From Caballeronia sp. NK8 (GTDB lineage Bacteria > Pseudomonadota > Gammaproteobacteria > Burkholderiales > Burkholderiaceae), in contig NZ_AP024322.1 of the NCBI RefSeq assembly GCF_018408855.1, positions 2,914,001 through 2,978,000 on the forward strand: DNA of 64,000 nt. Reading direction: 5' to 3'. The position numbers were made by a program, and so were the translations under genes. This document shows positions 1 through 64,000 of this stretch, in pieces (the first letter of the stretch is position 1; each line of letters begins with the position of its first letter). The notes beneath the pieces were generated by a model. It was not told the DNA's origin, made no database searches, and saw only the letters and a program-made list of their open reading frames with translations.

Positions 1-454
1 ACACGATTACGTCAAATTTTTCCGGCACTTCGATACCCGGACGTAAACTTTCGACGCGCCCCGTCACAACCGACAGATTGCTCAGACCTAACTGCACCTT
101 CACTTGCGACTGAAATGCCGTTTTCTTGTGAACGATGTCGTTCAACGTGACACGCAATTCCGGCAAGGCGATCGCCAGCACGATACCAGGCAAACCGCCA
201 CCCGAACCAACGTCAAGCACTGCCGCAGGTTTACGCGCCGACACAGCCGGCACGATGGCAAGCGAGTCCAGGATGTGCTGGATCATCATCTGCTGCGGAT
301 CGCGGATCGCCGTCAAGTTATACACGGCATTCCACTTTCCGAGCAGCGCGACGTAATCGAGCAGTGTCTGTTTTTGCGATGACGACAGCGCAAGGCCGAG
401 TGCGGCGACGCCCTTATCGAGCGTCGTCGCCAAGGTTAGATTGCCTTCCGTCAT
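1..454 (-). CDS. rsmG: 16S rRNA (guanine527-N7)-methyltransferase RsmG (GidB), 3' end outside the window
   Basis: Methylates N7 of G527 in 16S rRNA using S-adenosylmethionine, in the cytoplasm. The first 151 codons are present; the rest runs off the left edge. The translation begins [12 protein letters not shown], shows the family sequence [14 protein letters not shown] near residue 40 and a glycine-rich SAM motif [13 protein letters not shown] near residue 80. The ATG overlaps the mnmG stop by four bases (ATGA at 451-454), so the two genes are translationally coupled, the usual mnmG-rsmG order near bacterial replication origins. Identification rests on motif and synteny and is firm; the missing C-terminus cannot be assessed. 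Confidence 0.96.
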
Positions 455-2415
455 TGAACCGCCGTCGGGTTAGCGGATGCGGAATCGTCGCTGGCCGAAT
501 TGCGGCCACGACGGCCAGCGCCGCGCTTCAGATGAACCATCAACAGCGATATTGCAGCCGGAGTGATGCCGGAGATGCGCGACGCCTGCCCGATCGTCTC
601 TGGGCGGTGCTGCAACAGCTTTTGACGCGCTTCGAAGGACAAGCCACGGACATCGTTATAGTCGAGGCCTTCGGGCAAGCGCGTATTCTCCTGCGCGCCG
701 TTGCGGACGATTTCGTCGGCTTGGCGATCGATATAGCCCTGATACTTCACGCCGATTTCGATCTGTTCCTTGATCTGGGCGGCGAGCACCGGGTCTTCGG
801 CAAGCGCCGCTTCGGGACCACATGTGCCATCGCGGAGCGCGCAGACACCGTCATAGGAAACGCCCGGGCGGCGCAGAAGATCCGCCAGGCTATATTCGTG
901 ATCGATCGGCTTGCCCAACAAGGCGGTGGCCTCCTCCGCTGACAATGTCTTCGGATTAACCCACGTCGAACGAAGCCGCTGTGTTTCACGTGAAACAGCG
1001 TCGCGTTTGCGGCTGAATGCATCCCAGCGGATGTCGCCGACAACACCCAGCTCGCGCCCAATTTCGGTAAGACGCATGTCCGCGTTGTCCTCACGCAGCG
1101 AGAGACGATATTCGGCGCGGCTGGTGAACATCCGATACGGCTCCGAGACGCCACGCGTGACGAGATCGTCGACGAGAACGCCCAGATAAGCCTGATCGCG
1201 ACGCGGAGACCACGCCTCTTTCCCCTGCACTTGCAGTCCGGCATTGATGCCCGCGAGCAAGCCCTGCGCGGCAGCTTCTTCGTACCCTGTCGTGCCATTG
1301 ATCTGTCCGGCGAAGAACAAGCCCCCGATGGCCTTGGTTTCCAGCGAAGCCTTCAGCGCGCGTGGATCGAAATAATCGTATTCGATCGCATAGCCAGGAC
1401 GCAGGATGTGCGCGTGTTCCAGTCCGCGCATCGACCGGACGAGATTGAGCTGGACATCGAACGGCAGGCTGGTCGAAATACCATTCGGATAGAACTCGTT
1501 CGTCGTCAGCCCTTCCGGTTCCAGGAAGATCTGGTGCGCGTCTTTCGAAGCAAAACGATGAATCTTGTCCTCGATCGACGGGCAATAGCGCGGTCCGACG
1601 CCTTCGATGACGCCCGTATACATCGGCGAGCGGTCCAGACCGGAGCGGATTATGTCGTGCGTTTGCGAGTTCGTATGTGTGACCCAGCACGGCATCTGCT
1701 GCGGATGCTGCTCCACTCGTCCGAGAAACGAAAACACCGGAATCGGATCGAGGTCACCAGGCTGCTCTTCGAGTTTCGAAAAATCGATCGTACGACCGTC
1801 GATACGCGGCGGCGTGCCGGTCTTGAGCCGGCCTTGCGGGAGCTTCAACTCCTTCAAGCGTGCCGACAAGGAAACCGCTGCCGGATCGCCCGCGCGTCCA
1901 CCGACATAATTGTTCAACCCGACGTGAATCTTCCCATCGAGGAAGGTGCCGGCCGTCAGCACCACGGCTCGGGAGCGGAAACGCAGGCCAACCTGCGTCA
2001 CTGCGCCGACCACGCGATCGCCCTCGACCATGAGATCGTCGACGGCCTGCTGAAAGAGCCACAAATTCGCCTGATTTTCGAGCCGATGACGGATCGCCTG
2101 CTTGTAGAGGAGACGATCAGCCTGGGCGCGCGTCGCCCGCACCGCCGGCCCTTTCGACGAGTTGAGGATGCGAAACTGGATGCCCGATTCGTCCGTCGCG
2201 GCAGCCATGGCGCCGCCGAGCGCGTCGACTTCCTTGACGAGATGGCCTTTGCCAATCCCACCGATCGACGGATTGCAGCTCATTTGGCCCAACGTCTCGA
2301 TGTTGTGGGTCAAAAGTAGCGTTTTGCAGCCCATGCGCGCCGAAGCGAGCGCGGCCTCAGTGCCTGCGTGACCGCCGCCAACGACGATCACATCAAATTC
2401 TGTGGGATAAAGCAT
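451..2415 (-). CDS. mnmG: tRNA uridine-5-carboxymethylaminomethyl modification enzyme MnmG (GidA)
   Basis: FAD-dependent partner of MnmE; together they install the (carboxymethyl)aminomethyl group on wobble U34 of certain tRNAs, using methylene-THF and glycine or ammonium. The 654-residue protein has the dinucleotide motif [14 protein letters not shown] near residue 12, the [13 protein letters not shown] segment near residue 48, and the normal C-terminal helical domain. Length matches the family. The ATG at 2413-2415 is the first in frame. A perfect parS sequence lies inside the reading frame at 982-997, where it encodes AVSRET. The downstream rsmG start overlaps the stop. The product feeds the same pathway as the MnmC homologue at 28.6-30.4 kb. 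Confidence 0.98.
982..997. other. parS centromere site inside mnmG
   Basis: TGTTTCACGTGAAACA, a perfect 16-base palindrome identical to the ParB-binding parS consensus. It lies inside mnmG, where the codons read AVSRET. ParB binds parS and spreads, and ParA then moves the origin region during chromosome segregation (family knowledge). Confidence 0.9.
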
Positions 2416-2520
2416 CGGAGATCTCGTGTACGAACGACACGAACCTGAAGAAGGAATAGCTTTGAATTATAACGGCTTCCTTCCTGCCTCGATTCGATCG
2501 ACCGTCCACAGGCGAAAAAA

Positions 2521-2548
2521 ATGGCGTGTTTCACGTGAAACACGCCAT
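2521..2548. other. parS centromere site between mnmG and the Liv cluster
   Basis: A perfect 28-base palindrome whose central 16 bases (2527-2542) are the consensus parS TGTTTCACGTGAAACA. It sits in the 157-base gap between the mnmG start and the livF stop. The six extra complementary bases on each side (ATGGCG/CGCCAT) would also make a strong hairpin in RNA, so it might help end the livF transcript, although no T-run follows. With the site at 982-997 this places the window in the origin-proximal domain. Confidence 0.92.
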
Positions 2549-2572
2549 CTCCGGGCACTACGTGTGTCGCGT

Positions 2573-3343
2573 TTAGGCGACTTTTTTCGTTAGACCAAGG
2601 TAAGTTTCGATGACTTGCGGATCGTGTTGAAGAACGTCGGCCTTTCCTTCAAGAGCGAATTCACCGGTCTCGAGCACGTAACCATAGTCAGAAATCTGCA
2701 GCGCGGCCCGCGCGTTTTGCTCGATCAACAGGGTCGCGACACCCGTTTGACGCAGCGCGCTGATGATATGGAAGATCTCCTTAACGATCAGCGGCGCGAG
2801 ACCAAGGCTCGGCTCGTCCAACATAAGCAGCTGAGGCTTTCCCATCAAAGCGCGCCCGACGGCAAGCATCTGGCGCTCCCCGCCCGACAGTGTTCCTGCC
2901 GCCTGTTTCCGCCGTTCCTTCAAACGAGGGAACAGCTCGAAGACGTGCTCGAGTTGGTCAAGATAGTTACGCTCTCCAGCCCGCTTGCGCCGATATGCAC
3001 CGAGCACGAGATTGTCTTCCACAGCCATCGTGGCGAACAATTCGCGTTTTTCGGGCACGAGGCACATGCCACGAGCGACACGGCGCTCGATCGGCAAGAC
3101 CGACACCTCTTCGCCGAGGTAGCGCACGCTGCCTTTCGAATGACCCGTTTGCGGCAACGCGCCCATGATCGCGTTGAGAAGCGTCGATTTGCCGGCACCA
3201 TTCGGCCCGATCACGGAGACGATCTGCCCCGGTCCGACCGTGAGCTTGCCGCCGTGCAACGCTTCTACCTTGCCGTAGCGCACGGACAAGCCATCCACCT
3301 GCAGGATCGCGTTTTCCACTGCGTTCGATTCCTTTGCCATCAT
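2573..3343 (-). CDS. livF: Branched-chain amino acid-type ABC transporter, ATP-binding protein LivF
   Basis: Cytoplasmic ATPase of a HAAT-family importer (leucine/isoleucine/valine, other amino acids or amides; the substrate is not readable from sequence). The 256 residues carry Walker [10 protein letters not shown] near 46-54, signature LSGGERQML near 153, Walker B LLMLDEPSLGL near 172 and the LivF-typical VxxLLIEQN segment. It starts ATGATG at 3341-3343 and 3338-3340; the first ATG overlaps the upstream fusion gene's stop in an ATGA junction. It is the last gene of the operon livH - livM/G fusion - livF. Its stop lies about 25 bases from the parS palindrome. Confidence 0.95.
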   Translation of the reverse strand: MMAKESNAVENAILQVDGLSVRYGKVEALHGGKLTVGPGQIVSVIGPNGAGKSTLLNAIMGALPQTGHSKGSVRYLGEEVSVLPIERRVARGMCLVPEKRELFATMAVEDNLVLGAYRRKRAGERNYLDQLEHVFELFPRLKERRKQAAGTLSGGERQMLAVGRALMGKPQLLMLDEPSLGLAPLIVKEIFHIISALRQTGVATLLIEQNARAALQISDYGYVLETGEFALEGKADVLQHDPQVIETYLGLTKKVA

Positions 3344-5112
3344 TCCACCCCGCCCAGGTACGCTTCGAGCACCGCCGGATCTTTCTGCACGTCCTTCGGC
3401 AGACCTTCCGCTATCTTCGTGCCGAACTCCATTACCACGAGTCGATCCGTCAGATTCATCACGAAGTCCATGTCGTGTTCGACCAGAAGAATGCTCATGC
3501 CTTCGGCGCGCAGTTTTCGCAGCAACTCGGCGAGTTGCAGTTTCTCCTGATAACGCAAACCTGCAGCTGGTTCGTCCAGCAGCAGCAGCGTCGGATCGCA
3601 GCAGAGCGCCCGCGCGATTTCGAGGATCCGCTGCTGACCGAGCGCGAGACTGCCCGCTTCACTGTAAATATGTTTCTCCAACCCGACTCGCGCGATCTGC
3701 TTCGCGGCCTCGGCCATCAGTCGCGCCTCCTCTGCCGCATTCAAGCGCACGACGCTGCGCCACACACCTGTATTGCCACGCAAGTGCGCGCCGATCGCGA
3801 CGTTCTCCAGAACGGTCATCCCTGGCAGCATCTTGACGTGCTGGAACGTCCGTCCGATGCCGCGCTTGACGATTTCACGTGAAGTGAGTTTCTCGATCCG
3901 TTCGCCGTGGAAACTGATCGCGCCGCTGGTCGCCTGAAGCACGCCGGTGACGAGATTGAAGGTCGTGGATTTGCCTGCGCCATTCGGTCCGATCAAACCG
4001 ATGATTTCGCCCGCCTTCACTTCGAAGCTGACATCGTTGACCGCGACCAGCCCGCCGAACTGCTTGCGCGCCTTCTCGACCACGAGCAATCGCTCTCCCG
4101 CCGCCGGTTTGCTGCGCTGCGGCAATGCATCGCCGTGATCGGGTACGTGAGCGCGCGGTCCGCGTGGAAACACCCGTGCGACGAAAGGCCAGACACCCTG
4201 CCGCGCGTATTGCAGCAACAACACCATCACAACGCCAAAGACGATGATCTCAAAATTGCCGTTCGCCCCGAGCAGCTTGGGCAGCAGCGTCTGAAGGTAG
4301 TCCTGCAGAACGGTGAGGATCGTCGCGCCGAGAATCGCACCCCAGACATGCGAGACGCCACCGACCACCGCCATGAACAGGAACTCGATGCCGTGATTCA
4401 ACCCGAACGGCGTCGGGTTCACGGCGCGCTGCAAGTGGGCGTACAGGAAGCCCGATACGGCCGCCAGAACCGCCGCGTAGATGAAGATCACCACGCGCAT
4501 CCAGGCGGTGTTGACGCCCATCGCTTCGGCCATGGTGCCACCGCCGCGCAGCGCGCGAATCGCACGGCCGGGCCGGCTATTAAGCAAATTCTGAACAGAG
4601 ATCACCGCGAGCAGCACGACGACCCAGATCAGGTAGTAGATGCTGCGGCCCGACTCCAGTTGCCGTCCGAACAGATTCAGCACGGGAATGCCGTTGATGC
4701 CGTCGTACTTGCCGAGCAGTTCCATATTGCCGAACAGATAGAACAACGACAGCCCCCACGCAATCGTTCCGAGCGGCAGAAAATGCCCGGAGAGGCGCAT
4801 CGTGATAAGGCCGAGCAGCAGCGCGATGAACGCCGTCAGCACCACGCCCGCGATCAACGCCAGCCACGGCGACACGCCATAGCGCGTCGTCAGGAAGGCC
4901 GTCGCATACGCGCCCACGCCGACGAACGCGGCCTGTCCGAAGCTCGTCATCCCGCCGATGCCCGTCAGCAGCACCAGCCCGATCGCGACGATCGAATACA
5001 GCCCGATGTAGTTCAGCAGCGTGATCCAGTACTCGGGCACGGCGACCGGCCCCGGCAGGACCGGCAGCGCGAAGACGATCAACAAAAAGATCCAAAAAGA
5101 ACGGAATTTCAT
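3340..5112 (-). CDS. Fused ABC permease-ATPase (LivM-LivG) of the first Liv-type importer
   Basis: One polypeptide joins a LivM-type inner-membrane permease (about residues 1-310, many hydrophobic helices) to a LivG-type ATPase (about 345-590). The ATPase half has Walker [13 protein letters not shown], signature [12 protein letters not shown] (a variant of LSGGQ) and Walker [13 protein letters not shown] chose the ATG at 5110-5112 ([11 protein letters not shown]) because AGGAG lies nine bases upstream, overlapping the end of livH; an in-frame ATG at 5131-5133 (MKTRSKP) would add seven residues and overlap livH. The fusion is clean, with no frameshift. Such fusions occur in Burkholderiaceae. 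The fused halves serve as one permease and one ATPase, with LivH and LivF as partners. Confidence 0.93.
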
Positions 5113-5116
5113 CGGC

Positions 5117-6172
5117 TTACTCCTCGTCTTCATCCGAATGCGGGCTCGCCAGGCTTCGCCACAGCAGGACCGGAATAATCAAAGTGAAGACGATCACCTC
5201 CTTGTACGCGCTCGCCCAGAACGACGAATACGATTCGAGCAGCCCCACGAGCAGCGAACCCGCCGCCGCGAGCGGATAGCTCACCAGACCGCCCACGATG
5301 GCGCCCACGAAGCCCTTCAGACCGATCAGGAAGCCCGAGTCGTAGTAGATCGTGGTAATCGGCGCGACGAGCACGCCGCACAGCGCGCCGAGGCCCGCCG
5401 CGAGCGTGAACGCGAGGCGCCCTGCCTGCGTCGTGCCGATGCCCACCAGCCGAGCGCCAAGCCGGTTCACCGAAGTCGCGCGCAGCGCCTTGCCGGAAAT
5501 CGTGCGGTCGAAATAGAAGTACAGCGCGACGATCAGCACCACGGCCGTCCCGACGACCCACAGGCTCTGCCCGGAGACCGACACGCTGCCGAGATTGAAC
5601 GTGGCGTCGGAGAACGCGGTCGTGCGCGAGCCTTCCGCGCCGAACATGACGAGGCCGAGCCCCACCATCGCGAAGTGCACCGCCACCGCGACGATCAGCA
5701 GCAACAGCGTGCTCGCCTCCGCGATCGGTTCATACGCGAGCCGGTAGACGAACGGTCCCATCGGCACGACGATCAGGAGCGTCAGCGCGATCTGCGCGAT
5801 CATCGGCAACGGCTGCGCAAAGGCGGCCTGCGTGATGCCCCAGACCGCCACGGGAAACAGCACATACTTGCCCGCAAGTACGGCGAGCAAACGGCCGATC
5901 TGGTGATATCGCGCAGGATGCCTGACGATCCCGGCGACTTCGGCGACGAAGCAGCCAATGCCCATCGCGATGAGCAAATAGCAGGTGGCGGGCAGCTTCT
6001 GCGTCTGCAGCGCCGCCAGCGTGAGCGCGCCATACGCGACGAACTCCCCCTGCGGAATGAAAATGACGCGTGTCACGGAGAAAACGAGCACCAGAGCAAG
6101 CGCGAGCAACGCGTAGATCGCACCCGTGGTGATCCCGTCCTGCGCGAGGATCGCCGCAATCGATAAGTCCAT
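5117..6172 (-). CDS. livH: Branched-chain amino acid-type ABC transporter permease LivH
   Basis: Inner-membrane permease of the first HAAT importer, 351 residues with about eight or nine hydrophobic segments. It begins [20 protein letters not shown], the typical LivH start, and has the ...[11 protein letters not shown]... and [13 protein letters not shown] loops that contact the ATPase. A ribosome binding site GAGGAAGT directly precedes the ATG at 6170-6172. It is somewhat longer than a typical 290-300 residue LivH because of an extra hydrophobic stretch around residues 60-130. The permease partner is the fusion protein immediately downstream. Confidence 0.93.
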
Positions 6173-6201
6173 ACTTCCTCTTCGGAGCTGCTTCCGAAAC
6201 A

Positions 6202-6220
6202 GGCGGTTAAAAGAACCGCC
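6202..6220 (-). other. Hairpin between binding-protein gene and livH
   Basis: GGCGGTT and AACCGCC (6202-6208 and 6214-6220) form a seven-pair stem with a five-base loop in the 147-base gap downstream of the binding-protein stop. There is no T-run, so it is more likely to stabilise the upstream mRNA or attenuate read-through than to terminate. Gaps like this often set the higher expression of the binding protein relative to the permease genes. Confidence 0.45.
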
Positions 6221-6319
6221 GCCGGAACATGTTCAAAGCGGCGCGCCGTTGCCGGTGCGCCGCCCGTTCATCCTGAAATTAAGAAACACGAACGCGCCAT
6301 GAAGCGCGCCCGGTCGAGC

Positions 6320-7492
6320 TCAGTCGTTCAGCAACTTCCACTTGCCGTCGACGATCTGCACCATCACACGCGCGCGGTTGTCGAAGCCGTTGTGATCGGT
6401 CGGCGTGGTGTTCATGATGCCGTGCGACACCGGCAGGTCCTTCAGGTTTTCCAGCGCCGCGCGCAGCGCTTCGCGGAATTCCGGCGTGCCCGGCTGACCT
6501 TTCTTCAACGCCTCGGGAATCGCGCGCTGAAGCATCTGGCCCGCGTCCCACGCGTGACCGCCGAAGGTCGACAGCGAGCCCGCGCCGTACGCCTTCTCAT
6601 ACGCGTCCTTGTAGGCCGCCGACGACTTCTTCACCGGATTGCTGTCCGGCAATTGCTCGGTCACGAGCACCGGCCCGGCGGGCAGGATCTCGCCTTCGCA
6701 ATCCTTGCCGCACACGCGCAGGAAGTCGTTATTGGCGACGCCATGCGTCTGATAGACCTTGCCCTTGTAGCCGCGCTCCTTCAGCGCCTTCGCCGGCAGC
6801 GCGGACGGCGTGCCCGCGCCCGCGATCAGCACCGCGTCGGGGTTCGCGCCCATCGTCTTCAGCACCTGGCCGGTCACGGAGGTGTCGGTGCGGTTGAAGC
6901 GTTCGTTCGTGACGATCTTCAGCTTGTGCGCCGCCGCTGCCGTGTTGAACACGTTGTACCAGCCGTCGCCGTAGGCATCCGCGAAGCCGATGAAGCCCAC
7001 CGTCGTCACGCCGTGCTTCTCCATGTAGCTCGCGATCGCATCGGCCATCAAGGCGTCGTTCTGCGGCGTCTTGAATACCCATGCCTTCTTCGCGTCCATC
7101 GGCGAGATGATTGCGGCCGACGCGGCCATCGAGATCATCGGCGTCTTGCCGGTGGCGGCCGGGTCGATCATCGCGAGCGAATTCGGCGTTACCGTGGAAC
7201 CGACGATCGCATCGACGTGATCTTCATCAATCAGCTTGCGCGTGTTCTGCACGGCGCGGCTCGTGTCGGAACCGTCATCGAGCACGATCCATTCGACCGA
7301 CTTCCCGCCGATCTCCTTCGGCAACAACGCGACGGTGTTTTTCTCGGGAATCCCGAGCGATGCAGCCGGGCCCGTCGCCGAGAGCGTCACGCCGATTTTC
7401 ACCTGGGCGAACGCCGCGCCCGCGCCTGCGAGCACGCTGCCCGCGATGGCGAGCGCAATGCCCGTCTTGATCCATGCCTTCTTCGTTTTCAT
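6320..7492 (-). CDS. Periplasmic substrate-binding protein of the first Liv-type importer (copy 1)
   Basis: Receptor of the HAAT importer (Peripla_BP_6 fold). A signal peptide with basic N-terminus and hydrophobic core (MKTKKAWIKTGIALAIAG) ends near AFA-QVKIG. The mature domain opens VKIGVTLSATGPAASLG and has two cysteines in CGKDCEG. I chose the ATG at 7490-7492 because GGAG lies seven bases upstream; a GTG 21 bases further out is unlikely. It lies directly upstream of livH and is closely related along its whole length to the next gene, indicating a tandem duplication. The ligand is not readable; branched-chain amino acids are the default family guess. Confidence 0.92.
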   Translation of the reverse strand: MKTKKAWIKTGIALAIAGSVLAGAGAAFAQVKIGVTLSATGPAASLGIPEKNTVALLPKEIGGKSVEWIVLDDGSDTSRAVQNTRKLIDEDHVDAIVGSTVTPNSLAMIDPAATGKTPMISMAASAAIISPMDAKKAWVFKTPQNDALMADAIASYMEKHGVTTVGFIGFADAYGDGWYNVFNTAAAAHKLKIVTNERFNRTDTSVTGQVLKTMGANPDAVLIAGAGTPSALPAKALKERGYKGKVYQTHGVANNDFLRVCGKDCEGEILPAGPVLVTEQLPDSNPVKKSSAAYKDAYEKAYGAGSLSTFGGHAWDAGQMLQRAIPEALKKGQPGTPEFREALRAALENLKDLPVSHGIMNTTPTDHNGFDNRARVMVQIVDGKWKLLND

Positions 7493-7692
7493 TGTTCGTC
7501 TCCAAACGCGCACACTGGCGGTGCTTGCTGCGAGTTGTTATCGATGCCGCTTTCTGGGCTAACCAAAGAGCCGCCCCAATCTATTTACCGCGTTACTGCG
7601 TGCCAAGGCGAGTTTTCCCTGACCGTTGCGCCGCTGCATGCGAGGCTTTGCGCCCTCTTCTTTCGCCGCGGCTTTTCACTGCCCAGCGCAGA

Positions 7693-7727
7693 AAAAAAGG
7701 CGCGTTGTGTAGCTAACGCGCCTTTTT
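7693..7727 (-). terminator. Rho-independent terminator after binding protein copy 2
   Basis: AAAGGCGCGTT and AACGCGCCTTT form a long stem around an eight-base loop, with A and T runs on both sides, so it may work in both directions. It lies just past the stop of the 7756-8934 gene and therefore separates the two paralogous binding-protein genes into independent transcripts. Confidence 0.8.
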
Positions 7728-7755
7728 CTCCGGATCAGTCCATATGCGATTCTCG

Positions 7756-8934
7756 TCAGTTGCCCGAGAGCTTCCACTTGCCGCCGACGATCTCCACCAT
7801 CACGCGTGCGCGCTGGTCCAGTCCGGAGTGATCGTTGGGGCTCATGTTGAAGATGCCGTGTGAAGCAGGCAGGTTCTTCGTCTCTTCGATGGCCGCGCGC
7901 AACGCTTCGCGGAACGCCGGCGTGCCGGGCTGGCCCTTCTTCAGCGCGACGGGAATCGCGCGCTGCAGAATGAGGCCTGCGTCCCACGCGTGGCCGCCGA
8001 ACGTCGACACCGAACCCGCGCCATACGCGCCTTCATAGGCCTTCTTGTATGTGAGCGCGGCCTGCTTGACGGGATTGCTGTCGGGCAACTGCTCCGCGAC
8101 GAGCAGCGGGCCCGCCGGCAGGAACGTGCCTTCACAATCCTTGCCGCATACGCGCAGGAAATCGTTATTGGCGACGCCGTGCGTCTGATAGATCTTGCCC
8201 TTGTAGCCGCGCTCCTTGAGCGTCTTCTGCGGCAGCGCGGCCGGCGTGCCCGCGCCCGCGATCAGCACCGCGTCCGCGTTCTGCGACATCATCTTGAGCA
8301 CTTGCCCCGTCACCGACGCATCGTTGCGCGCGAAGCGCTCGTTCGCGACGACCTTCAGCTTCGCGAGATCGGCCGCCTTGGAAAACTCCTTGAACCAGCT
8401 TTCGCCGTAGGCATCGGAAAAGCCGATGAACGCCACCGTCTTCACGCCGTGATTCGACATGTGCTGCGCGATCGCGGTGGCCATCAGGATGTCGTTCTGC
8501 GGCGTCTTGAAGACCCACGCCTTTTTCGCATCCATCGGCTCGACGATGCTCGCGGCCGCGGCCATCGAAATCATCGGCGTGTGCGTTTCAGCGGCGATGT
8601 CGGTCATCGCGAGCGAATTGGGCACGACCGTGGAACCGACGAGCGCATCGACGTGATCCTCGCTCGTCAGCTTGCGCGCGTTCTTCACCGCCTGGGTGGA
8701 ATCGGTGGCGTCGTCGAGGACGATGTATTCCACCTTCTGCCCTGCGACTTCCTTCGGCAGGAGCGCGACCGTGTTCTTTTCCGGAATGCCGAGCGAAGCC
8801 GCCGGACCGGTCGCCGAGACCGTCACGCCGATTTTCACGTCCGCCAAAACCTGATTGCTGAATACCGCCGAGAAACTGATGGACATTGCCGCGACGGTCA
8901 TTGCGACCGTCTTGCCGCGTAAAGCCAACTTCAT
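7756..8934 (-). CDS. Periplasmic substrate-binding protein of Liv type (copy 2, tandem paralogue)
   Basis: 392 residues, co-linear with copy 1: the mature start DVKIGVTVSATGPAASLG, the stretch MDAKKAWVFKTPQND, the CGKDCEG disulphide motif and the STFGGHAWDAG block are shared nearly unchanged. The signal peptide differs (MKLALRGKTVAMTVAAMSIS, cleaved near VLA-DVKIG). It has its own terminator downstream and a long upstream gap, so it is probably an independently regulated receptor that uses the same permease. Different ligand preference for the two copies is an inference; no residue set in the cleft was compared. Confidence 0.9.
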   Translation of the reverse strand: MKLALRGKTVAMTVAAMSISFSAVFSNQVLADVKIGVTVSATGPAASLGIPEKNTVALLPKEVAGQKVEYIVLDDATDSTQAVKNARKLTSEDHVDALVGSTVVPNSLAMTDIAAETHTPMISMAAAASIVEPMDAKKAWVFKTPQNDILMATAIAQHMSNHGVKTVAFIGFSDAYGESWFKEFSKAADLAKLKVVANERFARNDASVTGQVLKMMSQNADAVLIAGAGTPAALPQKTLKERGYKGKIYQTHGVANNDFLRVCGKDCEGTFLPAGPLLVAEQLPDSNPVKQAALTYKKAYEGAYGAGSVSTFGGHAWDAGLILQRAIPVALKKGQPGTPAFREALRAAIEETKNLPASHGIFNMSPNDHSGLDQRARVMVEIVGGKWKLSGN

Positions 8935-9454
8935 TGATTTGCGCCCCGTAAATCGTGTTTTGCGTGAAGAACCGCCTGCCGATATGCCCGAATTTAGCGC
9001 CCGCTTCGAATCGCCGACCAGCGGGTCGGGAAATGCAGTTTAGCGGACGAAAGCGCCGTGCAGCAAGCGATTTGAAGGGTTTCCGCTGCGCTTTGGCATC
9101 GTTTTTTCAGCGCATTTGCAACGCGGCAGCGCAAGGCGGAAAACCTCGGGAAAACCCCCGCTTAAAATCACCCGGCGGGATTATTCGTATTATCGACGGG
9201 CAAATAAAAAAGCGCTGTTGGACTCATCCAACAGCGCTTTTCGGTCGGGCACTTTGTGCCTCATGTCTCCTCGTTCTCCACCTCAAAAATCTGGGTGCAA
9301 CAGAACTAGGACGCATGTTAAAGAACGCAACACTGCACGACAACCTAGCATTTACCCTAGTGGTGCACAAAAGCACCTCATCGGGGCGTATTTCTTGCAA
9401 TACAGCGTGCTTCTCGCAATTGCACTATTGGTTCGGATCGCGAACCAAATACCT
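8935..9454. other. Gene-free stretch between the two Liv clusters
   Basis: About 520 bases. The left part must hold the promoter of the 7756-8934 gene (minus strand), but I cannot name -35/-10 boxes. The middle holds a strong bidirectional-looking terminator (9207-9241). Near the livM stop there is an eight-pair hairpin TTGGTTCG-GATCG-CGAACCAA (9428-9448) without a T-run. A 24-codon minus-strand ORF (9190-9264) has a good GAGGAG site but reads through the terminator, so I do not call it. Confidence 0.6.
9207..9241 (-). terminator. Terminator of the second Liv-type operon
   Basis: AAAAGCGCTGTTGGA and TCCAACAGCGCTTTT pair over 15 bases around a short loop (ctca), with an A-run on the left (a T-run on the minus strand). 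It lies about 215 bases past the livM stop and is the likely end of the livG-F-binding protein-H-M transcript. The symmetric T-runs would allow action on either strand. Confidence 0.8.
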
Positions 9455-10429
9455 TCATCCTTGCAGCGGCCGAACCCGCGCGACGATCTCCCCGACGATC
9501 CCGCGGCGGAACGCCAGCACGCACGCGATGAAGATGACACCTGTCACGATCGTCACCGATTCGCCGAGCGAGTTGAACCACGCCACGCCCGTGATGCGCG
9601 CGATGCCGCTGCCGATATCCCCGAGCCGGTCCTCCAGCGCGACGATGATCGCCGCGCCGAGCAGCGGCCCGAACATCGTGCTCATGCCGCCGACGAGCGT
9701 CATCAGCACGACGAGGCCGGACATGGTCCAGTAGGCGTCGCCGAGCGTTTCGAAGCCGAGCACGACCGTCTTGAGCGAACCGGCGAAACCGGCCAGCCCC
9801 GCCGACAGCACGAACGCGAGCAGCTTGTAGCGCGAGGTGTCGTAGCCGAGCGAAATCGCGCGCGGCTCGTTTTCCTTGATCGCGATCAGCACTTGCCCGA
9901 ACGGCGAATGTACGATCCGCACGATCAGCGCGAACGCGAACAGCATCACGACGAGCACGACGTAATAGAGCGTGATGTCGTTGCCGAGATCCACGACGTT
10001 GAAGAGCTTGCCGCGCGGCACACCTTGCAGACCGTCCTCGCCGTGCGTGAACGGCGCCTGCAGAAAGACGAAGTACACCATTTGCGCGAGGGCGAGCGTG
10101 ACCATCGCGAAGTAGATGCCCTGACGCCGGATCGCCAGCAGGCCGGCGACGAGCCCGAGCAGCGTCGCCGCCGCCGTGCCCGCGATCACGCCGAGTTCCG
10201 GCGTGAAGTTGAGCGACTGGATGGCGTAGCCCGTGACATAACCCGCCGTCGCGAGGAACATCGCGTGCCCGAACGACAGCAGCCCCGTATAGCCGATCAG
10301 CAAGTTGAACGCCGCCGCGAACAGCGCGAAACACAGCACCTTCGCCATGAACAACGGATACACGCCGACGAACGGCGCCAGGGCCAAGCCGATCAGCAAC
10401 AGGGCGTAGAGCGCTTTTCTCTGCATCAT
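9455..10429 (-). CDS. livM: Branched-chain amino acid-type ABC transporter permease LivM (second importer)
   Basis: 324-residue inner-membrane permease, starting MMQRKALYALLLIGLALAP. The two start ATGs at 10424-10429 follow the livH stop in an ATGA overlap. About ten hydrophobic helices; it has the NLLIGYTGLLSFGHAMF segment typical of LivM and the LGYDTSRYKLLAF cytoplasmic loop that contacts the ATPase. Last gene of the second operon. Unlike the first cluster, permease and ATPase here are separate proteins. Confidence 0.94.
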   Translation of the reverse strand: MMQRKALYALLLIGLALAPFVGVYPLFMAKVLCFALFAAAFNLLIGYTGLLSFGHAMFLATAGYVTGYAIQSLNFTPELGVIAGTAAATLLGLVAGLLAIRRQGIYFAMVTLALAQMVYFVFLQAPFTHGEDGLQGVPRGKLFNVVDLGNDITLYYVVLVVMLFAFALIVRIVHSPFGQVLIAIKENEPRAISLGYDTSRYKLLAFVLSAGLAGFAGSLKTVVLGFETLGDAYWTMSGLVVLMTLVGGMSTMFGPLLGAAIIVALEDRLGDIGSGIARITGVAWFNSLGESVTIVTGVIFIACVLAFRRGIVGEIVARVRPLQG

Positions 10430-11310
10430 TTTTCCTTGCCGAAGAGTCCTGCCGGGCGAATCATCAACACGATCGCCATGATGACGAAGACGACCGTCGC
10501 GGACGCTTCCGGATAGAACACGCGCGTGAAGCCCTCGATCACGCCGAGCAGCAGGCCGGTGAGAATCGAACCCATGATCGAACCCATGCCGCCGATCACG
10601 ACGACCGCGAACACGGTGATGATCATCGACTGGCCCATCAGCGGCGAGACCTGAATGACCGGCGCGGCCAGCACGCCCGCGAACGCCGCGAGCGCGACGC
10701 CGAAGCCGTAGGTGAGCGTGATCATCATCGGCACGTTGATGCCGAACGCCTCGACGAGCTTCGGGTTCTCCGTGCCCGCGCGCAGATACGCGCCGATACG
10801 CGTCTTCTCGATCACGAACCACGTCGCGAAACACACCGCGAGCGATGCGACGACCACCCACGCGCGATAGTTCGGCAGGAACATGAAGCCGAGATTGGTC
10901 GCGCCCGACAGCAGCGACGGCACGTCATAGGGCTGGCCCGACGAACCGTAGATGGAGCGGAACACGCCTTCGACCACGAGCGTGAGGCCGAAGGTGAGCA
11001 AGAGCCCGTAGAGATGGTCGAGCTTGTAGAGCCAGCGCAGCATCGAGCGCTCGACGAGCACGCCGAACAGCCCGACGATGAGCGGCGCGAGCACGAGCAT
11101 CGCCCAGTATGGAATGTTGAGATACGAGTAGCCCATCCACGCGAGCATCGCGCCCAGCATGAAGAGCGCGCCGTGCGCGAAGTTGATGACGTTGAGCAGG
11201 CCGAAGATCACCGCGAGCCCGAGGCTCAGGATCGCGTAGAACGAGCCGTTCACCAGCCCAAGCAGCAGCTGGCTCATCATTGCGGCGAGTGGAATGCCGA
11301 ATATTTCCAT
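10426..11310 (-). CDS. livH: Branched-chain amino acid-type ABC transporter permease LivH (second importer)
   Basis: 294-residue permease with the canonical LivH opening (LLLGLVNGSFYAILSLGLAVIFGLLNVINFAHG) given here by position, residues 15-47, followed by about eight membrane segments and the loop with NPKLVEAFGINV. Length is standard. It follows the binding-protein gene after a 96-base gap and overlaps livM by four bases. Substrate unknown; amides and urea as well as amino acids are carried by this family, so the livH symbol denotes the fold only. Confidence 0.94.
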   Translation of the reverse strand: MEIFGIPLAAMMSQLLLGLVNGSFYAILSLGLAVIFGLLNVINFAHGALFMLGAMLAWMGYSYLNIPYWAMLVLAPLIVGLFGVLVERSMLRWLYKLDHLYGLLLTFGLTLVVEGVFRSIYGSSGQPYDVPSLLSGATNLGFMFLPNYRAWVVVASLAVCFATWFVIEKTRIGAYLRAGTENPKLVEAFGINVPMMITLTYGFGVALAAFAGVLAAPVIQVSPLMGQSMIITVFAVVVIGGMGSIMGSILTGLLLGVIEGFTRVFYPEASATVVFVIMAIVLMIRPAGLFGKEK

Positions 11311-11406
11311 TGAACCTGCCGTCAGAAACGTGTTGACGCGGGTGCGACGGCGAAGCGGCCCTTTCGGCCGCCCGCCGCGCGAACGCGCTAAAGCACTACC
11401 GAACGC

Positions 11407-12627
11407 TTACTTCCAGAGCTTGCAGCGCGACTCCGCCTTCGTGCCGAACGCCTGATCGCCAGGAATCGTCGCGGTGATCTTGTAGTAGTCCCACGGCTCC
11501 TTCGATTCCGACGGCTTCTTCACTTCCATCAGGTACATGTCGTGGATCATCGCGCCGTCTTCGCGGATCGTGCCCTTCGCGTAGAAGTCGTCGATCTTGG
11601 TCTTGCGAAGCTGCGCCATCACCTTGTCGCTGTCGGTCGTGCCGGCTGCCTGCACGGCCTTCAGGTACGTCGTCACGGCGGAGTAGTCCGCTGCCTGCAG
11701 GCTCGACGGCATCTTCTTCATCTTGCCGAAGTAACGCTGTGCCCACTTGCGCGTGGTTTCATCCTTGTTCCAGTACCAGCTGTCCGTCGCGACGAGGCCT
11801 TGCGTCGTCTCCAGTCCGAGGCTGTGGATATCGTTGATGAAGATGAGCAGCGCGGCGATCTTCATCGACTTGGTGATGCCGAATTCCTTCGCGGCCTTGA
11901 TCGAGTTGATCGTGTCGCCGCCCGCGTTCGCGAGGCCGAGCACCTGTGCCTTCGATCCCTGCGCCTGCAACAGGAACGACGAGAAGTCCGACGCGGACAG
12001 CGGATGGCGCACCTCGCCCAGCACCTGGCCGCCGTTGGCCTTCACGACATCCGATGTGTTCTTTTCCAGCGCCTTGCCGAACGCATAGTCGGCGGTCAGG
12101 AAGTACCACGTCTTGCCGCCCTGCTTGGTCACCGCGGAACCGGTGCCCTTCGCGAGCGCCATCGTGTCGTACGCGTAGTGGACCGTGTACGGCGAGCATT
12201 GCTCGTTGGTCAGGTTGTCCGCGCCCGCGCCGATGTTGATATACGGGGTCTTCTTTTCCGCCGCGACTTGCGCGGTGGACAGCGCCGTCGCCGAGTTCGT
12301 GCCGCCGATGATCACGTTTACGCCATCGCGGTCGATCCATTCGCGTGCGCGCGATGCGGCGATGTCGGCCTTGTTCTGGTGATCCGCGTAGACGAGTTCG
12401 ATCGGCTTGCCGTTGACCTTGCCGCCGAAATCTGCGATCGCCATGCGAATGGCTTCGAGGCCGCCGGGGCCGTCGATATCGGCATACAGGCCCGACAGAT
12501 CGGTGACGAAACCGATCTTCACGCTATTGCCGTCGGCGGCGCTGGCGCTCGTGCTCATCACCGCCACACTCGCCGCCGCAGCCGCAAAGCACAGAGTAGA
12601 GAGGCGCGCGAGGGTCTTCTTTTTCAT
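11407..12627 (-). CDS. Periplasmic substrate-binding protein of the second Liv-type importer
   Basis: 406-residue receptor. I start it at the ATG 12625-12627 (MKKKTLARLSTL) because GGAG lies seven bases upstream; an in-frame ATG four codons earlier overlaps that site. The signal peptide ends near ASA-ADGNS. The mature protein begins VKIGFVTDLSGLYADIDGPG, a pattern seen in aromatic-acid, urea or amide-type receptors rather than classic LivJ/K, so a non-leucine ligand is quite possible. It differs strongly from the two tandem receptors of the first cluster. It sits between livF and livH of the operon. Confidence 0.92.
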   Translation of the reverse strand: MKKKTLARLSTLCFAAAAASVAVMSTSASAADGNSVKIGFVTDLSGLYADIDGPGGLEAIRMAIADFGGKVNGKPIELVYADHQNKADIAASRAREWIDRDGVNVIIGGTNSATALSTAQVAAEKKTPYINIGAGADNLTNEQCSPYTVHYAYDTMALAKGTGSAVTKQGGKTWYFLTADYAFGKALEKNTSDVVKANGGQVLGEVRHPLSASDFSSFLLQAQGSKAQVLGLANAGGDTINSIKAAKEFGITKSMKIAALLIFINDIHSLGLETTQGLVATDSWYWNKDETTRKWAQRYFGKMKKMPSSLQAADYSAVTTYLKAVQAAGTTDSDKVMAQLRKTKIDDFYAKGTIREDGAMIHDMYLMEVKKPSESKEPWDYYKITATIPGDQAFGTKAESRCKLWK

Positions 12628-12709
12628 TCCAGTCTCCATGAGTTTTGATTCGATGCGTGTTACTGGTGTTGCCCTGCTGATGTCCTGCGATGTGCTGCGC
12701 TGAAGAGAA

Positions 12710-13471
12710 CTACACCCCGAGCAATTCGTGCAGCACTGGCATCTTCGCTTCGAGTTCCCCCGCGCCGAAATGCTCGACGATGTTTCCGTGCTCCATCACG
12801 TAAAAGCGGTCCGCGAGCGGCGCCGCGAAACGAAAATTCTGTTCGACCATGACGATGGTGTAACCGCGCGACTTCAGCATGAGAATCATGCGCGCGAGTG
12901 TCTGCACGATGACCGGCGCGAGACCTTCCGAGATTTCATCGAGCAGAAGCAGATTCGCGCCCGTGCGCAGAATGCGCGCGACAGCCAGCATCTGCTGCTC
13001 GCCGCCCGAAAGACGCGTGCCCTGGCTGGCGCGGCGCTCCTTCAGGTTCGGGAACATCGAGTAGATCTCGTCGAGCGACATCGCGTCCTTGGCGGGGCCG
13101 ATGAGCGGCGGCAGAAGCAGGTTCTCCTCGCACGACAGGCTCGAAAAAATGCCGCGCTCCTCCGGACAATAGCCGACCCCGTAATGCGCGATCCGGTGCG
13201 TCGCAAGCCCGATGGTTTCGTTTCCCGCGACGCGAATCGAGCCCGTCCTCCGTCCCGTCAATCCCATGATGGCGCGCAGCGTCGTCGTGCGGCCCGCGCC
13301 GTTGCGGCCGAGCAGCGTCACCACTTCGCCGCGATTCACCTTGAGGTCCACGCCGTGCAGGATGTGCGATTCCCCGTACCACGCCTGCATACCCGAAATT
13401 TCCAGCGCGGGCACATTGCCCGCCGCGCCGTTCGCCTCGCGCGAGCGGCGCTCCTCCACGGTCGTACTCAT
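12710..13471 (-). CDS. livF: Liv-type ABC ATP-binding protein LivF (second importer), variant Walker A
   Basis: 253 residues from the ATG at 13469-13471, which overlaps the livG stop (ATGA). Signature LSGGEQQML and switch segment VMVEQN are present. Two motifs deviate: Walker A reads GRNGAGRTT, with arginine at residue 61 where ABC ATPases have the phosphate-binding lysine, and Walker B reads LLLLDEISEGL, with isoleucine where LivF has proline. The Arg codon is CGC, so it is not a one-base miscall of AAG or AAA. The frame is otherwise intact and the gene sits in a complete operon, so a working but specialised ATPase is as likely as a defective one. Confidence 0.92.
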   Translation of the reverse strand: MSTTVEERRSREANGAAGNVPALEISGMQAWYGESHILHGVDLKVNRGEVVTLLGRNGAGRTTTLRAIMGLTGRRTGSIRVAGNETIGLATHRIAHYGVGYCPEERGIFSSLSCEENLLLPPLIGPAKDAMSLDEIYSMFPNLKERRASQGTRLSGGEQQMLAVARILRTGANLLLLDEISEGLAPVIVQTLARMILMLKSRGYTIVMVEQNFRFAAPLADRFYVMEHGNIVEHFGAGELEAKMPVLHELLGV

Positions 13472-14280
13472 GCATGCGCTCCGGTGAGCGCCGCATCGGC
13501 GCTGCCCATGTAGGCTTCCATCACGAGCGGATTCTTCGACACTTCCGCATAGCTGCCTTCGGCCAGCACTTCGCCGCGCTGAAGTACGGTGATGGTGTCG
13601 GAGATGCCCGCGATCACGTTCATGTTGTGCTCGACCATCAGGATGGTGCGGCCCGCCGACACTTTCTTGATCAGCGCCGTCACGCGATCGACGTCCTCGT
13701 GGCCCATGCCTTGCGTGGGTTCGTCGAGGAGCATGAGCTCGGGCTCCATCGACAGGGTGGTCGCGATTTCCAGCGCGCGCTTGCGGCCATACGAAAGCTC
13801 GACAGTCTTCGTATCGGCGAAATCGGTGAGGCCGACTTGCGTGAGCAGGTCCATCGCGCGATCGTTGAGCGCATCGAGCGAACGTTCGCTGCGCCAGAAA
13901 TGGAACGACGTGCCCAATTGCCGCTGCAGGCCGATCCGCACGTTCTGCAAGACCGTCAGATGCGGAAACACGGCGGAAATCTGAAACGAGCGGATGATGC
14001 CGCGCCGCGCGATATGCGCAGGCCGTTCGCGCGTGATGTCCGTGCCGTTGAAAACGATCTGGCCCGCAGTGGGTTCGAGGAACTTGGTGAGCAGATTGAA
14101 GCAGGTGGTCTTGCCTGCGCCGTTCGGTCCGATCAGCGCGTGGATCGATCCGCGGCGCACGCGCAGGTTCACGCCATTCACGGCCGTGAAGCCTTTGAAT
14201 TCCTTGGTGAGCCCTCGCGTTTCGAGAATGGTGTCGCCGAGAATCATGTCCCCTTCCATGCGAAGTGAGACGCTGGGCAA
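13468..14280 (-). CDS. livG: Liv-type ABC ATP-binding protein LivG (second importer)
   Basis: ATPase of the second importer, first gene of the operon. Walker A GPNGAGKTTCFN, a signature-region variant LSYGRKRALEIA (usual for LivG), Walker B LMLLDEPTQGM and the VEHNM switch histidine are all present, so this subunit keeps a normal catalytic site, unlike its LivF partner. The first ATG (14278-14280) gives MPSVSLRMEGD; internal ATGs at MEGDMILGD and MILGDTILE are possible starts and better match the family N-terminus. Length about 258-270 residues is standard. Confidence 0.93.
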   Translation of the reverse strand: MPSVSLRMEGDMILGDTILETRGLTKEFKGFTAVNGVNLRVRRGSIHALIGPNGAGKTTCFNLLTKFLEPTAGQIVFNGTDITRERPAHIARRGIIRSFQISAVFPHLTVLQNVRIGLQRQLGTSFHFWRSERSLDALNDRAMDLLTQVGLTDFADTKTVELSYGRKRALEIATTLSMEPELMLLDEPTQGMGHEDVDRVTALIKKVSAGRTILMVEHNMNVIAGISDTITVLQRGEVLAEGSYAEVSKNPLVMEAYMGSADAALTGAHA

Positions 14281-14617
14281 ACCGTGTTCGCCTGCGCCTT
14301 ATTATTTCTTTCCGCGCGCACCGAACGTTGTCCCCATTCCGGTACTGCTTCGCTTCGCGCACCGCTGTTGCGGCCGCACAAAGTGTGCACGTGGCATGCC
14401 GAGCATCACTAATTCCGGGGCCATTGTCGCGCCAATGATGCAGCGCAATCATTGGGATTTGCACTAACTAACGAAATGCTTGGAGCCTTCAGCCATGCAC
14501 GCAATAAGGGCATGACGAATGCTTATTCCCTGCGCGGGTAAGCATTGCACCGTGCACGTCATGCGCGCGCCATGCACATGTCATCCCGACATGTGAAGCA
14601 CGGTTTTCATCGACCTG
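14281..14617. other. Gap upstream of the second Liv operon
   Basis: About 340 bases between the livG start and the GMC gene stop, both on the minus strand. It must contain the promoter of the liv operon. The stretch 14440-14480 is AT-richer than its surroundings. Several GTGCAC/TGCATG-type short palindromes occur at 14380-14400 and 14545-14580, but none forms a convincing operator or terminator. I see no gene. Confidence 0.5.
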
Positions 14618-16294
14618 TCACGCAAGCGCCGTTGCAATCACTTCCTGCGCCTCGATGCCGCGCCGGTCCTCGCGAATCATGGCGCTTGCGCGCTCTGCGA
14701 TCATGAGCGTCGGCGAGTTCGTGTTGCCCGACGTGATCGTAGGCATCACCGATGCGTCGACCACGCGCAGCCCGCGCACGCCGATCACGCGCAAGCGGCT
14801 GTCGACGACCGCGCCCGGATCGTTGTCCGTGCCCATGCGGCACGTGCCGACCGGATGGAAGATCGTCGTGCCGACCTTGCCCGCGGCTTCGGCGAGTTCT
14901 TCCTGCGTCTGATACTGGATGCCCGGAAGAATCTCTTCGGGCGCGTATTGCGCCAGCGCGGGCGCGCCGACGATGCGCCGCGTGAGCCGCAACGAATTCG
15001 CGGCGACTTCGCGGTCGCGCTCCGTCGACAGATAGTTCGGTGCGATCAACGGCGCTGCATGTGCATCCGGCGATTCGATATGCACGCTGCCGCGCGATGT
15101 CGGCCGCAGATTGCACACCGATGCCGTGAAGGCGTTGAACGCATGCAGCGGCTCGCCGAAGCGTTCAAGCGACAAAGGCTGGACGTGATATTCGACATCG
15201 GCCCGCTTGATCGATGCGTCATCGGGATTCGACTTCGCGAACGCGCCGAGCTGCGACGGCGCCATCGACATCGGGCCGCTTCGCATCAAAGCGTATTGCA
15301 TGCCGATGAACAGCTTGCCCCACCAGTGCGCCGACAACGTGTTGAGCGTACGCACACCGTTGACCTTGTACGCCATGCGCAATTGCAAGTGGTCCTGCAG
15401 ATTTTCGCCGACGCCGCGCAGGCTCTTCACGACATCGATGCCGAGCCGTTGCAGACGCTCGCCATTGCCGATACCCGACAGTTCGAGAATCTGCGGCGAA
15501 TTCACCGCGCCCGCGCTGAGGATGACTTCGCGATGCGCACGCGCGATGTAATCGACATCGCCGCCGCGATACTCGACGCCGACACAGCGCGTGCCTTCGA
15601 ACACGAGACGCTGTGTATGCGCACCGGTGATCGTGGTGAGATTGGGACGCTTCATCGCTTCGCGCAGGAAGGCTTTCGCCGCGTTCCAGCGAATCCCGCC
15701 GCGCTGGTTCACTTCGAAATAACCGACACCCGTGTTGTCGCCGCGATTGAAATCGTCCGTCGCGGGAATGCCGCTTTGTTGCGCGGCTTGCGCAAAGGTT
15801 TCGAGAATCTTCCACTTGAGGCGCTGCTTCTCGACGCGCCATTCGCCGCCCGCGCCATGCCATGAATTGCCGCCGCCGTGATGATCCTCGCTGCGCATGA
15901 ACACGGGCAGCACCGAATCCCACGACCAGTTCGGATCGCCGCTGACGTGCGCCCACTCGTCGTAGTCTTCGCGCTGGCCGCGCATGTAGATCATGCCGTT
16001 GATCGACGAGCATCCGCCGAGCACGCGTCCGCGCGGATACGCCAGCGTGCGGCCGTTCAGACCCGCTTCGGCCTGCGTCTTGTAGAGCCAGTCCGTGCGC
16101 GGATTGCCGATGCAATACAGATAGCCGACCGGAATGTGGATCCAGTGATAGTCGTCCTTGCCGCCGGCTTCGAGCAGCAGCACGTTCACGTCCGGATCTT
16201 CGGTGAGCCGATTCGCAAGCACGCATCCCGCCGTGCCCGCGCCGACGATGATGTAGTCGAATTCACCTTCCAGCTTGCGCGCGTTCTGTTTCAT
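14618..16294 (-). CDS. GMC-family FAD-dependent oxidoreductase (choline dehydrogenase-like)
   Basis: 558 residues of the glucose-methanol-choline oxidoreductase family. FAD motif DYIIVGAGTAGCVLANRL near residue 14, GMC signature 1 (RGRVLGGCSSINGMIYMRG region near 88-106), signature 2 GAVNSPQILELSGIG near 250, and the C-terminal HPVGTCRMG with the catalytic histidine plus DASVMPTITSGNTN. AGGAGA lies upstream of the ATG at 16292-16294. The alcohol substrate is unknown; no betaine aldehyde dehydrogenase gene is nearby, so a choline role is not supported. The divergent LysR gene is the probable regulator. Confidence 0.93.
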   Translation of the reverse strand: MKQNARKLEGEFDYIIVGAGTAGCVLANRLTEDPDVNVLLLEAGGKDDYHWIHIPVGYLYCIGNPRTDWLYKTQAEAGLNGRTLAYPRGRVLGGCSSINGMIYMRGQREDYDEWAHVSGDPNWSWDSVLPVFMRSEDHHGGGNSWHGAGGEWRVEKQRLKWKILETFAQAAQQSGIPATDDFNRGDNTGVGYFEVNQRGGIRWNAAKAFLREAMKRPNLTTITGAHTQRLVFEGTRCVGVEYRGGDVDYIARAHREVILSAGAVNSPQILELSGIGNGERLQRLGIDVVKSLRGVGENLQDHLQLRMAYKVNGVRTLNTLSAHWWGKLFIGMQYALMRSGPMSMAPSQLGAFAKSNPDDASIKRADVEYHVQPLSLERFGEPLHAFNAFTASVCNLRPTSRGSVHIESPDAHAAPLIAPNYLSTERDREVAANSLRLTRRIVGAPALAQYAPEEILPGIQYQTQEELAEAAGKVGTTIFHPVGTCRMGTDNDPGAVVDSRLRVIGVRGLRVVDASVMPTITSGNTNSPTLMIAERASAMIREDRRGIEAQEVIATALA

Positions 16295-16375
16295 CGATGT
16301 CTCCTGGTGCGCCGTCTATTGCCGTCTATTGCGACTCAACCCGAGCGTACTGCCGGATGCGCCCCCGAATCCAAT

Positions 16376-16397
16376 GAGATATGTTCAATTGAGATAT
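16376..16397. promoter_or_regulatory. Candidate LysR operator between GMC gene and lysR
   Basis: GAGATAT occurs twice (16376-16382 and 16391-16397), and ATAT-N11-ATAT (16379-16397) fits the T-N11-A pattern of LysR-type binding sites. It lies 22 bases before the LysR start in a 124-base divergent gap. A perfect tandem repeat of GCCGTCTATT at 16311-16330 lies on the other side of the gap; whether it matters is unknown. Confidence 0.5.
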
Positions 16398-16418
16398 AAG
16401 AAGCTTTAATATCAGCCG

Positions 16419-17321
16419 ATGGACTACACCTTATTGCGCGCATTTATCGCCGTCGCACGCGAAGGCAATCTGACGCGTGCCGCCGCGCAACTGCATCTCA
16501 CGCAGCCAGCCGTCAGCCTGCAGATCAAGAACCTGCAGGAGATGCTGGGCGTCGTGCTGTTCTCGCGCACGTCGCACGGTCTTCTGCTGACGCGCGATGG
16601 CGAAGCGCTGCTGCCGCACGCCGAACGCGCGCTCGCCGCCGCCGCCGACGTGCAGCGCGCGGCGGCCGCGCTGCGTCATGAAGTGAGCGGCACGCTGCGC
16701 ATCGGCACGATTCTCGATCCCGAGTTTCTGCGCCTCGGCGGCTTTCTGCGGCAACTGGTGGAGACGCATCCGCGCATCGAGACCTCCCTGCGGCACGGCA
16801 TGTCGGGCTGGATGCTGGAGCGCGTGCGGGCGCGCGAGCTGGACGTGGGCTATTACATCGGCGATCCGGCCATCGACGGCACGCGCGACGGTGAACGCTT
16901 TCACGTTATCAGGCTCACCCCGTTTCTGTATCGCGTGCTGGCGCCGGCGGGCTGGCACAACCGCGTCAACAAGGGCAAACGGAGCTGGGCGGCGCTCGCC
17001 AAGCTGCCGTGGATCTGGACGCCGCCCGAATCCGCGCACAACCGGCTCCTGTCGCGCATTTTTCGCGAGGCCGGCGCGATGCCGGTGATCGTCGCGGAGG
17101 TGGATCAGGAGCCGTCGATGCTCGATCTCGTGAAATCGGGCGTCGGTCTCTCGCTCGCGCGCGATTCGATCGCGCTGGCGCAGGCGCATGCGCACGCGCT
17201 GACGATCGTCGAAGGCGTCACCGTGCCGACGCAGTTGTCCTTCGTCACGCTCGCGGAGCGCCGCGAGGAACCCGCGATCGCGGCGGCGCTGCGGCTGATC
17301 GACGCACAATGGGCGGTTTGA
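16419..17321 (+). CDS. LysR-family transcriptional regulator
   Basis: 300 residues: N-terminal winged helix-turn-helix (LLRAFIAVAREGNLTRAAAQL, residues 4-24; LTQPAVSLQIKNLQ recognition helix near 27-40) followed by the LysR effector-binding domain (from about residue 90). Divergent from the GMC oxidoreductase with 124 bases between starts, the classic arrangement for control of the divergent gene. The effector is unknown. Length is standard. Confidence 0.94.
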   Translation: MDYTLLRAFIAVAREGNLTRAAAQLHLTQPAVSLQIKNLQEMLGVVLFSRTSHGLLLTRDGEALLPHAERALAAAADVQRAAAALRHEVSGTLRIGTILDPEFLRLGGFLRQLVETHPRIETSLRHGMSGWMLERVRARELDVGYYIGDPAIDGTRDGERFHVIRLTPFLYRVLAPAGWHNRVNKGKRSWAALAKLPWIWTPPESAHNRLLSRIFREAGAMPVIVAEVDQEPSMLDLVKSGVGLSLARDSIALAQAHAHALTIVEGVTVPTQLSFVTLAERREEPAIAAALRLIDAQWAV

Positions 17322-17437
17322 CAAGACATCTCGGTGGAAATACCGGGTCGGCGCGCAGGTGCATTCAAGCGGGTTTCATCGATTATTTGCTAGGCTGAGC
17401 CCTCGCTCATCCATCCCATTGTGTTCGAGGAGCCTTC

Positions 17438-17968
17438 ATGGCACGCAACATCGAAATCAAGGCGCGCGCGCATCGATTCGAGCAACTCCGCGAGCGCGCG
17501 GCCGCGCTCGCCCCCGACGCACCGCTGGTTTTCCGCCAACAGGACTTCTTCTACGACGTGCCCACCGGCCGCCTCAAGCTGCGCCAGTTCGACGACGGCA
17601 CGCCGTCCGAGCTGATCTTCTATCAGCGCGACGACCGCGACGGCCCGAAAGTCTCGTACTACTCGCGCAGCCCGGTCACGAATCCGGAAGCGATGCACGC
17701 GCTGCTCGCGCAGGCGCTGACCACGCGCGGCATCGTCTCGAAGGAGCGGCACGTGTATCTCGTCGGGCGCACGCGCATTCATCTGGATCGGGTGGACGGC
17801 CTCGGCGATTTCATCGAGCTGGAAGTGGTGCTCGGCCAGGACGACGACGAAGCCGGCGGCGAACAGGAAGCGCACGCGATGTTCGCGCGTCTCGGCGTCG
17901 CGCAGACGGACCTCGTGCCGCTCGCTTACGTGGATTTGCTCAGTCCTGGGTCATCCTCGGCCAGATGA
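17438..17968 (+). CDS. CYTH-domain protein (class IV adenylate cyclase / thiamine triphosphatase-like)
   Basis: 176 residues. Begins MARNIEIKAR, the ExEIKxR-type N-terminal strand of CYTH proteins, which line a beta-barrel with charged residues to hold a triphosphate and metal ions. Later features: KLRQF (near 46), IFYQRDDRDGPKVS (near 65), RTRIHLDRVDGLGDFIELEVVL (near 110-130). GAGGAG precedes the ATG. Relatives are annotated as class IV adenylate cyclase, but most CYTH proteins hydrolyse triphosphates, so the enzymatic role is open. Its 3' end overlaps the convergent Lrp gene by 43 bases. Confidence 0.9.
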   Translation: MARNIEIKARAHRFEQLRERAAALAPDAPLVFRQQDFFYDVPTGRLKLRQFDDGTPSELIFYQRDDRDGPKVSYYSRSPVTNPEAMHALLAQALTTRGIVSKERHVYLVGRTRIHLDRVDGLGDFIELEVVLGQDDDEAGGEQEAHAMFARLGVAQTDLVPLAYVDLLSPGSSSAR

Positions 17969-18429
17969 GTGAGCGGCAAAGGGCCGTTGCGCTTGAACGT
18001 CGTCAGCACGATGTTCGAGCGCACGCTGTCGACGCCCGGCACACGCATCAGCTTTTTCATGACGAAGCCTGAGAGCGCGTTCAGATCGGGCGCGACGATG
18101 CGCAACAGGTAGTCCGCATCGCCGACGGTCGCGTGACATTCGAGCACTTCGGGCAGCATCTCGATCTGCTGCTGAAACTGCTCGATGACCGAATCGCCGT
18201 GATGCTTCAATTTCAGGCTCGTGAATGCGGTCACGCCGAGACCGAGCTTCTCAGGCCGCAACACCACCCGATACCCTTCGATGACCCCCGTCGCTTCCAG
18301 CCGCTGCAGACGCCGCCCGATCTGCGACGGCGAAAGCGGCACTTGCTCGCCCAGTTGCTGATGCGTGGCGCGCCCGAAACGCTGAAGGACGTCGAGCAGG
18401 GCGAGGTCGAAATGATCGAGTTCGAGCAT
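17926..18429 (-). CDS. Lrp/AsnC-family transcriptional regulator
   Basis: 167 residues with an N-terminal AsnC-type helix-turn-helix (LDHFDLALLDVLQRFGRATH, then LSPSQIGRRLQRLEATGVIEGY) and a C-terminal RAM ligand-binding domain (ECHATVGDADYLLRIVAPDL). Acts as a dimer or octamer sensing an amino acid; the ligand is not readable. The 3' end overlaps the CYTH gene convergently. A perfect 18-base palindrome about 130 bases upstream of the ATG could be an operator. An adjacent target gene is not evident. Confidence 0.93.
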   Translation of the reverse strand: MLELDHFDLALLDVLQRFGRATHQQLGEQVPLSPSQIGRRLQRLEATGVIEGYRVVLRPEKLGLGVTAFTSLKLKHHGDSVIEQFQQQIEMLPEVLECHATVGDADYLLRIVAPDLNALSGFVMKKLMRVPGVDSVRSNIVLTTFKRNGPLPLTHLAEDDPGLSKST

Positions 18430-18556
18430 GAGGCGGATGCGCGCAGAAACCGTGGTGAATGCGACTTTATCGCATTGACGCGCTATCGCTCACAAACCCT
18501 TTGCGCAAAAGGGCCGTTTCGCGCACACTTTACGAAGTCATTACGGCGGCAAACAA

Positions 18557-18574
18557 GGTAACACGCGTGTTACC
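18557..18574. promoter_or_regulatory. Perfect 18-base palindrome GGTAACACG/CGTGTTACC
   Basis: Two nine-base half sites meet with no spacer, in the 248-base gap between the Lrp start (18429) and the DUF3717 stop (18678). The size and symmetry fit a dimeric repressor site. The nearest gene start is lrp, 128 bases away, so autoregulation is possible but unproven. Confidence 0.55.
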
Positions 18575-18677
18575 AACCATGACATAGCTGAAAGGCGAAT
18601 AAGCGCGGATTTTCGACGAATCGACGCAAATGCAAGCATTCAGGCATTAAACAGAAAGCTTGAACGTCAAATACCTT

Positions 18678-18908
18678 TCAGTTTCGAATGCCATTCTTGA
18701 AGCACGCGTAAGCTTCCCACGCGGCGCGCGCCTCGTCGTCGAGTTGCTCGGGCGTCGTGCTGGACTGACGCTGTACAATCAGCAGCGCATAGGGCCTGGA
18801 CAGCGCGCTCGCCTCCTTGCAGAGGCTGAGTTCGTCGCCGCTCGACGGGGAGCGGCCGCGCCAGTAGTTGATCGCGGCTTCGAGTTCGTGGATCGGGATG
18901 ACAGCCAT
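18678..18908 (-). CDS. Small DUF3717-type protein of unknown function
   Basis: 76 residues from the ATG at 18906-18908, beginning MAVIPIHELEAAINYWR, the pattern I associate with DUF3717 proteins of Burkholderiaceae. The middle holds a short hydrophobic strand (YALLIVQR) and the end is helical and tryptophan-containing (AAWEAYACFKNGIRN). A TTG 60 bases further upstream would give a longer version with a basic N-terminus; neither start has a clear ribosome binding site. No function is known to me. It stands alone, divergent from the response regulator gene. Confidence 0.75.
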   Translation of the reverse strand: MAVIPIHELEAAINYWRGRSPSSGDELSLCKEASALSRPYALLIVQRQSSTTPEQLDDEARAAWEAYACFKNGIRN

Positions 18909-19077
18909 GTCCGGGCAGAAATACAAAGGTGTACGGCCGCACGCGGCTTCCGGGATACGGTCGCGCAACGCCGCATGAGATGTGAGTTTTAACCGGCTCG
19001 AGCCCGCGCCGCCTCGTCGTGCAAGTCACCGACCGCCCCGCCCGCCCGAGCTCAACCCATTGTACTTGAGCGACTCC

Positions 19078-19764
19078 ATGCGAATCCTTCTGATCGAAGA
19101 CGACCGCCCCATCGCGCGCGGCATTCAAAGCAGCCTCGAACAATCCGGCTTCACGGTCGACATGGTGCACGACGGCATCTTCGCCGAGCAGGCGCTCGCG
19201 CAGAACCGCCATGAACTCGTCATTCTCGATCTCGGCTTGCCCGGCATCGACGGCATGACGCTGCTCTCGCGTTTCCGCCAGAGCAACCGTCACACGCCGG
19301 TGATCATCCTCACCGCGCGCGACGAACTGCACGACCGCGTGCAGGGCCTGAACAGCGGCGCCGACGACTACATGCTCAAGCCGTTCGAGCCGCAGGAACT
19401 CGAAGCGCGCATCCGCGCCGTGATGCGCCGCAGCGGCCCGCACGGCGACGTGCCGCGCCCCGAGGTGTCGCTGGGCGGCTTGCGCCTGTCGGGTGTTGAT
19501 CGCCGGATCTTCAACGACGAACGTCCGCTCGAACTCTCGCCGCGCGAATTCGCGGTGCTCGAAATGCTCTTGCTGCGTCATGGCCGCGTCGTCAGCAAGG
19601 CGCAGCTGCAGGATCACCTGACGCACTTCGGCGGCGATCTCGGCGATACGGCTATCGAAGTCTATGTGCATCGCGTGCGCAAAAAGCTCGAAAACACGCG
19701 CGTGGAGATCGTGACGGTTCGCGGCTTCGGCTATCTGCTGCAGGAGATCCGGCAAGCGGCGTAA
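19078..19764 (+). CDS. OmpR/PhoB-family response regulator
   Basis: 228 residues. Receiver domain MRILLIEDDRPIARGIQSSL with acidic pocket (EDD near 7-9), phospho-acceptor aspartate in LVILDLGLPGIDG (near 51), and conserved threonine and lysine (ILTARD, MLKPFE). The C-terminal winged helix (LELSPREFAVLEMLLLRHGRVVSK, then VHRVRKKLE) is of the OmpR class. I start at the ATG 19078-19080, since sequence before it does not resemble the family. The paired kinase starts 20 bases after the stop. Similar to QseB/TctD pairs; the signal is unknown. Confidence 0.93.
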   Translation: MRILLIEDDRPIARGIQSSLEQSGFTVDMVHDGIFAEQALAQNRHELVILDLGLPGIDGMTLLSRFRQSNRHTPVIILTARDELHDRVQGLNSGADDYMLKPFEPQELEARIRAVMRRSGPHGDVPRPEVSLGGLRLSGVDRRIFNDERPLELSPREFAVLEMLLLRHGRVVSKAQLQDHLTHFGGDLGDTAIEVYVHRVRKKLENTRVEIVTVRGFGYLLQEIRQAA

Positions 19765-19784
19765 TGCTTCTGCCGTAGACCGCC

Positions 19785-21302
19785 TTGCGATTTCCCACCC
19801 GCCGCGCGGGCGATCAGCGTTTCGCCCGCGAAGACTGGCTCGATCTGGCGCGCTCGAAAGCCGCCGAGACGCCGGTGCCGCCGAGCCTGCGGCGCACGCT
19901 GCTGCGCCGCCTTGCCGCGCCGTTGTCCCTGCTCGCGCTGATGAGCGGTCTCATGGCGTACTGGCTCGCCTGGCAATACACGCAACATGTGGTCGACCGC
20001 TCGCTCGCGGATCTCGCCACCGCCATCTCCAAGCAGATCCAGCTCGCGGGCGTCGATGCCCCCGTCACCGTGCCGCCGCTCGCGCAGGCGATGTTCTCCG
20101 ATCCTGTCGAGCAGCTCATCTACCGCATCAGCACGGGCGACGAGGAGATCGCCGGCGAGCCCGACCTGCCGCTCACCGGCACCAGCGTGCGGCGCATTCA
20201 CTACGCGTACGTCTTCGAGACGCATTTTCAGGGCGTGTCCGTGCGCGCGGCGCAAGTGCGCGTGCCGCAGCCGACCGGCAATCCGATCGTCGTCGAGGTG
20301 GCGCAGCGCGTGGGCTCGCGATATCGCATCGCGGTGGAATTCCTGATCGCGATCATGATGCCGCTGCTGTTGCTGCTGCTCGCCGGCTGGGTGATCGTCT
20401 GGCGCGTCGTGAATCAGCAATTGAATCCGCTCACCGATCTCGCGGACACGCTCAATCAGCAGACCCACATCTCGCTCGAACCGGTCGATGAAACCTACGT
20501 GCCGAGCGAAATCCGCCCGCTCACCAGCGCGATGAACGGCCTGCTCGTGCGCCTGCAAGCGGCGCTCGATGCACAGCGCAAATTCATCGCCGATGCCGCG
20601 CATCAGTTGCGCACGCCGCTGACCGCGGTCAAGCTGCACGCGGAGCAGGCGCTCAGCTCGCGCGACCCGGCGAAGGCGATCGAAGCGGTGAAGGAGTTGC
20701 GCGCATCGGCGGATCGTGCGGTGCGTCTGTCGAACCAGTTGCTTTCACTCGCGCGCGCCGAGCCGGGCGAACAGGCCGCGCGTTTCGCCGATTTCGACCT
20801 CGCCGCGCTCGCCTTCGAAACCGGCGCGGAATGGGTGCCGCGGGCGCTCGCCGCGCGCGTGGACCTCGGCTTCCAGCGTCTGGACGATCCCGACAACGAG
20901 CATCCGCTGATCGTGCGCGGCAACATCGTGCTCAGCCGCGAAGTGCTCGCGAATCTGATCGACAACGCACTCAAGTACATTCCGCCGTTTCGCGCCGAGG
21001 GCGCGCGCATCACCATGACGGTCACGGAATGGCGCGACGCGAACGACCGCCGCTTCGGCGAAGTCGTCGTGGAGGACAACGGCCCTGGCGTGCCGCCGGA
21101 TCAGCAACCGGATCTCTTCAAACGCTTCTTCCGCGGCGACGGGCAAAGCGTGGAAGGCGGCGCGGGCCTCGGGCTCGCGATCGTTCACGACATCATGGTG
21201 CTGCACGGCGGCACCGTGCATTACGAAGACGCGCCTGAAGGCGGTGCGCGCTTCATCGTACGCATGCCGCTGAAGGAACCGAAGCCGGCCGACGCGGAAT
21301 GA
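19785..21302 (+). CDS. Sensor histidine kinase of TctE/QseC type
   Basis: About 505 residues. First membrane helix LAAPLSLLALMSGLMAYWLA (near 44-63), periplasmic loop of about 130 residues resembling the 2CSK_N sensor domain of TctE-like kinases, second membrane helix (LIAIMMPLLLLLLAGWVIVW near 188-207), HAMP-like linker, H-box FIADAAHQLRTPL (near 266), N-box LIDNALKY, and G-boxes DNGPGVPP and GAGLGLAIV. The start is uncertain: TTG at 19785 is the first in frame, and there is no ATG until the first helix, so a GTG or TTG start is required. The cognate regulator lies immediately upstream. Confidence 0.92.
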   Translation: MRFPTRRAGDQRFAREDWLDLARSKAAETPVPPSLRRTLLRRLAAPLSLLALMSGLMAYWLAWQYTQHVVDRSLADLATAISKQIQLAGVDAPVTVPPLAQAMFSDPVEQLIYRISTGDEEIAGEPDLPLTGTSVRRIHYAYVFETHFQGVSVRAAQVRVPQPTGNPIVVEVAQRVGSRYRIAVEFLIAIMMPLLLLLLAGWVIVWRVVNQQLNPLTDLADTLNQQTHISLEPVDETYVPSEIRPLTSAMNGLLVRLQAALDAQRKFIADAAHQLRTPLTAVKLHAEQALSSRDPAKAIEAVKELRASADRAVRLSNQLLSLARAEPGEQAARFADFDLAALAFETGAEWVPRALAARVDLGFQRLDDPDNEHPLIVRGNIVLSREVLANLIDNALKYIPPFRAEGARITMTVTEWRDANDRRFGEVVVEDNGPGVPPDQQPDLFKRFFRGDGQSVEGGAGLGLAIVHDIMVLHGGTVHYEDAPEGGARFIVRMPLKEPKPADAE

Positions 21303-21305
21303 AAA

Positions 21306-21327
21306 GAGCCACGCGCTTGCGTGGCTC
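21306..21327 (-). terminator. Hairpin between the convergent kinase and SET genes
   Basis: GAGCCACGC-GCTT-GCGTGGCTC, a nine-pair stem with four-base loop. AAAA on its left gives a short T-run on the minus strand, so it best serves the SET-domain gene. It also lies four bases after the histidine kinase stop and may end that transcript. Confidence 0.7.
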
Positions 21328-21357
21328 GTTCGAATCGATGCAGCGGGTGCACGCGGC

Positions 21358-21828
21358 CTACTTTTTCTTCTTTTCCTTTTCCTTCTTTACCGCGAGCATC
21401 GTGCCGCGGCACTTCTTCGCGCCGCATCGGCACTCGTATTCCTTCTTGAGCTTCTTCGTGATGCGGCCGTCGATGACGAGTCCGTAGTCGTAGTTCAACT
21501 CTTCGTCCGGTTCGATGGCGCGCAGCGCGTGAATGAACACGCGGCCTTCGACTTCCTCGGCCTCGCAGTTCGGCGCGCACGAGTGATTGATGTACTTCGC
21601 GCTGTTGCCGTCGATCTTGCCGTCGATCACGTGGCCATCGTCGAGCGCGAAGTAGAACGTGTGGTTCGGCTCTTCGGGATTGTGGGGATGACGGCGCAGC
21701 GCTTCCTTCCACGAAATGCGCTCGCCTTTGTATTCCATCACCTGCTCGCCCGCGGCAATCCGCTTCACGGCAAACACGCCCTTGCCATGCACGCCGGAGC
21801 GGCGAACGGTGACCCTGCGTGAACTCAT
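21358..21828 (-). CDS. SET-domain protein, putative protein-lysine methyltransferase
   Basis: 156 residues. All SET hallmarks are visible: GVHGKGVFA near 12-20, NHSCAPNC at 81-88 (SAM and pseudoknot), ELNYDYG at 110-116 (catalytic tyrosine region), then a post-SET zinc cluster CRCGAKKCRG (C133, C135, C140). The tail is a run of lysines and glutamates (KKEKEKKKK). Such small SET proteins are found across beta- and gammaproteobacteria; the substrate is not known to me. It stands alone with its own terminator. The basic tail could bind nucleic acid or an acidic partner (inference). Confidence 0.92.
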   Translation of the reverse strand: MSSRRVTVRRSGVHGKGVFAVKRIAAGEQVMEYKGERISWKEALRRHPHNPEEPNHTFYFALDDGHVIDGKIDGNSAKYINHSCAPNCEAEEVEGRVFIHALRAIEPDEELNYDYGLVIDGRITKKLKKEYECRCGAKKCRGTMLAVKKEKEKKKK

Positions 21829-21891
21829 CGAACGAATCCTTAAATAACGCTTCGCTCCCGCGCGATCGGGATGAACATCGGGATGAAAAAA

Positions 21892-21919
21892 AACGCGGTG
21901 ACCTCGAAGGCGCCGCGTT
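21892..21919 (-). terminator. Putative terminator of the old yellow enzyme gene
   Basis: AACGCGG and CCGCGTT form a seven-pair stem around a 14-base loop, with an eight-base A-run on the left (T-run on the minus strand), about 90 bases past the stop of the 22009-23121 gene. Confidence 0.6.
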
Positions 21920-22008
21920 CGCTCGGTTGAACGCTCGCGCTCAACACACCGGTATCCTACACTCCCGGCGCGCGATAGCTCAACCGTCTGGATGATGTTC
22001 GAAGCTTT

Positions 22009-23121
22009 TCAGCGTTGCCCGATAGTGATCTCTCCAAAGAGATTCTTCTGATCGCGCGGCTGCGAACGCCAGTACTGCGGCGGCGCAGTGACGGTCGCGC
22101 CGAGCTCGGCCGCCGCGTGCCACGGCCAGCGCGGATCGTAGAGCATCGCGCGCGCCATCGCGACGTAATCGGCCTGGCCGCTCGCGACGATTTCCTCCGC
22201 TTCCTTCGCCTCGGTGATCAGACCCACTGCGACGGTGTTCACGCCCGTCGCTTCCTTCACGGCCTGCGCGAACGGCACCTGATAACCCGACGACAACGGA
22301 ATCTTCTGCAACGGCGATACGCCGCCCGACGACACATCGACCCAGTCGACGCCGCGCTTCTTCAGTTCCGACGCGAACGCGATCGTGTCTTCGATACCCC
22401 ATCCGCCCTCGACCCAATCGGTCGCGGAGACGCGCACGCCGACGGGCTTGTCGGCGGGAAACGCAGCGCGCACGGCATCGAAGATTTCGAGCGGGAAACG
22501 CATGCGGTTCTCGCGCGAGCCGCCGTATTCGTCGGTGCGTTGATTGGCGAGCGGCGACAGGAACTGATGCAGCAGATAACCGTGCGCGCAATGCACCTCG
22601 ATACCGTCGATGCCGAGTCGCGCCGCACGCTTCGCCGACGCGACGAACGCTTCCTTCACGCGAATCAGGCCGGCGGCGTCGAGCGCGAGCGGCGGCGTTT
22701 CTTCCGGCTTGTGCGGCACGGCGGAGGGCGCGAAGGTCATCCAGCCGCCATCGGCGACGGAGATCAGCTGCCCGCCTTCCCACGGCTTGCGGCTCGATGC
22801 CTTGCGGCCCGCGTGCGACAACTGCATCGTCACCGCGATCTTCGAATACTGGCGGATCGCGGCGAGCACCGGGCGCAGCGCGGCTTCGGTGACGTCATCC
22901 CACAGCCCGAGATCGCCTGGCGTGATGCGGCCGTCCGGCTCGACAGCCGTCGCCTCGATGAACAGCATGCCCGCGCCCGACAGCGCGAGCTGGCCGAGAT
23001 GGATCATGTGCCATGCCGTGGCTTCGCCGCGCTCGGCGGAGTACTGACACATCGGCGACACGAAGACGCGATTGGGGATCTGAAGACTGCGGAGGGTCGT
23101 GGGAGTGAACAGCGCGCTCAT
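22009..23121 (-). CDS. NADH:flavin oxidoreductase of the old yellow enzyme family (YqjM-like)
   Basis: 370-residue FMN-dependent ene-reductase from the ATG at 23119-23121 (MSALFTPTTLRSLQIPNRVF). Features: SPMCQYSAERG with the YqjM-type FMN-tuning cysteine near 26, QLSHAGRKAS near 100, the substrate-binding pair in VHCAHGYLLHQFLSP (HxxH-like, near 170), and SRENRMRFPLEI. Reduces activated C=C bonds of enals, enones or nitro compounds with NADPH; the physiological substrate is unknown. Upstream codons in frame (MLSSIASLLRRAT) are unlike the family. Neighbours give no pathway hint. Confidence 0.94.
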   Translation of the reverse strand: MSALFTPTTLRSLQIPNRVFVSPMCQYSAERGEATAWHMIHLGQLALSGAGMLFIEATAVEPDGRITPGDLGLWDDVTEAALRPVLAAIRQYSKIAVTMQLSHAGRKASSRKPWEGGQLISVADGGWMTFAPSAVPHKPEETPPLALDAAGLIRVKEAFVASAKRAARLGIDGIEVHCAHGYLLHQFLSPLANQRTDEYGGSRENRMRFPLEIFDAVRAAFPADKPVGVRVSATDWVEGGWGIEDTIAFASELKKRGVDWVDVSSGGVSPLQKIPLSSGYQVPFAQAVKEATGVNTVAVGLITEAKEAEEIVASGQADYVAMARAMLYDPRWPWHAAAELGATVTAPPQYWRSQPRDQKNLFGEITIGQR

Positions 23122-23217
23122 GGCGGTGGCTCGTCGCAAGAGAGAAGCGATCGAGGATAGCACCGCGAATCGCGGCGTGCAGAACGCCCGCCGCCCGATG
23201 CTTCATACCATCACACG

Positions 23218-23949
23218 TCAGCGCGTCGACACGGTGAAGCGGTCGAGCCATTCGCCGAACATCGCGCGCGCCGCGCGTTCGAGATTCGCGCCGTGACGCG
23301 CGGTTTCCTCGCGCAGCGCGGGGACCGTCGTGCCGCTCCTCGCGATATCGCCGGGATAGGCGACCAGCCAGCTCTCGAAGCGCTCCGTGAGCACTTCCGG
23401 ATGGCACTGCAGCGCGAGCACGTGATCGCCCCAGGCGAACGCCTGATGCGCGCAGACATCGGTGGATGCGAGCAGCGTCGCGTCCTTGGGAAGGTCGAAG
23501 GTGTCGCCGTGCCAGTGAAAGACGGGCACTGCCGCGCCATCGGCTTCGAGATGACGCAGCGCGGACGCGCGGCCCGCGTCGGTCAGCGTGAGCGGCGACC
23601 AGCCGAGCTCGAACTGGCCCGACGGATACACCCGCGCGCCGAGCGCCCGCGCGATCAGCTGCGAGCCCAGACAGATTCCGATGGTCGGCAAGCCCGCCGC
23701 GATGCGCTTTTCGAGCATCGACAGCAGCGGCGCGAGATGCGGATAGTGCGCGTCCTCGTAGGCGCCGATCGGCCCGCCGAGCACGACGAGCAGCGAGGGA
23801 TCGAGAGGATTGGGCGCGTCGATGCGGCCGCGCCCGACGTCCAGATAGCGCACCAGGTGGCCGCGATCGCCGAGTACGTGTTCGAGGCTGCCCAGATCTT
23901 CGAAATAGACGTGGCGAATCGCCAGGACTTCATGTTTCATCGGCGGCAT
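23218..23949 (-). CDS. Class I glutamine amidotransferase-like protein (GMP synthase-like)
   Basis: 243 residues. The GATase1 triad is visible: nucleophile cysteine in TIGICLGSQLIARALGA (near 96), and catalytic histidine/glutamate in ALQCHPEVL (near 183). Stand-alone proteins of this type are annotated as glutamine amidotransferases; some are gamma-glutamyl hydrolases, and the acceptor is unknown. Start: ATG at 23947-23949 (MPPMKHEV) or the ATG three codons later (MKHEVLAI); no ribosome binding site decides. Transcribed alone, downstream of the MarR gene on the same strand. Confidence 0.9.
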   Translation of the reverse strand: MPPMKHEVLAIRHVYFEDLGSLEHVLGDRGHLVRYLDVGRGRIDAPNPLDPSLLVVLGGPIGAYEDAHYPHLAPLLSMLEKRIAAGLPTIGICLGSQLIARALGARVYPSGQFELGWSPLTLTDAGRASALRHLEADGAAVPVFHWHGDTFDLPKDATLLASTDVCAHQAFAWGDHVLALQCHPEVLTERFESWLVAYPGDIARSGTTVPALREETARHGANLERAARAMFGEWLDRFTVSTR

Positions 23950-24071
23950 TCTCGGAACGGGGTTGTGACGAGCCGCGCCTCGCGGTGAGGCGCGACGGGC
24001 ACAGTCTAACCGACTCGCCGCGGCCTCACAGCGCCGGATGACGCCAAATGCATGCTACCGACCGACCGCGT

Positions 24072-24716
24072 TCAGGCGAGCTGGGCGAAGATTTTCCAGC
24101 TCTTCTTCTGCGTGGCGACGTCGGCTTCTTCGTATACCGAACAGTCGAGACGCAGATCGGTATCCGCCATGTCGAGGTGCAGAAGCGCGCAGTGATGCGG
24201 CGTCTTCTTCGGATTCTTGCTCGCTTCGAAGTGCGAGCAGGTAAGGCACATGCGATGCGCCGGAATCTGCTCCTGCGATTCGAGCTGACGGATCGTCTTC
24301 AGGAGCGTGCGATAGAACGCCACCTGCTCGTCCTGGCGCAGCGTGCCGACCGCCTTCGCGAGGAAGTCCGGCCATTGCAGCGCTTTCTTCGCAGCCGTGC
24401 GGCCACGCGCCGTCAGACGCACCGCGAGCGCGCGGCCGTCGTCGAGCGCGCGACGTTTCTCGACGAGACCCTTGCCTTCGAGCGTGCTCACCGCATCGCT
24501 CGTCGTGGCGGCGGTCAGCGCCGTTTCACGCGCGATCTCGCCGAGGCGCATCGGCCCCTTGCGCTGCATCAGCAGAACGAGAATTTCACCCTGGGTCGGC
24601 GTCAGCCCCGCGCCTTCCGCCCATTCCCATGCCTGGCTGCGCATCGCCGTGCTCAGCCGCAGCAGGCCGTGGGTCACCCGCCCCGTCGCCTGCTCTCCGT
24701 AAACGCCTTCACTCAT
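24072..24716 (-). CDS. MarR-family regulator with a C-terminal cysteine/histidine cluster
   Basis: 214 residues from the ATG at 24714-24716 (MSEGVYGEQA). The winged helix-turn-helix occupies about residues 15-115 (LGEIARETALTAATTSDAVSTLEGKGLV). Beyond the normal end of MarR proteins there is an extra domain of about 60 residues with C157, C160, H162, H174, H175, C176, H180 and C192, arranged CxxCxH...HHCxxxH...C. This looks like a metal or redox site. MarR proteins act as dimers that release DNA on binding a ligand or oxidation. The 36-base inverted repeat at 24861-24896 may be its operator. Confidence 0.9.
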   Translation of the reverse strand: MSEGVYGEQATGRVTHGLLRLSTAMRSQAWEWAEGAGLTPTQGEILVLLMQRKGPMRLGEIARETALTAATTSDAVSTLEGKGLVEKRRALDDGRALAVRLTARGRTAAKKALQWPDFLAKAVGTLRQDEQVAFYRTLLKTIRQLESQEQIPAHRMCLTCSHFEASKNPKKTPHHCALLHLDMADTDLRLDCSVYEEADVATQKKSWKIFAQLA

Positions 24717-24860
24717 AGTCTTTCGCTTGTTGTTCCGCTTATGTGTTCTGACGGCCCGTTCGCGCAACCGCCGCGAACACCTCGTTCGAAATGCCGCCCG
24801 CAGAATGTACTCCGAACCCCTTGCGAGCTGCCCTTCGTTCTCGGTCCCCGCCGTCTCAAA

Positions 24861-24896
24861 ATTCAGGCGTGCCAACCCAATTAGCGGTGCCTGAAT
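24861..24896. promoter_or_regulatory. Inverted repeat upstream of the MarR gene
   Basis: ATTCAGGC and GCCTGAAT (perfect eight-base arms) separated by 20 bases, 145-180 bases upstream of the MarR ATG. The centre-to-centre distance of 28 bases suits a pair of repressor dimers or a looped site better than a single MarR dimer, so the assignment is tentative. Confidence 0.35.
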
Positions 24897-25348
24897 GGGG
24901 ACGTTGCTACCCTCTTCGTTACGCGCCGTCTTATGTTGCTGCCAGTGGCGCTGTTTTCCTGCCGACTATAACGCCCTATCAGCAGAGTCGCCATTCTAAG
25001 CGACATAGAACAAACGTACACCTTAATTATCCACGCAGAACTGTGGATAACCCGTGGAAAAGCGTGTTCTTTGTATGTGGACGTATTCTTGATAACACAT
25101 AAGGTCTCGTCAAGCGGCTTTCCGTTGTCCCGAATGTCATCTCGCGACGCACAAAGAGCCCGCATGGTTATCGTCCTGTTAGCTGGTTGACTCAGCACAG
25201 ATTTTTGACGTTTTCCACAGCGAGGCACGGGACTTGTTAACTACTATTACGGATGTATACGGATTTTCTGAAGTAAACCGTAGCGACACCGAATCAGTTC
25301 TCCTTCCGACGGTGCGCGTCATGCAAATGTTTCATACGGACCAGAAAA
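24897..25348. other. Gene-free stretch with inverted DnaA-box pair
   Basis: About 450 bases, AT-richer than the window average, with no credible gene. TTATCCACG (25027-25035) and the perfect DnaA box TGTGGATAA (25042-25050) face each other across seven bases, and TTTTCCACA (25211-25219, one mismatch to TTATCCACA) lies further right. DnaA boxes bind the replication initiator and also act as regulatory or titration sites. Short AT-rich runs lie at 24985-25030 and 25230-25270. Confidence 0.55.
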
Positions 25349-25382
25349 AAAGGCCGCTTCGATTCGCGTCGAAGCGGCCTTT
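25349..25382 (-). terminator. Rho-independent terminator after the YbdK-type gene
   Basis: AAAGGCCGCTTCGA and TCGAAGCGGCCTTT pair over 14 bases with a six-base loop, preceded on the left by more A residues (T-run on the minus strand). It lies about 40 bases past the stop of the 25424-26536 gene. Confidence 0.85.
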
Positions 25383-25423
25383 CGTCATGATTCGCCGAAC
25401 TTTCACTCAGCGTAAGCGCGGCG

Positions 25424-26536
25424 TTATCGGCGCCATTCCAGACATTGCTGCCTGACTGCCTCATGCAGCGATTTTTCCTTGTCCACCACACCGCGCAGCC
25501 ATGTCGCATCGTTCGTGCCGCGCGCGATGTCGGCCACCTGCGCGAGGGCGGCCTGCGAGCCGAGCGCCTCGGCGTGCGGGCCGAGCAGATCGAGCGTCGC
25601 GAGAATGTCCTCGCCGATGGTCCGGCGCTCGCCCGTCTGCGGATGGATGCAGGTGCCTTCCAGCCCGAAGCGGCACGCCTCGAAACGGTTGAAGGTGTAG
25701 ACGAGGTAGTCGTCCTCGCGCGGCGTGAGCGGCTTGTCGAGCAGCAGATAGCGCGACAGCGTCTGGATGTAGCAGGCGATCGCGGCGGCCCTGTCGACCG
25801 ACAGCGGCGTATCCATCACGCGCACTTCGATCGTGCCGAAACCGGGCTTCGGCCGGATATCCCAGTAGAAGTCCTTCATGCTGTTGACGACGCCCGTTTT
25901 GACCATCTTCGAGAAGTATTCCTCGAAGCCGTCCCAGGTCAGCACGAACGGCGCGCGCCCCGACAGCGGGAACGCGAAAACCGAATTCAGACGCGCCGAG
26001 TGGAACCCCGTATCGACGCCCTGAATGTACGGCGACGACGCCGAAAGCGCGATGAAATGCGGGATATAGCGCGACATCGAATGCAGCAGGAACAGCGCGC
26101 TGTTCGGATCGGGACAGCCGATATGGACATGCTGGCCGAACACCGTGAACTGTTTGGCGAGGTAGCCGTACAGTTCCGAGATGTACTGAAAGCGCGGCGC
26201 GTCGTAAATCTGGCGATCGCTCCATTGCTGGAACGCGTGCGTGCCGCCGCCGGCCAGGCCGACGTTGAGCTGGTCCGCTGCGGCGACGAGCGTATCGCGG
26301 ATCTTGCGAAGGTCGGTGACGGCCTGCTCGTGCGTCGTGCAGATGCCGGTCGACAGCTCGATCATGCTTTCGGTGATTTCAGGCGTGATGTTGCCCGGAA
26401 TCTTTTCGTCCTTGATGAGACGCATGAGGTCCGACGCGGCGCGAGTCAGATCGTAGTCGTGCGTATTGACGACCTGGATCTCAAGCTCGACGCCGAACGT
26501 GAACGGTTCTGAGTTGATGAAGGGTTCGAGTGCCAT
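25424..26536 (-). CDS. Carboxylate-amine ligase of the YbdK/GCS2 family
   Basis: 370 residues. Begins with the GCS2 motif [12 protein letters not shown] (near 13-24), followed by [34 protein letters not shown] and [12 protein letters not shown]. The enzyme family forms a gamma-glutamyl amide bond using ATP; the E. coli member YbdK has only weak glutamate-cysteine ligase activity. A true gshA gene lies at 51.2-52.8 kb, so this one probably makes a different gamma-glutamyl compound (inference). The antiporter gene lies 41 bases upstream on the same strand, suggesting co-transcription. Confidence 0.93.
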
Positions 26537-26577
26537 GGCGCCTCTTGAATGATCAATGCCTGAGCGGAGGGGCGCGC

Positions 26578-27780
26578 TTACTCGCGCCGCTCGCCCACCG
26601 CCGACAGGCTACGGTACACCACGAAAGGCGAGACGATCTGCAGCACGACGATCGAGCACATGATGATCGCGCGCAGCGTCGGATCGTAGTCCGGATAGAG
26701 CACGTACATGTCGTCGACGAGCACGTACGCGAGCGCCGACATCGGCGTGAGCGCGAGGCCGAGCGCCGCGCCCTGCTTCCAGTCCAGTCCGCTCGGCTTC
26801 GCGAAGATCAGCACGCCCGCGAGCTTGCCGATGAAGCGCGCGACGATCAGCCCGAGCGCCGCGACGCCGCCGAGCGCGATGTCGCGCCACTGGAACGACG
26901 TCAGCGTCAGCGCGAACAGAATGACGGTCAGCAGCCAGCCTGCGGAACCGAAGTGCGACGGCCACAGCTGCGGCCGCTCATCCGCGTTCTTCACGATGAT
27001 GCCGGCGGCGAGCAGCGCGAGAATCGTCGACAGCTTGAAGAGGTGCGCCACCGCGATGGCCAGCAGCACGAGCCCGAACAGCGCGACGAACGAATGCTCG
27101 TCGTTCGCGGGCAGACGCCGGACCAGCAGATTGCACGCGCGCGCCAGCAGGAACGCGAGCACGAGCGAGCCGATCAGCAGATAGAGCGGCTGAAGAATCG
27201 TCGCGAGCGCGTTGCCGTAGATTTCCTGGTGCAGCACGCCGGCCGCGAGCTTTTCGACGATCACCGCATACATGCTGTTGAGCGCGGTGAGCGTGAGGAG
27301 TCGCTGCGTCACCTGGCCTTCCGCGCGCAACTCCGTCTTCAGCTGGATGACCATCGCGGGCGACGTCGCCATGGCGATCGCGGCGATCACGACCGAGGGC
27401 ATCGTCGGCACGTTGAGCAGCATCAGCGCGATCAGCACGAGGCCGAACGTGAGCGTCGCTTCGGCGATGCTGGAAAGCACCAAGTATGGATTGCGTCTGA
27501 TCCATCGCAAATCGAGCCGCCCGCCCAGTTCGAACAGCAGCAAGCCGAGCGCGACATCGAGCAACGGCCGTGACAAACCGCCCGCGCTGGAGTCGATGAC
27601 GCCCAGCCCCGCGTTGCCGGCGATCAGCCCGATCACCGCGAACCCGGTGATGCGCGGCAGGCGCCATGCGCGCCATAGCAGCTCTCCGGCGAGTCCCGCC
27701 GTGACGAGCGCGAGACCGGCCCACAAAATGGCGTCGGGTTCGAGCGGCCACGCGGGCAAAAATGAAAATGCCGAATTCAT
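26578..27780 (-). CDS. Monovalent cation:proton antiporter (CPA2 family, KefB-like membrane domain)
   Basis: 400 residues, about 12 hydrophobic helices. Typical CPA2 patterns: [20 protein letters not shown] (near 40-60), [16 protein letters not shown] (near 88), and [12 protein letters not shown]. No C-terminal KTN/NAD-binding domain follows, so it is a stand-alone exchanger. It probably exports Na+ or K+ in exchange for protons; ion choice is not readable. KefB/KefC are gated by glutathione adducts, and the gene lies next to a GCS2 ligase. That link is suggestive but unsupported by a regulatory domain here. Confidence 0.91.
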
Positions 27781-28602
27781 CGTATTGGCTTCTCCTTCGT
27801 TGCTGCAGCAGAGCGTGCACGTTCCGTTACGAGACTCGCATCGACGGCGCGCGCTCGCGGGCGAGGCGCATCCGCCGGGTCAAGGCGAGCGCTGGTTCAT
27901 TCAGGCGAAACGAAAAGCGAACGAACACGGCGTCACGGACAGGCCGTGCACGAATTAGACGACGTATTCGGCTGGCAGCGATGCGCCGTGCATGTTCTCA
28001 ATGTCGCACCGGAGATCCCGGATTCGTGTGACAGGAGTCGTACATGCGGCGCCCGCTTGATTGCCGGGCCGAACACAGCAAACGACGGTGCGGCTTCGTT
28101 GATCAGATTCTTGGCGCGCAACCATCGTTCCATTGAAGCGGTCGCCGTCTGAACGGCGCGACGCAGGAAGAAGCGCGATTGTGCCATACCTCGGAGCCCC
28201 TGACAGAAAGTCCAAGCTCATGATTCTTATGAAGTAAAAGCGACTGCCTTGCTCGGACCGAATTGGCAAGGCTGACCGGTTGCCGTGAGCGATGGCGTCC
28301 GGATGATGTGTTTACCGCCGGCCGATAGCCTCGCCGTCAGGTGTTTACAGGTTTACTTTATATATACGTAGTAGCAGTTAACAAGCATCCGCCTCTCCTG
28401 TGGATAACACGGCTTTCGTCTTTTCATTCAATCATTTGAGAGAAGCAAAAGCGCGTGGTAAACATGTTGGCGCTGCGCGGTCAACGTGGAACAACTTTCG
28501 GCCGATTCAAAGCGGCTTCGAGTTGTCCCGTTTACGTGCACAACGCGTGCACATGTCATTCGCATGCATTCCGACGGGTTATCCACAGCACGCCGGGGAC
28601 AA
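27781..28602. other. 820-base gene-free stretch with DnaA boxes and an AT-rich patch
   Basis: No ORF here looks like a gene. Perfect DnaA boxes TGTGGATAA (28399-28407) and TTATCCACA (28579-28587) face each other. Just left of the first is an AT-rich patch (about 28340-28382, with TTTATATATAC). A GCCTTGC/GCAAGGC inverted repeat lies at 28246-28272. The left part contains the promoter for the antiporter gene; I cannot assign boxes with confidence. The composition resembles an origin-like or DnaA-regulated element. Confidence 0.5.
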
Positions 28603-30402
28603 CTACGCCGGGCCGATTTCTCCATGCCGCAAAGCGCGGAGCAAAAAACGGGCTGGATCGATCGCTTCGGCCAGTTCGCGTTCGATGGGCCACGGCTCGC
28701 CTTCGATCTGCGCGGCGATCAGCTCGGCCGCGAGCGTCGCCCAGACAAGACCGCGCGAGCCGAACGCGAACGCGCCGTAGAGGCCCGGCATGCGCGGCAG
28801 ATCGAGCGGCCACGCGCCCGACAGTCGATGCGCCTCGCGGCGCGCGGCGGTTTCGTCGGCGAGCTGGCCGATCATCGGCATGCGGTCGCTCGTCACGCAG
28901 CGAAACGCGACCCGGCCCGCGCGCACGGTTTTCGGCGTGAGCGCGAGACCCGGCAACATGCCCGCGACGCGCTCGATATTCTCCCGATGGCCGGCGTCGC
29001 GGATGTCACGGTCGGGGTCGTCGATATCGTAGGTCGCGCCGATCAGTGTTCCCTGCGCGCCGAGCGGCACCGCATAACCTTCGCCGATCACAGGCATGCG
29101 CAATGCATCGAGCGCGCCCGCATCGAGCACGGTAAGCTGGCCGCGCACGCTGCGTGTCGGTGCGCCGTACAGCCCGGCGAGCCGCGCGGCATCGTGAGCA
29201 TTCGCGAGCACGATGACCGGCGCGCGCGCGATCTCATCGCCGCTGGCGTCGAAGGCGCGCCAGAACTGGCCATCGTGCGCGATGCGCGTGACGTCGATCT
29301 GCATGCGCGTCGTGATGTGCGCGGACGCATCGGCGAGTTGCGCCGCGCAGACCGCGGCCGGCGAGATCGCACCGCCGCGCGGAAAAAACCAGCCGCCGCG
29401 CGCGACATCGATGCCGGCGAGGCGCGCTGCATCGTCGCGCGTGATCGGCTGCACATAGTCCGATGGATACGCGAAACGCGCGATGGCGGAGGCGAGGGCG
29501 TCGGCATCGTCGGCGGTGTCGGCGATCTGAAGCAGGCCCGCGCCGCTGCGCAAGAGGTCGTGCCGCGCACCTTCGAGCGACTGCCAGCGGCGTAACGCGT
29601 AGAGAAAGCCCGCGCGCGTGAGGCGTGCGGCGACGCTGTCGTCGCGCCAGACGATCGGATGAAATACGCCCGCCGGATTGCCCGATGCATCGCGCGCGGG
29701 CAACGCGTGGCGATCGATCAACGTGACGCGCCAGCCGCGCGCGGCGAGCCGCGAACTCATCGCGCAACCCGCGAGGCCCGCGCCGATCACGATGGCTTCG
29801 CGCAGGTTCGTAGAGCAGGGAAGCGGCGGCCCGTGACGGCGCACGCGCCAGCGCGGCGCGAAGCGCGCGATAAGCCGCGTGTCCGTATCCGCCGATGAAC
29901 ACGCGAATCCCGACGCTTCCAGCGCGCGTCGCAATGGCGCATGAAGCGCGTCGGCTGCGCTCGCGCTGAGCGTCGCGCCGTCGCCGGCGAAGCGCGCGAG
30001 TGTCTTGCACAACGTGCGCGCGTCGCCGGTTGCATCGACATGGAATGCGTCGGCGCGCAGCCAGAGTTTCGACAACAGCGCTTGCGTGTCGTCGCCGATG
30101 GCGAGCGTCAGCACCACGCGACCATCGTCGAATTCGAGCCGATGCACACCCGGCACGCGCATCGGCCATGCGCGCGCGAGTTCGGCGGTGAGCGCTGGAT
30201 CATCGGCGAAAGGCGGATCGTCCAGCGCGGCAAGCGGCGCGACAGCGACGACATGCAGCCGGTCGCACCGTTGCTCGTCGGCGCGCCAGCGCTGCCAGAG
30301 CGAAGCAAAGACGCTGAATGTCGTATCGACGAAAGTGAAGACGCGTCGATGCCGCCAGCGCGCGGGAAGATCGTGCGAAGCGAGAAGCAGGGATTCGGTC
30401 AT
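28603..30402 (-). CDS. mnmC: MnmC-type tRNA wobble-uridine oxidoreductase with degenerate methyltransferase half
   Basis: 599 residues. The C-terminal half is a normal MnmC oxidase (FAD motif REAIVIGAGLAGCAMSSRLA at 201-220; SGNPAGVFHPIV; final FGSRGLVWATLAAELIA), which removes the carboxymethyl group from cmnm5U34. The N-terminal half should be the MnmD SAM-dependent methyltransferase, but its SAM motif (ETGFGxGxNF in the family) reads DTTFSVFASLW at 26-36, the catalytic LDGFAPxKN block reads VDATGDART at 122-130, and about 25 N-terminal residues are missing. The remaining sequence (RWRHRR, RLHVVAVAP, GVHRLEFDDGR) still aligns with MnmD. The frame is intact. Likely oxidase-only. ATG at 30400-30402. 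Confidence 0.9.
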   Translation of the reverse strand: MTESLLLASHDLPARWRHRRVFTFVDTTFSVFASLWQRWRADEQRCDRLHVVAVAPLAALDDPPFADDPALTAELARAWPMRVPGVHRLEFDDGRVVLTLAIGDDTQALLSKLWLRADAFHVDATGDARTLCKTLARFAGDGATLSASAADALHAPLRRALEASGFACSSADTDTRLIARFAPRWRVRRHGPPLPCSTNLREAIVIGAGLAGCAMSSRLAARGWRVTLIDRHALPARDASGNPAGVFHPIVWRDDSVAARLTRAGFLYALRRWQSLEGARHDLLRSGAGLLQIADTADDADALASAIARFAYPSDYVQPITRDDAARLAGIDVARGGWFFPRGGAISPAAVCAAQLADASAHITTRMQIDVTRIAHDGQFWRAFDASGDEIARAPVIVLANAHDAARLAGLYGAPTRSVRGQLTVLDAGALDALRMPVIGEGYAVPLGAQGTLIGATYDIDDPDRDIRDAGHRENIERVAGMLPGLALTPKTVRAGRVAFRCVTSDRMPMIGQLADETAARREAHRLSGAWPLDLPRMPGLYGAFAFGSRGLVWATLAAELIAAQIEGEPWPIERELAEAIDPARFLLRALRHGEIGPA

Positions 30403-30420
30403 GCTAAAGGTGAAGACACA

Positions 30421-31467
30421 TCAGGCGGAAGACGACTTGGCGATAGCGCGCGCCGCGCCGTTCGCGGCGTCTTCGATCATCAGCGGTTCGAGTGCGTAGC
30501 CCGCGGCGCGCCATGCCGCGAGTCCGCCGAGCAGCGGCGCGACATCGGTGAAGCCATGCGCGGCCAGTTCCTTCGCGGCGAGCGCGGCGGAGACTTCGCT
30601 CGGACAATCGCAGTAGGTCACGAGCTTGCGGTCGCGCGCGATGCCGGCGAGTTGCGACGCGGCGTCGTCATGCAGGAGCAGGGCGCCGGGGATGGCATAC
30701 GGATCCATCGCGCGACGTTCATGGCGGCGCACGTCGATGACGAGCGGCGGCGGCTCGCGCTCGAGCAGCGCACGCAACATCGCGATATCGATGCGCGCCA
30801 TGCGCAGCCTGCGCAACAGCGACACGCGCTGCCACCAGCGCATGGCGAGATAGAGCGCAAGCGCGATGACGGCGAGCACCATCACGCCGCGCCCGAACAG
30901 GTCGAGCCAGGCGAGCGCGCTATCGACGAGATCCGCGAACATCGCGCCGAACGCGACGCCGATGCCGGACCATAGGATCGCGCCGAGCGCGTCATAAAAA
31001 AGAAAGCTGCCGAAGCCGATGCCGGTCGCGCCCGCGACGGGAATCGCGAGCGTCGACAAGCCGGGTATGAACTTCGATACGGCGAGAATGCGAACCCCGA
31101 AGCGTCCGAAGAAGTCGAGGCTGCGGTTCACGCAGGTATCGCGCGAGATGGAGAGCTTGCACAGGAAGCCGAGCACGCGGCCGCCGTGGCGGCGTCCGAG
31201 CCAGAACCAGAGCGTATCGCCGATGAGCGCGGCGATGCTGGCCGTGATGACGATCGCCGCGAGCGGCCCTGTTGCAGCAGATGGAAAGAGCTGCGGCAAG
31301 CCCGCTGCAAGGCCCGCCACATCGCCCGATGCAAAGCTCACCGAGACCGTGATGGCGCCCGTCAAAACCAATGTGGGCAAGGCTGGGAGCGGCAAGCCGA
31401 GGCACTCGAGCAGAACGTTGGCAAAAACCAACGGCAGGCCATATTCGATGATCAGCTCGCGTAGCAT
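30421..31467 (-). CDS. DedA-family membrane protein fused to a rhodanese domain
   Basis: 348 residues from the ATG at 31465-31467 (MLRELIIEYGLPLVFANVLLE). Residues 1-220 form a DedA/SNARE-associated domain (LPLPALPTLVLTGA, GDTLWFWLGRRHGGRVLGFL, FGVRILAVSKFIPGLSTL), now regarded as a lipid-scramblase-like membrane family. Residues about 235-330 are rhodanese-like (PPLVIDVRRHERRA), with the active-site cysteine in VTYCDCPSE. The fusion recurs in Burkholderiales. The mnmC start follows 18 bases after the stop, so they may share a transcript. The role of the sulfurtransferase half at the membrane is unknown. Confidence 0.92.
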   Translation of the reverse strand: MLRELIIEYGLPLVFANVLLECLGLPLPALPTLVLTGAITVSVSFASGDVAGLAAGLPQLFPSAATGPLAAIVITASIAALIGDTLWFWLGRRHGGRVLGFLCKLSISRDTCVNRSLDFFGRFGVRILAVSKFIPGLSTLAIPVAGATGIGFGSFLFYDALGAILWSGIGVAFGAMFADLVDSALAWLDLFGRGVMVLAVIALALYLAMRWWQRVSLLRRLRMARIDIAMLRALLEREPPPLVIDVRRHERRAMDPYAIPGALLLHDDAASQLAGIARDRKLVTYCDCPSEVSAALAAKELAAHGFTDVAPLLGGLAAWRAAGYALEPLMIEDAANGAARAIAKSSSA

Positions 31468-31686
31468 GGATCGGACCCAGATGTGCTGCGCCAAAAAAAC
31501 CGCCGGGAGCCCCAAAAATATAAGGGTAAATCTTTGAAACCCTTGTCCTGATTGGGTTTGCGCTGCGCTATCATACCAAGCGCCGCGTATAGAGGCGGCG
31601 AGAAGGCGACGAAGTGGAGCAACGCCGGTGTGATGGCGCGATAGAACGCCGATTCGTCGGGCGGGCATGCCAGAAGGCCGTCCCTA

Positions 31687-31764
31687 CTCGACTGCACGGC
31701 TTGCGCACGTATAATCGGCGCGTTCGCGCTGTTCGTGTCAACCTAAACTGATAAAGGAACCTTA
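31687..31764 (+). promoter_or_regulatory. Promoter and leader of the HU gene
   Basis: A perfect -10 box TATAAT at 31710-31715 lies 50 bases before the ATG. The -35 region is weak (around 31688-31693, TCGACT). The ribosome binding site AAGGAAC is at about 31754-31760. Strong HU expression fits a perfect -10. Confidence 0.65.
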
Positions 31765-32043
31765 ATGAACAAACAGGAATTGATCGACGCCGTAGCCGCT
31801 CAGACCGGCGCCAGCAAGGCTCAAACCGGCGAAACGCTGGACACGTTGCTCGAAGTGATCAAGAAGGCTGTCTCGAAAGGTGACGCAGTGCAGTTGATCG
31901 GCTTCGGCAGCTTCGGCTCGGGAAAGCGCGCAGCGCGCACCGGCCGCAATCCGAAGACCGGCGAGTCCATCAAGATTCCGGCCGCAAAGACGGTCAAGTT
32001 TACGGCTGGCAAGGCATTCAAGGACGCAGTGAACAAGCGGTAA
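31765..32043 (+). CDS. hupB: DNA-binding protein HU (beta type)
   Basis: 92 residues, starting [20 protein letters not shown] and carrying the HU/IHF signature [21 protein letters not shown] (residues about 47-67) with the intercalating-proline arm ([10 protein letters not shown]). A small basic dimeric nucleoid protein that bends DNA and supports replication initiation and transcription. It has its own promoter and terminator, so it is a single-gene unit. The N-terminus and length match beta-proteobacterial HU-beta. Confidence 0.97.
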
Positions 32044-32088
32044 GCTTCTTGCCGATTGTGCGGCTACCCAAGGTAGCCAGTTGGTCAT

Positions 32089-32113
32089 AACCCGCCTTCG
32101 GCGGGTTTTTTTT
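32089..32113 (+). terminator. Rho-independent terminator of hupB
   Basis: CCCGCC-TTC-GGCGGG stem (32091-32105), extended by AA/TT, followed by eight T residues. It lies 46 bases past the hupB stop. A second hairpin, GGCTACC-CAA-GGTAGCC (32062-32078), precedes it. Confidence 0.9.
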
Positions 32114-32133
32114 CGGCTGCGGCTTGTGTCTGC

Positions 32134-33396
32134 TCAATGCCGATGATCGTCGCAATCGCAGTCGGGACCATGATCGTGGTCGTGCTCATGATCGTGATCC
32201 TCGACGTCCCATGCGGGGAACGGATCGGCGAAGCGTTGCCAGCCATCGGGGCCGAGCGCCCACTCGTCGTCGGTGAGAAGGCATGCATCGAACCGATCCT
32301 GCCACGCGGCGGGATCGAGATTCAGGCCGATCAGCACCAGCTCCTGCCGTCGATCGCCGATGCTGTTGTCGTCCGGATCGCCATACCATTCCGCGACGAT
32401 TTCCGCTTCGAGCTCGGGGTCGTCCGTCGGCCATTCGCTGCGATCCTGCGCGGCCCACCACACGCCCGCCGGACCATGCCGCAGTGTGCCGCCCGCTTGC
32501 GATAGCGAACCGCCGACTTCGCTGCGCGTCGCGAGCCAGAAGAAGCCTTTTGCGCGCAGCACGTCCGGCCATTCCTCATGCAACAGGTTCCACAGGCGTT
32601 CGGGATGAAACGGGCGGCGCGCGCGATACACGAAATGGCCGACGCCGAATGCATCCGGTTCATCGCTCGTCGGATGTTCGCCGTTGAGAATCGCGAGCCA
32701 GCCGGGCGCGCTCGCAGTCGCATCGAAATCGAAGCGGTTGGTGTTCAGCACATCGGCCGGTGTGACGTTGCCCGACTGCGCGCGCAACTGAAGCGCGCGC
32801 GGATTGAGACCGTGCAGGATGCGTTCGACCTTTTCGACTTCGTCCGCGCTGGCGAGATCGACCTTGTTGATGACGATGACATCGCAGAATTCGATCTGCT
32901 CGACGAGCGTTTCGACCACCGTCTTGCCGTCTTCCTCATCGTGGCCTTCGTGATGCAGGCCGCGCTCGGCGAGCGAATCGGAGGAAGCGTAGTCGCGCAT
33001 GAAGCTCGCGGCATCGATCATGGTGACGAAGGTGTCGAGATGTGCGCGGCCGGCGAGCGTCGCGTCGTCGTCGTCGCCGAAAGCGAGATGCTCGGCGATG
33101 CTCATCGGATCGGCGATGCCCGACGCTTCGACTACGATCGCATCGAAACGCTGCTGTTGCGCGATCCATGTAATCGCGCTTTCGAGCGCTTCCATCGACC
33201 GGTCGGCGAGCGTCAGCAGCAGGCAGCCGTTCGGCAGTTCCGTGGTTTCGCGATCCGCGCCGGACGCGGCCTTGCCGCAGGTCACGGCGCCGATGCGTAC
33301 ATCCGCGGCGTTGGCGAGCAGGGCATCGACGAGTGTGGTCTTACCCGCGCCGGTGAATCCCGATAGCACGGTAATGGGCAATGGCGTCTGGTTCAT
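32134..33396 (-). CDS. COG0523 (CobW-family) GTPase with altered CxCC motif
   Basis: 420 residues of the G3E GTPase metallochaperone family. Walker A SGFTGAGKT at 12-20, switch region EASGIADP, guanine motif NKVD, CobW C-terminal domain (FHPERLWNLL), and a histidine/aspartate-rich tail (HDHEHDHDHGPDCDCD). The metal-binding CxCC motif of the family, normally NGCICC, reads NGCLLL here (C58, L59, L60, L61). The codons are TGC CTG CTG CTG, so this is not a single miscall. A second family member at 57.7 kb has the intact motif. Probably still a GTPase, with metal handling through the tail (inference). Confidence 0.92.
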   Translation of the reverse strand: MNQTPLPITVLSGFTGAGKTTLVDALLANAADVRIGAVTCGKAASGADRETTELPNGCLLLTLADRSMEALESAITWIAQQQRFDAIVVEASGIADPMSIAEHLAFGDDDDATLAGRAHLDTFVTMIDAASFMRDYASSDSLAERGLHHEGHDEEDGKTVVETLVEQIEFCDVIVINKVDLASADEVEKVERILHGLNPRALQLRAQSGNVTPADVLNTNRFDFDATASAPGWLAILNGEHPTSDEPDAFGVGHFVYRARRPFHPERLWNLLHEEWPDVLRAKGFFWLATRSEVGGSLSQAGGTLRHGPAGVWWAAQDRSEWPTDDPELEAEIVAEWYGDPDDNSIGDRRQELVLIGLNLDPAAWQDRFDACLLTDDEWALGPDGWQRFADPFPAWDVEDHDHEHDHDHGPDCDCDDHRH

Positions 33397-33532
33397 CGCA
33401 GTGGAGCGTAGCGGGGAAGGGAGCGCGCGAGCGCGAGCCCGCGCTACCGTTCGGACGGCGCGGGCGATCGAATAGGGGATTTTGCATCAAATGCGCACGG
33501 GCCGTGGCGCGCGCGAGGGGTGCGCCGCTGCG

Positions 33533-33976
33533 TCAGTGGGTGGCCTGAACCAGCTTCCAGCGGCGCAGGATCTCGATGATCTGTGCCGAATACTTGTCGC
33601 GCAGCGCCGGTGTTTCGGAATGGTAAGCACCGACCGCCTGCCACGAATTGCCATACTTGTTCATTTTCTGGCGCAGATGCCATGCGGCGACATACACGCT
33701 CTTGCACGGTTCCATCAGCGTGCCGCTCGAGATGCCGTACTGCGCCAGGGTATTGAGATGGATCGAGTTGATCTGCATCAGCCCGTAGTCGGTCGAGCCG
33801 TTGGCGTTCTTGTTGATGGCGTCGGGCTTGTTGTGCGATTCCTGCCACGCGATCGCGCGCAGGATGAGCGGATTGACCTTCTGATATTTCGCCGCTTCGT
33901 CGAAGCAGTCTGCGTGTGCGGAGGCGGCCGCCAGCAGCGGCCCGCATATCGCAAATAGTCGCACGATTCTCTTCAT
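33533..33976 (-). CDS. Lytic transglycosylase (SLT domain, IagB-like)
   Basis: 147-residue secreted protein from the ATG at 33974-33976. Signal peptide MKRIVRLFAICGPLLAAASA ends near AHA-DCF. The SLT domain follows: LILRAIAWQESHNKPDAIN with the catalytic glutamate (near residue 44), STDYGLMQINS, and AYHSETPALR. Cleaves peptidoglycan glycan strands in the periplasm; IagB-like members open the wall for secretion machines. It lies divergently beside the type II secretion operon, which suggests a role in assembling that machine (inference). Confidence 0.92.
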   Translation of the reverse strand: MKRIVRLFAICGPLLAAASAHADCFDEAAKYQKVNPLILRAIAWQESHNKPDAINKNANGSTDYGLMQINSIHLNTLAQYGISSGTLMEPCKSVYVAAWHLRQKMNKYGNSWQAVGAYHSETPALRDKYSAQIIEILRRWKLVQATH

Positions 33977-34560
33977 CTTCTTTCTACTCCATCCGCACGC
34001 GCGGAACGTCATGCCGCCGTCGCGGCGCCTTGGCGCCACCGCCAACAAATCAACGCCCGCGGCCGGGTGGCATGGGGAAAACCCGCCCTTTCTGCAACCG
34101 CCCGGAATGCGGAACCGACCGTATCATACCGGCTGATGATTCGAGCCAAAAGTTGGCTATCAGACATACGTCCATGGCAACGACCGAGAAACCGCTTGCG
34201 CGCGAGCGCACCGGCAGATCCATCGGACTTGTTCTAAATGTATGAATAATAAGACTTCTGGACGGGTTACAATTCGGCTCCCGCGTGCATCGGCCCAACT
34301 CTGGAACAGCCCAGATACGGTCTATCGGCAAGTTATTCGAAAGCTTGAGAGCGCTGGAGCGGGTAATCGCACGAGCAGCGGAAGAGCGACCTGGTGCCAC
34401 ATGAATTGGCACAATTCCGTTACATGAAACTGTTATCGTCATATTTTTTAAAATGATCGCGGTGGCCGGGTCTGCCTGTCCTGCCGCGGTTGGCGGCGCG
34501 TTCGGCTGACGAACTGCCGCCTCAGCCGGCTCATGAAACACCGGCTCTGACATCACATCC
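33977..34560. other. Gap containing the type II secretion operon promoter
   Basis: About 580 bases between divergent genes. AT-rich segments at 34225-34260 and 34420-34465 (TTTTTTAAAATGATCG) are the likely promoter regions for gspD to the right and the transglycosylase to the left. TGGCAC at 34408 resembles half of a sigma-54 site but lacks the second element. I see no terminator and no credible gene. Confidence 0.5.
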
Positions 34561-37023
34561 ATGAGAAGACAACCTATGGCACTGCGTCGCACGGCGACGG
34601 CACTGCTGGCGGCGGGACTTATCGTCGCGCAAGCCGCTCAGGCGCAAGTGACGTTGAATTTCGTCAACGCGGACATCGACCAGGTCGCGAAAGCGATCGG
34701 CGCCGCCACCGGCAAAACGATCATCGTCGATCCCCGCGTCAAGGGGCAGCTCAACCTCGTCTCGGAGAACTCGGTTCCCGAGGATCAGGCGCTGAAGACG
34801 CTCCAGTCGTCGCTGCGCATGCAGGGCTTCGCGCTGGTGCAGGATCACGGCGTGCTGAAGGTCGTGCCCGAAGCCGACGCCAAGCTCCAGGGCGTGCCGA
34901 CCTACGTCGGCAACGCGCCGGCCGCGCGCGGCGATCAGGTGATCACGCAGGTCTTTCAGTTGCATAACGAATCGGCGAACAATCTTCTGCCGGTGCTGCG
35001 CCCGCTGATCTCGCCGAACAACACGATCGCTGCCTATCCGGCGAACAACACGCTCGTCGTCACCGATTACGCGGACAACGTGCGCCGCATCGCGGGCATC
35101 ATCGCGGGCGTGGATACTGCCGCGGGCCGCTCGGTCGACATCGTCACGCTGAAGAACGCCAACGCGATCGACGTGGCCGAGCAGATGAACAAGCTGCTCG
35201 ATCCCGGCGCCATCGGCAGCACCGATGCGACGCTGAAGGTCACCGTCACGCCCGATGCGCGCACCAACTCGCTGATGTTCCGCGCATCCAGCAGCTCGCG
35301 CCTCGCCGCGGCGAAGCAACTGGCGCAGAAGCTCGACGCACCCACGACGCAGCCCGGCAACATGCACGTCGTGCCGCTGCGCAACGCCGACGCGACGCGC
35401 CTCGCCAAGACGCTGCGCGCCATGCTCGGCAAGGGCAACAACAGCTCGGACAACACCTCGGGTTCGAACTCGAATACGTTCGGCCAGAGCGGCGGCGGCC
35501 TCAGCAATTCGTCGACGTCCACCGGTCAGTCGGGCATGCCGCCGCTGCCTGGCGGTCTCGGCGGCAGTTCGGGCACCAGCAACAATCCGATGACGGGCGG
35601 CTCGGGCAATCGCGATTCGAGCTTTTCGTCGAACAAGGACAACGAGTCCGGCAACGACCAGGGCGGCGGCATGATCCAGGCCGATTCCGCGACCAACTCG
35701 CTGATCATCACCGCGGCCGATCCGGTCTACCGCAACCTGCGCTCCGTGATCGACCAGCTCGACGCGCGCCGCGCACAGGTCTACATCGAGGCGCTGATCG
35801 TGGAGCTTTCCGCGACGACCGGCGCGAACCTCGGCATCCAGTGGCAGGGGCTGTTGCTGTCGAACGGCGGCAATAACGCGGCGTACGGCAGCACGAGCTT
35901 CGGCAGCGGCAACACGAACATCGTCGATCTGACCTTGCAGGGCAACGCGATCGCGCAGAATCCGTCGGCGATCACCTCGACCAGCGGTCTGCTCGCGCAA
36001 GGCCTGAACATCGGTCTGCTGCACCGCTTCGGCAATCTGTTCGGGCTCGGCGGCCTGTTGCAGGCGCTGTCGACATCGGCGGATGCGAATATTCTCTCGA
36101 CGCCTAACCTGATCACGCTCGACAACGAGGAAGCGAAGATCGTGGTCGGCCAGAACGTGCCGGTCGTGACAGGTTCCTACGCGACGCCGACCGCCAACGC
36201 CGCGACCTCGGTCACCGCGTTCAACACGTTCGACCGCCGCGATGTCGGCGTGACGCTGCACGTGAAGCCGCAGATCACCGACGGCGGCGTGCTCAAGATG
36301 CAGATCTATCAGGAAGATTCGAGCGTCGATCAAACCACGAAGACCGATCCGGGCGGCGTGACGATCAACACGCGTTCGGTGCAGTCGACCATCCTCGCGG
36401 ACGACGGCGAAATCGTCGTGCTCGGCGGCTTGATGCAGGATCAGTACAACAACAACAACAGCAAGATTCCGCTGCTCGGCGACATCCCCTTCATCGGCAG
36501 CCTGTTCAGAAGCGAGAGCAAGACGCGCACGAAGACCAACCTGATGGTGTTCCTGCGCCCGGTGATCGTGCGCGATCAGGCCACGTCCACGCAGATCGCC
36601 AATACGCGCTACGACTACCTGCGTCAGCAGCAATATGGCTCGACGACGGACAACCGTCTCATCAAGGATCAGAATGTACCGGTGATGCCGCCGAAGCCGC
36701 TCGGTCCGAGCGAGGGCGGCGGCGCGCCCGCGCAGAATCTGCTGGACTGGAGCAACACGACGCGCGGCCCCGGCCCGAGCACGACGCTGCCGCAGAATCC
36801 GGACGCAGGCCAGGCGCCGCCGAACGGCGCGCCCTATCCGCCGCCCGCGAACGGCGCGCCCTATCCGCCGCCCGCGAACGGCGCGATCTATCCGGCGCCC
36901 GCGAACGGCGCGACCTATCCGGCGCCCGCGAACGGCGCGACGAACACCATGCCGTCCAACGGCGCGACCAACGCGCTGCCGGGCAACGCGGCGACGAACA
37001 GCCAACAAGGAGTGCGGCCGTGA
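34561..37023 (+). CDS. gspD: Type II secretion system secretin GspD
   Basis: 820-residue outer-membrane channel subunit, first gene of the operon. Signal peptide ends near AQA-QVTLNF; N0-N3 domains follow (VTLNFVNADIDQVAKAIG; VVPLRNADATRLAKTLRAML). A 90-residue Ser/Asn/Gly-rich insert (about 295-385) lies in N3. The secretin domain has ILSTPNLITLDNEEAKIVVGQNVPV and the end VFLRPVIVRD. The last 120 residues are Pro/Ala/Asn-rich and include four nine-residue NGAxYPxPA repeats. The ATG at 34561 gives MRRQPMALRR; a second ATG at 34576 (MALRR) is equally plausible. The stop overlaps the gspE GTG. Confidence 0.96.
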   Translation: MRRQPMALRRTATALLAAGLIVAQAAQAQVTLNFVNADIDQVAKAIGAATGKTIIVDPRVKGQLNLVSENSVPEDQALKTLQSSLRMQGFALVQDHGVLKVVPEADAKLQGVPTYVGNAPAARGDQVITQVFQLHNESANNLLPVLRPLISPNNTIAAYPANNTLVVTDYADNVRRIAGIIAGVDTAAGRSVDIVTLKNANAIDVAEQMNKLLDPGAIGSTDATLKVTVTPDARTNSLMFRASSSSRLAAAKQLAQKLDAPTTQPGNMHVVPLRNADATRLAKTLRAMLGKGNNSSDNTSGSNSNTFGQSGGGLSNSSTSTGQSGMPPLPGGLGGSSGTSNNPMTGGSGNRDSSFSSNKDNESGNDQGGGMIQADSATNSLIITAADPVYRNLRSVIDQLDARRAQVYIEALIVELSATTGANLGIQWQGLLLSNGGNNAAYGSTSFGSGNTNIVDLTLQGNAIAQNPSAITSTSGLLAQGLNIGLLHRFGNLFGLGGLLQALSTSADANILSTPNLITLDNEEAKIVVGQNVPVVTGSYATPTANAATSVTAFNTFDRRDVGVTLHVKPQITDGGVLKMQIYQEDSSVDQTTKTDPGGVTINTRSVQSTILADDGEIVVLGGLMQDQYNNNNSKIPLLGDIPFIGSLFRSESKTRTKTNLMVFLRPVIVRDQATSTQIANTRYDYLRQQQYGSTTDNRLIKDQNVPVMPPKPLGPSEGGGAPAQNLLDWSNTTRGPGPSTTLPQNPDAGQAPPNGAPYPPPANGAPYPPPANGAIYPAPANGATYPAPANGATNTMPSNGATNALPGNAATNSQQGVRP
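36823..36942 (+). repeat. 27-base tandem repeat in the gspD tail
   Basis: Four consecutive 27-base units (36823, 36850, 36877, 36904) encode NGAPYPPPA, NGAPYPPPA, NGAIYPAPA and NGATYPAPA, followed by a partial fifth unit. Units 1 and 2 are identical in protein; later units have diverged. In-frame repeats like this change copy number by slippage and give strain-to-strain length differences. Confidence 0.9.
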
Positions 37024-38507
37024 CCACGGTCAACGATGCAGCCGAGAGCGCGAACAGCGCGGCGTCGCCGCTGGCGGCCCGGCTCGTGCCCTACGGCTTC
37101 GCGCGCACTGGGCAGATCCTGCTCGCGCATCAGCACGCGGACGGCATCGAAGTGTGGATCAGCGAGCGCACCACCGACGCGGCGCTTGCCGAAGTCGCGC
37201 GCAATTTCGGCGCGCTGTCGATCGTGCGCAAGCCCGCCGACGAACTCGCCGCTGCGATCAACTCGGCGTACGCGCGCAACGACGGCAGCGCGGCGCAAGT
37301 GGTCGGCGAAGTGGAAGGTGAAGTCGATCTGTCGCGCCTGATGCAGGACATCCCGGAAGTCGAGGACCTGCTCGAATCCGAGGACGACGCGCCGATCATC
37401 CGCATGATCAATGCGCTGCTCACGCAGGCGGCGCGCGAACAGGCGTCGGATATTCATATCGAGCCGTTCGAGAACGCGTCGGTCGTGCGCTTTCGCGTCG
37501 ATGGCACGCTGCGCGATGTCGTGCGCCCGAAGAAGGCGCTGCACGGCGCGCTGATCTCGCGTATCAAGATCATGGCGCAGCTCGATATCGCCGAAAAGCG
37601 TTTGCCGCAGGACGGCCGCATCACGCTGCGCGTGGGCGGACGTCCGGTCGACGTGCGTGTGTCCACGCTGCCGACGGGCCACGGCGAGCGCGCGGTGCTG
37701 CGTCTGCTGGAAAAGGATGCGCAGCGCCTGAATCTCGAAAGGCTCGGCATGGCGCGCGACACGCTCGTCAACTTCGACAAGCTGATCGGCCGCCCGCACG
37801 GCATCGTGCTCGTGACCGGGCCGACCGGTTCCGGCAAGACGACCACGCTGTACGCGGCGATGTCGCGGCTGGAGACCACCACCACCAACATCATGACGGT
37901 GGAAGATCCGATCGAATACGATCTGTCGGGCATCGGCCAGACGCAGGTGAACGAGCGCATCGGCATGACCTTCGCGCGCGCGCTGCGTTCGATTCTTCGT
38001 CAGGATCCGGACATCATCATGATCGGTGAAATCCGCGATCTCGAAACCGCGCAGATCGCGGTGCAGGCTTCGCTCACGGGCCACCTGGTGCTCGCGACGC
38101 TGCACACGAACGATGCCGCGTCCGCCGTCACGCGTCTCACCGACATGGGCGTCGAACCGTATCTGCTGGCGTCGTCGCTGCTCGGCGTGCTGGCGCAGCG
38201 GCTCGTGCGGCAACTGTGCCCGGTGTGCAAGGAAGAGCGCACCGAAGACGACGGCACCAAGCGTTACCATCCGGTCGGCTGCGAGCGATGCGGCCAGTCG
38301 GGCTATGTCGGCCGTCGCGGCGTCTATGAACTGCTGCTGATCGACGACATCATTCGCCCGCTGATTCACCGCAACGCGGCGGACGCGGAGATTCTCGACG
38401 CGGGCCGCAAGCAGGGCATGCGTACGCTGCGCGACGACGGCGACCGCTGGCTCGCCGCGGGCGTGACGTCGCTGGAAGAAGTGCTGCGCGTGACGGGCGG
38501 GGAATAA
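37020..38507 (+). CDS. gspE: Type II secretion system ATPase GspE
   Basis: 495-residue cytoplasmic hexameric ATPase that powers pseudopilus assembly. N-terminal GspE domain, then Walker A GPTGSGKTTTLYAA (near 270), Asp box EDPIEYDLSGIGQ, Walker B DPDIIMIGEIRD, His box LTGHLVLATLHTNDA, and the zinc-binding CM domain CPVCKEE...CERCGQSG. Starts at GTG 37020, overlapping the gspD stop (GTGA). gspF begins three bases after its stop. Confidence 0.96.
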   Translation: MTTVNDAAESANSAASPLAARLVPYGFARTGQILLAHQHADGIEVWISERTTDAALAEVARNFGALSIVRKPADELAAAINSAYARNDGSAAQVVGEVEGEVDLSRLMQDIPEVEDLLESEDDAPIIRMINALLTQAAREQASDIHIEPFENASVVRFRVDGTLRDVVRPKKALHGALISRIKIMAQLDIAEKRLPQDGRITLRVGGRPVDVRVSTLPTGHGERAVLRLLEKDAQRLNLERLGMARDTLVNFDKLIGRPHGIVLVTGPTGSGKTTTLYAAMSRLETTTTNIMTVEDPIEYDLSGIGQTQVNERIGMTFARALRSILRQDPDIIMIGEIRDLETAQIAVQASLTGHLVLATLHTNDAASAVTRLTDMGVEPYLLASSLLGVLAQRLVRQLCPVCKEERTEDDGTKRYHPVGCERCGQSGYVGRRGVYELLLIDDIIRPLIHRNAADAEILDAGRKQGMRTLRDDGDRWLAAGVTSLEEVLRVTGGE

Positions 38508-38510
38508 CGT

Positions 38511-39728
38511 ATGCCGGCTTTTCGTTTCGAAGCGATCGATCACGCGGGCAAGACGCAAAAAGGCGTACTCGATGCCGACAGCGCGCGCGCCGCGCGCAGC
38601 CAGTTGCGCACGCAGGGGCTGACGCCGCTCATCGTCGAGGCGGCGGGCTCGCGCACGCGCGGCGAGCGTCAGCAACGGCTGTCGCTCGGGCGGCGTCTGT
38701 CGCAGCGCGAGCAGGCGATTCTCACGCGCCAGCTCGCGAGTCTCCTGATCGCGGGCCTGCCGCTCGGCGAAACGCTCGCGGTGCTGACCGAGCAGTCGGA
38801 GCGCGATTACATCCGCGAACTGATGGCCGCGATCCGCGCCGAAGTGCTCGGCGGCCATTCGTTCGCCAACGCGCTCGCGCAGCATCCGAAGGACTTTCCG
38901 GAAATCTATCGCGCGCTCGTCGCGGCGGGCGAGCACACCGGCAAGCTCGGACTCGTGCTGTCGCGGCTCGCCGACTACATCGAGCAGCGCAACGCGCTCA
39001 AGCAGAAGATCATTCTGGCGTTCACCTATCCGGGCATCGTCACGCTCATCGCGTTCGGCATTGTCACGTTCCTGTTGAGCTATGTCGTGCCGCAGGTCGT
39101 GAACGTGTTCGCGAGCACGAAGCAGCAGCTGCCTTTCCTCACCGTCATGATGATGGCGCTCTCCGCCTTCGTGCGGAGTTACTGGTGGACGATGCTGATC
39201 GGCGTCGTGATCTTCGCGTGGCTCGTGAAACGCATTCTCTCGCGGCCCGGGCCGCGCATGTCGTTCGACCGCTGGCTGCTCGGCGCGCCGCTCATCGGCA
39301 AGTTGGTGCGCGGCTATAACACGGTGCGCTTCGCCAGCACGCTCGCGATCCTCACCGCCGCCGGCGTGCCGATCCTGCGCGCGCTGCAGGCGGCCGGCGA
39401 AACGCTCAGCAACACGGCGATGCGCGAGAACGTCGACGACGCCATCATCCGGGTGCGTGAGGGCTCGTCGCTGTCGCGCGCGCTCGGCAACACAAAGACG
39501 TTTCCGCCCGTGCTGGTCCATCTGATCCGCTCGGGCGAAGCGACCGGCGATGTCACCACGATGCTCGACCGCGCCTCCGAAGGCGAAGCGCGCGAGCTCG
39601 AACGCCGCACGATGTTCCTGACGAGCCTGCTCGAACCGTTGCTGATTCTCGCGATGGGCGGCGTCGTACTGGTGATCGTGCTCGCGGTGATGTTGCCGAT
39701 CATCGAACTGAATAATCTGGTGCAGTGA
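38511..39728 (+). CDS. gspF: Type II secretion system inner-membrane platform protein GspF
   Basis: 405 residues with the standard GspF layout: N-terminal strand MPAFRFEAIDHAGKTQKGVLDADSARAAR region (residues 1-29), two homologous T2SSF helical domains (about 70-195 and 275-395) and three membrane helices (near 170, 220 and 375-400). Platform around which GspE drives pseudopilin polymerisation. The stop TGA shares one base with the next ATG. Confidence 0.96.
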   Translation: MPAFRFEAIDHAGKTQKGVLDADSARAARSQLRTQGLTPLIVEAAGSRTRGERQQRLSLGRRLSQREQAILTRQLASLLIAGLPLGETLAVLTEQSERDYIRELMAAIRAEVLGGHSFANALAQHPKDFPEIYRALVAAGEHTGKLGLVLSRLADYIEQRNALKQKIILAFTYPGIVTLIAFGIVTFLLSYVVPQVVNVFASTKQQLPFLTVMMMALSAFVRSYWWTMLIGVVIFAWLVKRILSRPGPRMSFDRWLLGAPLIGKLVRGYNTVRFASTLAILTAAGVPILRALQAAGETLSNTAMRENVDDAIIRVREGSSLSRALGNTKTFPPVLVHLIRSGEATGDVTTMLDRASEGEARELERRTMFLTSLLEPLLILAMGGVVLVIVLAVMLPIIELNNLVQ

Positions 39729-40141
39729 TGAACGCCCTTCAAACTCGTTTGCTCACGCTCGCCGCGCTCGCGCTCTTTTGCGTGACGTTGACGTACTGGG
39801 TCGTCACGCTGACCTCGCGGCAGACCGCGCCGCTGCCCGCCGCGGCGGCGACGCGCGCGCCGTCGGTCGAGCAGGCCGCGACCATCTTCGGCGGGCGGCT
39901 GGAGCGTCAGGCCAACTCGGACGTGCATCTGTTCGGCATTCTCGCGTTGCAGGGGGGAGCTGCGGCCATCGTGAGCTACGGCGGCGAGGCGGCGAAGGCC
40001 GTGTCGCTGGGCGGGCCGCTCACACAGGGCGTGAAGCTCTCGGAAGTGCGCGCGCGCTCGATCATCATCGATCGCAACGGCGTGAAGTCGGAGATCTTCC
40101 TGCCGCAGAATCCGCCCGGCCCGACGATCTGGGTGCGCTGA
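39728..40141 (+). CDS. gspC: Type II secretion system protein GspC, short form without PDZ domain
   Basis: 137 residues: one membrane helix (LLTLAALALFCVTLTYWVV, residues 7-25), a Pro/Ala linker and a homology region (VHLFGILALQGGAAAIVSYGGEAAKAVSLG) that contacts the secretin N0 domain. Typical GspC proteins are about 270 residues and end in a PDZ or coiled-coil domain; this one stops after IWVR. The ATG overlaps the gspF stop. Position between gspF and gspG is the usual place in Burkholderia. Links secretin to the inner-membrane platform. Confidence 0.88.
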   Translation: MNALQTRLLTLAALALFCVTLTYWVVTLTSRQTAPLPAAAATRAPSVEQAATIFGGRLERQANSDVHLFGILALQGGAAAIVSYGGEAAKAVSLGGPLTQGVKLSEVRARSIIIDRNGVKSEIFLPQNPPGPTIWVR

Positions 40142-40298
40142 GCGCGACGCGATGCCTCGCGTGAATCCGAATCACGCGACGAAAGCGGATCGATAGAATG
40201 TGCGGCGGCTTCGGCAGGACCGGAAGCCGCGCGATTTTTTCAATCATCACCGGGCATGAGGCCCGGAAACGATATTTTCAATTCAAGAGGTAGCAGTC

Positions 40299-40769
40299 AT
40301 GCAAATGTGGACACAACGCCGCATGCGAATTCAACAGGCTCAGGCGCAAGGGCGTCGCCAGCGCGGTTTCACGCTGATCGAAATCATGGTCGTGATCGCG
40401 ATTCTCGGCATTCTCGCCGCGCTGATCGTGCCGAAGATCATGAGCCGCCCGGACGAGGCGCGCCGCGTCGCTGCCAAGCAGGACATCGGCACCATCATGC
40501 AGGCGATGAAGCTCTATCGCCTCGATAACGGCCGTTATCCCACTCAGGAGCAAGGCTTGCGCGCGCTGATCGAAAAGCCGTCGACCGAGCCGGTGCCGAA
40601 CAACTGGAAGGACGGCGGCTATCTGGAGCGCCTGCCGAACGATCCGTGGGGCGGCCAGTATCAGTATCTGAATCCGGGCGTGCACGGCGAAGTCGACGTG
40701 TTCAGCTACGGCGCGGACAACAAGGCGGGCGGCGAAGGCAATGACGCCGACGTCGGGTCGTGGCAATAA
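40299..40769 (+). CDS. gspG: Major pseudopilin GspG
   Basis: 156 residues. Prepilin peptidase site RRQRG-FTLIEIMVVIAIL after a 24-residue leader, longer than the usual six to ten. The mature part has the GspG signature YRLDNGRYPTQEQGL and YLERLPNDPWGGQYQYLNPG plus the calcium-site region near the C-terminus (GADNKAGGEGNDADVGSW). AAGAGG lies ten bases before the ATG. A 157-base gap before it suggests separate expression control for this most abundant subunit. Confidence 0.96.
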   Translation: MQMWTQRRMRIQQAQAQGRRQRGFTLIEIMVVIAILGILAALIVPKIMSRPDEARRVAAKQDIGTIMQAMKLYRLDNGRYPTQEQGLRALIEKPSTEPVPNNWKDGGYLERLPNDPWGGQYQYLNPGVHGEVDVFSYGADNKAGGEGNDADVGSWQ

Positions 40770-41262
40770 GCCGTCGGCGCAAGACATCGTGAACGGGCAT
40801 TCGCCGGCGCGTCGTCAGGCCGGCTTCACGCTGCTCGAAATGCTCGTCGTGCTGGTGATCGCGGGGCTGCTGGTGTCGCTCGCGTCGCTGCAACTGACGC
40901 GCAACCCGCGCACCGATCTCAACGAGGAAGCGCAGCGTCTCGCGCTGCTGTTCGAATCGGCGGGCGACGAAGCGCAGGTGCGCGCGCGGCCGATCGCGTG
41001 GCAGCCGCTCGACGGCGGCTTTCGCTTCGACATCCGCACGGAAGACGGCTGGCGCCCGCTGCGCGACGATCTGCTGCGCCCGCGCCGCTGGGAAGGCGGC
41101 GTGACCGGCGTGACGATCAATTTCCTCGATTCGGACAAGTCGGTGAACCGGCTCGTGTTCGGCACCGAAGCCATCGACGCGCCGATGGAAATCACGCTGA
41201 TTTCGCCGGCGGGCCGCGTGACGATCGTCGGCAGCGGCAGCGGCCGTTTTCAGGTGCGATGA
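40741..41262 (+). CDS. gspH: Minor pseudopilin GspH
   Basis: Up to 173 residues. Prepilin site RRQAG-FTLLEMLVVLVIAG; GspH-type body with FRFDIRTEDGWRP and the end SGSGRFQVR. The ATG at 40741 overlaps the end of gspG by 29 bases; a GTG at 40789, just after the gspG stop, would give a leader of more usual length and is a serious alternative. The stop overlaps the gspI start. Confidence 0.92.
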   Translation: MTPTSGRGNKPSAQDIVNGHSPARRQAGFTLLEMLVVLVIAGLLVSLASLQLTRNPRTDLNEEAQRLALLFESAGDEAQVRARPIAWQPLDGGFRFDIRTEDGWRPLRDDLLRPRRWEGGVTGVTINFLDSDKSVNRLVFGTEAIDAPMEITLISPAGRVTIVGSGSGRFQVR

Positions 41263-41651
41263 TGCGTAAGGCTCGTCGACATCAGCGCGGTTTCACGATG
41301 ATCGAAGTGCTCGTCGCGCTGGCGATCATCGCGGTGGCGCTGGCCGCGTCGGTGCGCGCGGTCGGCTCGCTCGCGACGGGCGAGGCGGACCTGCACCGGC
41401 GGCTGCTCGCGGGCTGGAGCGCGGACAACGAACTCGCGCAGCTAAGGCTTTCGCATCAGTTTCCGGCGATCGGCTCGCGCAGCTTCGACTGCTCGCAGGG
41501 CAATCTGAAACTCACCTGCACGCAGCGCGTGAGCCAGACGCCCAATCCGATTTTCCGGCGCGTCGAGATGTTCGTCGCGACGCCGGGCCGCTCCGGTTAT
41601 CTGGCGCAACTGGTCACGGTGGTGGCGAATGAAACGAACCGCTCACTCTGA
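41259..41651 (+). CDS. gspI: Minor pseudopilin GspI
   Basis: 130 residues. Prepilin site RHQRG-FTMIEVLVALAIIAVAL after MMRKARR; the body includes SADNELAQLRL, a GspI-typical helix. Together with GspJ and GspK it forms the pseudopilus tip. Start ATGATG at 41259-41264; the first overlaps the gspH stop. The end overlaps gspJ by 23 bases. Confidence 0.94.
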   Translation: MMRKARRHQRGFTMIEVLVALAIIAVALAASVRAVGSLATGEADLHRRLLAGWSADNELAQLRLSHQFPAIGSRSFDCSQGNLKLTCTQRVSQTPNPIFRRVEMFVATPGRSGYLAQLVTVVANETNRSL

Positions 41652-42288
41652 GCGCGGCTTCACGCTGCTCGAAATGCTGATCGCGATCGCGATTCTCGCG
41701 GTGCTCGCGGTGTTGTCGTGGCGCGGGCTCGATTCCGTGATCCGCGGCCGCGCGACCATCGAGAACGCGATGCAGGACGAACGCATCGTCGCGCAATTGT
41801 TCGACCAGATGCGCATCGACGCGCGTCAGGCCGCCACCGACGACGAAGCGGGCCAGCCCGCCGTGCAGATCGGCAACGGCTCGTTGCAGATCGTGCGTGG
41901 CGTGTTCGCGCCGGGCACGGCGCCGCGCCTGCAGGTGGTGCGCTACCGGCTCTCGAACAGCCGGATCGTGCGCTATGCGTCGCCGCCGCTCGAGAACGTC
42001 GGCGAAGTGCGGCGCGCGTTGTCGTCGGCCGATACGGCGGACGGCTGGAGTTCGATTCCCTTGATGGGCGGCGTGGCCTCGCTCGCGACGCGCGTCTACA
42101 TCCCGGAAAAAGGCTGGACGACGAGAATGACCGACGTGTTCTCGCAGATCAACCAGAACGACAACAACCTGAAAGTGCCGCAACTGGGCAACGCGCCGCT
42201 GGCGCGCGCGGTGTCGGGTGTTCAGGTCGCGGTCGGCGCGCGCACGCTGGCGACGCCGCTCACGCGCGTGTTTCTGGTCGGAGAATGA
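41629..42288 (+). CDS. gspJ: Minor pseudopilin GspJ
   Basis: 219 residues. Prepilin site HSERG-FTLLEMLIAIAILAVLAV; the body carries SWRGLDSVIRGR and RYRLSNSRIVRY of the GspJ family. The ATG at 41629 lies within the end of gspI; the stop overlaps gspK by four bases. Confidence 0.94.
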   Translation: MKRTAHSERGFTLLEMLIAIAILAVLAVLSWRGLDSVIRGRATIENAMQDERIVAQLFDQMRIDARQAATDDEAGQPAVQIGNGSLQIVRGVFAPGTAPRLQVVRYRLSNSRIVRYASPPLENVGEVRRALSSADTADGWSSIPLMGGVASLATRVYIPEKGWTTRMTDVFSQINQNDNNLKVPQLGNAPLARAVSGVQVAVGARTLATPLTRVFLVGE

Positions 42289-43397
42289 GCATGCGCGCGA
42301 TGAACCGGAAAAAGCAGCGCGGCGTTGCGATCATCAGCGCGCTCTTGGTCGTATCGCTGGCGGCGATTCTCGTGTCGGGCATGCTGTGGCGCCAGCAGGT
42401 GCAGATTCGTCGCATCGAGAATCAGCGGCTGCTCGCACAGGCGCAATGGATTTCACGCAGCGCGCTCGACTGGACGCGTCTCATCCTGCGCTCGGAAGCC
42501 GATACCTCGCCGACGGTCACGTACCTCGGCGGCGTGTGGGGCGTGCCGATCGCGAAAACGAAGCTGTCGGACTTTCTCGGGCAGATCGGCGAAGTGCGCG
42601 CGCAACAGGGCGCGTCCACGTATCTGTCCGGCTCGATCGAGGACGCGCAGGCGAAGTTCAATCTGCGCAACCTCGTTTCGACGCCGACGCCCGGCGTGCT
42701 GACGATCAACGTCGCGCAGATTCAGGCGTTCCAGCGGCTGCTCGCGATGCTCGGCATCAACGGCTCGCTCGCGAAAACCGTGGCGCTGCAGATGCGCGCG
42801 GGCCTTGCGCGCTCCGCGACGCGTTTCCAGACGCAGACCGGCAACAGCGCGACTTCGGCCACCGGCACGAGCACGGAAGCGACGATCGCGGCGCTCGCGC
42901 AAGGCGGCACGGGCGGCGGCAACTTCACCGACGATCCCGGCCTGAAGGACGCCGACAACAACGCGCCCGTCGCGCCCTTGCAGATGATCAGCGTCGATTC
43001 GCTGCTCGACGTGCCGGGCTTTTCGGCGGAAGCGGTCGCGAAGCTCAGGCCGTTCGTCACCGTGCTGCCGACGACGGCCGCCGTAAATATGAACACCGCG
43101 CCCGCCGAAGTGATCGCGGCCGTGGTGCCCGGCATGAATCTGTCGCAGGCGCAGGCGTTCGTCGCGCGCCGCGAGACGGTGTTTTTTCACGATATCGGCA
43201 ACGTGCAGCTCGCGCTGACCGGCGCGGGCGTCAAGACCGTGTCGACCGATCCGAGCGAAATGGACGTCACCACGAAGTATTTCGTGATCCACGGGCGCGT
43301 CGAGCACGAACGCGCGCAACTAGAACGCACGACGCTCGTGTATCGCGATCCGACGACGCATACGACGCGCATCGTCTACACACGCGACTCGCTGTGA
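42285..43397 (+). CDS. gspK: Minor pseudopilin GspK
   Basis: 370 residues, the largest pseudopilin. Leader MSMRAMNRKKQRG-VAIISALLVVSLAAI, with valine rather than phenylalanine at +1 and no glutamate at +5, as usual for GspK at the tip. The body has the helix-hairpin-helix-like LLDVPGFSAEAVAKLRPFVTVLP and VNMNTAPAEVIAAV. A Ser/Thr/Gly-rich insert lies around residues 185-215. Start ATG 42285-42287, overlapping the gspJ stop. Confidence 0.94.
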   Translation: MSMRAMNRKKQRGVAIISALLVVSLAAILVSGMLWRQQVQIRRIENQRLLAQAQWISRSALDWTRLILRSEADTSPTVTYLGGVWGVPIAKTKLSDFLGQIGEVRAQQGASTYLSGSIEDAQAKFNLRNLVSTPTPGVLTINVAQIQAFQRLLAMLGINGSLAKTVALQMRAGLARSATRFQTQTGNSATSATGTSTEATIAALAQGGTGGGNFTDDPGLKDADNNAPVAPLQMISVDSLLDVPGFSAEAVAKLRPFVTVLPTTAAVNMNTAPAEVIAAVVPGMNLSQAQAFVARRETVFFHDIGNVQLALTGAGVKTVSTDPSEMDVTTKYFVIHGRVEHERAQLERTTLVYRDPTTHTTRIVYTRDSL

Positions 43398-43433
43398 AGA
43401 CGCGCCGTTGTCATTGATGAGAGGAAGTGGCCT

Positions 43434-44771
43434 TTGAGCACACTGATCGTTCTATTACCGCCGCGCGATCCCGCGGTGCGCTCGGAAGAGTGGCATCTGC
43501 CGGATCTGCCGTTTCTGCTGCTCGACAAGCGCGGCGAGCCGCAACGCATCGGCCGCGCGGCGCTCGGGCTGCTGCCGCGCGCGAGCGCGACGGTGCTGAT
43601 CGTCGCCGCGCGCGACACGCTGTTGCTCGCCGCCGCCGTGCCGCCGCTCAAGGGGCCGCGCTTGCGGCAGGCGCTGCCGAACGTCGTCGAGGATCAGCTG
43701 ATCCAGGACCCGCAGACGTGCCACGTCGCCGTCGATCCGGTCGAGCTCGCCGATGGCAAGCGCGTGGTCGCCGTGATCGATCGCGGCTGGTTCCGTTTCG
43801 TGGTGGGCGCGTTTTCGGGCGCGGGGCATCGCAACGTGAAGGCGGTGCCCGCGATGCGCTGCCTGCCGGCTCCGGTTCCGGCAGCGAGCGTCGAAGGCGA
43901 GGAAACGGCAGTGCTGCCGACGCCGTTCGTCGCGGGCCTGCTCGGTCATGTCGTATCGACCGCGCCGGCGCTGATCGGCGAGCTGGCCGCGCCGTCGCCT
44001 GCTTCGCTCGCCGCGCCGCGCATCGAGATCGCGATTGCGCGCGGCGAACGCGCGGCGCTCGGCGAAGGTCTCGCGCTGCCCGCCGAATCGATCGAGGCGA
44101 CGCTTGCCGCGCTCGCGGGCGATCATCCGGTGACGCTCTATTCGCTAGCCGATCTGCCCGGCGACGAGCCGCGCCTGTCCGGGTCGCGCAATGCCGCCGC
44201 GGCCGTCGCGGGCGCGCTGCCGGTCGCGTTCGAAGCGCTCGCGCGCAATGCGCTCGCGTGCCGCTTCGATCTGTGCCAGTTCGAATTCGCCGCGCAGCCG
44301 TGGCGACTCGACCGCGCGACGATGCGGCGCCTGCGCGTGCCGATTGCGCTCGTGGCGGCGTCGATCGTGGTGTCGATCATCGGTATCAACGTGCAATGGC
44401 TGCAGCTTGCGCGTCAGCGCGACGCGATCAGCGCGCAGGAAACCGAACTGCTGCTCAACGCGTTCCCGAAGACGACCGTCGTGCTCGACGCGCCCGATCA
44501 GATGGCGCGCAATCTCGATCGGCTGCGGGTGGCGTCGGGCGAGCTTTCGCCGTCGGATTTCCTGTCGCTGGCAGACGGACTCGCGCGCTCGCTCGCTCCG
44601 GTGCCGGTGAATGGCGTCGCGGGACTCGATTATCGCGATCGTCATCTGGAAGTGACCTTCAAGCCGGAAACCAAGGTCGATCCCGACCTTTCGAAGCGCC
44701 TCGCCGCCAATGGCCTGAACGGTTCGATCGATAGCAACACCGGCAAATGGACCATCAGGAGCGCCCAATGA
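43434..44771 (+). CDS. gspL: Type II secretion system protein GspL
   Basis: 445 residues. Cytoplasmic actin-like domain (STLIVLLPPRDPAV, then LRQALPNVVEDQLIQDP), one membrane helix near 300-320 (VPIALVAASIVVSIIGINV) and a periplasmic ferredoxin-like end. Recruits GspE to the membrane. The start is TTG at 43434, supported by GAGGAAG eight bases upstream; there is no nearby in-frame ATG. The stop overlaps gspM. Confidence 0.92.
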   Translation: MSTLIVLLPPRDPAVRSEEWHLPDLPFLLLDKRGEPQRIGRAALGLLPRASATVLIVAARDTLLLAAAVPPLKGPRLRQALPNVVEDQLIQDPQTCHVAVDPVELADGKRVVAVIDRGWFRFVVGAFSGAGHRNVKAVPAMRCLPAPVPAASVEGEETAVLPTPFVAGLLGHVVSTAPALIGELAAPSPASLAAPRIEIAIARGERAALGEGLALPAESIEATLAALAGDHPVTLYSLADLPGDEPRLSGSRNAAAAVAGALPVAFEALARNALACRFDLCQFEFAAQPWRLDRATMRRLRVPIALVAASIVVSIIGINVQWLQLARQRDAISAQETELLLNAFPKTTVVLDAPDQMARNLDRLRVASGELSPSDFLSLADGLARSLAPVPVNGVAGLDYRDRHLEVTFKPETKVDPDLSKRLAANGLNGSIDSNTGKWTIRSAQ

Positions 44772-45271
44772 AAGCGGAAATCGGACGTTCACTGTCGGAA
44801 TTCTGGGAAGCGCGCACGCCGCGCGAGAAGACGCTCCTCATGTGGGGCGGCCTCGCGCTTGGGCTCGTGCTCGTGTATCTCGTGCTGTGGGCGCCTGCTT
44901 ACGAAGGCCGCGCGCGGCTGCGCGACAGCTTGCCGACGATGCAGCGCCAGCTCGCGACGATGACCGCGCAGGCCAACGACGCGCGTTCGCTCGCGCCCGC
45001 CACCGAAGGCGTGATGCCGACGGGCGGCGCGTTGCGCGATGCGCTCGCGAAGTCCCTCGCGGACAACGGCATGCAGCCGACACAGGTTCAGGTGATCGGC
45101 GCGGCGGTGCAGATTCAGTTAAAGAACGCGTCGTTCCCCAACTGGACGATGTGGCTCGACGACGCGCGCAAGCAGTTCAAGGTGCAGATATCGGAGGCGC
45201 ACGTCACGGCGTTGAAGCCGGATGGCCAGGTGGATCTGACGGCATCGCTGCAACCGGCCGGCACGAAATGA
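44768..45271 (+). CDS. gspM: Type II secretion system protein GspM
   Basis: 167 residues: short cytoplasmic tail, membrane helix TLLMWGGLALGLVLVYLVLW (near 24-43) and a periplasmic domain with coiled-coil start (LRDSLPTMQRQLATMTAQANDARSL region). Partner of GspL in the inner-membrane platform. ATG at 44768 overlaps the gspL stop (ATGA); the stop overlaps gspN. Confidence 0.92.
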   Translation: MKAEIGRSLSEFWEARTPREKTLLMWGGLALGLVLVYLVLWAPAYEGRARLRDSLPTMQRQLATMTAQANDARSLAPATEGVMPTGGALRDALAKSLADNGMQPTQVQVIGAAVQIQLKNASFPNWTMWLDDARKQFKVQISEAHVTALKPDGQVDLTASLQPAGTK

Positions 45272-46047
45272 GTTACTGGACGCGACGTATCCGGCTCGCG
45301 ATGCCGGCGCTTTTCGTGATGGTGATATCGATCGCCGGCACGCTGCTCGTGATGCTGCCCGCCGCGTGGATCGTGCCGCAGTTCTCGAAGTCGACGGGCG
45401 GCCACGTCAATCTGGTCGATCCGGCGGGGTCGCTGTGGCACGGTTCGGCCACACTGATGCTCGCCGCAGGCAGCGACGGCGCGGGCGCTACGTTGTTGCC
45501 GGGGCGGATCGAATGGACGACATCGTTCCTGCCGTTGTTCACCGGACGCGTGCACATGACGATGCGCCAGACCGAAGCGATGCCTGACGCCGTGACCGTG
45601 GACGCCACCACGCGTGGCGCGACGATTACGGCGGGTCAGATTGCCGTGCCGGCGACGCTGCTTGCGGGCCTCGGCGCGCCGTTCAACACGCTGGATTTCG
45701 ATGGCAGCGTGCGGCTCTCGTGGACCGAATTCCGTTTGCTGAACCGCAACGCTTACGGGCAAGTGGTCGTCTCACTCGACGATATGGCTTCGCGGGTGTC
45801 GCGGGTCAAGCCGCTCGGTTCGTATCGTGTCGCGCTGCAGGCGCAGGGCGCATCGGCGACGATCGATCTGTCGACGAGCAAGGGGCCGTTGATGCTCAAG
45901 GGCGACGGCGTGATTTCACCGGGTACGACGGGGTTTCAGGGTACGGCGACGGCCGCGCCGGAGCAGCGCGAAAACCTCGCTGGGTTGCTGAATCTGCTCG
46001 GCCGGCATACTGATCCGGATACGGTTGCGCTGACCTTCATGCGTTAG
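45268..46047 (+). CDS. gspN: Type II secretion system protein GspN
   Basis: 259 residues with an N-terminal membrane helix (ALFVMVISIAGTLLVMLPAAW, residues 14-34) and a periplasmic domain with VDPAGSLWHGSATL, typical of GspN. Its role is poorly defined; many systems lack it. It is the last gene of the operon; the OMF gene converges 13 bases later with no obvious terminator between. gspO (prepilin peptidase) is not in this window and must be elsewhere. Confidence 0.92.
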   Translation: MSYWTRRIRLAMPALFVMVISIAGTLLVMLPAAWIVPQFSKSTGGHVNLVDPAGSLWHGSATLMLAAGSDGAGATLLPGRIEWTTSFLPLFTGRVHMTMRQTEAMPDAVTVDATTRGATITAGQIAVPATLLAGLGAPFNTLDFDGSVRLSWTEFRLLNRNAYGQVVVSLDDMASRVSRVKPLGSYRVALQAQGASATIDLSTSKGPLMLKGDGVISPGTTGFQGTATAAPEQRENLAGLLNLLGRHTDPDTVALTFMR

Positions 46048-46060
46048 GGAACGCAGACGG

Positions 46061-47605
46061 TCAACGATTGGCCGTTTGCGTCCCGCTCACACCAGACGCA
46101 GCCGCGACGGGCGCTTCCACCGCACCCGTCTCGCGATCCATCTGCGCGACATCCCACCCGCCGCCGAGCGCCTTCACCAGCCCCACCGACGACACCATCC
46201 GCTGCCCCGCGATATTCGCGAGCTTCTGCTGCGCGGTGAACGCGGTGGTCTGCGCGGTCAGCACGTTGATGAACGCAACCGTCCCCGCCTTGTACTGATT
46301 GTTGATGATCGCGAGCGCCTGCTGCGCCGATTCGACAGCCTGCTGCTGCACGACGATCTCCCGCTCCAGAATGCGCAACGACGCGAGATTGTCCTCGACG
46401 TCCTGGAACGCCGTCAGCACGGTCTGCCGATAAGTCGCGACGTTCTGGTCGTAAGCAGCACGCGCGGCGTCGGTGCGAGCGGCACGCAGGCCGCCGTCGA
46501 AAATCGTTGCTGCGATGTCCGGTCCGAGCGTCCAGAAACGCGACGGCGCGCGCAGCAACTGCGACAGCACCGAGCTTTCGAAGCCGCCCTGCGCGGAGAG
46601 CGTGAGCGTCGGGAAGTACGCGGCGATTTCAATGCCGATCTGCTCGTTCGCCGCCGCTGCCTTGCGCTCGGCCGAGGCGATATCCGGGCGGCGCTCGAGA
46701 ATCGCGGATGGCATTTGCACGGGCACCGTGGGCGGCGTCGCATCGAGCGGAATCGGCGGTATCGAGAACGTGGAAGCCGGCTCGCCGACGAGCACCGCAA
46801 TCGCATGTTCGAATTGCGCGCGCGCGACGCCGTTGTCGATGGCGGACGCCTGTGCGGACTGCAATTGCGTCTGCGCCTGAATCACGTCCGAGCGCGCGAC
46901 GATGCCCTGCGCGTACTGATTCTGCGTGAGCTTGAGCGATTGCTCGTAGGCCGCGACGGTTTCGTCGAGGAGCTTTTGTTGCGCATCGAGCGCGCGCAAC
47001 TGGAAATAGCTCTGCGCAAGCGTGGCCTGCGCGGACAGACGCGCGTTCGCGAGATCGGCGGCCGCGCCTTCCTGGCCGGCCTTCTGCGCGGTGACCGTGC
47101 GCGAGACGCTGCCCCACAGGTCCGGTTCCCAGCTCGCGTCGAGCGAAAGGTTGAACTGGTTGTTGACGGAACCCTGCTGGCCGAAGCTGGAACTGTTGGT
47201 CGACCGGTTGCCCGTGCCGGTTCCGGAACGCGACGCCGACGCCGCTGCGCCGATCGTCGGGAAGTACGCCGCGCGCGCCTCGCCGACGAGCGCGCGCGCC
47301 TGGCGATACGCGGCCGCGAACTGCGCGATGCTCTGGTTCGCCTGATTCACGCGCGTTTCGAGCTCGTTGAGGCGTTCGTCGTTATAGACGGTCCACCAGG
47401 TGCCGCGGTCGATCTGGTCGGCGGGCTGCGCGACCTTCCAGCCTTCGGGCGCTTCCTTGTAACTGGCCGGGACCGTCGTCGTGGGGCGCTGATAGTCGGG
47501 CCCGACCGCGCAGCCGGCGATGAACATCGCGAGCGTGGCGGCAAGCGCCGTGGCGGTCAGCCGGCGCGGGACGGCGAAAGCGGGAAGGGCGGGGCGATAC
47601 GGCAT
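46061..47605 (-). CDS. Outer-membrane efflux channel of the NodT/OprM family
   Basis: 514-residue lipoprotein: signal peptide ending with lipobox FIAGC (cysteine near residue 32), then CAVGPDYQRP, the standard opening of RND/MFS-linked OMF lipoproteins. Two OEP repeats follow, each with long helices (about 75-265 and 290-475). Forms a trimeric channel from the outer membrane into the periplasm. Faces away from the marR-DHA2 pair; a shared efflux system is likely, but the periplasmic adaptor gene is absent from the locus. Confidence 0.93.
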   Translation of the reverse strand: MPYRPALPAFAVPRRLTATALAATLAMFIAGCAVGPDYQRPTTTVPASYKEAPEGWKVAQPADQIDRGTWWTVYNDERLNELETRVNQANQSIAQFAAAYRQARALVGEARAAYFPTIGAAASASRSGTGTGNRSTNSSSFGQQGSVNNQFNLSLDASWEPDLWGSVSRTVTAQKAGQEGAAADLANARLSAQATLAQSYFQLRALDAQQKLLDETVAAYEQSLKLTQNQYAQGIVARSDVIQAQTQLQSAQASAIDNGVARAQFEHAIAVLVGEPASTFSIPPIPLDATPPTVPVQMPSAILERRPDIASAERKAAAANEQIGIEIAAYFPTLTLSAQGGFESSVLSQLLRAPSRFWTLGPDIAATIFDGGLRAARTDAARAAYDQNVATYRQTVLTAFQDVEDNLASLRILEREIVVQQQAVESAQQALAIINNQYKAGTVAFINVLTAQTTAFTAQQKLANIAGQRMVSSVGLVKALGGGWDVAQMDRETGAVEAPVAAASGVSGTQTANR

Positions 47606-47808
47606 CTGCTTGTCGAAATTCCTGTCGGCGCGGCTCCGTTCGAAGCGACGGACGCGATCAGCCGAGATGGTAACGGAACGCGGCGCGCGCTCGATGCGCG
47701 CGCCGAGCGTTGTCGGGCAGACGTTAGCGTAACGGGTTCGCCGTAAGGCGGGTGTTACGCGGCGGCAGGAATCGGTTACGACGCGTTACGGGGAAGCGCT
47801 TGTGCGCC

Positions 47809-48102
47809 TTACGCTCCGCTTGCGCCGCCGCTTCCGGGACATGCGGAGCAGGGCGCGGGCAGCAACGGCCGCGCCGACGCGGCCTTCTTCGGCGCGGAAG
47901 CCGCCGTCTTGCGCCGTTGCCGGTTCTCGAACCATCCCATGCCGAGCACCGCGAACGAACCGCCCGGCAGCAAGAATACGATCAGATACAACGCGAGTTT
48001 CCACGAGCTCAGCTTCGGCGGGACGAAGTGACGGGAAGCGTTGGCGATCGTGCTGCTGATGGGGCCGAAGCGTCGGCGGGCGGTGCGAACAAAGCGGGTC
48101 AT
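47809..48102 (-). CDS. Small membrane protein of unknown function
   Basis: 97 residues from the ATG at 48100-48102. A basic N-terminus (MTRFVRTARRRF) is followed by one clear membrane helix (LALYLIVFLLPGGSFAVLGMGWF, about residues 36-58) and a basic, then Ala/Pro/Gly-rich tail with two cysteines (LPAPCSACPGSGG). I do not recognise a family. It lies between the OMF gene and marR, on the OMF strand, so it might be part of the same transcript. Confidence 0.6.
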   Translation of the reverse strand: MTRFVRTARRRFGPISSTIANASRHFVPPKLSSWKLALYLIVFLLPGGSFAVLGMGWFENRQRRKTAASAPKKAASARPLLPAPCSACPGSGGASGA

Positions 48103-48183
48103 TTGAAGGTCCTTCGGGCGTCGCAGAACGACGGCTGGCGATCAGAACATGGTCTCGAATTGCGCATCACGCGCGTAACTCAG

Positions 48184-48226
48184 TGCATAGAATAATATTG
48201 ACTATGCAACTACTTTTCAAGATACT
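48184..48226 (+). promoter_or_regulatory. marR promoter with overlapping palindromic operator
   Basis: -35 TTGACT (48199-48204), 16-base spacer, -10 GATACT (48221-48226). The inverted repeat TGCATAG-N11-CTATGCA (48184-48190 and 48202-48208) overlaps the -35 box. This is the layout of a self-repressing MarR gene; the site is also placed to affect the leftward small membrane protein gene. Confidence 0.65.
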
Positions 48227-48310
48227 GCCGATTGCTTTTTCGCAATTATCGGCTTCACGGGGGCGCGGCGCAGTGTCGCAACCCCGCAACAGCCGTTTGA
48301 CCGATGTCGC

Positions 48311-48805
48311 ATGAACAGCGAACCGCTTTACGATCCCGCCACGATTCAACTCGAAACGAGCCTCGGTTATTTCCTTGCCAAGGCGCGCAACGTGCTCGTC
48401 ATGCGAACCGATCAGGCGCTCAAGCCGCTCGATCTCACGTCGCCGCAGATCGGCGTGATCCTGCTGCTTGCGTCGGGACGCGCGCGCACGCCGCTGGAAC
48501 TGTCGCGCGAGATGTCGTATGACAGCGGCTCGATGACGCGCATGCTCGACCGGCTCGAAAAGAAAGGTTTCGTGAGCCGGGCGCGCAGCGAGGCCGACCG
48601 CAGGATGGTCGAACTGAGCCTGACCGTGCGAGGGCGCGACGCCGCCGCGCGCCTGCCCGCGATCGGCGCCGCCGTGCTCAACGAACAACTGGACGGTTTC
48701 AGCCCTGCGGAGCTGGCGCTGTTGATCGGCATGCTGACGCGCATTATCGGCAACTCGCCGATGGCCGTTTGCGCGCCGTGCGGGCTCGACGAAGATTTGC
48801 CCTGA
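48311..48805 (+). CDS. MarR-family transcriptional repressor (EmrR/MprA-like)
   Basis: 164 residues with a central winged helix (LTSPQIGVILLLASG, then LELSREMSYDSGSMTRMLDRLEKKGFVSRARSEADRRMVE) and flanking dimer helices. The C-terminus has CAPCGLDED with two cysteines. It lies upstream of a DHA2 exporter and beside an OMF channel, so it very likely represses this efflux locus and is released by a small phenolic or drug-like ligand (family knowledge). A palindrome overlaps its promoter. Confidence 0.93.
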   Translation: MNSEPLYDPATIQLETSLGYFLAKARNVLVMRTDQALKPLDLTSPQIGVILLLASGRARTPLELSREMSYDSGSMTRMLDRLEKKGFVSRARSEADRRMVELSLTVRGRDAAARLPAIGAAVLNEQLDGFSPAELALLIGMLTRIIGNSPMAVCAPCGLDEDLP

Positions 48806-48930
48806 TTGATCGGACGAAACTGGCGTTTCATTGCGCAGATTTCGCTGTCTGGGCAGAGAATGCCTCGACAATAAATAGTTTGCGTGCGATGCGTGCTTTC
48901 GGCATCGTCGGCGCATGGAGAAAACGAAGA

Positions 48931-50493
48931 ATGTCCACATCCGCGACGAGCACGCCCGCCACGCCGCCCGCGCCCATGCCGCTCACCGGCGGCATCCTCG
49001 CCCTGCTGACGATGGGCCTCGCGCTCGGCACGTTCATGGAAGTGCTCGACACGTCGATCGCGAACGTCGCGGTGCCGACCATTTCCGGCAGCCTCGGCGT
49101 GGCGACGAGCGAAGGCACCTGGGTGATCTCGTCGTATTCGGTCGCGTCCGCTATCGCGGTGCCGCTGACCGGTTGGCTCGCACGCCGCGTCGGCGAGGTG
49201 AAGCTCTTCACGATATCGGTGCTGCTGTTCTCCGTCGCGTCCGCGCTCTGCGGCCTCGCGCACAACTTTCAGTCGCTGATCGCGTTCCGGCTGTTGCAGG
49301 GCCTCGTCTCCGGCCCGATGGTCCCGCTGTCGCAAACCATCCTCATGCGCAGCTATCCGCCGGAAAAGCGCGGACTCGCGCTCGGCCTCTGGGCGATGAC
49401 AGTGATCGTCGCACCGATCTTCGGCCCGGTGATGGGCGGCTACATCACCGATAACTTCACGTGGCCGTGGATCTTCTACATCAACGTGCCGATCGGCATG
49501 TTTTCCGCGGCGATCGCGTACTTCCTGCTGCGCGGCCACGAGACGAAGACGACCCAGCAGCGCATCGACGGCGTCGGGCTTGCGTTGCTGGTGATCGGCG
49601 TCGCGAGCCTGCAGATGATGCTCGATCTCGGCAAGGACCACGACTGGTTCAGCTCGAACTTCATCGTGACGCTGGCGATCGTCGCGGCGGTGTCGCTCGC
49701 GTTCATGTTCGCGTGGGAGTTGACCGAAAAGGAACCGGTGATCGACCTGTCGCTCTTTCGCGACCGCAACTTCGCGATGGGCGTGCTCATTACGTCGCTC
49801 GGCTTTCTCGCGTTTTTCGGCTCGGTCGTGGTGTTGCCGCTGTGGCTGCAAACCGTGCTCGGCTACACGCCGTGGCTCGCGGGCCTCGCCACCGCGCCGG
49901 TCGGCATCCTCGCGCTGGTGCTCTCGCCGCTCATCGGGCAGAACATGCATCGGCTGAATCTGCGCGTGGTCGCGAGTTTCGCGTTCCTCACCTTCGCGTT
50001 CGTGTCGCACTGGAACTCGACCTTCACGCTCGACACGCCGTTCCACGAGATCATCTATCCGCGTCTGATTCAGGGCATCGGCGTCGCGTGCTTCTTCGTG
50101 CCGATGACGACCATCACGCTCTCCAGCGTCTCCGACGAACGGCTCGCGGGCGCGGCGGGGCTGTCGAACTTCCTGCGGACCTTGTCGGGCGCGATCGGCA
50201 CGGCGGTCAGCACGACTTTCTGGGAAAACGGCATGATCCGCCATCATGCGCGGCTCACCGAATCGGTCACGCCGTATTCGGCGGGCACGACGGCCTATTC
50301 GGATCTGCTTTCGGGACTCGGTCTGTCGGGACAGGCGCTGACGGCGCAACTGGATCGCGTGGTGTCGGCGCAGGCGTACATGATGTCGACCAACGACTTC
50401 TTCCGCATTTCGTTCTACGCGTTTCTCGTGCTGGCCGTGATGGTCTGGCTGACGCGGCCGAAGAAGGGCGCGTCAGCCACGATGGGTCATTGA
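48931..50493 (+). CDS. DHA2-family multidrug exporter (EmrB-like, 14 membrane helices)
   Basis: 520 residues. MFS DHA2 motifs: LDTSIANVAVPTISG (motif D1, near 38), GWLARRVGEVKLF (motif A), GPMVPLSQTILMRSYPPEKRG and GPVMGGYITDNFTWPWIFYINVPIG (motif C region). Exports hydrophobic drugs with proton antiport. EmrB proteins normally work with an EmrA adaptor and an OMF channel; the OMF is nearby but no emrA lies in the 125-base gap between marR and this gene or elsewhere in the locus. ATG at 48931; in-frame codons upstream look non-family. Confidence 0.94.
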   Translation: MSTSATSTPATPPAPMPLTGGILALLTMGLALGTFMEVLDTSIANVAVPTISGSLGVATSEGTWVISSYSVASAIAVPLTGWLARRVGEVKLFTISVLLFSVASALCGLAHNFQSLIAFRLLQGLVSGPMVPLSQTILMRSYPPEKRGLALGLWAMTVIVAPIFGPVMGGYITDNFTWPWIFYINVPIGMFSAAIAYFLLRGHETKTTQQRIDGVGLALLVIGVASLQMMLDLGKDHDWFSSNFIVTLAIVAAVSLAFMFAWELTEKEPVIDLSLFRDRNFAMGVLITSLGFLAFFGSVVVLPLWLQTVLGYTPWLAGLATAPVGILALVLSPLIGQNMHRLNLRVVASFAFLTFAFVSHWNSTFTLDTPFHEIIYPRLIQGIGVACFFVPMTTITLSSVSDERLAGAAGLSNFLRTLSGAIGTAVSTTFWENGMIRHHARLTESVTPYSAGTTAYSDLLSGLGLSGQALTAQLDRVVSAQAYMMSTNDFFRISFYAFLVLAVMVWLTRPKKGASATMGH

Positions 50494-50494
50494 T

Positions 50495-51064
50495 TTACTG
50501 CGGCGTGAGCGGCGTCACCGATTGGCCCGGCTGGTTCTCGAGATTGAGCGGAACCGGTTGATCGAGCGGGCTGACCTGCACGCCGCCTGGAGCGGGCGCG
50601 GCGGGCGCGACGGGCGGCGTCGCGACTGCCTGCGCGGCTTGCGGCGTCGTTTTCCGCAGCCCCGGACCGTTTCGGATGAACTGCTTGAAGTCCGCGCCCG
50701 CCTGCCACGGGTTGGGCTCGCAGCCGAGCGGGTTGTCGCAGTGCGCGGCGAAGCCGATCGTCGCGGTGCCTTCGTTCGTCGGCGTCTTGGTGATCTGATA
50801 CGCGAGCGCGCGCTTTCCGCTCGACGGTCCCGCCGTCTGGATGATCGAATCCGTGACGGTCTGCAACTTGTACGCCGAATGATTCGTCACCCAGACCTGG
50901 GCGCGTGCCCACCACGCATCGCATTCGGGCTTGCTCATGCAGGTGAGCGGTTGGGTGGCCTGCTCCATGACGGTGCTGCTGACCTGATCGTCTACCGCGC
51001 AGCCGCCCAATAGCGCAAGCGACGCAGCCCCCAGCGCGGCCGCGCCGAAGAACATCTTTTTCAT
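50495..51064 (-). CDS. Putative lipoprotein of unknown function
   Basis: 189 residues from the ATG at 51062-51064 (MKKMFFGAAALGAASLALLGG-CAVDDQ), with a clear lipobox LLGGC. The mature part has two more cysteine pairs (LTCMSKPECDAWW; AHCDNPLGCEPNP) likely to form disulphides, and a Pro/Ala/Val-rich C-terminal 60 residues. I do not recognise a named family. It converges on the DHA2 gene with a single base between the two stop codons. Upstream in-frame codons precede a normal lipoprotein signal and are not used. Confidence 0.8.
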   Translation of the reverse strand: MKKMFFGAAALGAASLALLGGCAVDDQVSSTVMEQATQPLTCMSKPECDAWWARAQVWVTNHSAYKLQTVTDSIIQTAGPSSGKRALAYQITKTPTNEGTATIGFAAHCDNPLGCEPNPWQAGADFKQFIRNGPGLRKTTPQAAQAVATPPVAPAAPAPGGVQVSPLDQPVPLNLENQPGQSVTPLTPQ

Positions 51065-51220
51065 TGCTCCCCCGATCGTCGAAAAGTCGGCAACATTTTG
51101 ACCCGTCAACCCGGATGACGTTGTGATGCGTTTCCCTCTGTTGCACAAGCCGGTAAGGCTTTCCGGCGCACGCGGGCGCCGGAACGGAAAAAGCTGCTCG
51201 TCGCGAAGGAGCGCGAACGC

Positions 51221-52840
51221 TCACGCGCTCGCGGGATTCAGCTTGTAGTCCTGATAGGCGGCGACGAACGCATCGAACGATTCGCTGTCGCTGCTTTCGA
51301 CCACCGTCTGCTCCACCAACGATTTCGCCGCGAGTTCTTCCATCGCGCGCTCGTCTTCGAACGAGAGCGGGCGCGCGCGGAACGTTTCGGCGTGGCGCGC
51401 GCTGAGTTCGAGCGCGAAGGCGTCGAAAGATTGCCGATTGTCGCGCATCGTCTGCAACACGCGAGCGGACGGCGTCAGCGATGCATCTGCGACGCGCGGC
51501 CGCAATCCCCGAAGCGCGCGCGTGTGGTCGTCGTTACCGTTGAGCGTGTCGAGCGTCTTCGCGACCGGCTCGATCGCGTCGAAGAGCGCTTCGGCCCACT
51601 GCTGCATCGGCACGCTCGCGCCGTCGCGTTGCAGCGTGAGACCTGGCTTGCGTCCTTCCTTCGACACCGCGCTGAAATTGCCGTTCGCTTCGATGCTCGC
51701 CGCGGGCGGCAACAACGGGCTGTCTTCCAGCGCGCAATACAGCAGGTATGCATCGAGAAAGCGCGCGGTCTCCAGCGAGATGCCGGTCGGCTCGAACGGA
51801 TCGATGTCGAGGCAGCGCACTTCGATGTACTGCACGCCGCGCTCGGCCAACGCATGCAGCGGACGTTCGCCCGAATACGTGACGCGCTTCGGGCGGATCG
51901 TCGAGTAGAACTCGTTTTCGATCTGCAGGACGTTGGTGTTGATCTGGACCCATTCGCCATCGCGCTGCGTGCCGATGGCCTCATACGGCGCGTACGGCTG
52001 GCTCACGGCTTTGGCGAGCACGTCGAGATAGGCGTCGAGCGTGTCGTAGCTCGGCAGCAGGTCCGCCTGCGCGGGATTGTTCGCGTAGCCGAGATCGCTC
52101 ATGCGCAGGCTGGTCGCGTGCGGCAGATACAGCGTGTCGTCATCGAACGTTTCGAGATGATGCGTCTTGCCTTCGACGAAGCGCTTGTTGAGCGCCGGCG
52201 ACGCGCCGAACAGATACATCAGCAGCCAGTTGGTGCGGCGGAAGTTGCGGATGAGCGCGAAGTAGCGTTCCGACTGGAAATCCTTCGCGGACAGCGTGCT
52301 CGATTGGTCCAGCGCCTGCCACGCGCGCCACACATTTTCGTTGAGCGAGTAGTTGTAGTGGATGCCCGCGATACATTGCATCGTGCGCCCATAGCGCAGC
52401 GCGAGCCCGCGCCGGTACACGTTCTTGAGCGTGCCGATATTCGACGTGCCGTAATAGCCGAACGGAATCTCGTCCTCAGGCGGCAGCGCATTGGGCATCG
52501 AGTTGTTCCACAGCAACTCGTCGCCCATGTGCGCGTACGCGAAACGATGCAGCACGTCGAGGCGATCGAGCGTGAGCGCCGCGTCGGCTTCGGCGGGCGT
52601 GATGAGTTCGACGAGCGCTTCGGAGTAATCGGTCGTGATGAGCGGATGCGTCAGCGCGGAGCCGAACGCGCGCGGATGCGGCGTCATCGCCAGCTTGCCC
52701 TGCGGCGTCACACGCAAGCTTTCTTTTTCGATGCCGCGCAAGCCTTGGCGCAGCGCGTCGGCGTGTGGGCCGGACGCGAGCGCGGCAAGCCTGCGCTCGA
52801 AAGCGCCGGCCTTGGGGTGAGCGGGATTCTTGTTTGCCAT
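51221..52840 (-). CDS. gshA: Glutamate-cysteine ligase GshA
   Basis: 539-residue cytoplasmic ATP-dependent ligase that makes gamma-glutamylcysteine, the first step of glutathione synthesis. Family blocks: GLRGIEKESLRVTPQGKLAMTPHP (near 28-51), ITTDYSEALVELITP, DEIPFGYYGTSNIGTLKNVYRRGL, CIAGIHYNYS and EVRCLDIDPFEPTG. Length matches the E. coli-type enzyme (about 518). ATG at 52838-52840 (MANKNPAHPKAG). Transcribed alone. gshB is not in the window. Confidence 0.96.
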   Translation of the reverse strand: MANKNPAHPKAGAFERRLAALASGPHADALRQGLRGIEKESLRVTPQGKLAMTPHPRAFGSALTHPLITTDYSEALVELITPAEADAALTLDRLDVLHRFAYAHMGDELLWNNSMPNALPPEDEIPFGYYGTSNIGTLKNVYRRGLALRYGRTMQCIAGIHYNYSLNENVWRAWQALDQSSTLSAKDFQSERYFALIRNFRRTNWLLMYLFGASPALNKRFVEGKTHHLETFDDDTLYLPHATSLRMSDLGYANNPAQADLLPSYDTLDAYLDVLAKAVSQPYAPYEAIGTQRDGEWVQINTNVLQIENEFYSTIRPKRVTYSGERPLHALAERGVQYIEVRCLDIDPFEPTGISLETARFLDAYLLYCALEDSPLLPPAASIEANGNFSAVSKEGRKPGLTLQRDGASVPMQQWAEALFDAIEPVAKTLDTLNGNDDHTRALRGLRPRVADASLTPSARVLQTMRDNRQSFDAFALELSARHAETFRARPLSFEDERAMEELAAKSLVEQTVVESSDSESFDAFVAAYQDYKLNPASA

Positions 52841-53068
52841 TGAAGCAATCTGCGAGGAGCGCGAGCGCATGCGCCCGGTCATATTTTTAGGGTAGCGGGC
52901 ACTTTAACATCTCGGTGTCAGGCGTGCTTGAGCCCAGAAACCGTAAGGGTTTGCGGGTTTTTCGGAGGCTTCGTGCGGCACGCGGCGGAGGGGTTCCGGA
53001 GCCGCTTCGGGCGGCTCGCGAGGGCTTTGACACGCCCGCGCGTCATGACGACGGCGAGCGCGTGTGCT

Positions 53069-54151
53069 TCATGCGACCTTGTTGGCTTCGTTGTGGGCGC
53101 GTTCGGTTTCGAGCAGCGCTTCCTTGCGCGGCGTGCCCCAGCGATAGCCCGAGATCGCGCCATCCTTGCCGATCACGCGATGGCACGGAATCGCGAGGGC
53201 CACGGGATTCGAGCCGCATGCGTTGGCTACCGCGCGCACCGCGCGAGGCGAGCCGAGCGTGGCCGCGATGTCCGTGTAACTGCGCGTCTGACCATACGGG
53301 ATACGCCGCAACGCGTCCCACACGCGCCGCTGGAAAGCCGTCGCGCCGATGTCGAGCGGCAAGTCGAAGCGCTCGCGCGTGCCTTGCAGATACGCGCGAA
53401 TCTGCGCGATGAACGGCTCCATCTTCGCAGCATCCTCGACGCGTTCGGCCTGCGCGAAATCGGCGGCGAGCTGTCCGACGAGCGTATCTGCATCGTCGCC
53501 GAACGCGATCTTGCAGACGCCCTTGTCCGTCGCGGCGACGATCACCGTGCCGAGCGGCGTCGCGGCGGTCGAATAGCGCACGGTCAGTCCCGCGCCCTGG
53601 CGCCTGTACGCGGACGGCGTCATGCCGAGCTCGGCAGGCACGGCCTCGTACATGCGCGACGGCGAGCCGAAACCGGCGTCGTGCGTCGCGCGCGTCACGT
53701 CGCGGCCGCGCTGCAACGCGTCGCGCAGCACGCCCGCGCGTTGCGCCGCCTGATACTGACGCGGCGAGATGCCGACGATCCGCGAAAAAAGGCGCTGCAG
53801 ATGGAACGGGCTGACATGCACGGCATCGCTCAACTGGGCGAGCGTCATGCGCTGCTGCGGATCGGCGTCGAGCACCTTGCACGCGCGCTCGACGATGGCG
53901 AGTTCGCGCGGCAGGCTGGTCGGCTGGCAGCGCTTGCAGGCGCGGTATCCGGCGGCGACGGCTGCATCGGTCGTCGGGAAGAATTCGACGTTTTCACGAC
54001 GCGGCGCCCGCGACGCGCACGAGGGCCGGCAGAACACGCCGGTTGTGCGTACGGCGAAGAAGAAAGCGCCGTCGGCATGCTCGTCGCGATCGACGACGGC
54101 TTGCCAGCGGGTTTCATCGGATGAAAAGACAGGGTTGGTTACGGTTTTCAT
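53069..54151 (-). CDS. ada: Bifunctional Ada: DNA methyl-repair protein and transcription activator
   Basis: 360 residues from the ATG at 54149-54151. Domains in order: Ada zinc domain (about 1-85) with cysteine ligands in VFCRPSCASR and YRACKRCQP; AraC-type helix-turn-helix (about 90-180: LSDAVHVSPFHLQRLFSRIVGISPRQY); O6-methylguanine transferase (about 190-350) with IPYGQTRSYTDIA and active site IPCHRVIGKDG. Takes methyl groups irreversibly from DNA and, when methylated at the N-terminal cysteine, activates repair genes. All catalytic cysteines are present. No alkB or alkA gene is adjacent. Confidence 0.96.
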   Translation of the reverse strand: MKTVTNPVFSSDETRWQAVVDRDEHADGAFFFAVRTTGVFCRPSCASRAPRRENVEFFPTTDAAVAAGYRACKRCQPTSLPRELAIVERACKVLDADPQQRMTLAQLSDAVHVSPFHLQRLFSRIVGISPRQYQAAQRAGVLRDALQRGRDVTRATHDAGFGSPSRMYEAVPAELGMTPSAYRRQGAGLTVRYSTAATPLGTVIVAATDKGVCKIAFGDDADTLVGQLAADFAQAERVEDAAKMEPFIAQIRAYLQGTRERFDLPLDIGATAFQRRVWDALRRIPYGQTRSYTDIAATLGSPRAVRAVANACGSNPVALAIPCHRVIGKDGAISGYRWGTPRKEALLETERAHNEANKVA

Positions 54152-54205
54152 GACGACCTCGAAGGCTCTTGGGTACGAGACCACTGTAGAGCCGTGTGGA
54201 CGAGG

Positions 54206-54352
54206 TTACGCGCCGTTTCTTGCGGTGTCATCGGCAGGCGGAATCCCAAAAGTGACGCACAGATGCCACAGAATCACGCCATAGGGGTTTTTACTAAAAT
54301 TTCTATTGCGTCGCATCAACCGGCTATGTATTATTGGAACTGTCTCCTCCAT
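54206..54352 (-). CDS. Possible 48-residue small protein (low confidence)
   Basis: An ORF starting MEETVPIIHSRLMRRN follows a near-perfect ribosome binding site (AGGAGG four bases before the ATG). It encodes a basic front and a short hydrophobic patch (YGVILWHLCVTFGI). No family recognised. The same bases on the other strand form the candidate small RNA at 54341-54401, and the plus-strand reading has both a promoter and a terminator, so the two interpretations compete. Confidence 0.25.
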   Translation of the reverse strand: MEETVPIIHSRLMRRNRNFSKNPYGVILWHLCVTFGIPPADDTARNGA

Positions 54353-54401
54353 GTCTCCTCCTGATATGGATTCAGCCCGCCAACCTAGGCGGGCTTTTTT
54401 T
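54306..54401 (+). ncRNA. Candidate small RNA with duplicated UGUCUCCUCC motif, promoter included
   Basis: -35 TTGCGT (54306-54311), 17-base spacer, -10 TATTAT (54329-54334), predicted start near 54341, and a strong terminator: AGCCCGCC-AACCTA-GGCGGGCT (54374-54395) followed by seven T residues. The 60-base transcript would contain TGTCTCCTCC twice (54341-54350 and 54352-54361), complementary to AGGAGG ribosome binding sites. No plus-strand gene precedes the terminator, which therefore needs its own transcript. It converges on the hslU gene, which has a separate terminator. Untested; see the competing small ORF on the other strand. Confidence 0.5.
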
Positions 54402-54428
54402 CGCCTGTACGTTTCCATCAGACGAAAA

Positions 54429-54450
54429 AACCGGGCTCAACAGCCCGGTT
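54429..54450 (-). terminator. Terminator of the hslVU operon
   Basis: AACCGGGCT-CAAC-AGCCCGGTT, nine-pair stem, with six A residues on its left (T-run on the minus strand), 20-40 bases past the hslU stop. Confidence 0.85.
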
Positions 54451-54471
54451 CGTTCCTGGACGCCGCCGCCG

Positions 54472-55809
54472 TTACAGCACGTAGCGCGACAAGTCTTCGT
54501 CCTGCGCCACGTCGCCGAGCGCGCGATCCACATACGCCGCGTCGATCCGCACCGGCTGGCCCGTGTGATTGCCCGCCGCGAACGACACTTCCTCCAGCAG
54601 CTTCTCGATCACCGTATACAGCCGCCGCGCGCCAATGTTCTCGGTTTTCTCGTTCACCGAATACGCGATTTCCGCGAGACGCCGGATGCCTTCGTCGGTG
54701 AAATCGAGTTCGACGCCTTCGGTCGCGAGCAGCGCCTTGTACTGCTTGACAAGGCTTGCATCGGTCGAATTCAGGATCGATTCGAAGTCGCCGACCGACA
54801 GCGAATCCAGCTCGACGCGAATCGGAAAGCGCCCTTGCAGCTCGGGAATCAGATCGCTCGGCTTGGCGAGATGGAACGCGCCGCTCGCGATGAACAGGAT
54901 GTGATCGGTCTTGATCATCCCGTATTTGGTGTTGATGGTCGTGCCTTCGACGAGCGGCAGCAGGTCGCGCTGCACGCCCGCACGCGACACTTCGGCGCCG
55001 CCCGCCTCGCTGCGCGACGCGATCTTGTCGATTTCATCGAGAAACACGATGCCGTTCTGCTCGACGTTCTGCACCGCACGGCTCTTGACCTCTTCGTCGT
55101 TGAGCAGCTTGCCGGCTTCTTCGTCGGTGAGCAGCTTCAGCGCTTCCTTCACCTTCACCTTGCGGCGCGTCTTCTTGCCGCCGCCGATGTTCGCGAACAT
55201 CGAACGAATCTGCTCGGTCATGTCCTCCATGCCCGGCGGCCCCATGATGTCCATGCCGACTTGCGGCAGTTCCACGTCGAGTTCGATTTCCTTGTCGTCG
55301 AGCGCGCCTTCGCGCAAGCGCTTGCGGAAAGTCTGACGCGTGGTGTTGTCGCCCTCGCCGCCCGATTCCGCCGCGCCGAAACCGACCGGGCGCGCGCTCG
55401 GCAGGAGGATATCGAGGATGCGGTCTTCCGCGCGATCTTCCGCCTTCGTGCGTACTTTCTTCATCTCGGATTCGCGCGTCTGCTTGACGGAAATCTCGAT
55501 CAGATCGCGCACGATGCTGTCCACATCGCGCCCGACGTAGCCCACTTCGGTGAACTTGGTCGCTTCGATCTTGATGAACGGCGCGTCCGCGAGCTTGGCG
55601 AGACGACGCGCGATCTCGGTCTTGCCGACGCCCGTCGGCCCGATCATCAGGATGTTCTTCGGCGTGATCTCCTGGCGCAGCGGTTCGCCGACCTGCTGAC
55701 GGCGCCAGCGGTTGCGCAGCGCGACGGCAACCGCCTTCTTCGCGCGCCCCTGGCCGATGATGTGTTTGTCGAGTTCGGAGACGATTTCGGAGGGAGTCAT
55801 AGTGGTCAT
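54472..55809 (-). CDS. hslU: ATP-dependent protease ATPase subunit HslU
   Basis: 445-residue AAA+ unfoldase of the HslVU protease. Opening [20 protein letters not shown], Walker [20 protein letters not shown] (near 56), pore loop EVGYVGRD, I domain about 110-240, Walker [14 protein letters not shown], sensor [10 protein letters not shown], and a C-terminal LSRYVL tail that docks into HslV. The ATG at 55807-55809 or the second ATG at 55798-55800 may be used. It follows hslV after 11 bases. Confidence 0.97.
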
Positions 55810-55820
55810 CGCTGGGTCCT

Positions 55821-56357
55821 TTATTCGATCGTCTCGATGACGCGATTGTGATTGGTGTAGATGCACATGTCGCCGGCGATGGTGAGCGCCTTTTCGACGA
55901 TGTCGCGCGGGGCGAGAGCGGTGTTTTCGATGAGCGCCTGCGCCGCGGCCTGCGCGTATGCGCCGCCCGAGCCGATCGCCGCGATGCCGTGTTCGGGATC
56001 GAGCACGTCGCCGTTGCCGGTGATGACGAGCGTCGTGTCCTTGTCTGCGGTGATCAGCATGGCTTCGAGACGGCGCAGCATGCGGTCGGTGCGCCAGTCC
56101 TTCGCCAGTTCGACGGCGGCGCGCGTCAGATTGCCCTGATGCTTCTCGAGCTTCGCTTCGAAGCGGTCGAGCAGCGAGAACGCGTCGGCCGTGCCGCCGG
56201 CGAAGCCGACCAGCACCTTGCCGCCATAGATGCGGCGCACTTTCTTCGCGCCCCCTTTCATGACGATGTTGCCGAGCGTCACCTGACCATCGCCGCCCAG
56301 CGCGACCTTGCCGTCGCGGCGCACGGAGACGATGGTCGTGCCGTGAAATTGTTCCAT
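55821..56357 (-). CDS. hslV: ATP-dependent protease peptidase subunit HslV
   Basis: 178-residue proteasome-like peptidase. Starts [20 protein letters not shown]; processing exposes the catalytic threonine of [35 protein letters not shown] and [13 protein letters not shown] are family blocks. ATG at 56355-56357. First gene of the hslVU operon, normally heat-shock induced; I do not see a convincing sigma-32 promoter. Confidence 0.97.
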
Positions 56358-56616
56358 GTGCGTTCCTTGTGAAAACCAGAAGGACGCGGGGCGGCTTCGT
56401 CGTCGAACGACCGGCCGCCGCGCAGTCGAGAATTCGATGAAGTGCACGGCGCGGGGTTCCGTCCGGGCCTCGGAGGCCGCAGGCGAAGCGCCGCGCTCGC
56501 GCCCGCCGCGATGATGCTGTTGCGGCGGCGCGTCCGGCTCATTTTAGGGCGCTGGCGGATTTATCAAGACTTTCGACATCGACGTGCGGCGTTTTTGCTC
56601 GCCTGAAAGTAAAAAA

Positions 56617-56645
56617 GGCACCCCGTCGATGGGTGCCCTTTTTTA
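56617..56645 (-). terminator. Terminator downstream of dksA
   Basis: GGCACCC-CGTCGAT-GGGTGCC with A-run on the left and T-run on the right, about 100 bases past the dksA stop. It may act in both directions. Confidence 0.8.
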
Positions 56646-56733
56646 CTGATTTCCCTGCTCTAGCGCAACTTTTTGCGGCGGCGTTTTCCCCGTGGCGGGG
56701 CGGTCCCGCGATAATCGCCTGCCGGCAGCTATT

Positions 56734-57150
56734 TCAGTCGCCGAACAGCTTCTGACGCAGTTCGCGGCGTTCCTGCGCTTCGAGCGACAGCGTGGCCGTC
56801 GGGCGCGCGATCAGACGCGGAATGCCGATCGGTTCGCCGGTCTCTTCGCACCAGCCGTAATCGCCGGAGTCGATGCGCGCGAGCGATTGCTGCACCTTCT
56901 TCAGAAGCTTGCGTTCGCGGTCGCGCGTGCGCAGTTCCAGTGCATGCTCTTCCTCGATGGTCGCGCGATCCGCCGGGTCCGGCACGATCACCGTTTCCCG
57001 CAGATTTTCGGTCGTCTGGCCGGCATTCTTCAGAATGTCCGCCTGCAACTGCTCGAGCCGGTTCTTGAAGAAGGCGAGTTGATCCTCGTTCATGTAGTCC
57101 TTCTCGCTCATCTTCAGGATTTCGGCTTCGGTCAAGAGTTTCGTTGTCAT
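56734..57150 (-). CDS. dksA: RNA polymerase-binding transcription factor DksA, low-cysteine type
   Basis: 138 residues. Binds in the RNA polymerase secondary channel and, with ppGpp, resets rRNA and amino acid promoters. The coiled-coil tip motif DxxDxA is present (D58, D61, A63) and the C-terminal helix is normal (LSLEAQERRELRQ). The four zinc positions (Cx2Cx17Cx2C in E. coli) read C101, T104, S122, A125, so the zinc finger cannot bind metal in the usual way. The C-x2-T-x17-x-x2-A pattern resembles zinc-independent DksA2 of Pseudomonas. The start codon overlaps the stop of the upstream ORF, and its own ribosome binding site is weak. Confidence 0.96.
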   Translation of the reverse strand: MTTKLLTEAEILKMSEKDYMNEDQLAFFKNRLEQLQADILKNAGQTTENLRETVIVPDPADRATIEEEHALELRTRDRERKLLKKVQQSLARIDSGDYGWCEETGEPIGIPRLIARPTATLSLEAQERRELRQKLFGD

Positions 57151-57398
57151 CTGCTTGCTTCTTCAATGTAAGGCGATGTCTTCGCAACGCCCGCACTTGC
57201 GTTGCCCGCATGCAGCGCATCGGTACGCATGGGGCTACGCGACGCGTCGATGCGGGGCCGAACTCCTCTGGAAACCGATATTGGATGATGCTCCGGATGA
57301 CGACGGGCGCATTTGCATGTGCCCTGGATTTCCGGCCCCGGTGCTTTGACTTGATTTGCCTTCCCCCGGCAAATCGAGGCATCGTCCCGACGGGACAT
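57147..57398 (-). CDS. Candidate 83-residue upstream ORF coupled to dksA
   Basis: Starts MSRRDDASICRGKANQ from the ATG at 57396-57398, with AGGAG five bases upstream; ends EEASR, its TGA overlapping the dksA ATG (ATGA at 57147-57150). The peptide is basic and contains CKCARRHPEHHP (C28, C30, H34, H37, H38), a possible metal-binding cluster. A -10-like TACAAT lies at 57476-57481 (minus strand). The strong start site and exact coupling suggest it is translated and may control dksA. Composition is not strongly gene-like, so conservation must decide. Confidence 0.4.
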   Translation of the reverse strand: MSRRDDASICRGKANQVKAPGPEIQGTCKCARRHPEHHPISVSRGVRPRIDASRSPMRTDALHAGNASAGVAKTSPYIEEASR

Positions 57399-57621
57399 CC
57401 CTTCTCCTGACTTCCGCCGAGCGTGCGCCTGAAAGACGCGCATCCAGCGGAACTGCCCTTCTCCAGTGGGGCTGTATTGTAACTGAACCGCAATTTCCGA
57501 CGATAACGAGGAAAACCCTGTCAAATCACGCCGGAATTTCAAAAATATAACGCCTGGACGTGCAAAAAGCGATGTCGGTTGGTGGTCGCGACTACATACC
57601 CGCATCGAAAGTCGCTCATGA

Positions 57622-57657
57622 AAAACGCCGCCCGCGAGTCACTCGCAGCGGCGTTTT
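57622..57657 (-). terminator. Terminator after the COG0523 gene
   Basis: AAAACGCCGC and GCGGCGTTTT arms with an inner GCGAGT-C-ACTCGC hairpin and flanking A/T runs, about 60 bases past the stop of the 57719-58783 gene. It separates that gene from dksA, so dksA must have its own promoter in 57399-57620. Confidence 0.8.
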
Positions 57658-57718
57658 CATTTCAGCGCCCGGTTCCGCCCCGCGTGAATCGCAGGATTCA
57701 AGCGAGATGCGTGCCGGG

Positions 57719-58783
57719 TTACTTCACGAGACAGGCGTCGAGTCCGTCGGTGATCAGATCCTTCGGCAGCTCGATGCCGATGAACACCATCTTGCTGTTT
57801 TTCTTTTCGATCGGCATCCATTTGCCGGCGAGGTCGCTGCCCATCATCTGATGCACGCCCTGGAACACGACCTTGCGATCGACGCCCTTCATATAGAGCA
57901 CGCCCTTGTAGCGCAGCAGGCGCTCGCCATAGATCTGCAGGATGCCGCCGAGGAAGTCTTCGAGGCGGTTCGGATCGAACGGCTTGTCGCTGCGGTAGAC
58001 GAACGACTTGATCTTGTCGTCGTGATGCGCGTGATGGTGATGATGCCCGTGCTCGTGATCGCGGCTGTGATCGTGACCGCAGGTCGAATGATCGTGGTCG
58101 TGATCGTGCGCGTGGTCATGGTCGTGATCGTCTTCCGCGAGGAAGTCGGGATCGATCTCGAGCTTCGAATTCAGATTGAAGCCGCGCAGATCGAAGATTT
58201 CCTTGATGTCGGCATCGCCGAAATTGACGATCCTGACGGCCGCGCGCGGGTTCATGTGCAGCAGGCGATGCTTGAGAGATTCGAGTTCGTCGGCCGAGAC
58301 GAGATCGGACTTCGTGACGAACAGGCGATCCGCGAAACCGACCTGCCGCTGCACCACTTCGTGCTGATCGAGCTGCGCGTTCGCGTGCTTCGCGTCGACT
58401 AGCGTGATGATCGCGTCGAGCAGGAATTCGTCGGCGACGGTGTTATCCATGAAGAACGTCTGCGCGACCGGACCCGGATTCGCGAGGCCGGTGGTTTCGA
58501 TCACGACGCGGTCGAAATCGAGCGTGCCCGCCTTCTTGCGGTTCGCGAGGTCTTCGAGCGCGCGCGCCAGATCGCCGCGGATCGTGCAGCAGATGCAGCC
58601 GTTGCTCATCTGGATGATCTGCTCGTTCGTTTCCTGCACGAGAATTTCGTTGTCGATGTTCTCTTCGCCGAACTCGTTCTCGATCACGGCGATCTTCATG
58701 CCGTGCTGCTCGTTCAGGATGCGCTTGAGCAGCGTGGTTTTGCCGCTGCCCAGAAAGCCGGTCAGGATGGTTACGGGAATCAT
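57719..58783 (-). CDS. COG0523 (CobW/YjiA-family) GTPase, putative metallochaperone
   Basis: 354 residues. Walker A TGFLGSGKTTLL near 8-19, intact metal motif NGCICC (C63, C65, C66), switch VIETTGLANPGP, guanine motif TKSD, then a long His/Asp-rich linker (about 215-255, HDHDHAHDHDHDH and similar) and the CobW C-terminal domain. Hydrolyses GTP and hands a metal, probably zinc, to a client. Sits directly upstream of the low-cysteine dksA, as COG0523 genes do near dksA2 in pseudomonads, supporting a zinc-economy role (inference). I see no clear Zur box. Confidence 0.94.
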   Translation of the reverse strand: MIPVTILTGFLGSGKTTLLKRILNEQHGMKIAVIENEFGEENIDNEILVQETNEQIIQMSNGCICCTIRGDLARALEDLANRKKAGTLDFDRVVIETTGLANPGPVAQTFFMDNTVADEFLLDAIITLVDAKHANAQLDQHEVVQRQVGFADRLFVTKSDLVSADELESLKHRLLHMNPRAAVRIVNFGDADIKEIFDLRGFNLNSKLEIDPDFLAEDDHDHDHAHDHDHDHSTCGHDHSRDHEHGHHHHHAHHDDKIKSFVYRSDKPFDPNRLEDFLGGILQIYGERLLRYKGVLYMKGVDRKVVFQGVHQMMGSDLAGKWMPIEKKNSKMVFIGIELPKDLITDGLDACLVK

Positions 58784-58920
58784 GGTGTCGCCTGTGTCCT
58801 TGTCTGTGTTCGGTCGTCTGTGTCTTGGAACCGCGCTGAATCGATTATTGAAACATATTTGTCAAGCCAGCGCCGCGCGCGGCCTTGGGCGGAGCGCGAA
58901 TTGCGGCTACGTTGGGGCGA

Positions 58921-60120
58921 TCAGGCGATTTGCAACAGCAGCCCTTTCAGGTACTCGCCTTCCGGAAACGCCGTCAGCAGCGGATGATCGACGCCCGCGC
59001 CCAGGCGCTTGAGAATGCGCGCATCGACGCGCGCATCCGCCGCCGCATCCGCGACGATCTTCTGAAACAGGCCGGAATCGATCGCGCCCGAGCACGAATA
59101 GGTGAAAAGCAGCCCGCCCGGGCGCAGCAGCTTGAAGCCGCTCAGGTTGATGTCCTTGTACGCGCGCGCGGCGCGATCCACCGTTTCCTTCGATGGCGCG
59201 AACTTCGGCGGATCGAGCACGATCAGGTCGAACCGCCGGCCTTCGTCGTAGAGACGGCGCAGCGTCTTGAAGGCATCGGCGTCGAGCCATTCGGCCTTGT
59301 CGGCGTCGAAGCCGTTCGCCTTCACGTTTTCGCGGGCGAGCGCGAGCGCTTCGCCGGACGAATCGACGGATACCACGCGCGTCGCGCCGCCCTTGAGCGC
59401 CGCAAGCGAAAAGCCGCCCGTATAGCAGAAGCAGTTCAAGACCTCGCGCCCCGCAGCGTGCTGCGCGACGAGCACGCGGTTGTCGCGCTGATCGACATAG
59501 AAGCCCGTCTTGTGGCCGTTGCGCACATCGACGTGATGGCGCACGCCGCATTCGTTCGTGATGAGCGTATCGGGCGGTGCGTCGCCGGCGAGCACGCCGG
59601 TGGTCTGCTCCAGTCCTTCTTTCTGGCGGATCGACACGTCCGAGCGCTCGTAGACGTTCGGGCAGCCGGTCGCGTCGATCAGCGCCTGCACGATGGCCGC
59701 TTTCCACGCTTCGACGCCCGTCGCCATGAACTGGCAGACGAGCTGCGCGCGCGGCTGGTCGTCGGCGACGTAGTAATCGACGATCAGGCCCGGCAAGCCG
59801 TCTGCCTCGCCGAAGACGAGACGCGTCGCGCCCGTGTTCTTCACCATCGTCTGCCGGAGCGCCACCGCGCGCTGCACGCGGCGCTTGAAGAACGCGTGAT
59901 CGACCGGCTCGCTTTCGTCGAAGCTCCACACGCGCGCGCGGATCTGCGAATGCGGGCTGTACGACGCGCGCGCGAGAAAGCGCCCGTCCGCCGCGCGCAC
60001 GACGACCGTCGCGCCGGGCGCGGGATCGCCGTCGATACGCGCGATCGCGTTCGCATAGACCCACGGATGGCGGCGAACGAGCGATCTGTCCTTCGACGGC
60101 TTGAGCGTGATGGTGTTCAT
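58921..60120 (-). CDS. rlmI: 23S rRNA (cytosine-C5)-methyltransferase RlmI-like
   Basis: 399 residues. N-terminal PUA domain (SLVRRHPWVYANAI), then a linker with NGHKTGFYVDQRDNR, and the SAM domain with VLNCFCYTGGFSLAALKGGA, VSVDSSGEAL and LIVLDPPKFAPS. RlmI of E. coli methylates C1962 of 23S rRNA. ATG at 60118-60120. The cysteine expected in m5C enzymes is visible in TYSCSGAIDS. Transcribed on the same strand as xerC, which ends 37 bases upstream. Confidence 0.93.
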   Translation of the reverse strand: MNTITLKPSKDRSLVRRHPWVYANAIARIDGDPAPGATVVVRAADGRFLARASYSPHSQIRARVWSFDESEPVDHAFFKRRVQRAVALRQTMVKNTGATRLVFGEADGLPGLIVDYYVADDQPRAQLVCQFMATGVEAWKAAIVQALIDATGCPNVYERSDVSIRQKEGLEQTTGVLAGDAPPDTLITNECGVRHHVDVRNGHKTGFYVDQRDNRVLVAQHAAGREVLNCFCYTGGFSLAALKGGATRVVSVDSSGEALALARENVKANGFDADKAEWLDADAFKTLRRLYDEGRRFDLIVLDPPKFAPSKETVDRAARAYKDINLSGFKLLRPGGLLFTYSCSGAIDSGLFQKIVADAAADARVDARILKRLGAGVDHPLLTAFPEGEYLKGLLLQIA

Positions 60121-60157
60121 TGCGGTGATGAAAGCGGCGCGCGAGGCGCCGTCGGGG

Positions 60158-61093
60158 TCAATCGCGCTTCTTTGCGCGCGGGTGCGCCGCATCGTAGACG
60201 CGGGCCAGATGCTGAAAATCGAGCGACGTATACACCTGCGTGGCCGTGATGCTCGCATGGCCGAGCAGTTCCTGCACCGCGCGCAGATCGCCGCTCGATT
60301 GCAGGACGTGGGTGGCGAACGAATGCCGCAGCACGTGCGGATGCACGTTCGACGGAATGCCCGCCTGCAACGCGAGACGCTTCACGCGCTCCCGCACCAC
60401 GCCCGGCGACATGCGGTTGCCGCGCACCGAGACGAAGAGCGCGTGCGGATCGAGCTTGACGAATTCGCCGCGCACTTCGATCCACGCGCGCAAGGCGTCG
60501 ATCGCCTTGCGGCCGACGGGCACCTTGCGCATGCGCTTGCCTTTGCCCAGCACCGTGACTTCCGCGCTGTCGAGATCGATCCAGCCTTGCGACGTGTATT
60601 CGCTGCTATCGACGAAACGCACGTCGAGCCCGACGAGCTCCGCGAGCCGCAAGCCCGACGAATAAAACAGTTCGAGCATCGCGTGATCGCGCAGCGCTTC
60701 GGTCGTGCCGGCTTGCGGCGCGTCCATGAGCGCCATGGCGTCGTCGACGGAAAGCGCCTTTGGCAGCGTCTTCTCGCGTTTCGGCGCACGCACGGTCGCG
60801 ACAGGATTCGCGGGCATCTCGACGCGCTCGGCGAGCCATCGATAGAACGCGCGCCACGCCGACAGCCGATGCGCAATGGAACGCGATGACAGCCCGCCGG
60901 CGTGCGCCCGCACGACGGCACCGCGAATATCCGCGGGGGTCAGCGACTCGAGCGGACGGTCTTTGGCGAGCGCGCGCAGCTCGCCCAGCTCATGCGTGTA
61001 GCCGCGCAGCGTATGCTCGGAGAGATGCCGCTGGTGCTCCAGCATCGCGAGATAGTCGGCGATCGCATTTTCCGAGGGCGCGGCGGCGTTCAT
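60158..61093 (-). CDS. xerC: Site-specific tyrosine recombinase XerC
   Basis: 311 residues. N-terminal SAM-like core-binding domain (about 10-95) and catalytic domain with the arginine in SSGLRLAELVGLD, lysine in VLGKGKRMRKVPV, HVLRHSFATH and the nucleophile tyrosine in LLGHASITATQVYTS. With XerD it resolves chromosome dimers at dif. ATG at 61091-61093, just two bases after the DUF484 stop. Third gene of the dapF-DUF484-xerC group seen in many proteobacteria. Confidence 0.96.
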   Translation of the reverse strand: MNAAAPSENAIADYLAMLEHQRHLSEHTLRGYTHELGELRALAKDRPLESLTPADIRGAVVRAHAGGLSSRSIAHRLSAWRAFYRWLAERVEMPANPVATVRAPKREKTLPKALSVDDAMALMDAPQAGTTEALRDHAMLELFYSSGLRLAELVGLDVRFVDSSEYTSQGWIDLDSAEVTVLGKGKRMRKVPVGRKAIDALRAWIEVRGEFVKLDPHALFVSVRGNRMSPGVVRERVKRLALQAGIPSNVHPHVLRHSFATHVLQSSGDLRAVQELLGHASITATQVYTSLDFQHLARVYDAAHPRAKKRD

Positions 61094-61095
61094 GT

Positions 61096-61815
61096 TCAGT
61101 GCGGCAGCAAGCGCGACAGCGCCGCGCTCGCCAGCGCGCCGATGTGCGTGAGGAAGTCCGTCGCCATGCCGTCGTGGAAACGGCGCGGATCGGGCGAGCC
61201 CATTACGAGCAGGCCGAAGCTCGGTGCGTCCGGACCGCCCTGCGGGTCGCGCAGGGCGATCAGCGAGACGGATTCGATCTTGCGGTCGGTATCGGGCGGG
61301 CCGTCGCTGGGCGCGACCGTCACCGATGCCGAGTTCGCCGCGCCGAGCCATTGCGCCGCTGCGAAGCCCGTGTTCGCGCCGCAGTACGGCGCGGAGAGGC
61401 TGCTCGTGAAGATGCGTACTTCCTCGCCGACCTGGCGCGCGAAATCGGCCTGCCGATACGCTTCGTCGATATCCCACACGCGCAACGCGGCGTGCGGTAC
61501 GTCGAAGACTTCGCACAGGCCTGTGCTGATGGTCGCAGGCAACGCGTATGGATCGCGCTGGGAAATCACGCGCACGGTCCAGCGATTGAACTTGGTCGAG
61601 ATGCTGTCGTTCTCGTGGCCGTAGCGCAGCAGTTCGGCGAGACGCCGCTCCAGTTGCTTGTTCTTGTCGCGCAGCATTTCCATCTGGCGTTCCTGCAGCG
61701 ACACGGCCGCCTTGCCGTGCGGATTCGAAAGCCGGATGGTGCCGAGCAGTTCCGCATGCTCGACGAAGAAATCGGGGTTGGCGAGCAGGTAGTCGGCGAC
61801 TTCGCGTGGATTCAT
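61096..61815 (-). CDS. DUF484-family protein (GAF-like)
   Basis: 239 residues starting MNPREVADYLLANPDFFVEHAELL, the DUF484 signature, followed by a coiled coil (SLQERQMEMLRDKNKQLERRL) and a GAF-like domain ending FLTHIGALASAALSRLL. Always found between dapF and xerC in many proteobacteria (yigA in E. coli); its function is unknown. Spacing of two bases to xerC and 15 to dapF indicates one operon. Confidence 0.95.
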   Translation of the reverse strand: MNPREVADYLLANPDFFVEHAELLGTIRLSNPHGKAAVSLQERQMEMLRDKNKQLERRLAELLRYGHENDSISTKFNRWTVRVISQRDPYALPATISTGLCEVFDVPHAALRVWDIDEAYRQADFARQVGEEVRIFTSSLSAPYCGANTGFAAAQWLGAANSASVTVAPSDGPPDTDRKIESVSLIALRDPQGGPDAPSFGLLVMGSPDPRRFHDGMATDFLTHIGALASAALSRLLPH

Positions 61816-61830
61816 GATGACCTGGTTGCG

Positions 61831-62703
61831 TTAATCAATGCGATCGAGCTCGATCTCGCCTTCGAAAACGGTCGCGGCGGGCCCTGCCATGAGCAGCGCG
61901 GCGGATTCGTCGCGCGCGCCGTCCCAGCTGATCGTGAGCATGCCGCCGTGCGTCTTCACGCGCACCGGCGAATCGAGCAGACCGCGCCGGATGCCCGCGG
62001 CCACCGCCGCGCACGCGCCCGTGCCGCACGCAAGCGTTTCGCCCGCGCCGCGCTCGAAGACGCGCAGCTTCACCGAATGACGATCGACGATCTGCATGAA
62101 GCCCGCATTCACGCGCTTCGGAAAGCGCGCGTGACGCTCGACGAGCGGGCCTTCGGTCAATACCGGATACGCCTCGACATTCTCGACGATCTGCACCGCG
62201 TGCGGATTGCCCATCGACACGGCGGAAATCCAGCGCGTTTCACCGTTCAGGTCGAGCGGCCAGAGCGTGTCGTTGCCTTGCCGGCGGCCTTCGAGGCCGA
62301 GCGCGTCGAACGGCACGTGCGGAGGATCGAACACCGGCGTGCTCATGTCGACGACGACTTCGCCGTTCTCCTGCATCGTCAGCGTGATGACGCCGTTCTG
62401 CACCTGCACGCGCACGGTCGAGGCGTCCGTCAGGCGCCGGTCGCGCACGAACTTCACGAAGCAGCGCGCGCCGTTGCCGCAATGCTCGACCTCGCCGCCA
62501 TCGCAATTGAAGATGCGGTATTTGAAGTCGACACCGTCGATCGTCGGCTTTTCGACGAGCAGCAACTGATCCGCGCCCACGCCGAAATGGCGGTTCGCGA
62601 GTGCGCGCACCTGTGCGGCGCTGAGAGCGAGCGGCTGCGTGTAGCCGTCGAGCACGACGAAGTCGTTGCCCGCGCCCTGCATCTTGGTGAATTTGAGTTT
62701 CAT
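61831..62703 (-). CDS. dapF: Diaminopimelate epimerase DapF
   Basis: 290-residue cofactor-free epimerase that converts LL- to meso-diaminopimelate for lysine and peptidoglycan. Catalytic cysteines in [16 protein letters not shown] (near 73-85) and [14 protein letters not shown] (near 225). Opening [20 protein letters not shown] is canonical. ATG at 62701-62703. First gene of the operon with DUF484 and xerC. Confidence 0.97.
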
Positions 62704-62753
62704 GGCGGCTATTGTATGTGACCCGCGCTGCGGCGTTTCGCGCCCCTCACGCT

Positions 62754-63638
62754 TCAATAGAATCCCGGCTCGCCCGGCGGCCGGGTCTTGAAGCGCTTGT
62801 GCACCCAGTAATATTGCTCCGGCATGCGCGGAATCTGCTCTTCCAGAAACGCGTTCATGCGGCGCGCGTCGGCTTCGTCGTCGCCGGTCGGGTAGTCGTC
62901 CCACGGCTTGAAGATCTTCAGCCGATAACCCTTGTAGTCCGGCAACACCTCGCCGATGAACGGCACGACCTGCGCCTTGCCCGTCTTCGCGAGCCGGCCG
63001 ACGGCCGTCAGCGTGCACGTGGGGATGCCGAAGAACGGCACGAACGTGGAGTTGCGCATGCCGTAGTCCATGTCCGCGCCGAGCATCACCGGCTTGCGAT
63101 CGCGCAGCCAGCGCAGCACGATGCGCGCGCTGTCGGCGCGGCTCGCCATGTCGGCGCCGAAGCGGGCGCGCTGCGTCTTCGCGAGTTCCTCGATCTGCGG
63201 ATTCGAGAACGGCTGATACAACGAACCGCAGCGCCGATGCAGCGAGTAATTGAGAAAGATCGAGCCCGCCTCGATACCGACGAAATGCAGCCCGAGAAAG
63301 AGCGTGGGCGGGAGGTCGGGATCGGTGAGATCGACGGCGCTGTCGACTTCGATCAGCTTTTCGAGCTTTTTCGCCGAGCCGAACCATTGCACGCTGCGCT
63401 CCACGTAGCTGCGGATCGCGTGCCGGAAGTGCTTCTGCGCGATGTCCTCGCGTTTTTCGTCGGACCACTCAGGAAAGCACAGCTTCAGATTCGTATGGAC
63501 GATGCGTCTGCGGCGGCTCGGAATCTGATAGAGCAGCCAGCCGAGGGCATCGCCGAAACGCGCCGTGATGCCGTAAGGGATGAGCGCCAGGAACTTGAGA
63601 AAGCCGATGGCGAGCGCCACGCCGATGCGCCCTAGCAT
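62754..63638 (-). CDS. Lipid A lauroyl-type acyltransferase (LpxL/HtrB family)
   Basis: 294 residues from the ATG at 63636-63638 ([21 protein letters not shown], a membrane anchor). The Hx4(D/E) acyltransferase motif is [11 protein letters not shown] (near 135), and the family blocks [10 protein letters not shown]-like ([18 protein letters not shown]) and [13 protein letters not shown] at the end are present. Adds a secondary acyl chain to lipid A at the inner membrane. Divergent from metK. LpxL versus LpxM cannot be separated from sequence alone. Confidence 0.92.
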
Positions 63639-63738
63639 GAGCGGCTCCAGCGTGCGGACGGTCGGCCGCGATGAGCGGATGTTTGATGCGTGGCGGATTG
63701 CGACAAGCGTTCGGCTCTGTGAAAACAAGGGAAACCGG

Positions 63739-63913
63739 TATAATAGAACCTTCGCCGAGTTAATGGACAACTTGCGGGGCGAAGCGAGTCGGAGTCTTCT
63801 TATGTTTCGAGAAGAAGCCGGCCCGGAAAGACATCCGCTAAAGCGTCGCCGCTTCAGACTCCAAACGAAGACGGCTACGTGAATATCAACCGTACTCAAA
63901 TGGAGTCTGAAGC
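63739..63913 (+). promoter_or_regulatory. metK promoter and structured leader, candidate riboswitch
   Basis: -10 TATAAT at 63739-63744 predicts a leader of about 160 bases. It contains a stem TCTTCT/AGAAGA (63795-63815), AAGCG-TCGC-CGCTT (63841-63854), and a perfect 13-base inverted repeat GCTTCAGACTCCA (63851-63863) / TGGAGTCTGAAGC (63901-63913) whose right arm contains the GGAG ribosome binding site and ends at the start codon. GGAGTC at 63791-63796 could pair instead with GACTCC of the left arm and free the site. This is the layout of a translational switch, plausibly S-adenosylmethionine-responsive. Confidence 0.6.
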
Positions 63914-64000
63914 GTGTCGAACGACTATCTCTTTACTTCCGAATCCGTTTCCGAAGGTCACCCCGACAAGGTCGCCGATCAAATCTCCGACGCCATCCTC
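63914..64000 (+). CDS. metK: S-adenosylmethionine synthetase MetK, 5' end only
   Basis: First 29 codons, running off the right edge: (M)[22 protein letters not shown]..., the invariant MetK N-terminus with the catalytic histidine in EGHPDK. Makes SAM from ATP and methionine. Start codon GTG at 63914-63916, preceded at eight bases by GGAG, which lies inside the leader inverted repeat. The nearest upstream ATG (63899-63901) is out of frame. Confidence 0.96.

Follow-up and report, generated by a model that had tools for sequence, protein, structure and literature searches.

A SAM-II/V-like pseudoknot in the metK leaders of beta-proteobacteria as a probable SAM-responsive translational switch

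The leader of metK in Caballeronia sp. NK8 is probably a SAM-responsive translational OFF switch and an unannotated variant of the SAM-II/V kind of riboswitch, and the cell would probably use it to shut down the production of SAM synthetase when SAM is plentiful. In the computational analysis, the leader is conserved from the TATAAT to the start codon, P1 and the GCGG/CCGC pseudoknot covary, the elements and core letters follow the SAM-II/V order, the models of metK leaders and of SAM-II-like leaders detect each other in part, and the pairing of the ribosome-binding site with a stretch 3' of the aptamer coevolves. The element is widespread in beta-proteobacteria.

How beta-proteobacteria control SAM synthetase has been named as a gap. 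In the available text of Leyn et al. (2014; PMC4239095), the regulator of metK in this group is described as not known and the authors' attempts as having failed, and a footnote in the available part of a 2022 paper mentions a suspected regulatory element in the metK 5'UTR of B. thailandensis that was confirmed in unpublished data. No description of the metK element was found in the open-access literature searched. With the element, its structure, its kinship and its range now given, the question of metK regulation becomes directly testable; moreover, the published metXZ element is linked to SAM-II, of which Rfam misses a common relative.

The metK leader and its inverted repeat

The window is the whole analysed stretch of 64,000 nucleotides, and all positions refer to its first letter. 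The gene at its right end was correctly named metK in the preliminary description (TIGR01034, 602.6 bits); it encodes 395 amino acids in the genome, the first 29 codons of which lie inside the window, and its divergent neighbour at 62754-63638 (-) encodes a lipid A lauroyl acyltransferase (NF005399, 550.3 bits). The features of the leader are collected in Table 1.

Table 1. Features of the metK leader from the promoter side to the start codon
Feature	Position in the window	Strand	Evidence or remark
TATAAT, presumed -10 box	63739..63744	+	TATAAT just 5' of P1 in 105 of 109 leaders
P1 5' strand, CTTCGCC	63750..63756	+	Among 48 sequences, 95.5% of cells paired and two-sided changes in 3 of 7 pairs
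GAGTTAA, presumed to be the third strand in the major-groove triplex of a SAM-II/V-type aptamer	63757..63763	+	T60 and T61 in 48 of 48
P2a 5' strand, GAC	63766..63768	+	Partner GTC at 63845-63847
Pseudoknot P2, descending strand, CTT + GCGG	63771..63777	+	GCGG/CCGC helix covaries
P1 3' strand, GGCGAAG	63778..63784	+	Helix in the 48-sequence alignment
Variable P3 hairpin	63785..63829	+	Stem CGAGTCGGAGTCTTCT/AGAAGAAGCCGGCCCG 75% complementary; contains GGAGTC at 63791
A-rich linker ahead of the ascending strand	63830..63834	+	GACAT here, AAAU in most relatives
Pseudoknot P2, ascending strand, CCGC + UAAAG	63835..63843	+	TAAA invariant, 48 of 48
P2a 3' strand, GTC	63845..63847	+	Overlaps the P4 base
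P4 hairpin GCGTcGCCgCTTC...GAAGacGGCtACGT, candidate anti-sequestor	63843..63880	+	RNAalifold on 80 leaders
Sequestor (anti-Shine-Dalgarno), left arm	63850..63863	+	Repeat and coevolution with the right arm
Sequestor, right arm, which holds the Shine-Dalgarno GGAG (63902-63905) and extends into the start codon	63901..63914	+	Repeat and coevolution
metK, GTG start	63914..64000	+	TIGR01034

The preliminary description had reported a 13-base perfect inverted repeat whose right arm carries GGAG and reaches up to the GTG start. Its arms and coordinates are exact, and the repeat extends by one pair to 14 perfect pairs (CGCTTCAGACTCCA at 63850-63863 with TGGAGTCTGAAGCG at 63901-63914), the outermost of which takes in the G of the start codon. 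With -34.4 kcal/mol, the local hairpin is far more stable than its shuffled versions, which average -17.5 (z -5.6; none of 200 shuffles equal). A search of the 64-kb window for perfect inverted repeats of 13 bp or more with a spacer of 3-60 gave eight overlapping matches at four distinct places, where 20 first-order Markov resamples led to an expected mean of 0.35 hits and a maximum of 3. The length of the repeat is unusual for the window, yet not unique there, so that conservation rather than length has to decide. The other such repeats with short spacers, at 7694-7727, 9208-9241 and 25349-25382, are likely terminators.

At least 13 perfect pairs are present in 29 of 30 same-genus leaders, and at most nine in all 79 other leaders checked. 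By comparison of these leaders, the exact repeat of 13-14 bp is a genus-specific lengthening, among the genera examined, of a family-wide anti-Shine-Dalgarno pairing.

Because the TATAAT adjoins P1, the transcript should begin at the aptamer, with a start predicted from the TATAAT position near 63751; a start downstream of 63863, which had been named as an argument against a switch, is thus not what the conserved TATAAT predicts. The sigma-70 scan gave no full promoter match, owing to the absence of a good -35 box.

Conservation and covariation of the RNA core

The leader (63740-64000) was found near full-length in 57 of 58 same-genus genomes, the single miss being a genome of 60% completeness, and among 398 genomes of the family 380 had a match, although matches there may be partial. 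The plasmid collection gave no match. For the comparison, 110 metK leaders of related genomes were used, 80 from five genera of the family and a further 30 from seventeen genera, of which sixteen had not been represented before, and the core is present throughout, with a degenerate copy in L111. It consists of P1 enclosing GAGUUAA..GAC-AA-CUUGCGG, usually a variable hairpin, and then CCGCUAAAGCGUC, in the order P1 - GAGUUAA - nn - GAC - AA - CUU - GCGG - P1' - (P3) - AAAU - CCGC - UAAAG - CGUCGCC; P4, whose left strand and loop carry the anti-Shine-Dalgarno, GGAG and the start codon follow 3' of it. The sequence of P3 is not conserved, and P3 is absent from L112, L113 and L117. In the reduced genome of L111 (1.2 Mb), the degenerate core reads GCCCACTTGCTGGGC and CTGTTAAAACACC, and its ribosome-site pairing is poor (rank 33 of 35). 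L112 and L113, both without P3, carry a compensated pseudoknot GCAG/CTGC and an SAH riboswitch (RF01057) downstream on the same strand of the same 3-kb locus.

Two alignments were evaluated. A1 contains the window and 79 distinct leaders, L082 having been removed as identical to L074; within the first five genera, none of the 24 pairs of the RNAalifold helices covaries, as the core is nearly invariant. The hairpin GAGUU/AACUU, which RNAalifold proposed as P2, is broken in relatives with GAUUU and was retained solely as a rival or ligand-free fold. A2 contains 48 of the 111 leaders, hand-picked for diversity and without L111. Here 96.5% of the cells are paired, and two-sided changes are seen in 9 of 27 pairs, the pseudoknot included, where shuffles average 3.8 and none of 500 reaches as many. 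Pairing falls to 33-55% when the partners are slid. The P4 helix reaches 95.2% with 4 of 11 pairs changed on both sides, and the pseudoknot 99.5% with 2 of 4, occurring as GCGG/CCGC, GCAG/CTGC and ACGG/CCGT. The RNA thus contains an H-type pseudoknot of the SAM-II/V kind, in which P2 is formed by the P1 loop and a 3' strand and covaries.

A wider pair count covered 109 family, 83 order and 11 class loci, without the unparsed L111 and L120 (family) and L235, L237 and L286 (order); the parse of L005 is spurious, its true letters being GAGTT. Since the parser requires UU and UAAA, their invariance is taken from A2. At pair 1 of the pseudoknot, G-C is replaced by A-U in two cells and by G-U in six; pair 2 is C-G without exception (203 of 203), and pair 4 is mostly G-C with four A-U. 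At two-letter junctions, pair 3 occurs as G-C (149), A-U (19) and G-U (7) with seven mismatches (five A-C, two G-G); one more A-U, together with one A-C, is found in a class locus. In the loci with a one-letter junction (nine of the order, nine of the class), pairs 3 and 4 are mostly missing, and most class loci show a 2-bp pseudoknot like that of SAM-V. For P2a (GAC/GUC), the 57 own combinations pair better than swapped ones, and none of 2000 swaps scored equally high; GAAC/GTTC and CGTC/GACG are among the variants.

That metK leaders are short, with the promoter directly upstream, would suit an ordinary ribosome-site hairpin beneath promoter or other DNA signals that account for the upstream conservation. 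Covariation in the pseudoknot and P1, coevolution of the anti-site and the occurrence of the same core before other genes largely refute this explanation, which we regard as most improbable.

The putative ligand pocket

In SAM-V, the binding site is made up of the third-strand letters U8-U10, the descending letters U19, U20 and G21 and the ascending letters U47-A50, according to the available text of PMC6061858. G59, U60 and U61, U72, U73 and G74, and U39-A42 (63839-63842) of the window align with these positions: G59 corresponds to U8, U60 and U61 to U9 and U10, and U39, A40, A41 and A42 to U47, A48, A49 and A50. Every mapped letter is kept in the window except G59. In A2, T60, T61, T72 and T73 (U9, U10, U19 and U20 of SAM-V) are invariant in 48 of 48, as is TAAA, which corresponds to the adenine reader, the triples and the aminoacyl contact. 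From this letter mapping, a triplex is predicted in the metK leader.

The letter that is not kept, U8, contacts the adenine-reading U47 in SAM-V. Its place is taken by G in 105 of the 109 parsed family leaders (L118, whose P4 end was not found, was left out) and in 51 of 62 metK leaders of the order set, the other 11 having U, and the metX elements of the family have U. This G may be read as the sign that the aptamer, though shaped like SAM-II/V, now has a pocket for a different ligand, such as SAH, methylthioadenosine, a polyamine or another SAM-related compound; in some loci a MATE transporter gene also lies behind relatives of the element, and a ligand change by a few letters, to spermidine, has been published for SAM-I (available text of PMC10853860). 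We consider such a shift unlikely, as the gene encodes SAM synthetase, the contacts U9, U10, U19, U20, U47, A48, A49 and A50 do not vary among the 48 aligned sequences, and the U persists in part of the order-set metK leaders.

Kinship with SAM-II by covariance models

The preliminary description had recognised no SAM-class consensus by eye, and the scan it proposed, with all SAM classes of Rfam 15, gave no match to the window leader at E up to 10 (SAM-I, SAM-II, SAM-III, SAM-IV, SAM-V (RF01826), SAM-VI, SAM/SAH and SAH among them), nor did the Rfam SAM families match six family leaders at E up to 1; but the likeness to SAM-II and SAM-V becomes apparent once the longer leader and its relatives are used. 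As a positive control, the SAH riboswitches in L112 and L113 were recognised. The best chance matches on the leader were microRNA models on the opposite strand.

Two covariance models were built, R1 from metK leaders and R2 from metX/SAM-II-like leaders, and compared with SAM_alpha (RF00521; gathering cut-off 36 bits). In the source genome, R1 has one significant site, metK (3.5e-23), with a runner-up at 0.5. Fifteen of 369 class genomes matched, about 12 of them credibly, and these include the metK leaders L123, L127 and L130 and the second copies of tandems. The R1 matches in L133, L134 and L137 were rejected as chance, since they have no recognisable core and two lie within long ORFs.

SAM_alpha matches the first copies of the tandems. 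Copy 1 of L126 scores 37.1 bits, above the cut-off, and copy 2 is metK-type; in L219, a SAM_alpha element of 36.9 bits, likewise above the cut-off, is followed by a metK-type copy that Rfam misses. The single element of L136 (gamma) is reached by both models, SAM_alpha at 27.7 bits (below the cut-off) and the metK model at 29.8 bits. Of eight SAM_alpha loci, six were matched by R1 with filters off on the SAM_alpha interval itself (E up to 0.12); in L147 this interval was missed, and L150 gave only E 1.9.

In the reverse direction, R2 found the metK leaders L127 (21.1 bits), L130 (17.3 bits) and, weakly, L123 (8.1 bits). In 31 metK-bearing family loci, its five best matches are all metK leaders (E 0.002-0.1), and of the 12 matches below E 1 nine are metK leaders and three are not. 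Same-genus leaders scored 4.6-7.5 bits or were unmatched, with L003, L014, L020 and L030 at only 4.6 bits (E 6.7), so that the homology with the SAM-II/V kind found by model comparison is weak for the window's genus (4.6 bits).

Upstream of metX, L143 scores above the RF00521 cut-off (36.2 bits), and GCGCCGATTTG...TTGCGGGCGC...AAATGCGGCTAAAG is present in 26 of 29 metX loci of the family. The metX gene of the source genome has a SAM-II-like element 61 bases before its ATG (L188:1759-1856, -); SAM_alpha gives this leader 15.3 bits (E 2.58; C1:53724-53800), which is no evidence by itself. A whole-genome scan with RF00521 at E up to 10 was discarded, as it matched 15 of 15 genomes but also 14 of 14 controls, which leaves as evidence just the 2 of 15 that exceeded the cut-off. 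We read the model chain as common descent from SAM-II-like aptamers, and the direct tie of the window's genus to them runs through R1 and the shared letters.

Tandems of a SAM-II-like copy and a second copy before the gene occur in L219, L122, L124, L126, L128 and L129, and by eye in L237; the first copy is mostly trailed by a terminator-like hairpin with a T run. On or near the SAM-II-like copies of L219 (1367-1482, -), L122, L124, L126, L128 and L129, there are also matches below cut-off to RF02424 (Bp2_287, 'Burkholderia sRNA'), in L219, L122, L128 and L129 on the strand opposite to SAM_alpha. As the RF02424 consensus holds the reverse complement of the SAM-II core, this family may be a misoriented riboswitch.

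Pairing of the ribosome site and the proposed switch

The left part of P4 and the start region form duplexes of -16.6 kcal/mol on average against -13.7 kcal/mol in permuted combinations (88 distinct pairs, 108 genomes; 0 of 20,000). For 35 representatives, the own duplex has -13.1 kcal/mol against -9.8 kcal/mol when swapped, with 0 of 20,000 permutations as good, and 15 of them place their own pairing in the top 5, 6 in the worse half; L013 was left out of the pairing test, its start not having been found by the script. The right arm varies by genus (GGAGTCTGAAGC, GGAGTCTGCAAC, GGAGCCTGAAAA, GGAGAACC, GGAATATGC) and the left part changes in step, i.e., the complementarity of the anti-Shine-Dalgarno and the ribosome site coevolves across genera. 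Covariation of the stem across the Burkholderiaceae, which the preliminary description had put forward for checking, is therefore found for the pairing of site and anti-site, but the exact 13-base stem is specific to the genus and the alternative pairing with GGAGTC is not conserved. This GGAGTC, at 63791, had been suggested to compete for the left arm; it exists, but as a competitor it falls short, since of the 30 same-genus leaders just 4 have it in the corresponding stretch and of the 79 others none, and P4 (63843-63880) is the better candidate. P4 overlaps the pseudoknot at GCGTC and the sequestor at CTTC.

In the proposed mechanism, SAM would be bound by the pseudoknot, in a triplex of GAGUUAA, CUU and UAAA, and would stabilise pairs formed by GCGUC (63843-63847), a stretch on which P4 too is based. 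With P4 disrupted, its left strand CUUCAGACUCC would pair with GGAGUCUGAAG, hiding the Shine-Dalgarno sequence and the start codon (OFF), and in the absence of SAM, P4 as the anti-sequestor would form first during transcription and leave the ribosome site open (ON). In leaders whose anti-site falls within the P4 loop, P4 may instead remain intact and pair with the ribosome site through this loop alone.

When GCGUC was blocked in an equilibrium model, the opening cost rose in 56 of 108 leaders, fell in 8 and was the same in 44 (mean +0.35 kcal/mol), with zero change in the same-genus leaders L003, L020 and L030. Equilibrium folding thus gives the proposed switching step little support, and none in the window's genus, where the sequestor dominates at equilibrium with an opening cost of about 13 kcal/mol. 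P4 and the sequestor are both supported by alignment or coevolution and overlap at CTTC, and the little effect of blocking GCGUC means that the model needs kinetics or tertiary energy. Since the 14-bp sequestor dominates at equilibrium in this genus, switching would probably be kinetic.

The same dominance would also be expected of a leader that is constitutive or controlled by a protein, be it MetK or an RNA-binding regulator, or whose hairpin merely sets a low translation, and constitutive expression of metK is judged possible in the available text of Leyn et al. (PMC4239095). The core letters, which are those of a metabolite aptamer with a known pocket, and the tandems with Rfam-recognised SAM-II copies, a SAM riboswitch pattern according to the available part of PMC9481103, leave this explanation only a slim chance. 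A metabolite-controlled translational switch, as suggested in the preliminary description, is still the most likely function of a structured leader whose 3' end can pair with the ribosome site, but without GGAGTC as the competing element.

Range and downstream genes

With strict filters, R1 detected the element in 182 of 399 Burkholderiales genomes and in 91 of 158 genera. Among the matches listed, 84 order loci were read, comprising the 24 best and 60 hand-picked ones, and metK lies downstream in 60 of them. A scan of named genomes for the exact pattern yielded at least 120 loci, 80 of which were examined: GCTAAA lies downstream in all 80, metK follows in 74 (72 recognised by motif, L305 and L332 by reading the locus), five stand before a MYDC protein, and one ends too soon. 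The genera with the exact pattern include Burkholderia, Paraburkholderia, Caballeronia, Cupriavidus, Ralstonia and Pandoraea, and also Achromobacter, Bordetella, Roseateles, Thauera, Dechloromonas and Chromobacterium.

A metK-type or close element also stands 5' of a protein of about 100 residues beginning with MYDC or MFDC, for which Pfam and NCBIfam gave no match, in L233, L234, L236, L238, L239, L265, L267, L270-L272, L275, L276 and L285, and also in L319, L339, L342, L351 and L359. In the loci read between L233 and L285, this gene is followed by a MATE-family transporter gene (MatE, PF01554, tested for the neighbour in L234 only). In other families of the class, elements precede a MoxR-like AAA ATPase in L125, L126 and L128 (AAA_5 and bpMoxR tested for L126) and other genes in L122, L129, L131 and L135.

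Comparison with known riboswitches

The SAM/SAH riboswitch (RF01727) likewise lies 5' of metK, forms a small pseudoknot and acts on translation. That class is described only from Rhodobacterales, as far as the available source text goes, and has no match here at E up to 10.

SAM-V, as described in the available text of PMC6061858, resembles the metK leader in the P3 stem-loop after P1, the adenines before the ascending strand, the short P2a and the presumed translational OFF control. In contrast to SAM-V, P2a does not contain the Shine-Dalgarno sequence here, the platform of P4 and sequestor lies downstream, P2 is longer, and there is no Rfam match.

With SAM-II (RF00521), the metK leader shares P1, a GA-N-UU third strand, CUUGC, the A-rich linker, GCUAAAG and the pseudoknot in the same order, and a SAM-II copy is found in tandem with a metK-type copy in one locus. 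The metK-type differs in being undetected by RF00521, in its lower pseudoknot of 4 bp (GCGG/CCGC) instead of 2, in the extra P3 hairpin of most members, in P2a (GAC/GUC), in the third-strand U that is usually G, and in its translational platform of P4 and a separate anti-Shine-Dalgarno. We entertain, though with considerable doubt, that the metK-type is a separate SAM riboswitch class of beta-proteobacteria, derived from SAM-II through the fixed third-strand change from U to G, the longer P2 and the anti-Shine-Dalgarno platform, which would govern metK and, in several families, the small protein and the MATE transporter, and whose pocket may read SAM differently or another SAM-related ligand. 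The variant of the SAM-II/V kind remains the preferred reading.

Finally, the metXZ element of beta-proteobacteria is given in the available text of Leyn et al. (2014; PMC4239095) for metX and metZ, together with a terminator and without a named ligand. The SAM-II-like element of the family metX leaders is probably this same element, and the metK leader shows the same order of boxes as these metX leaders.
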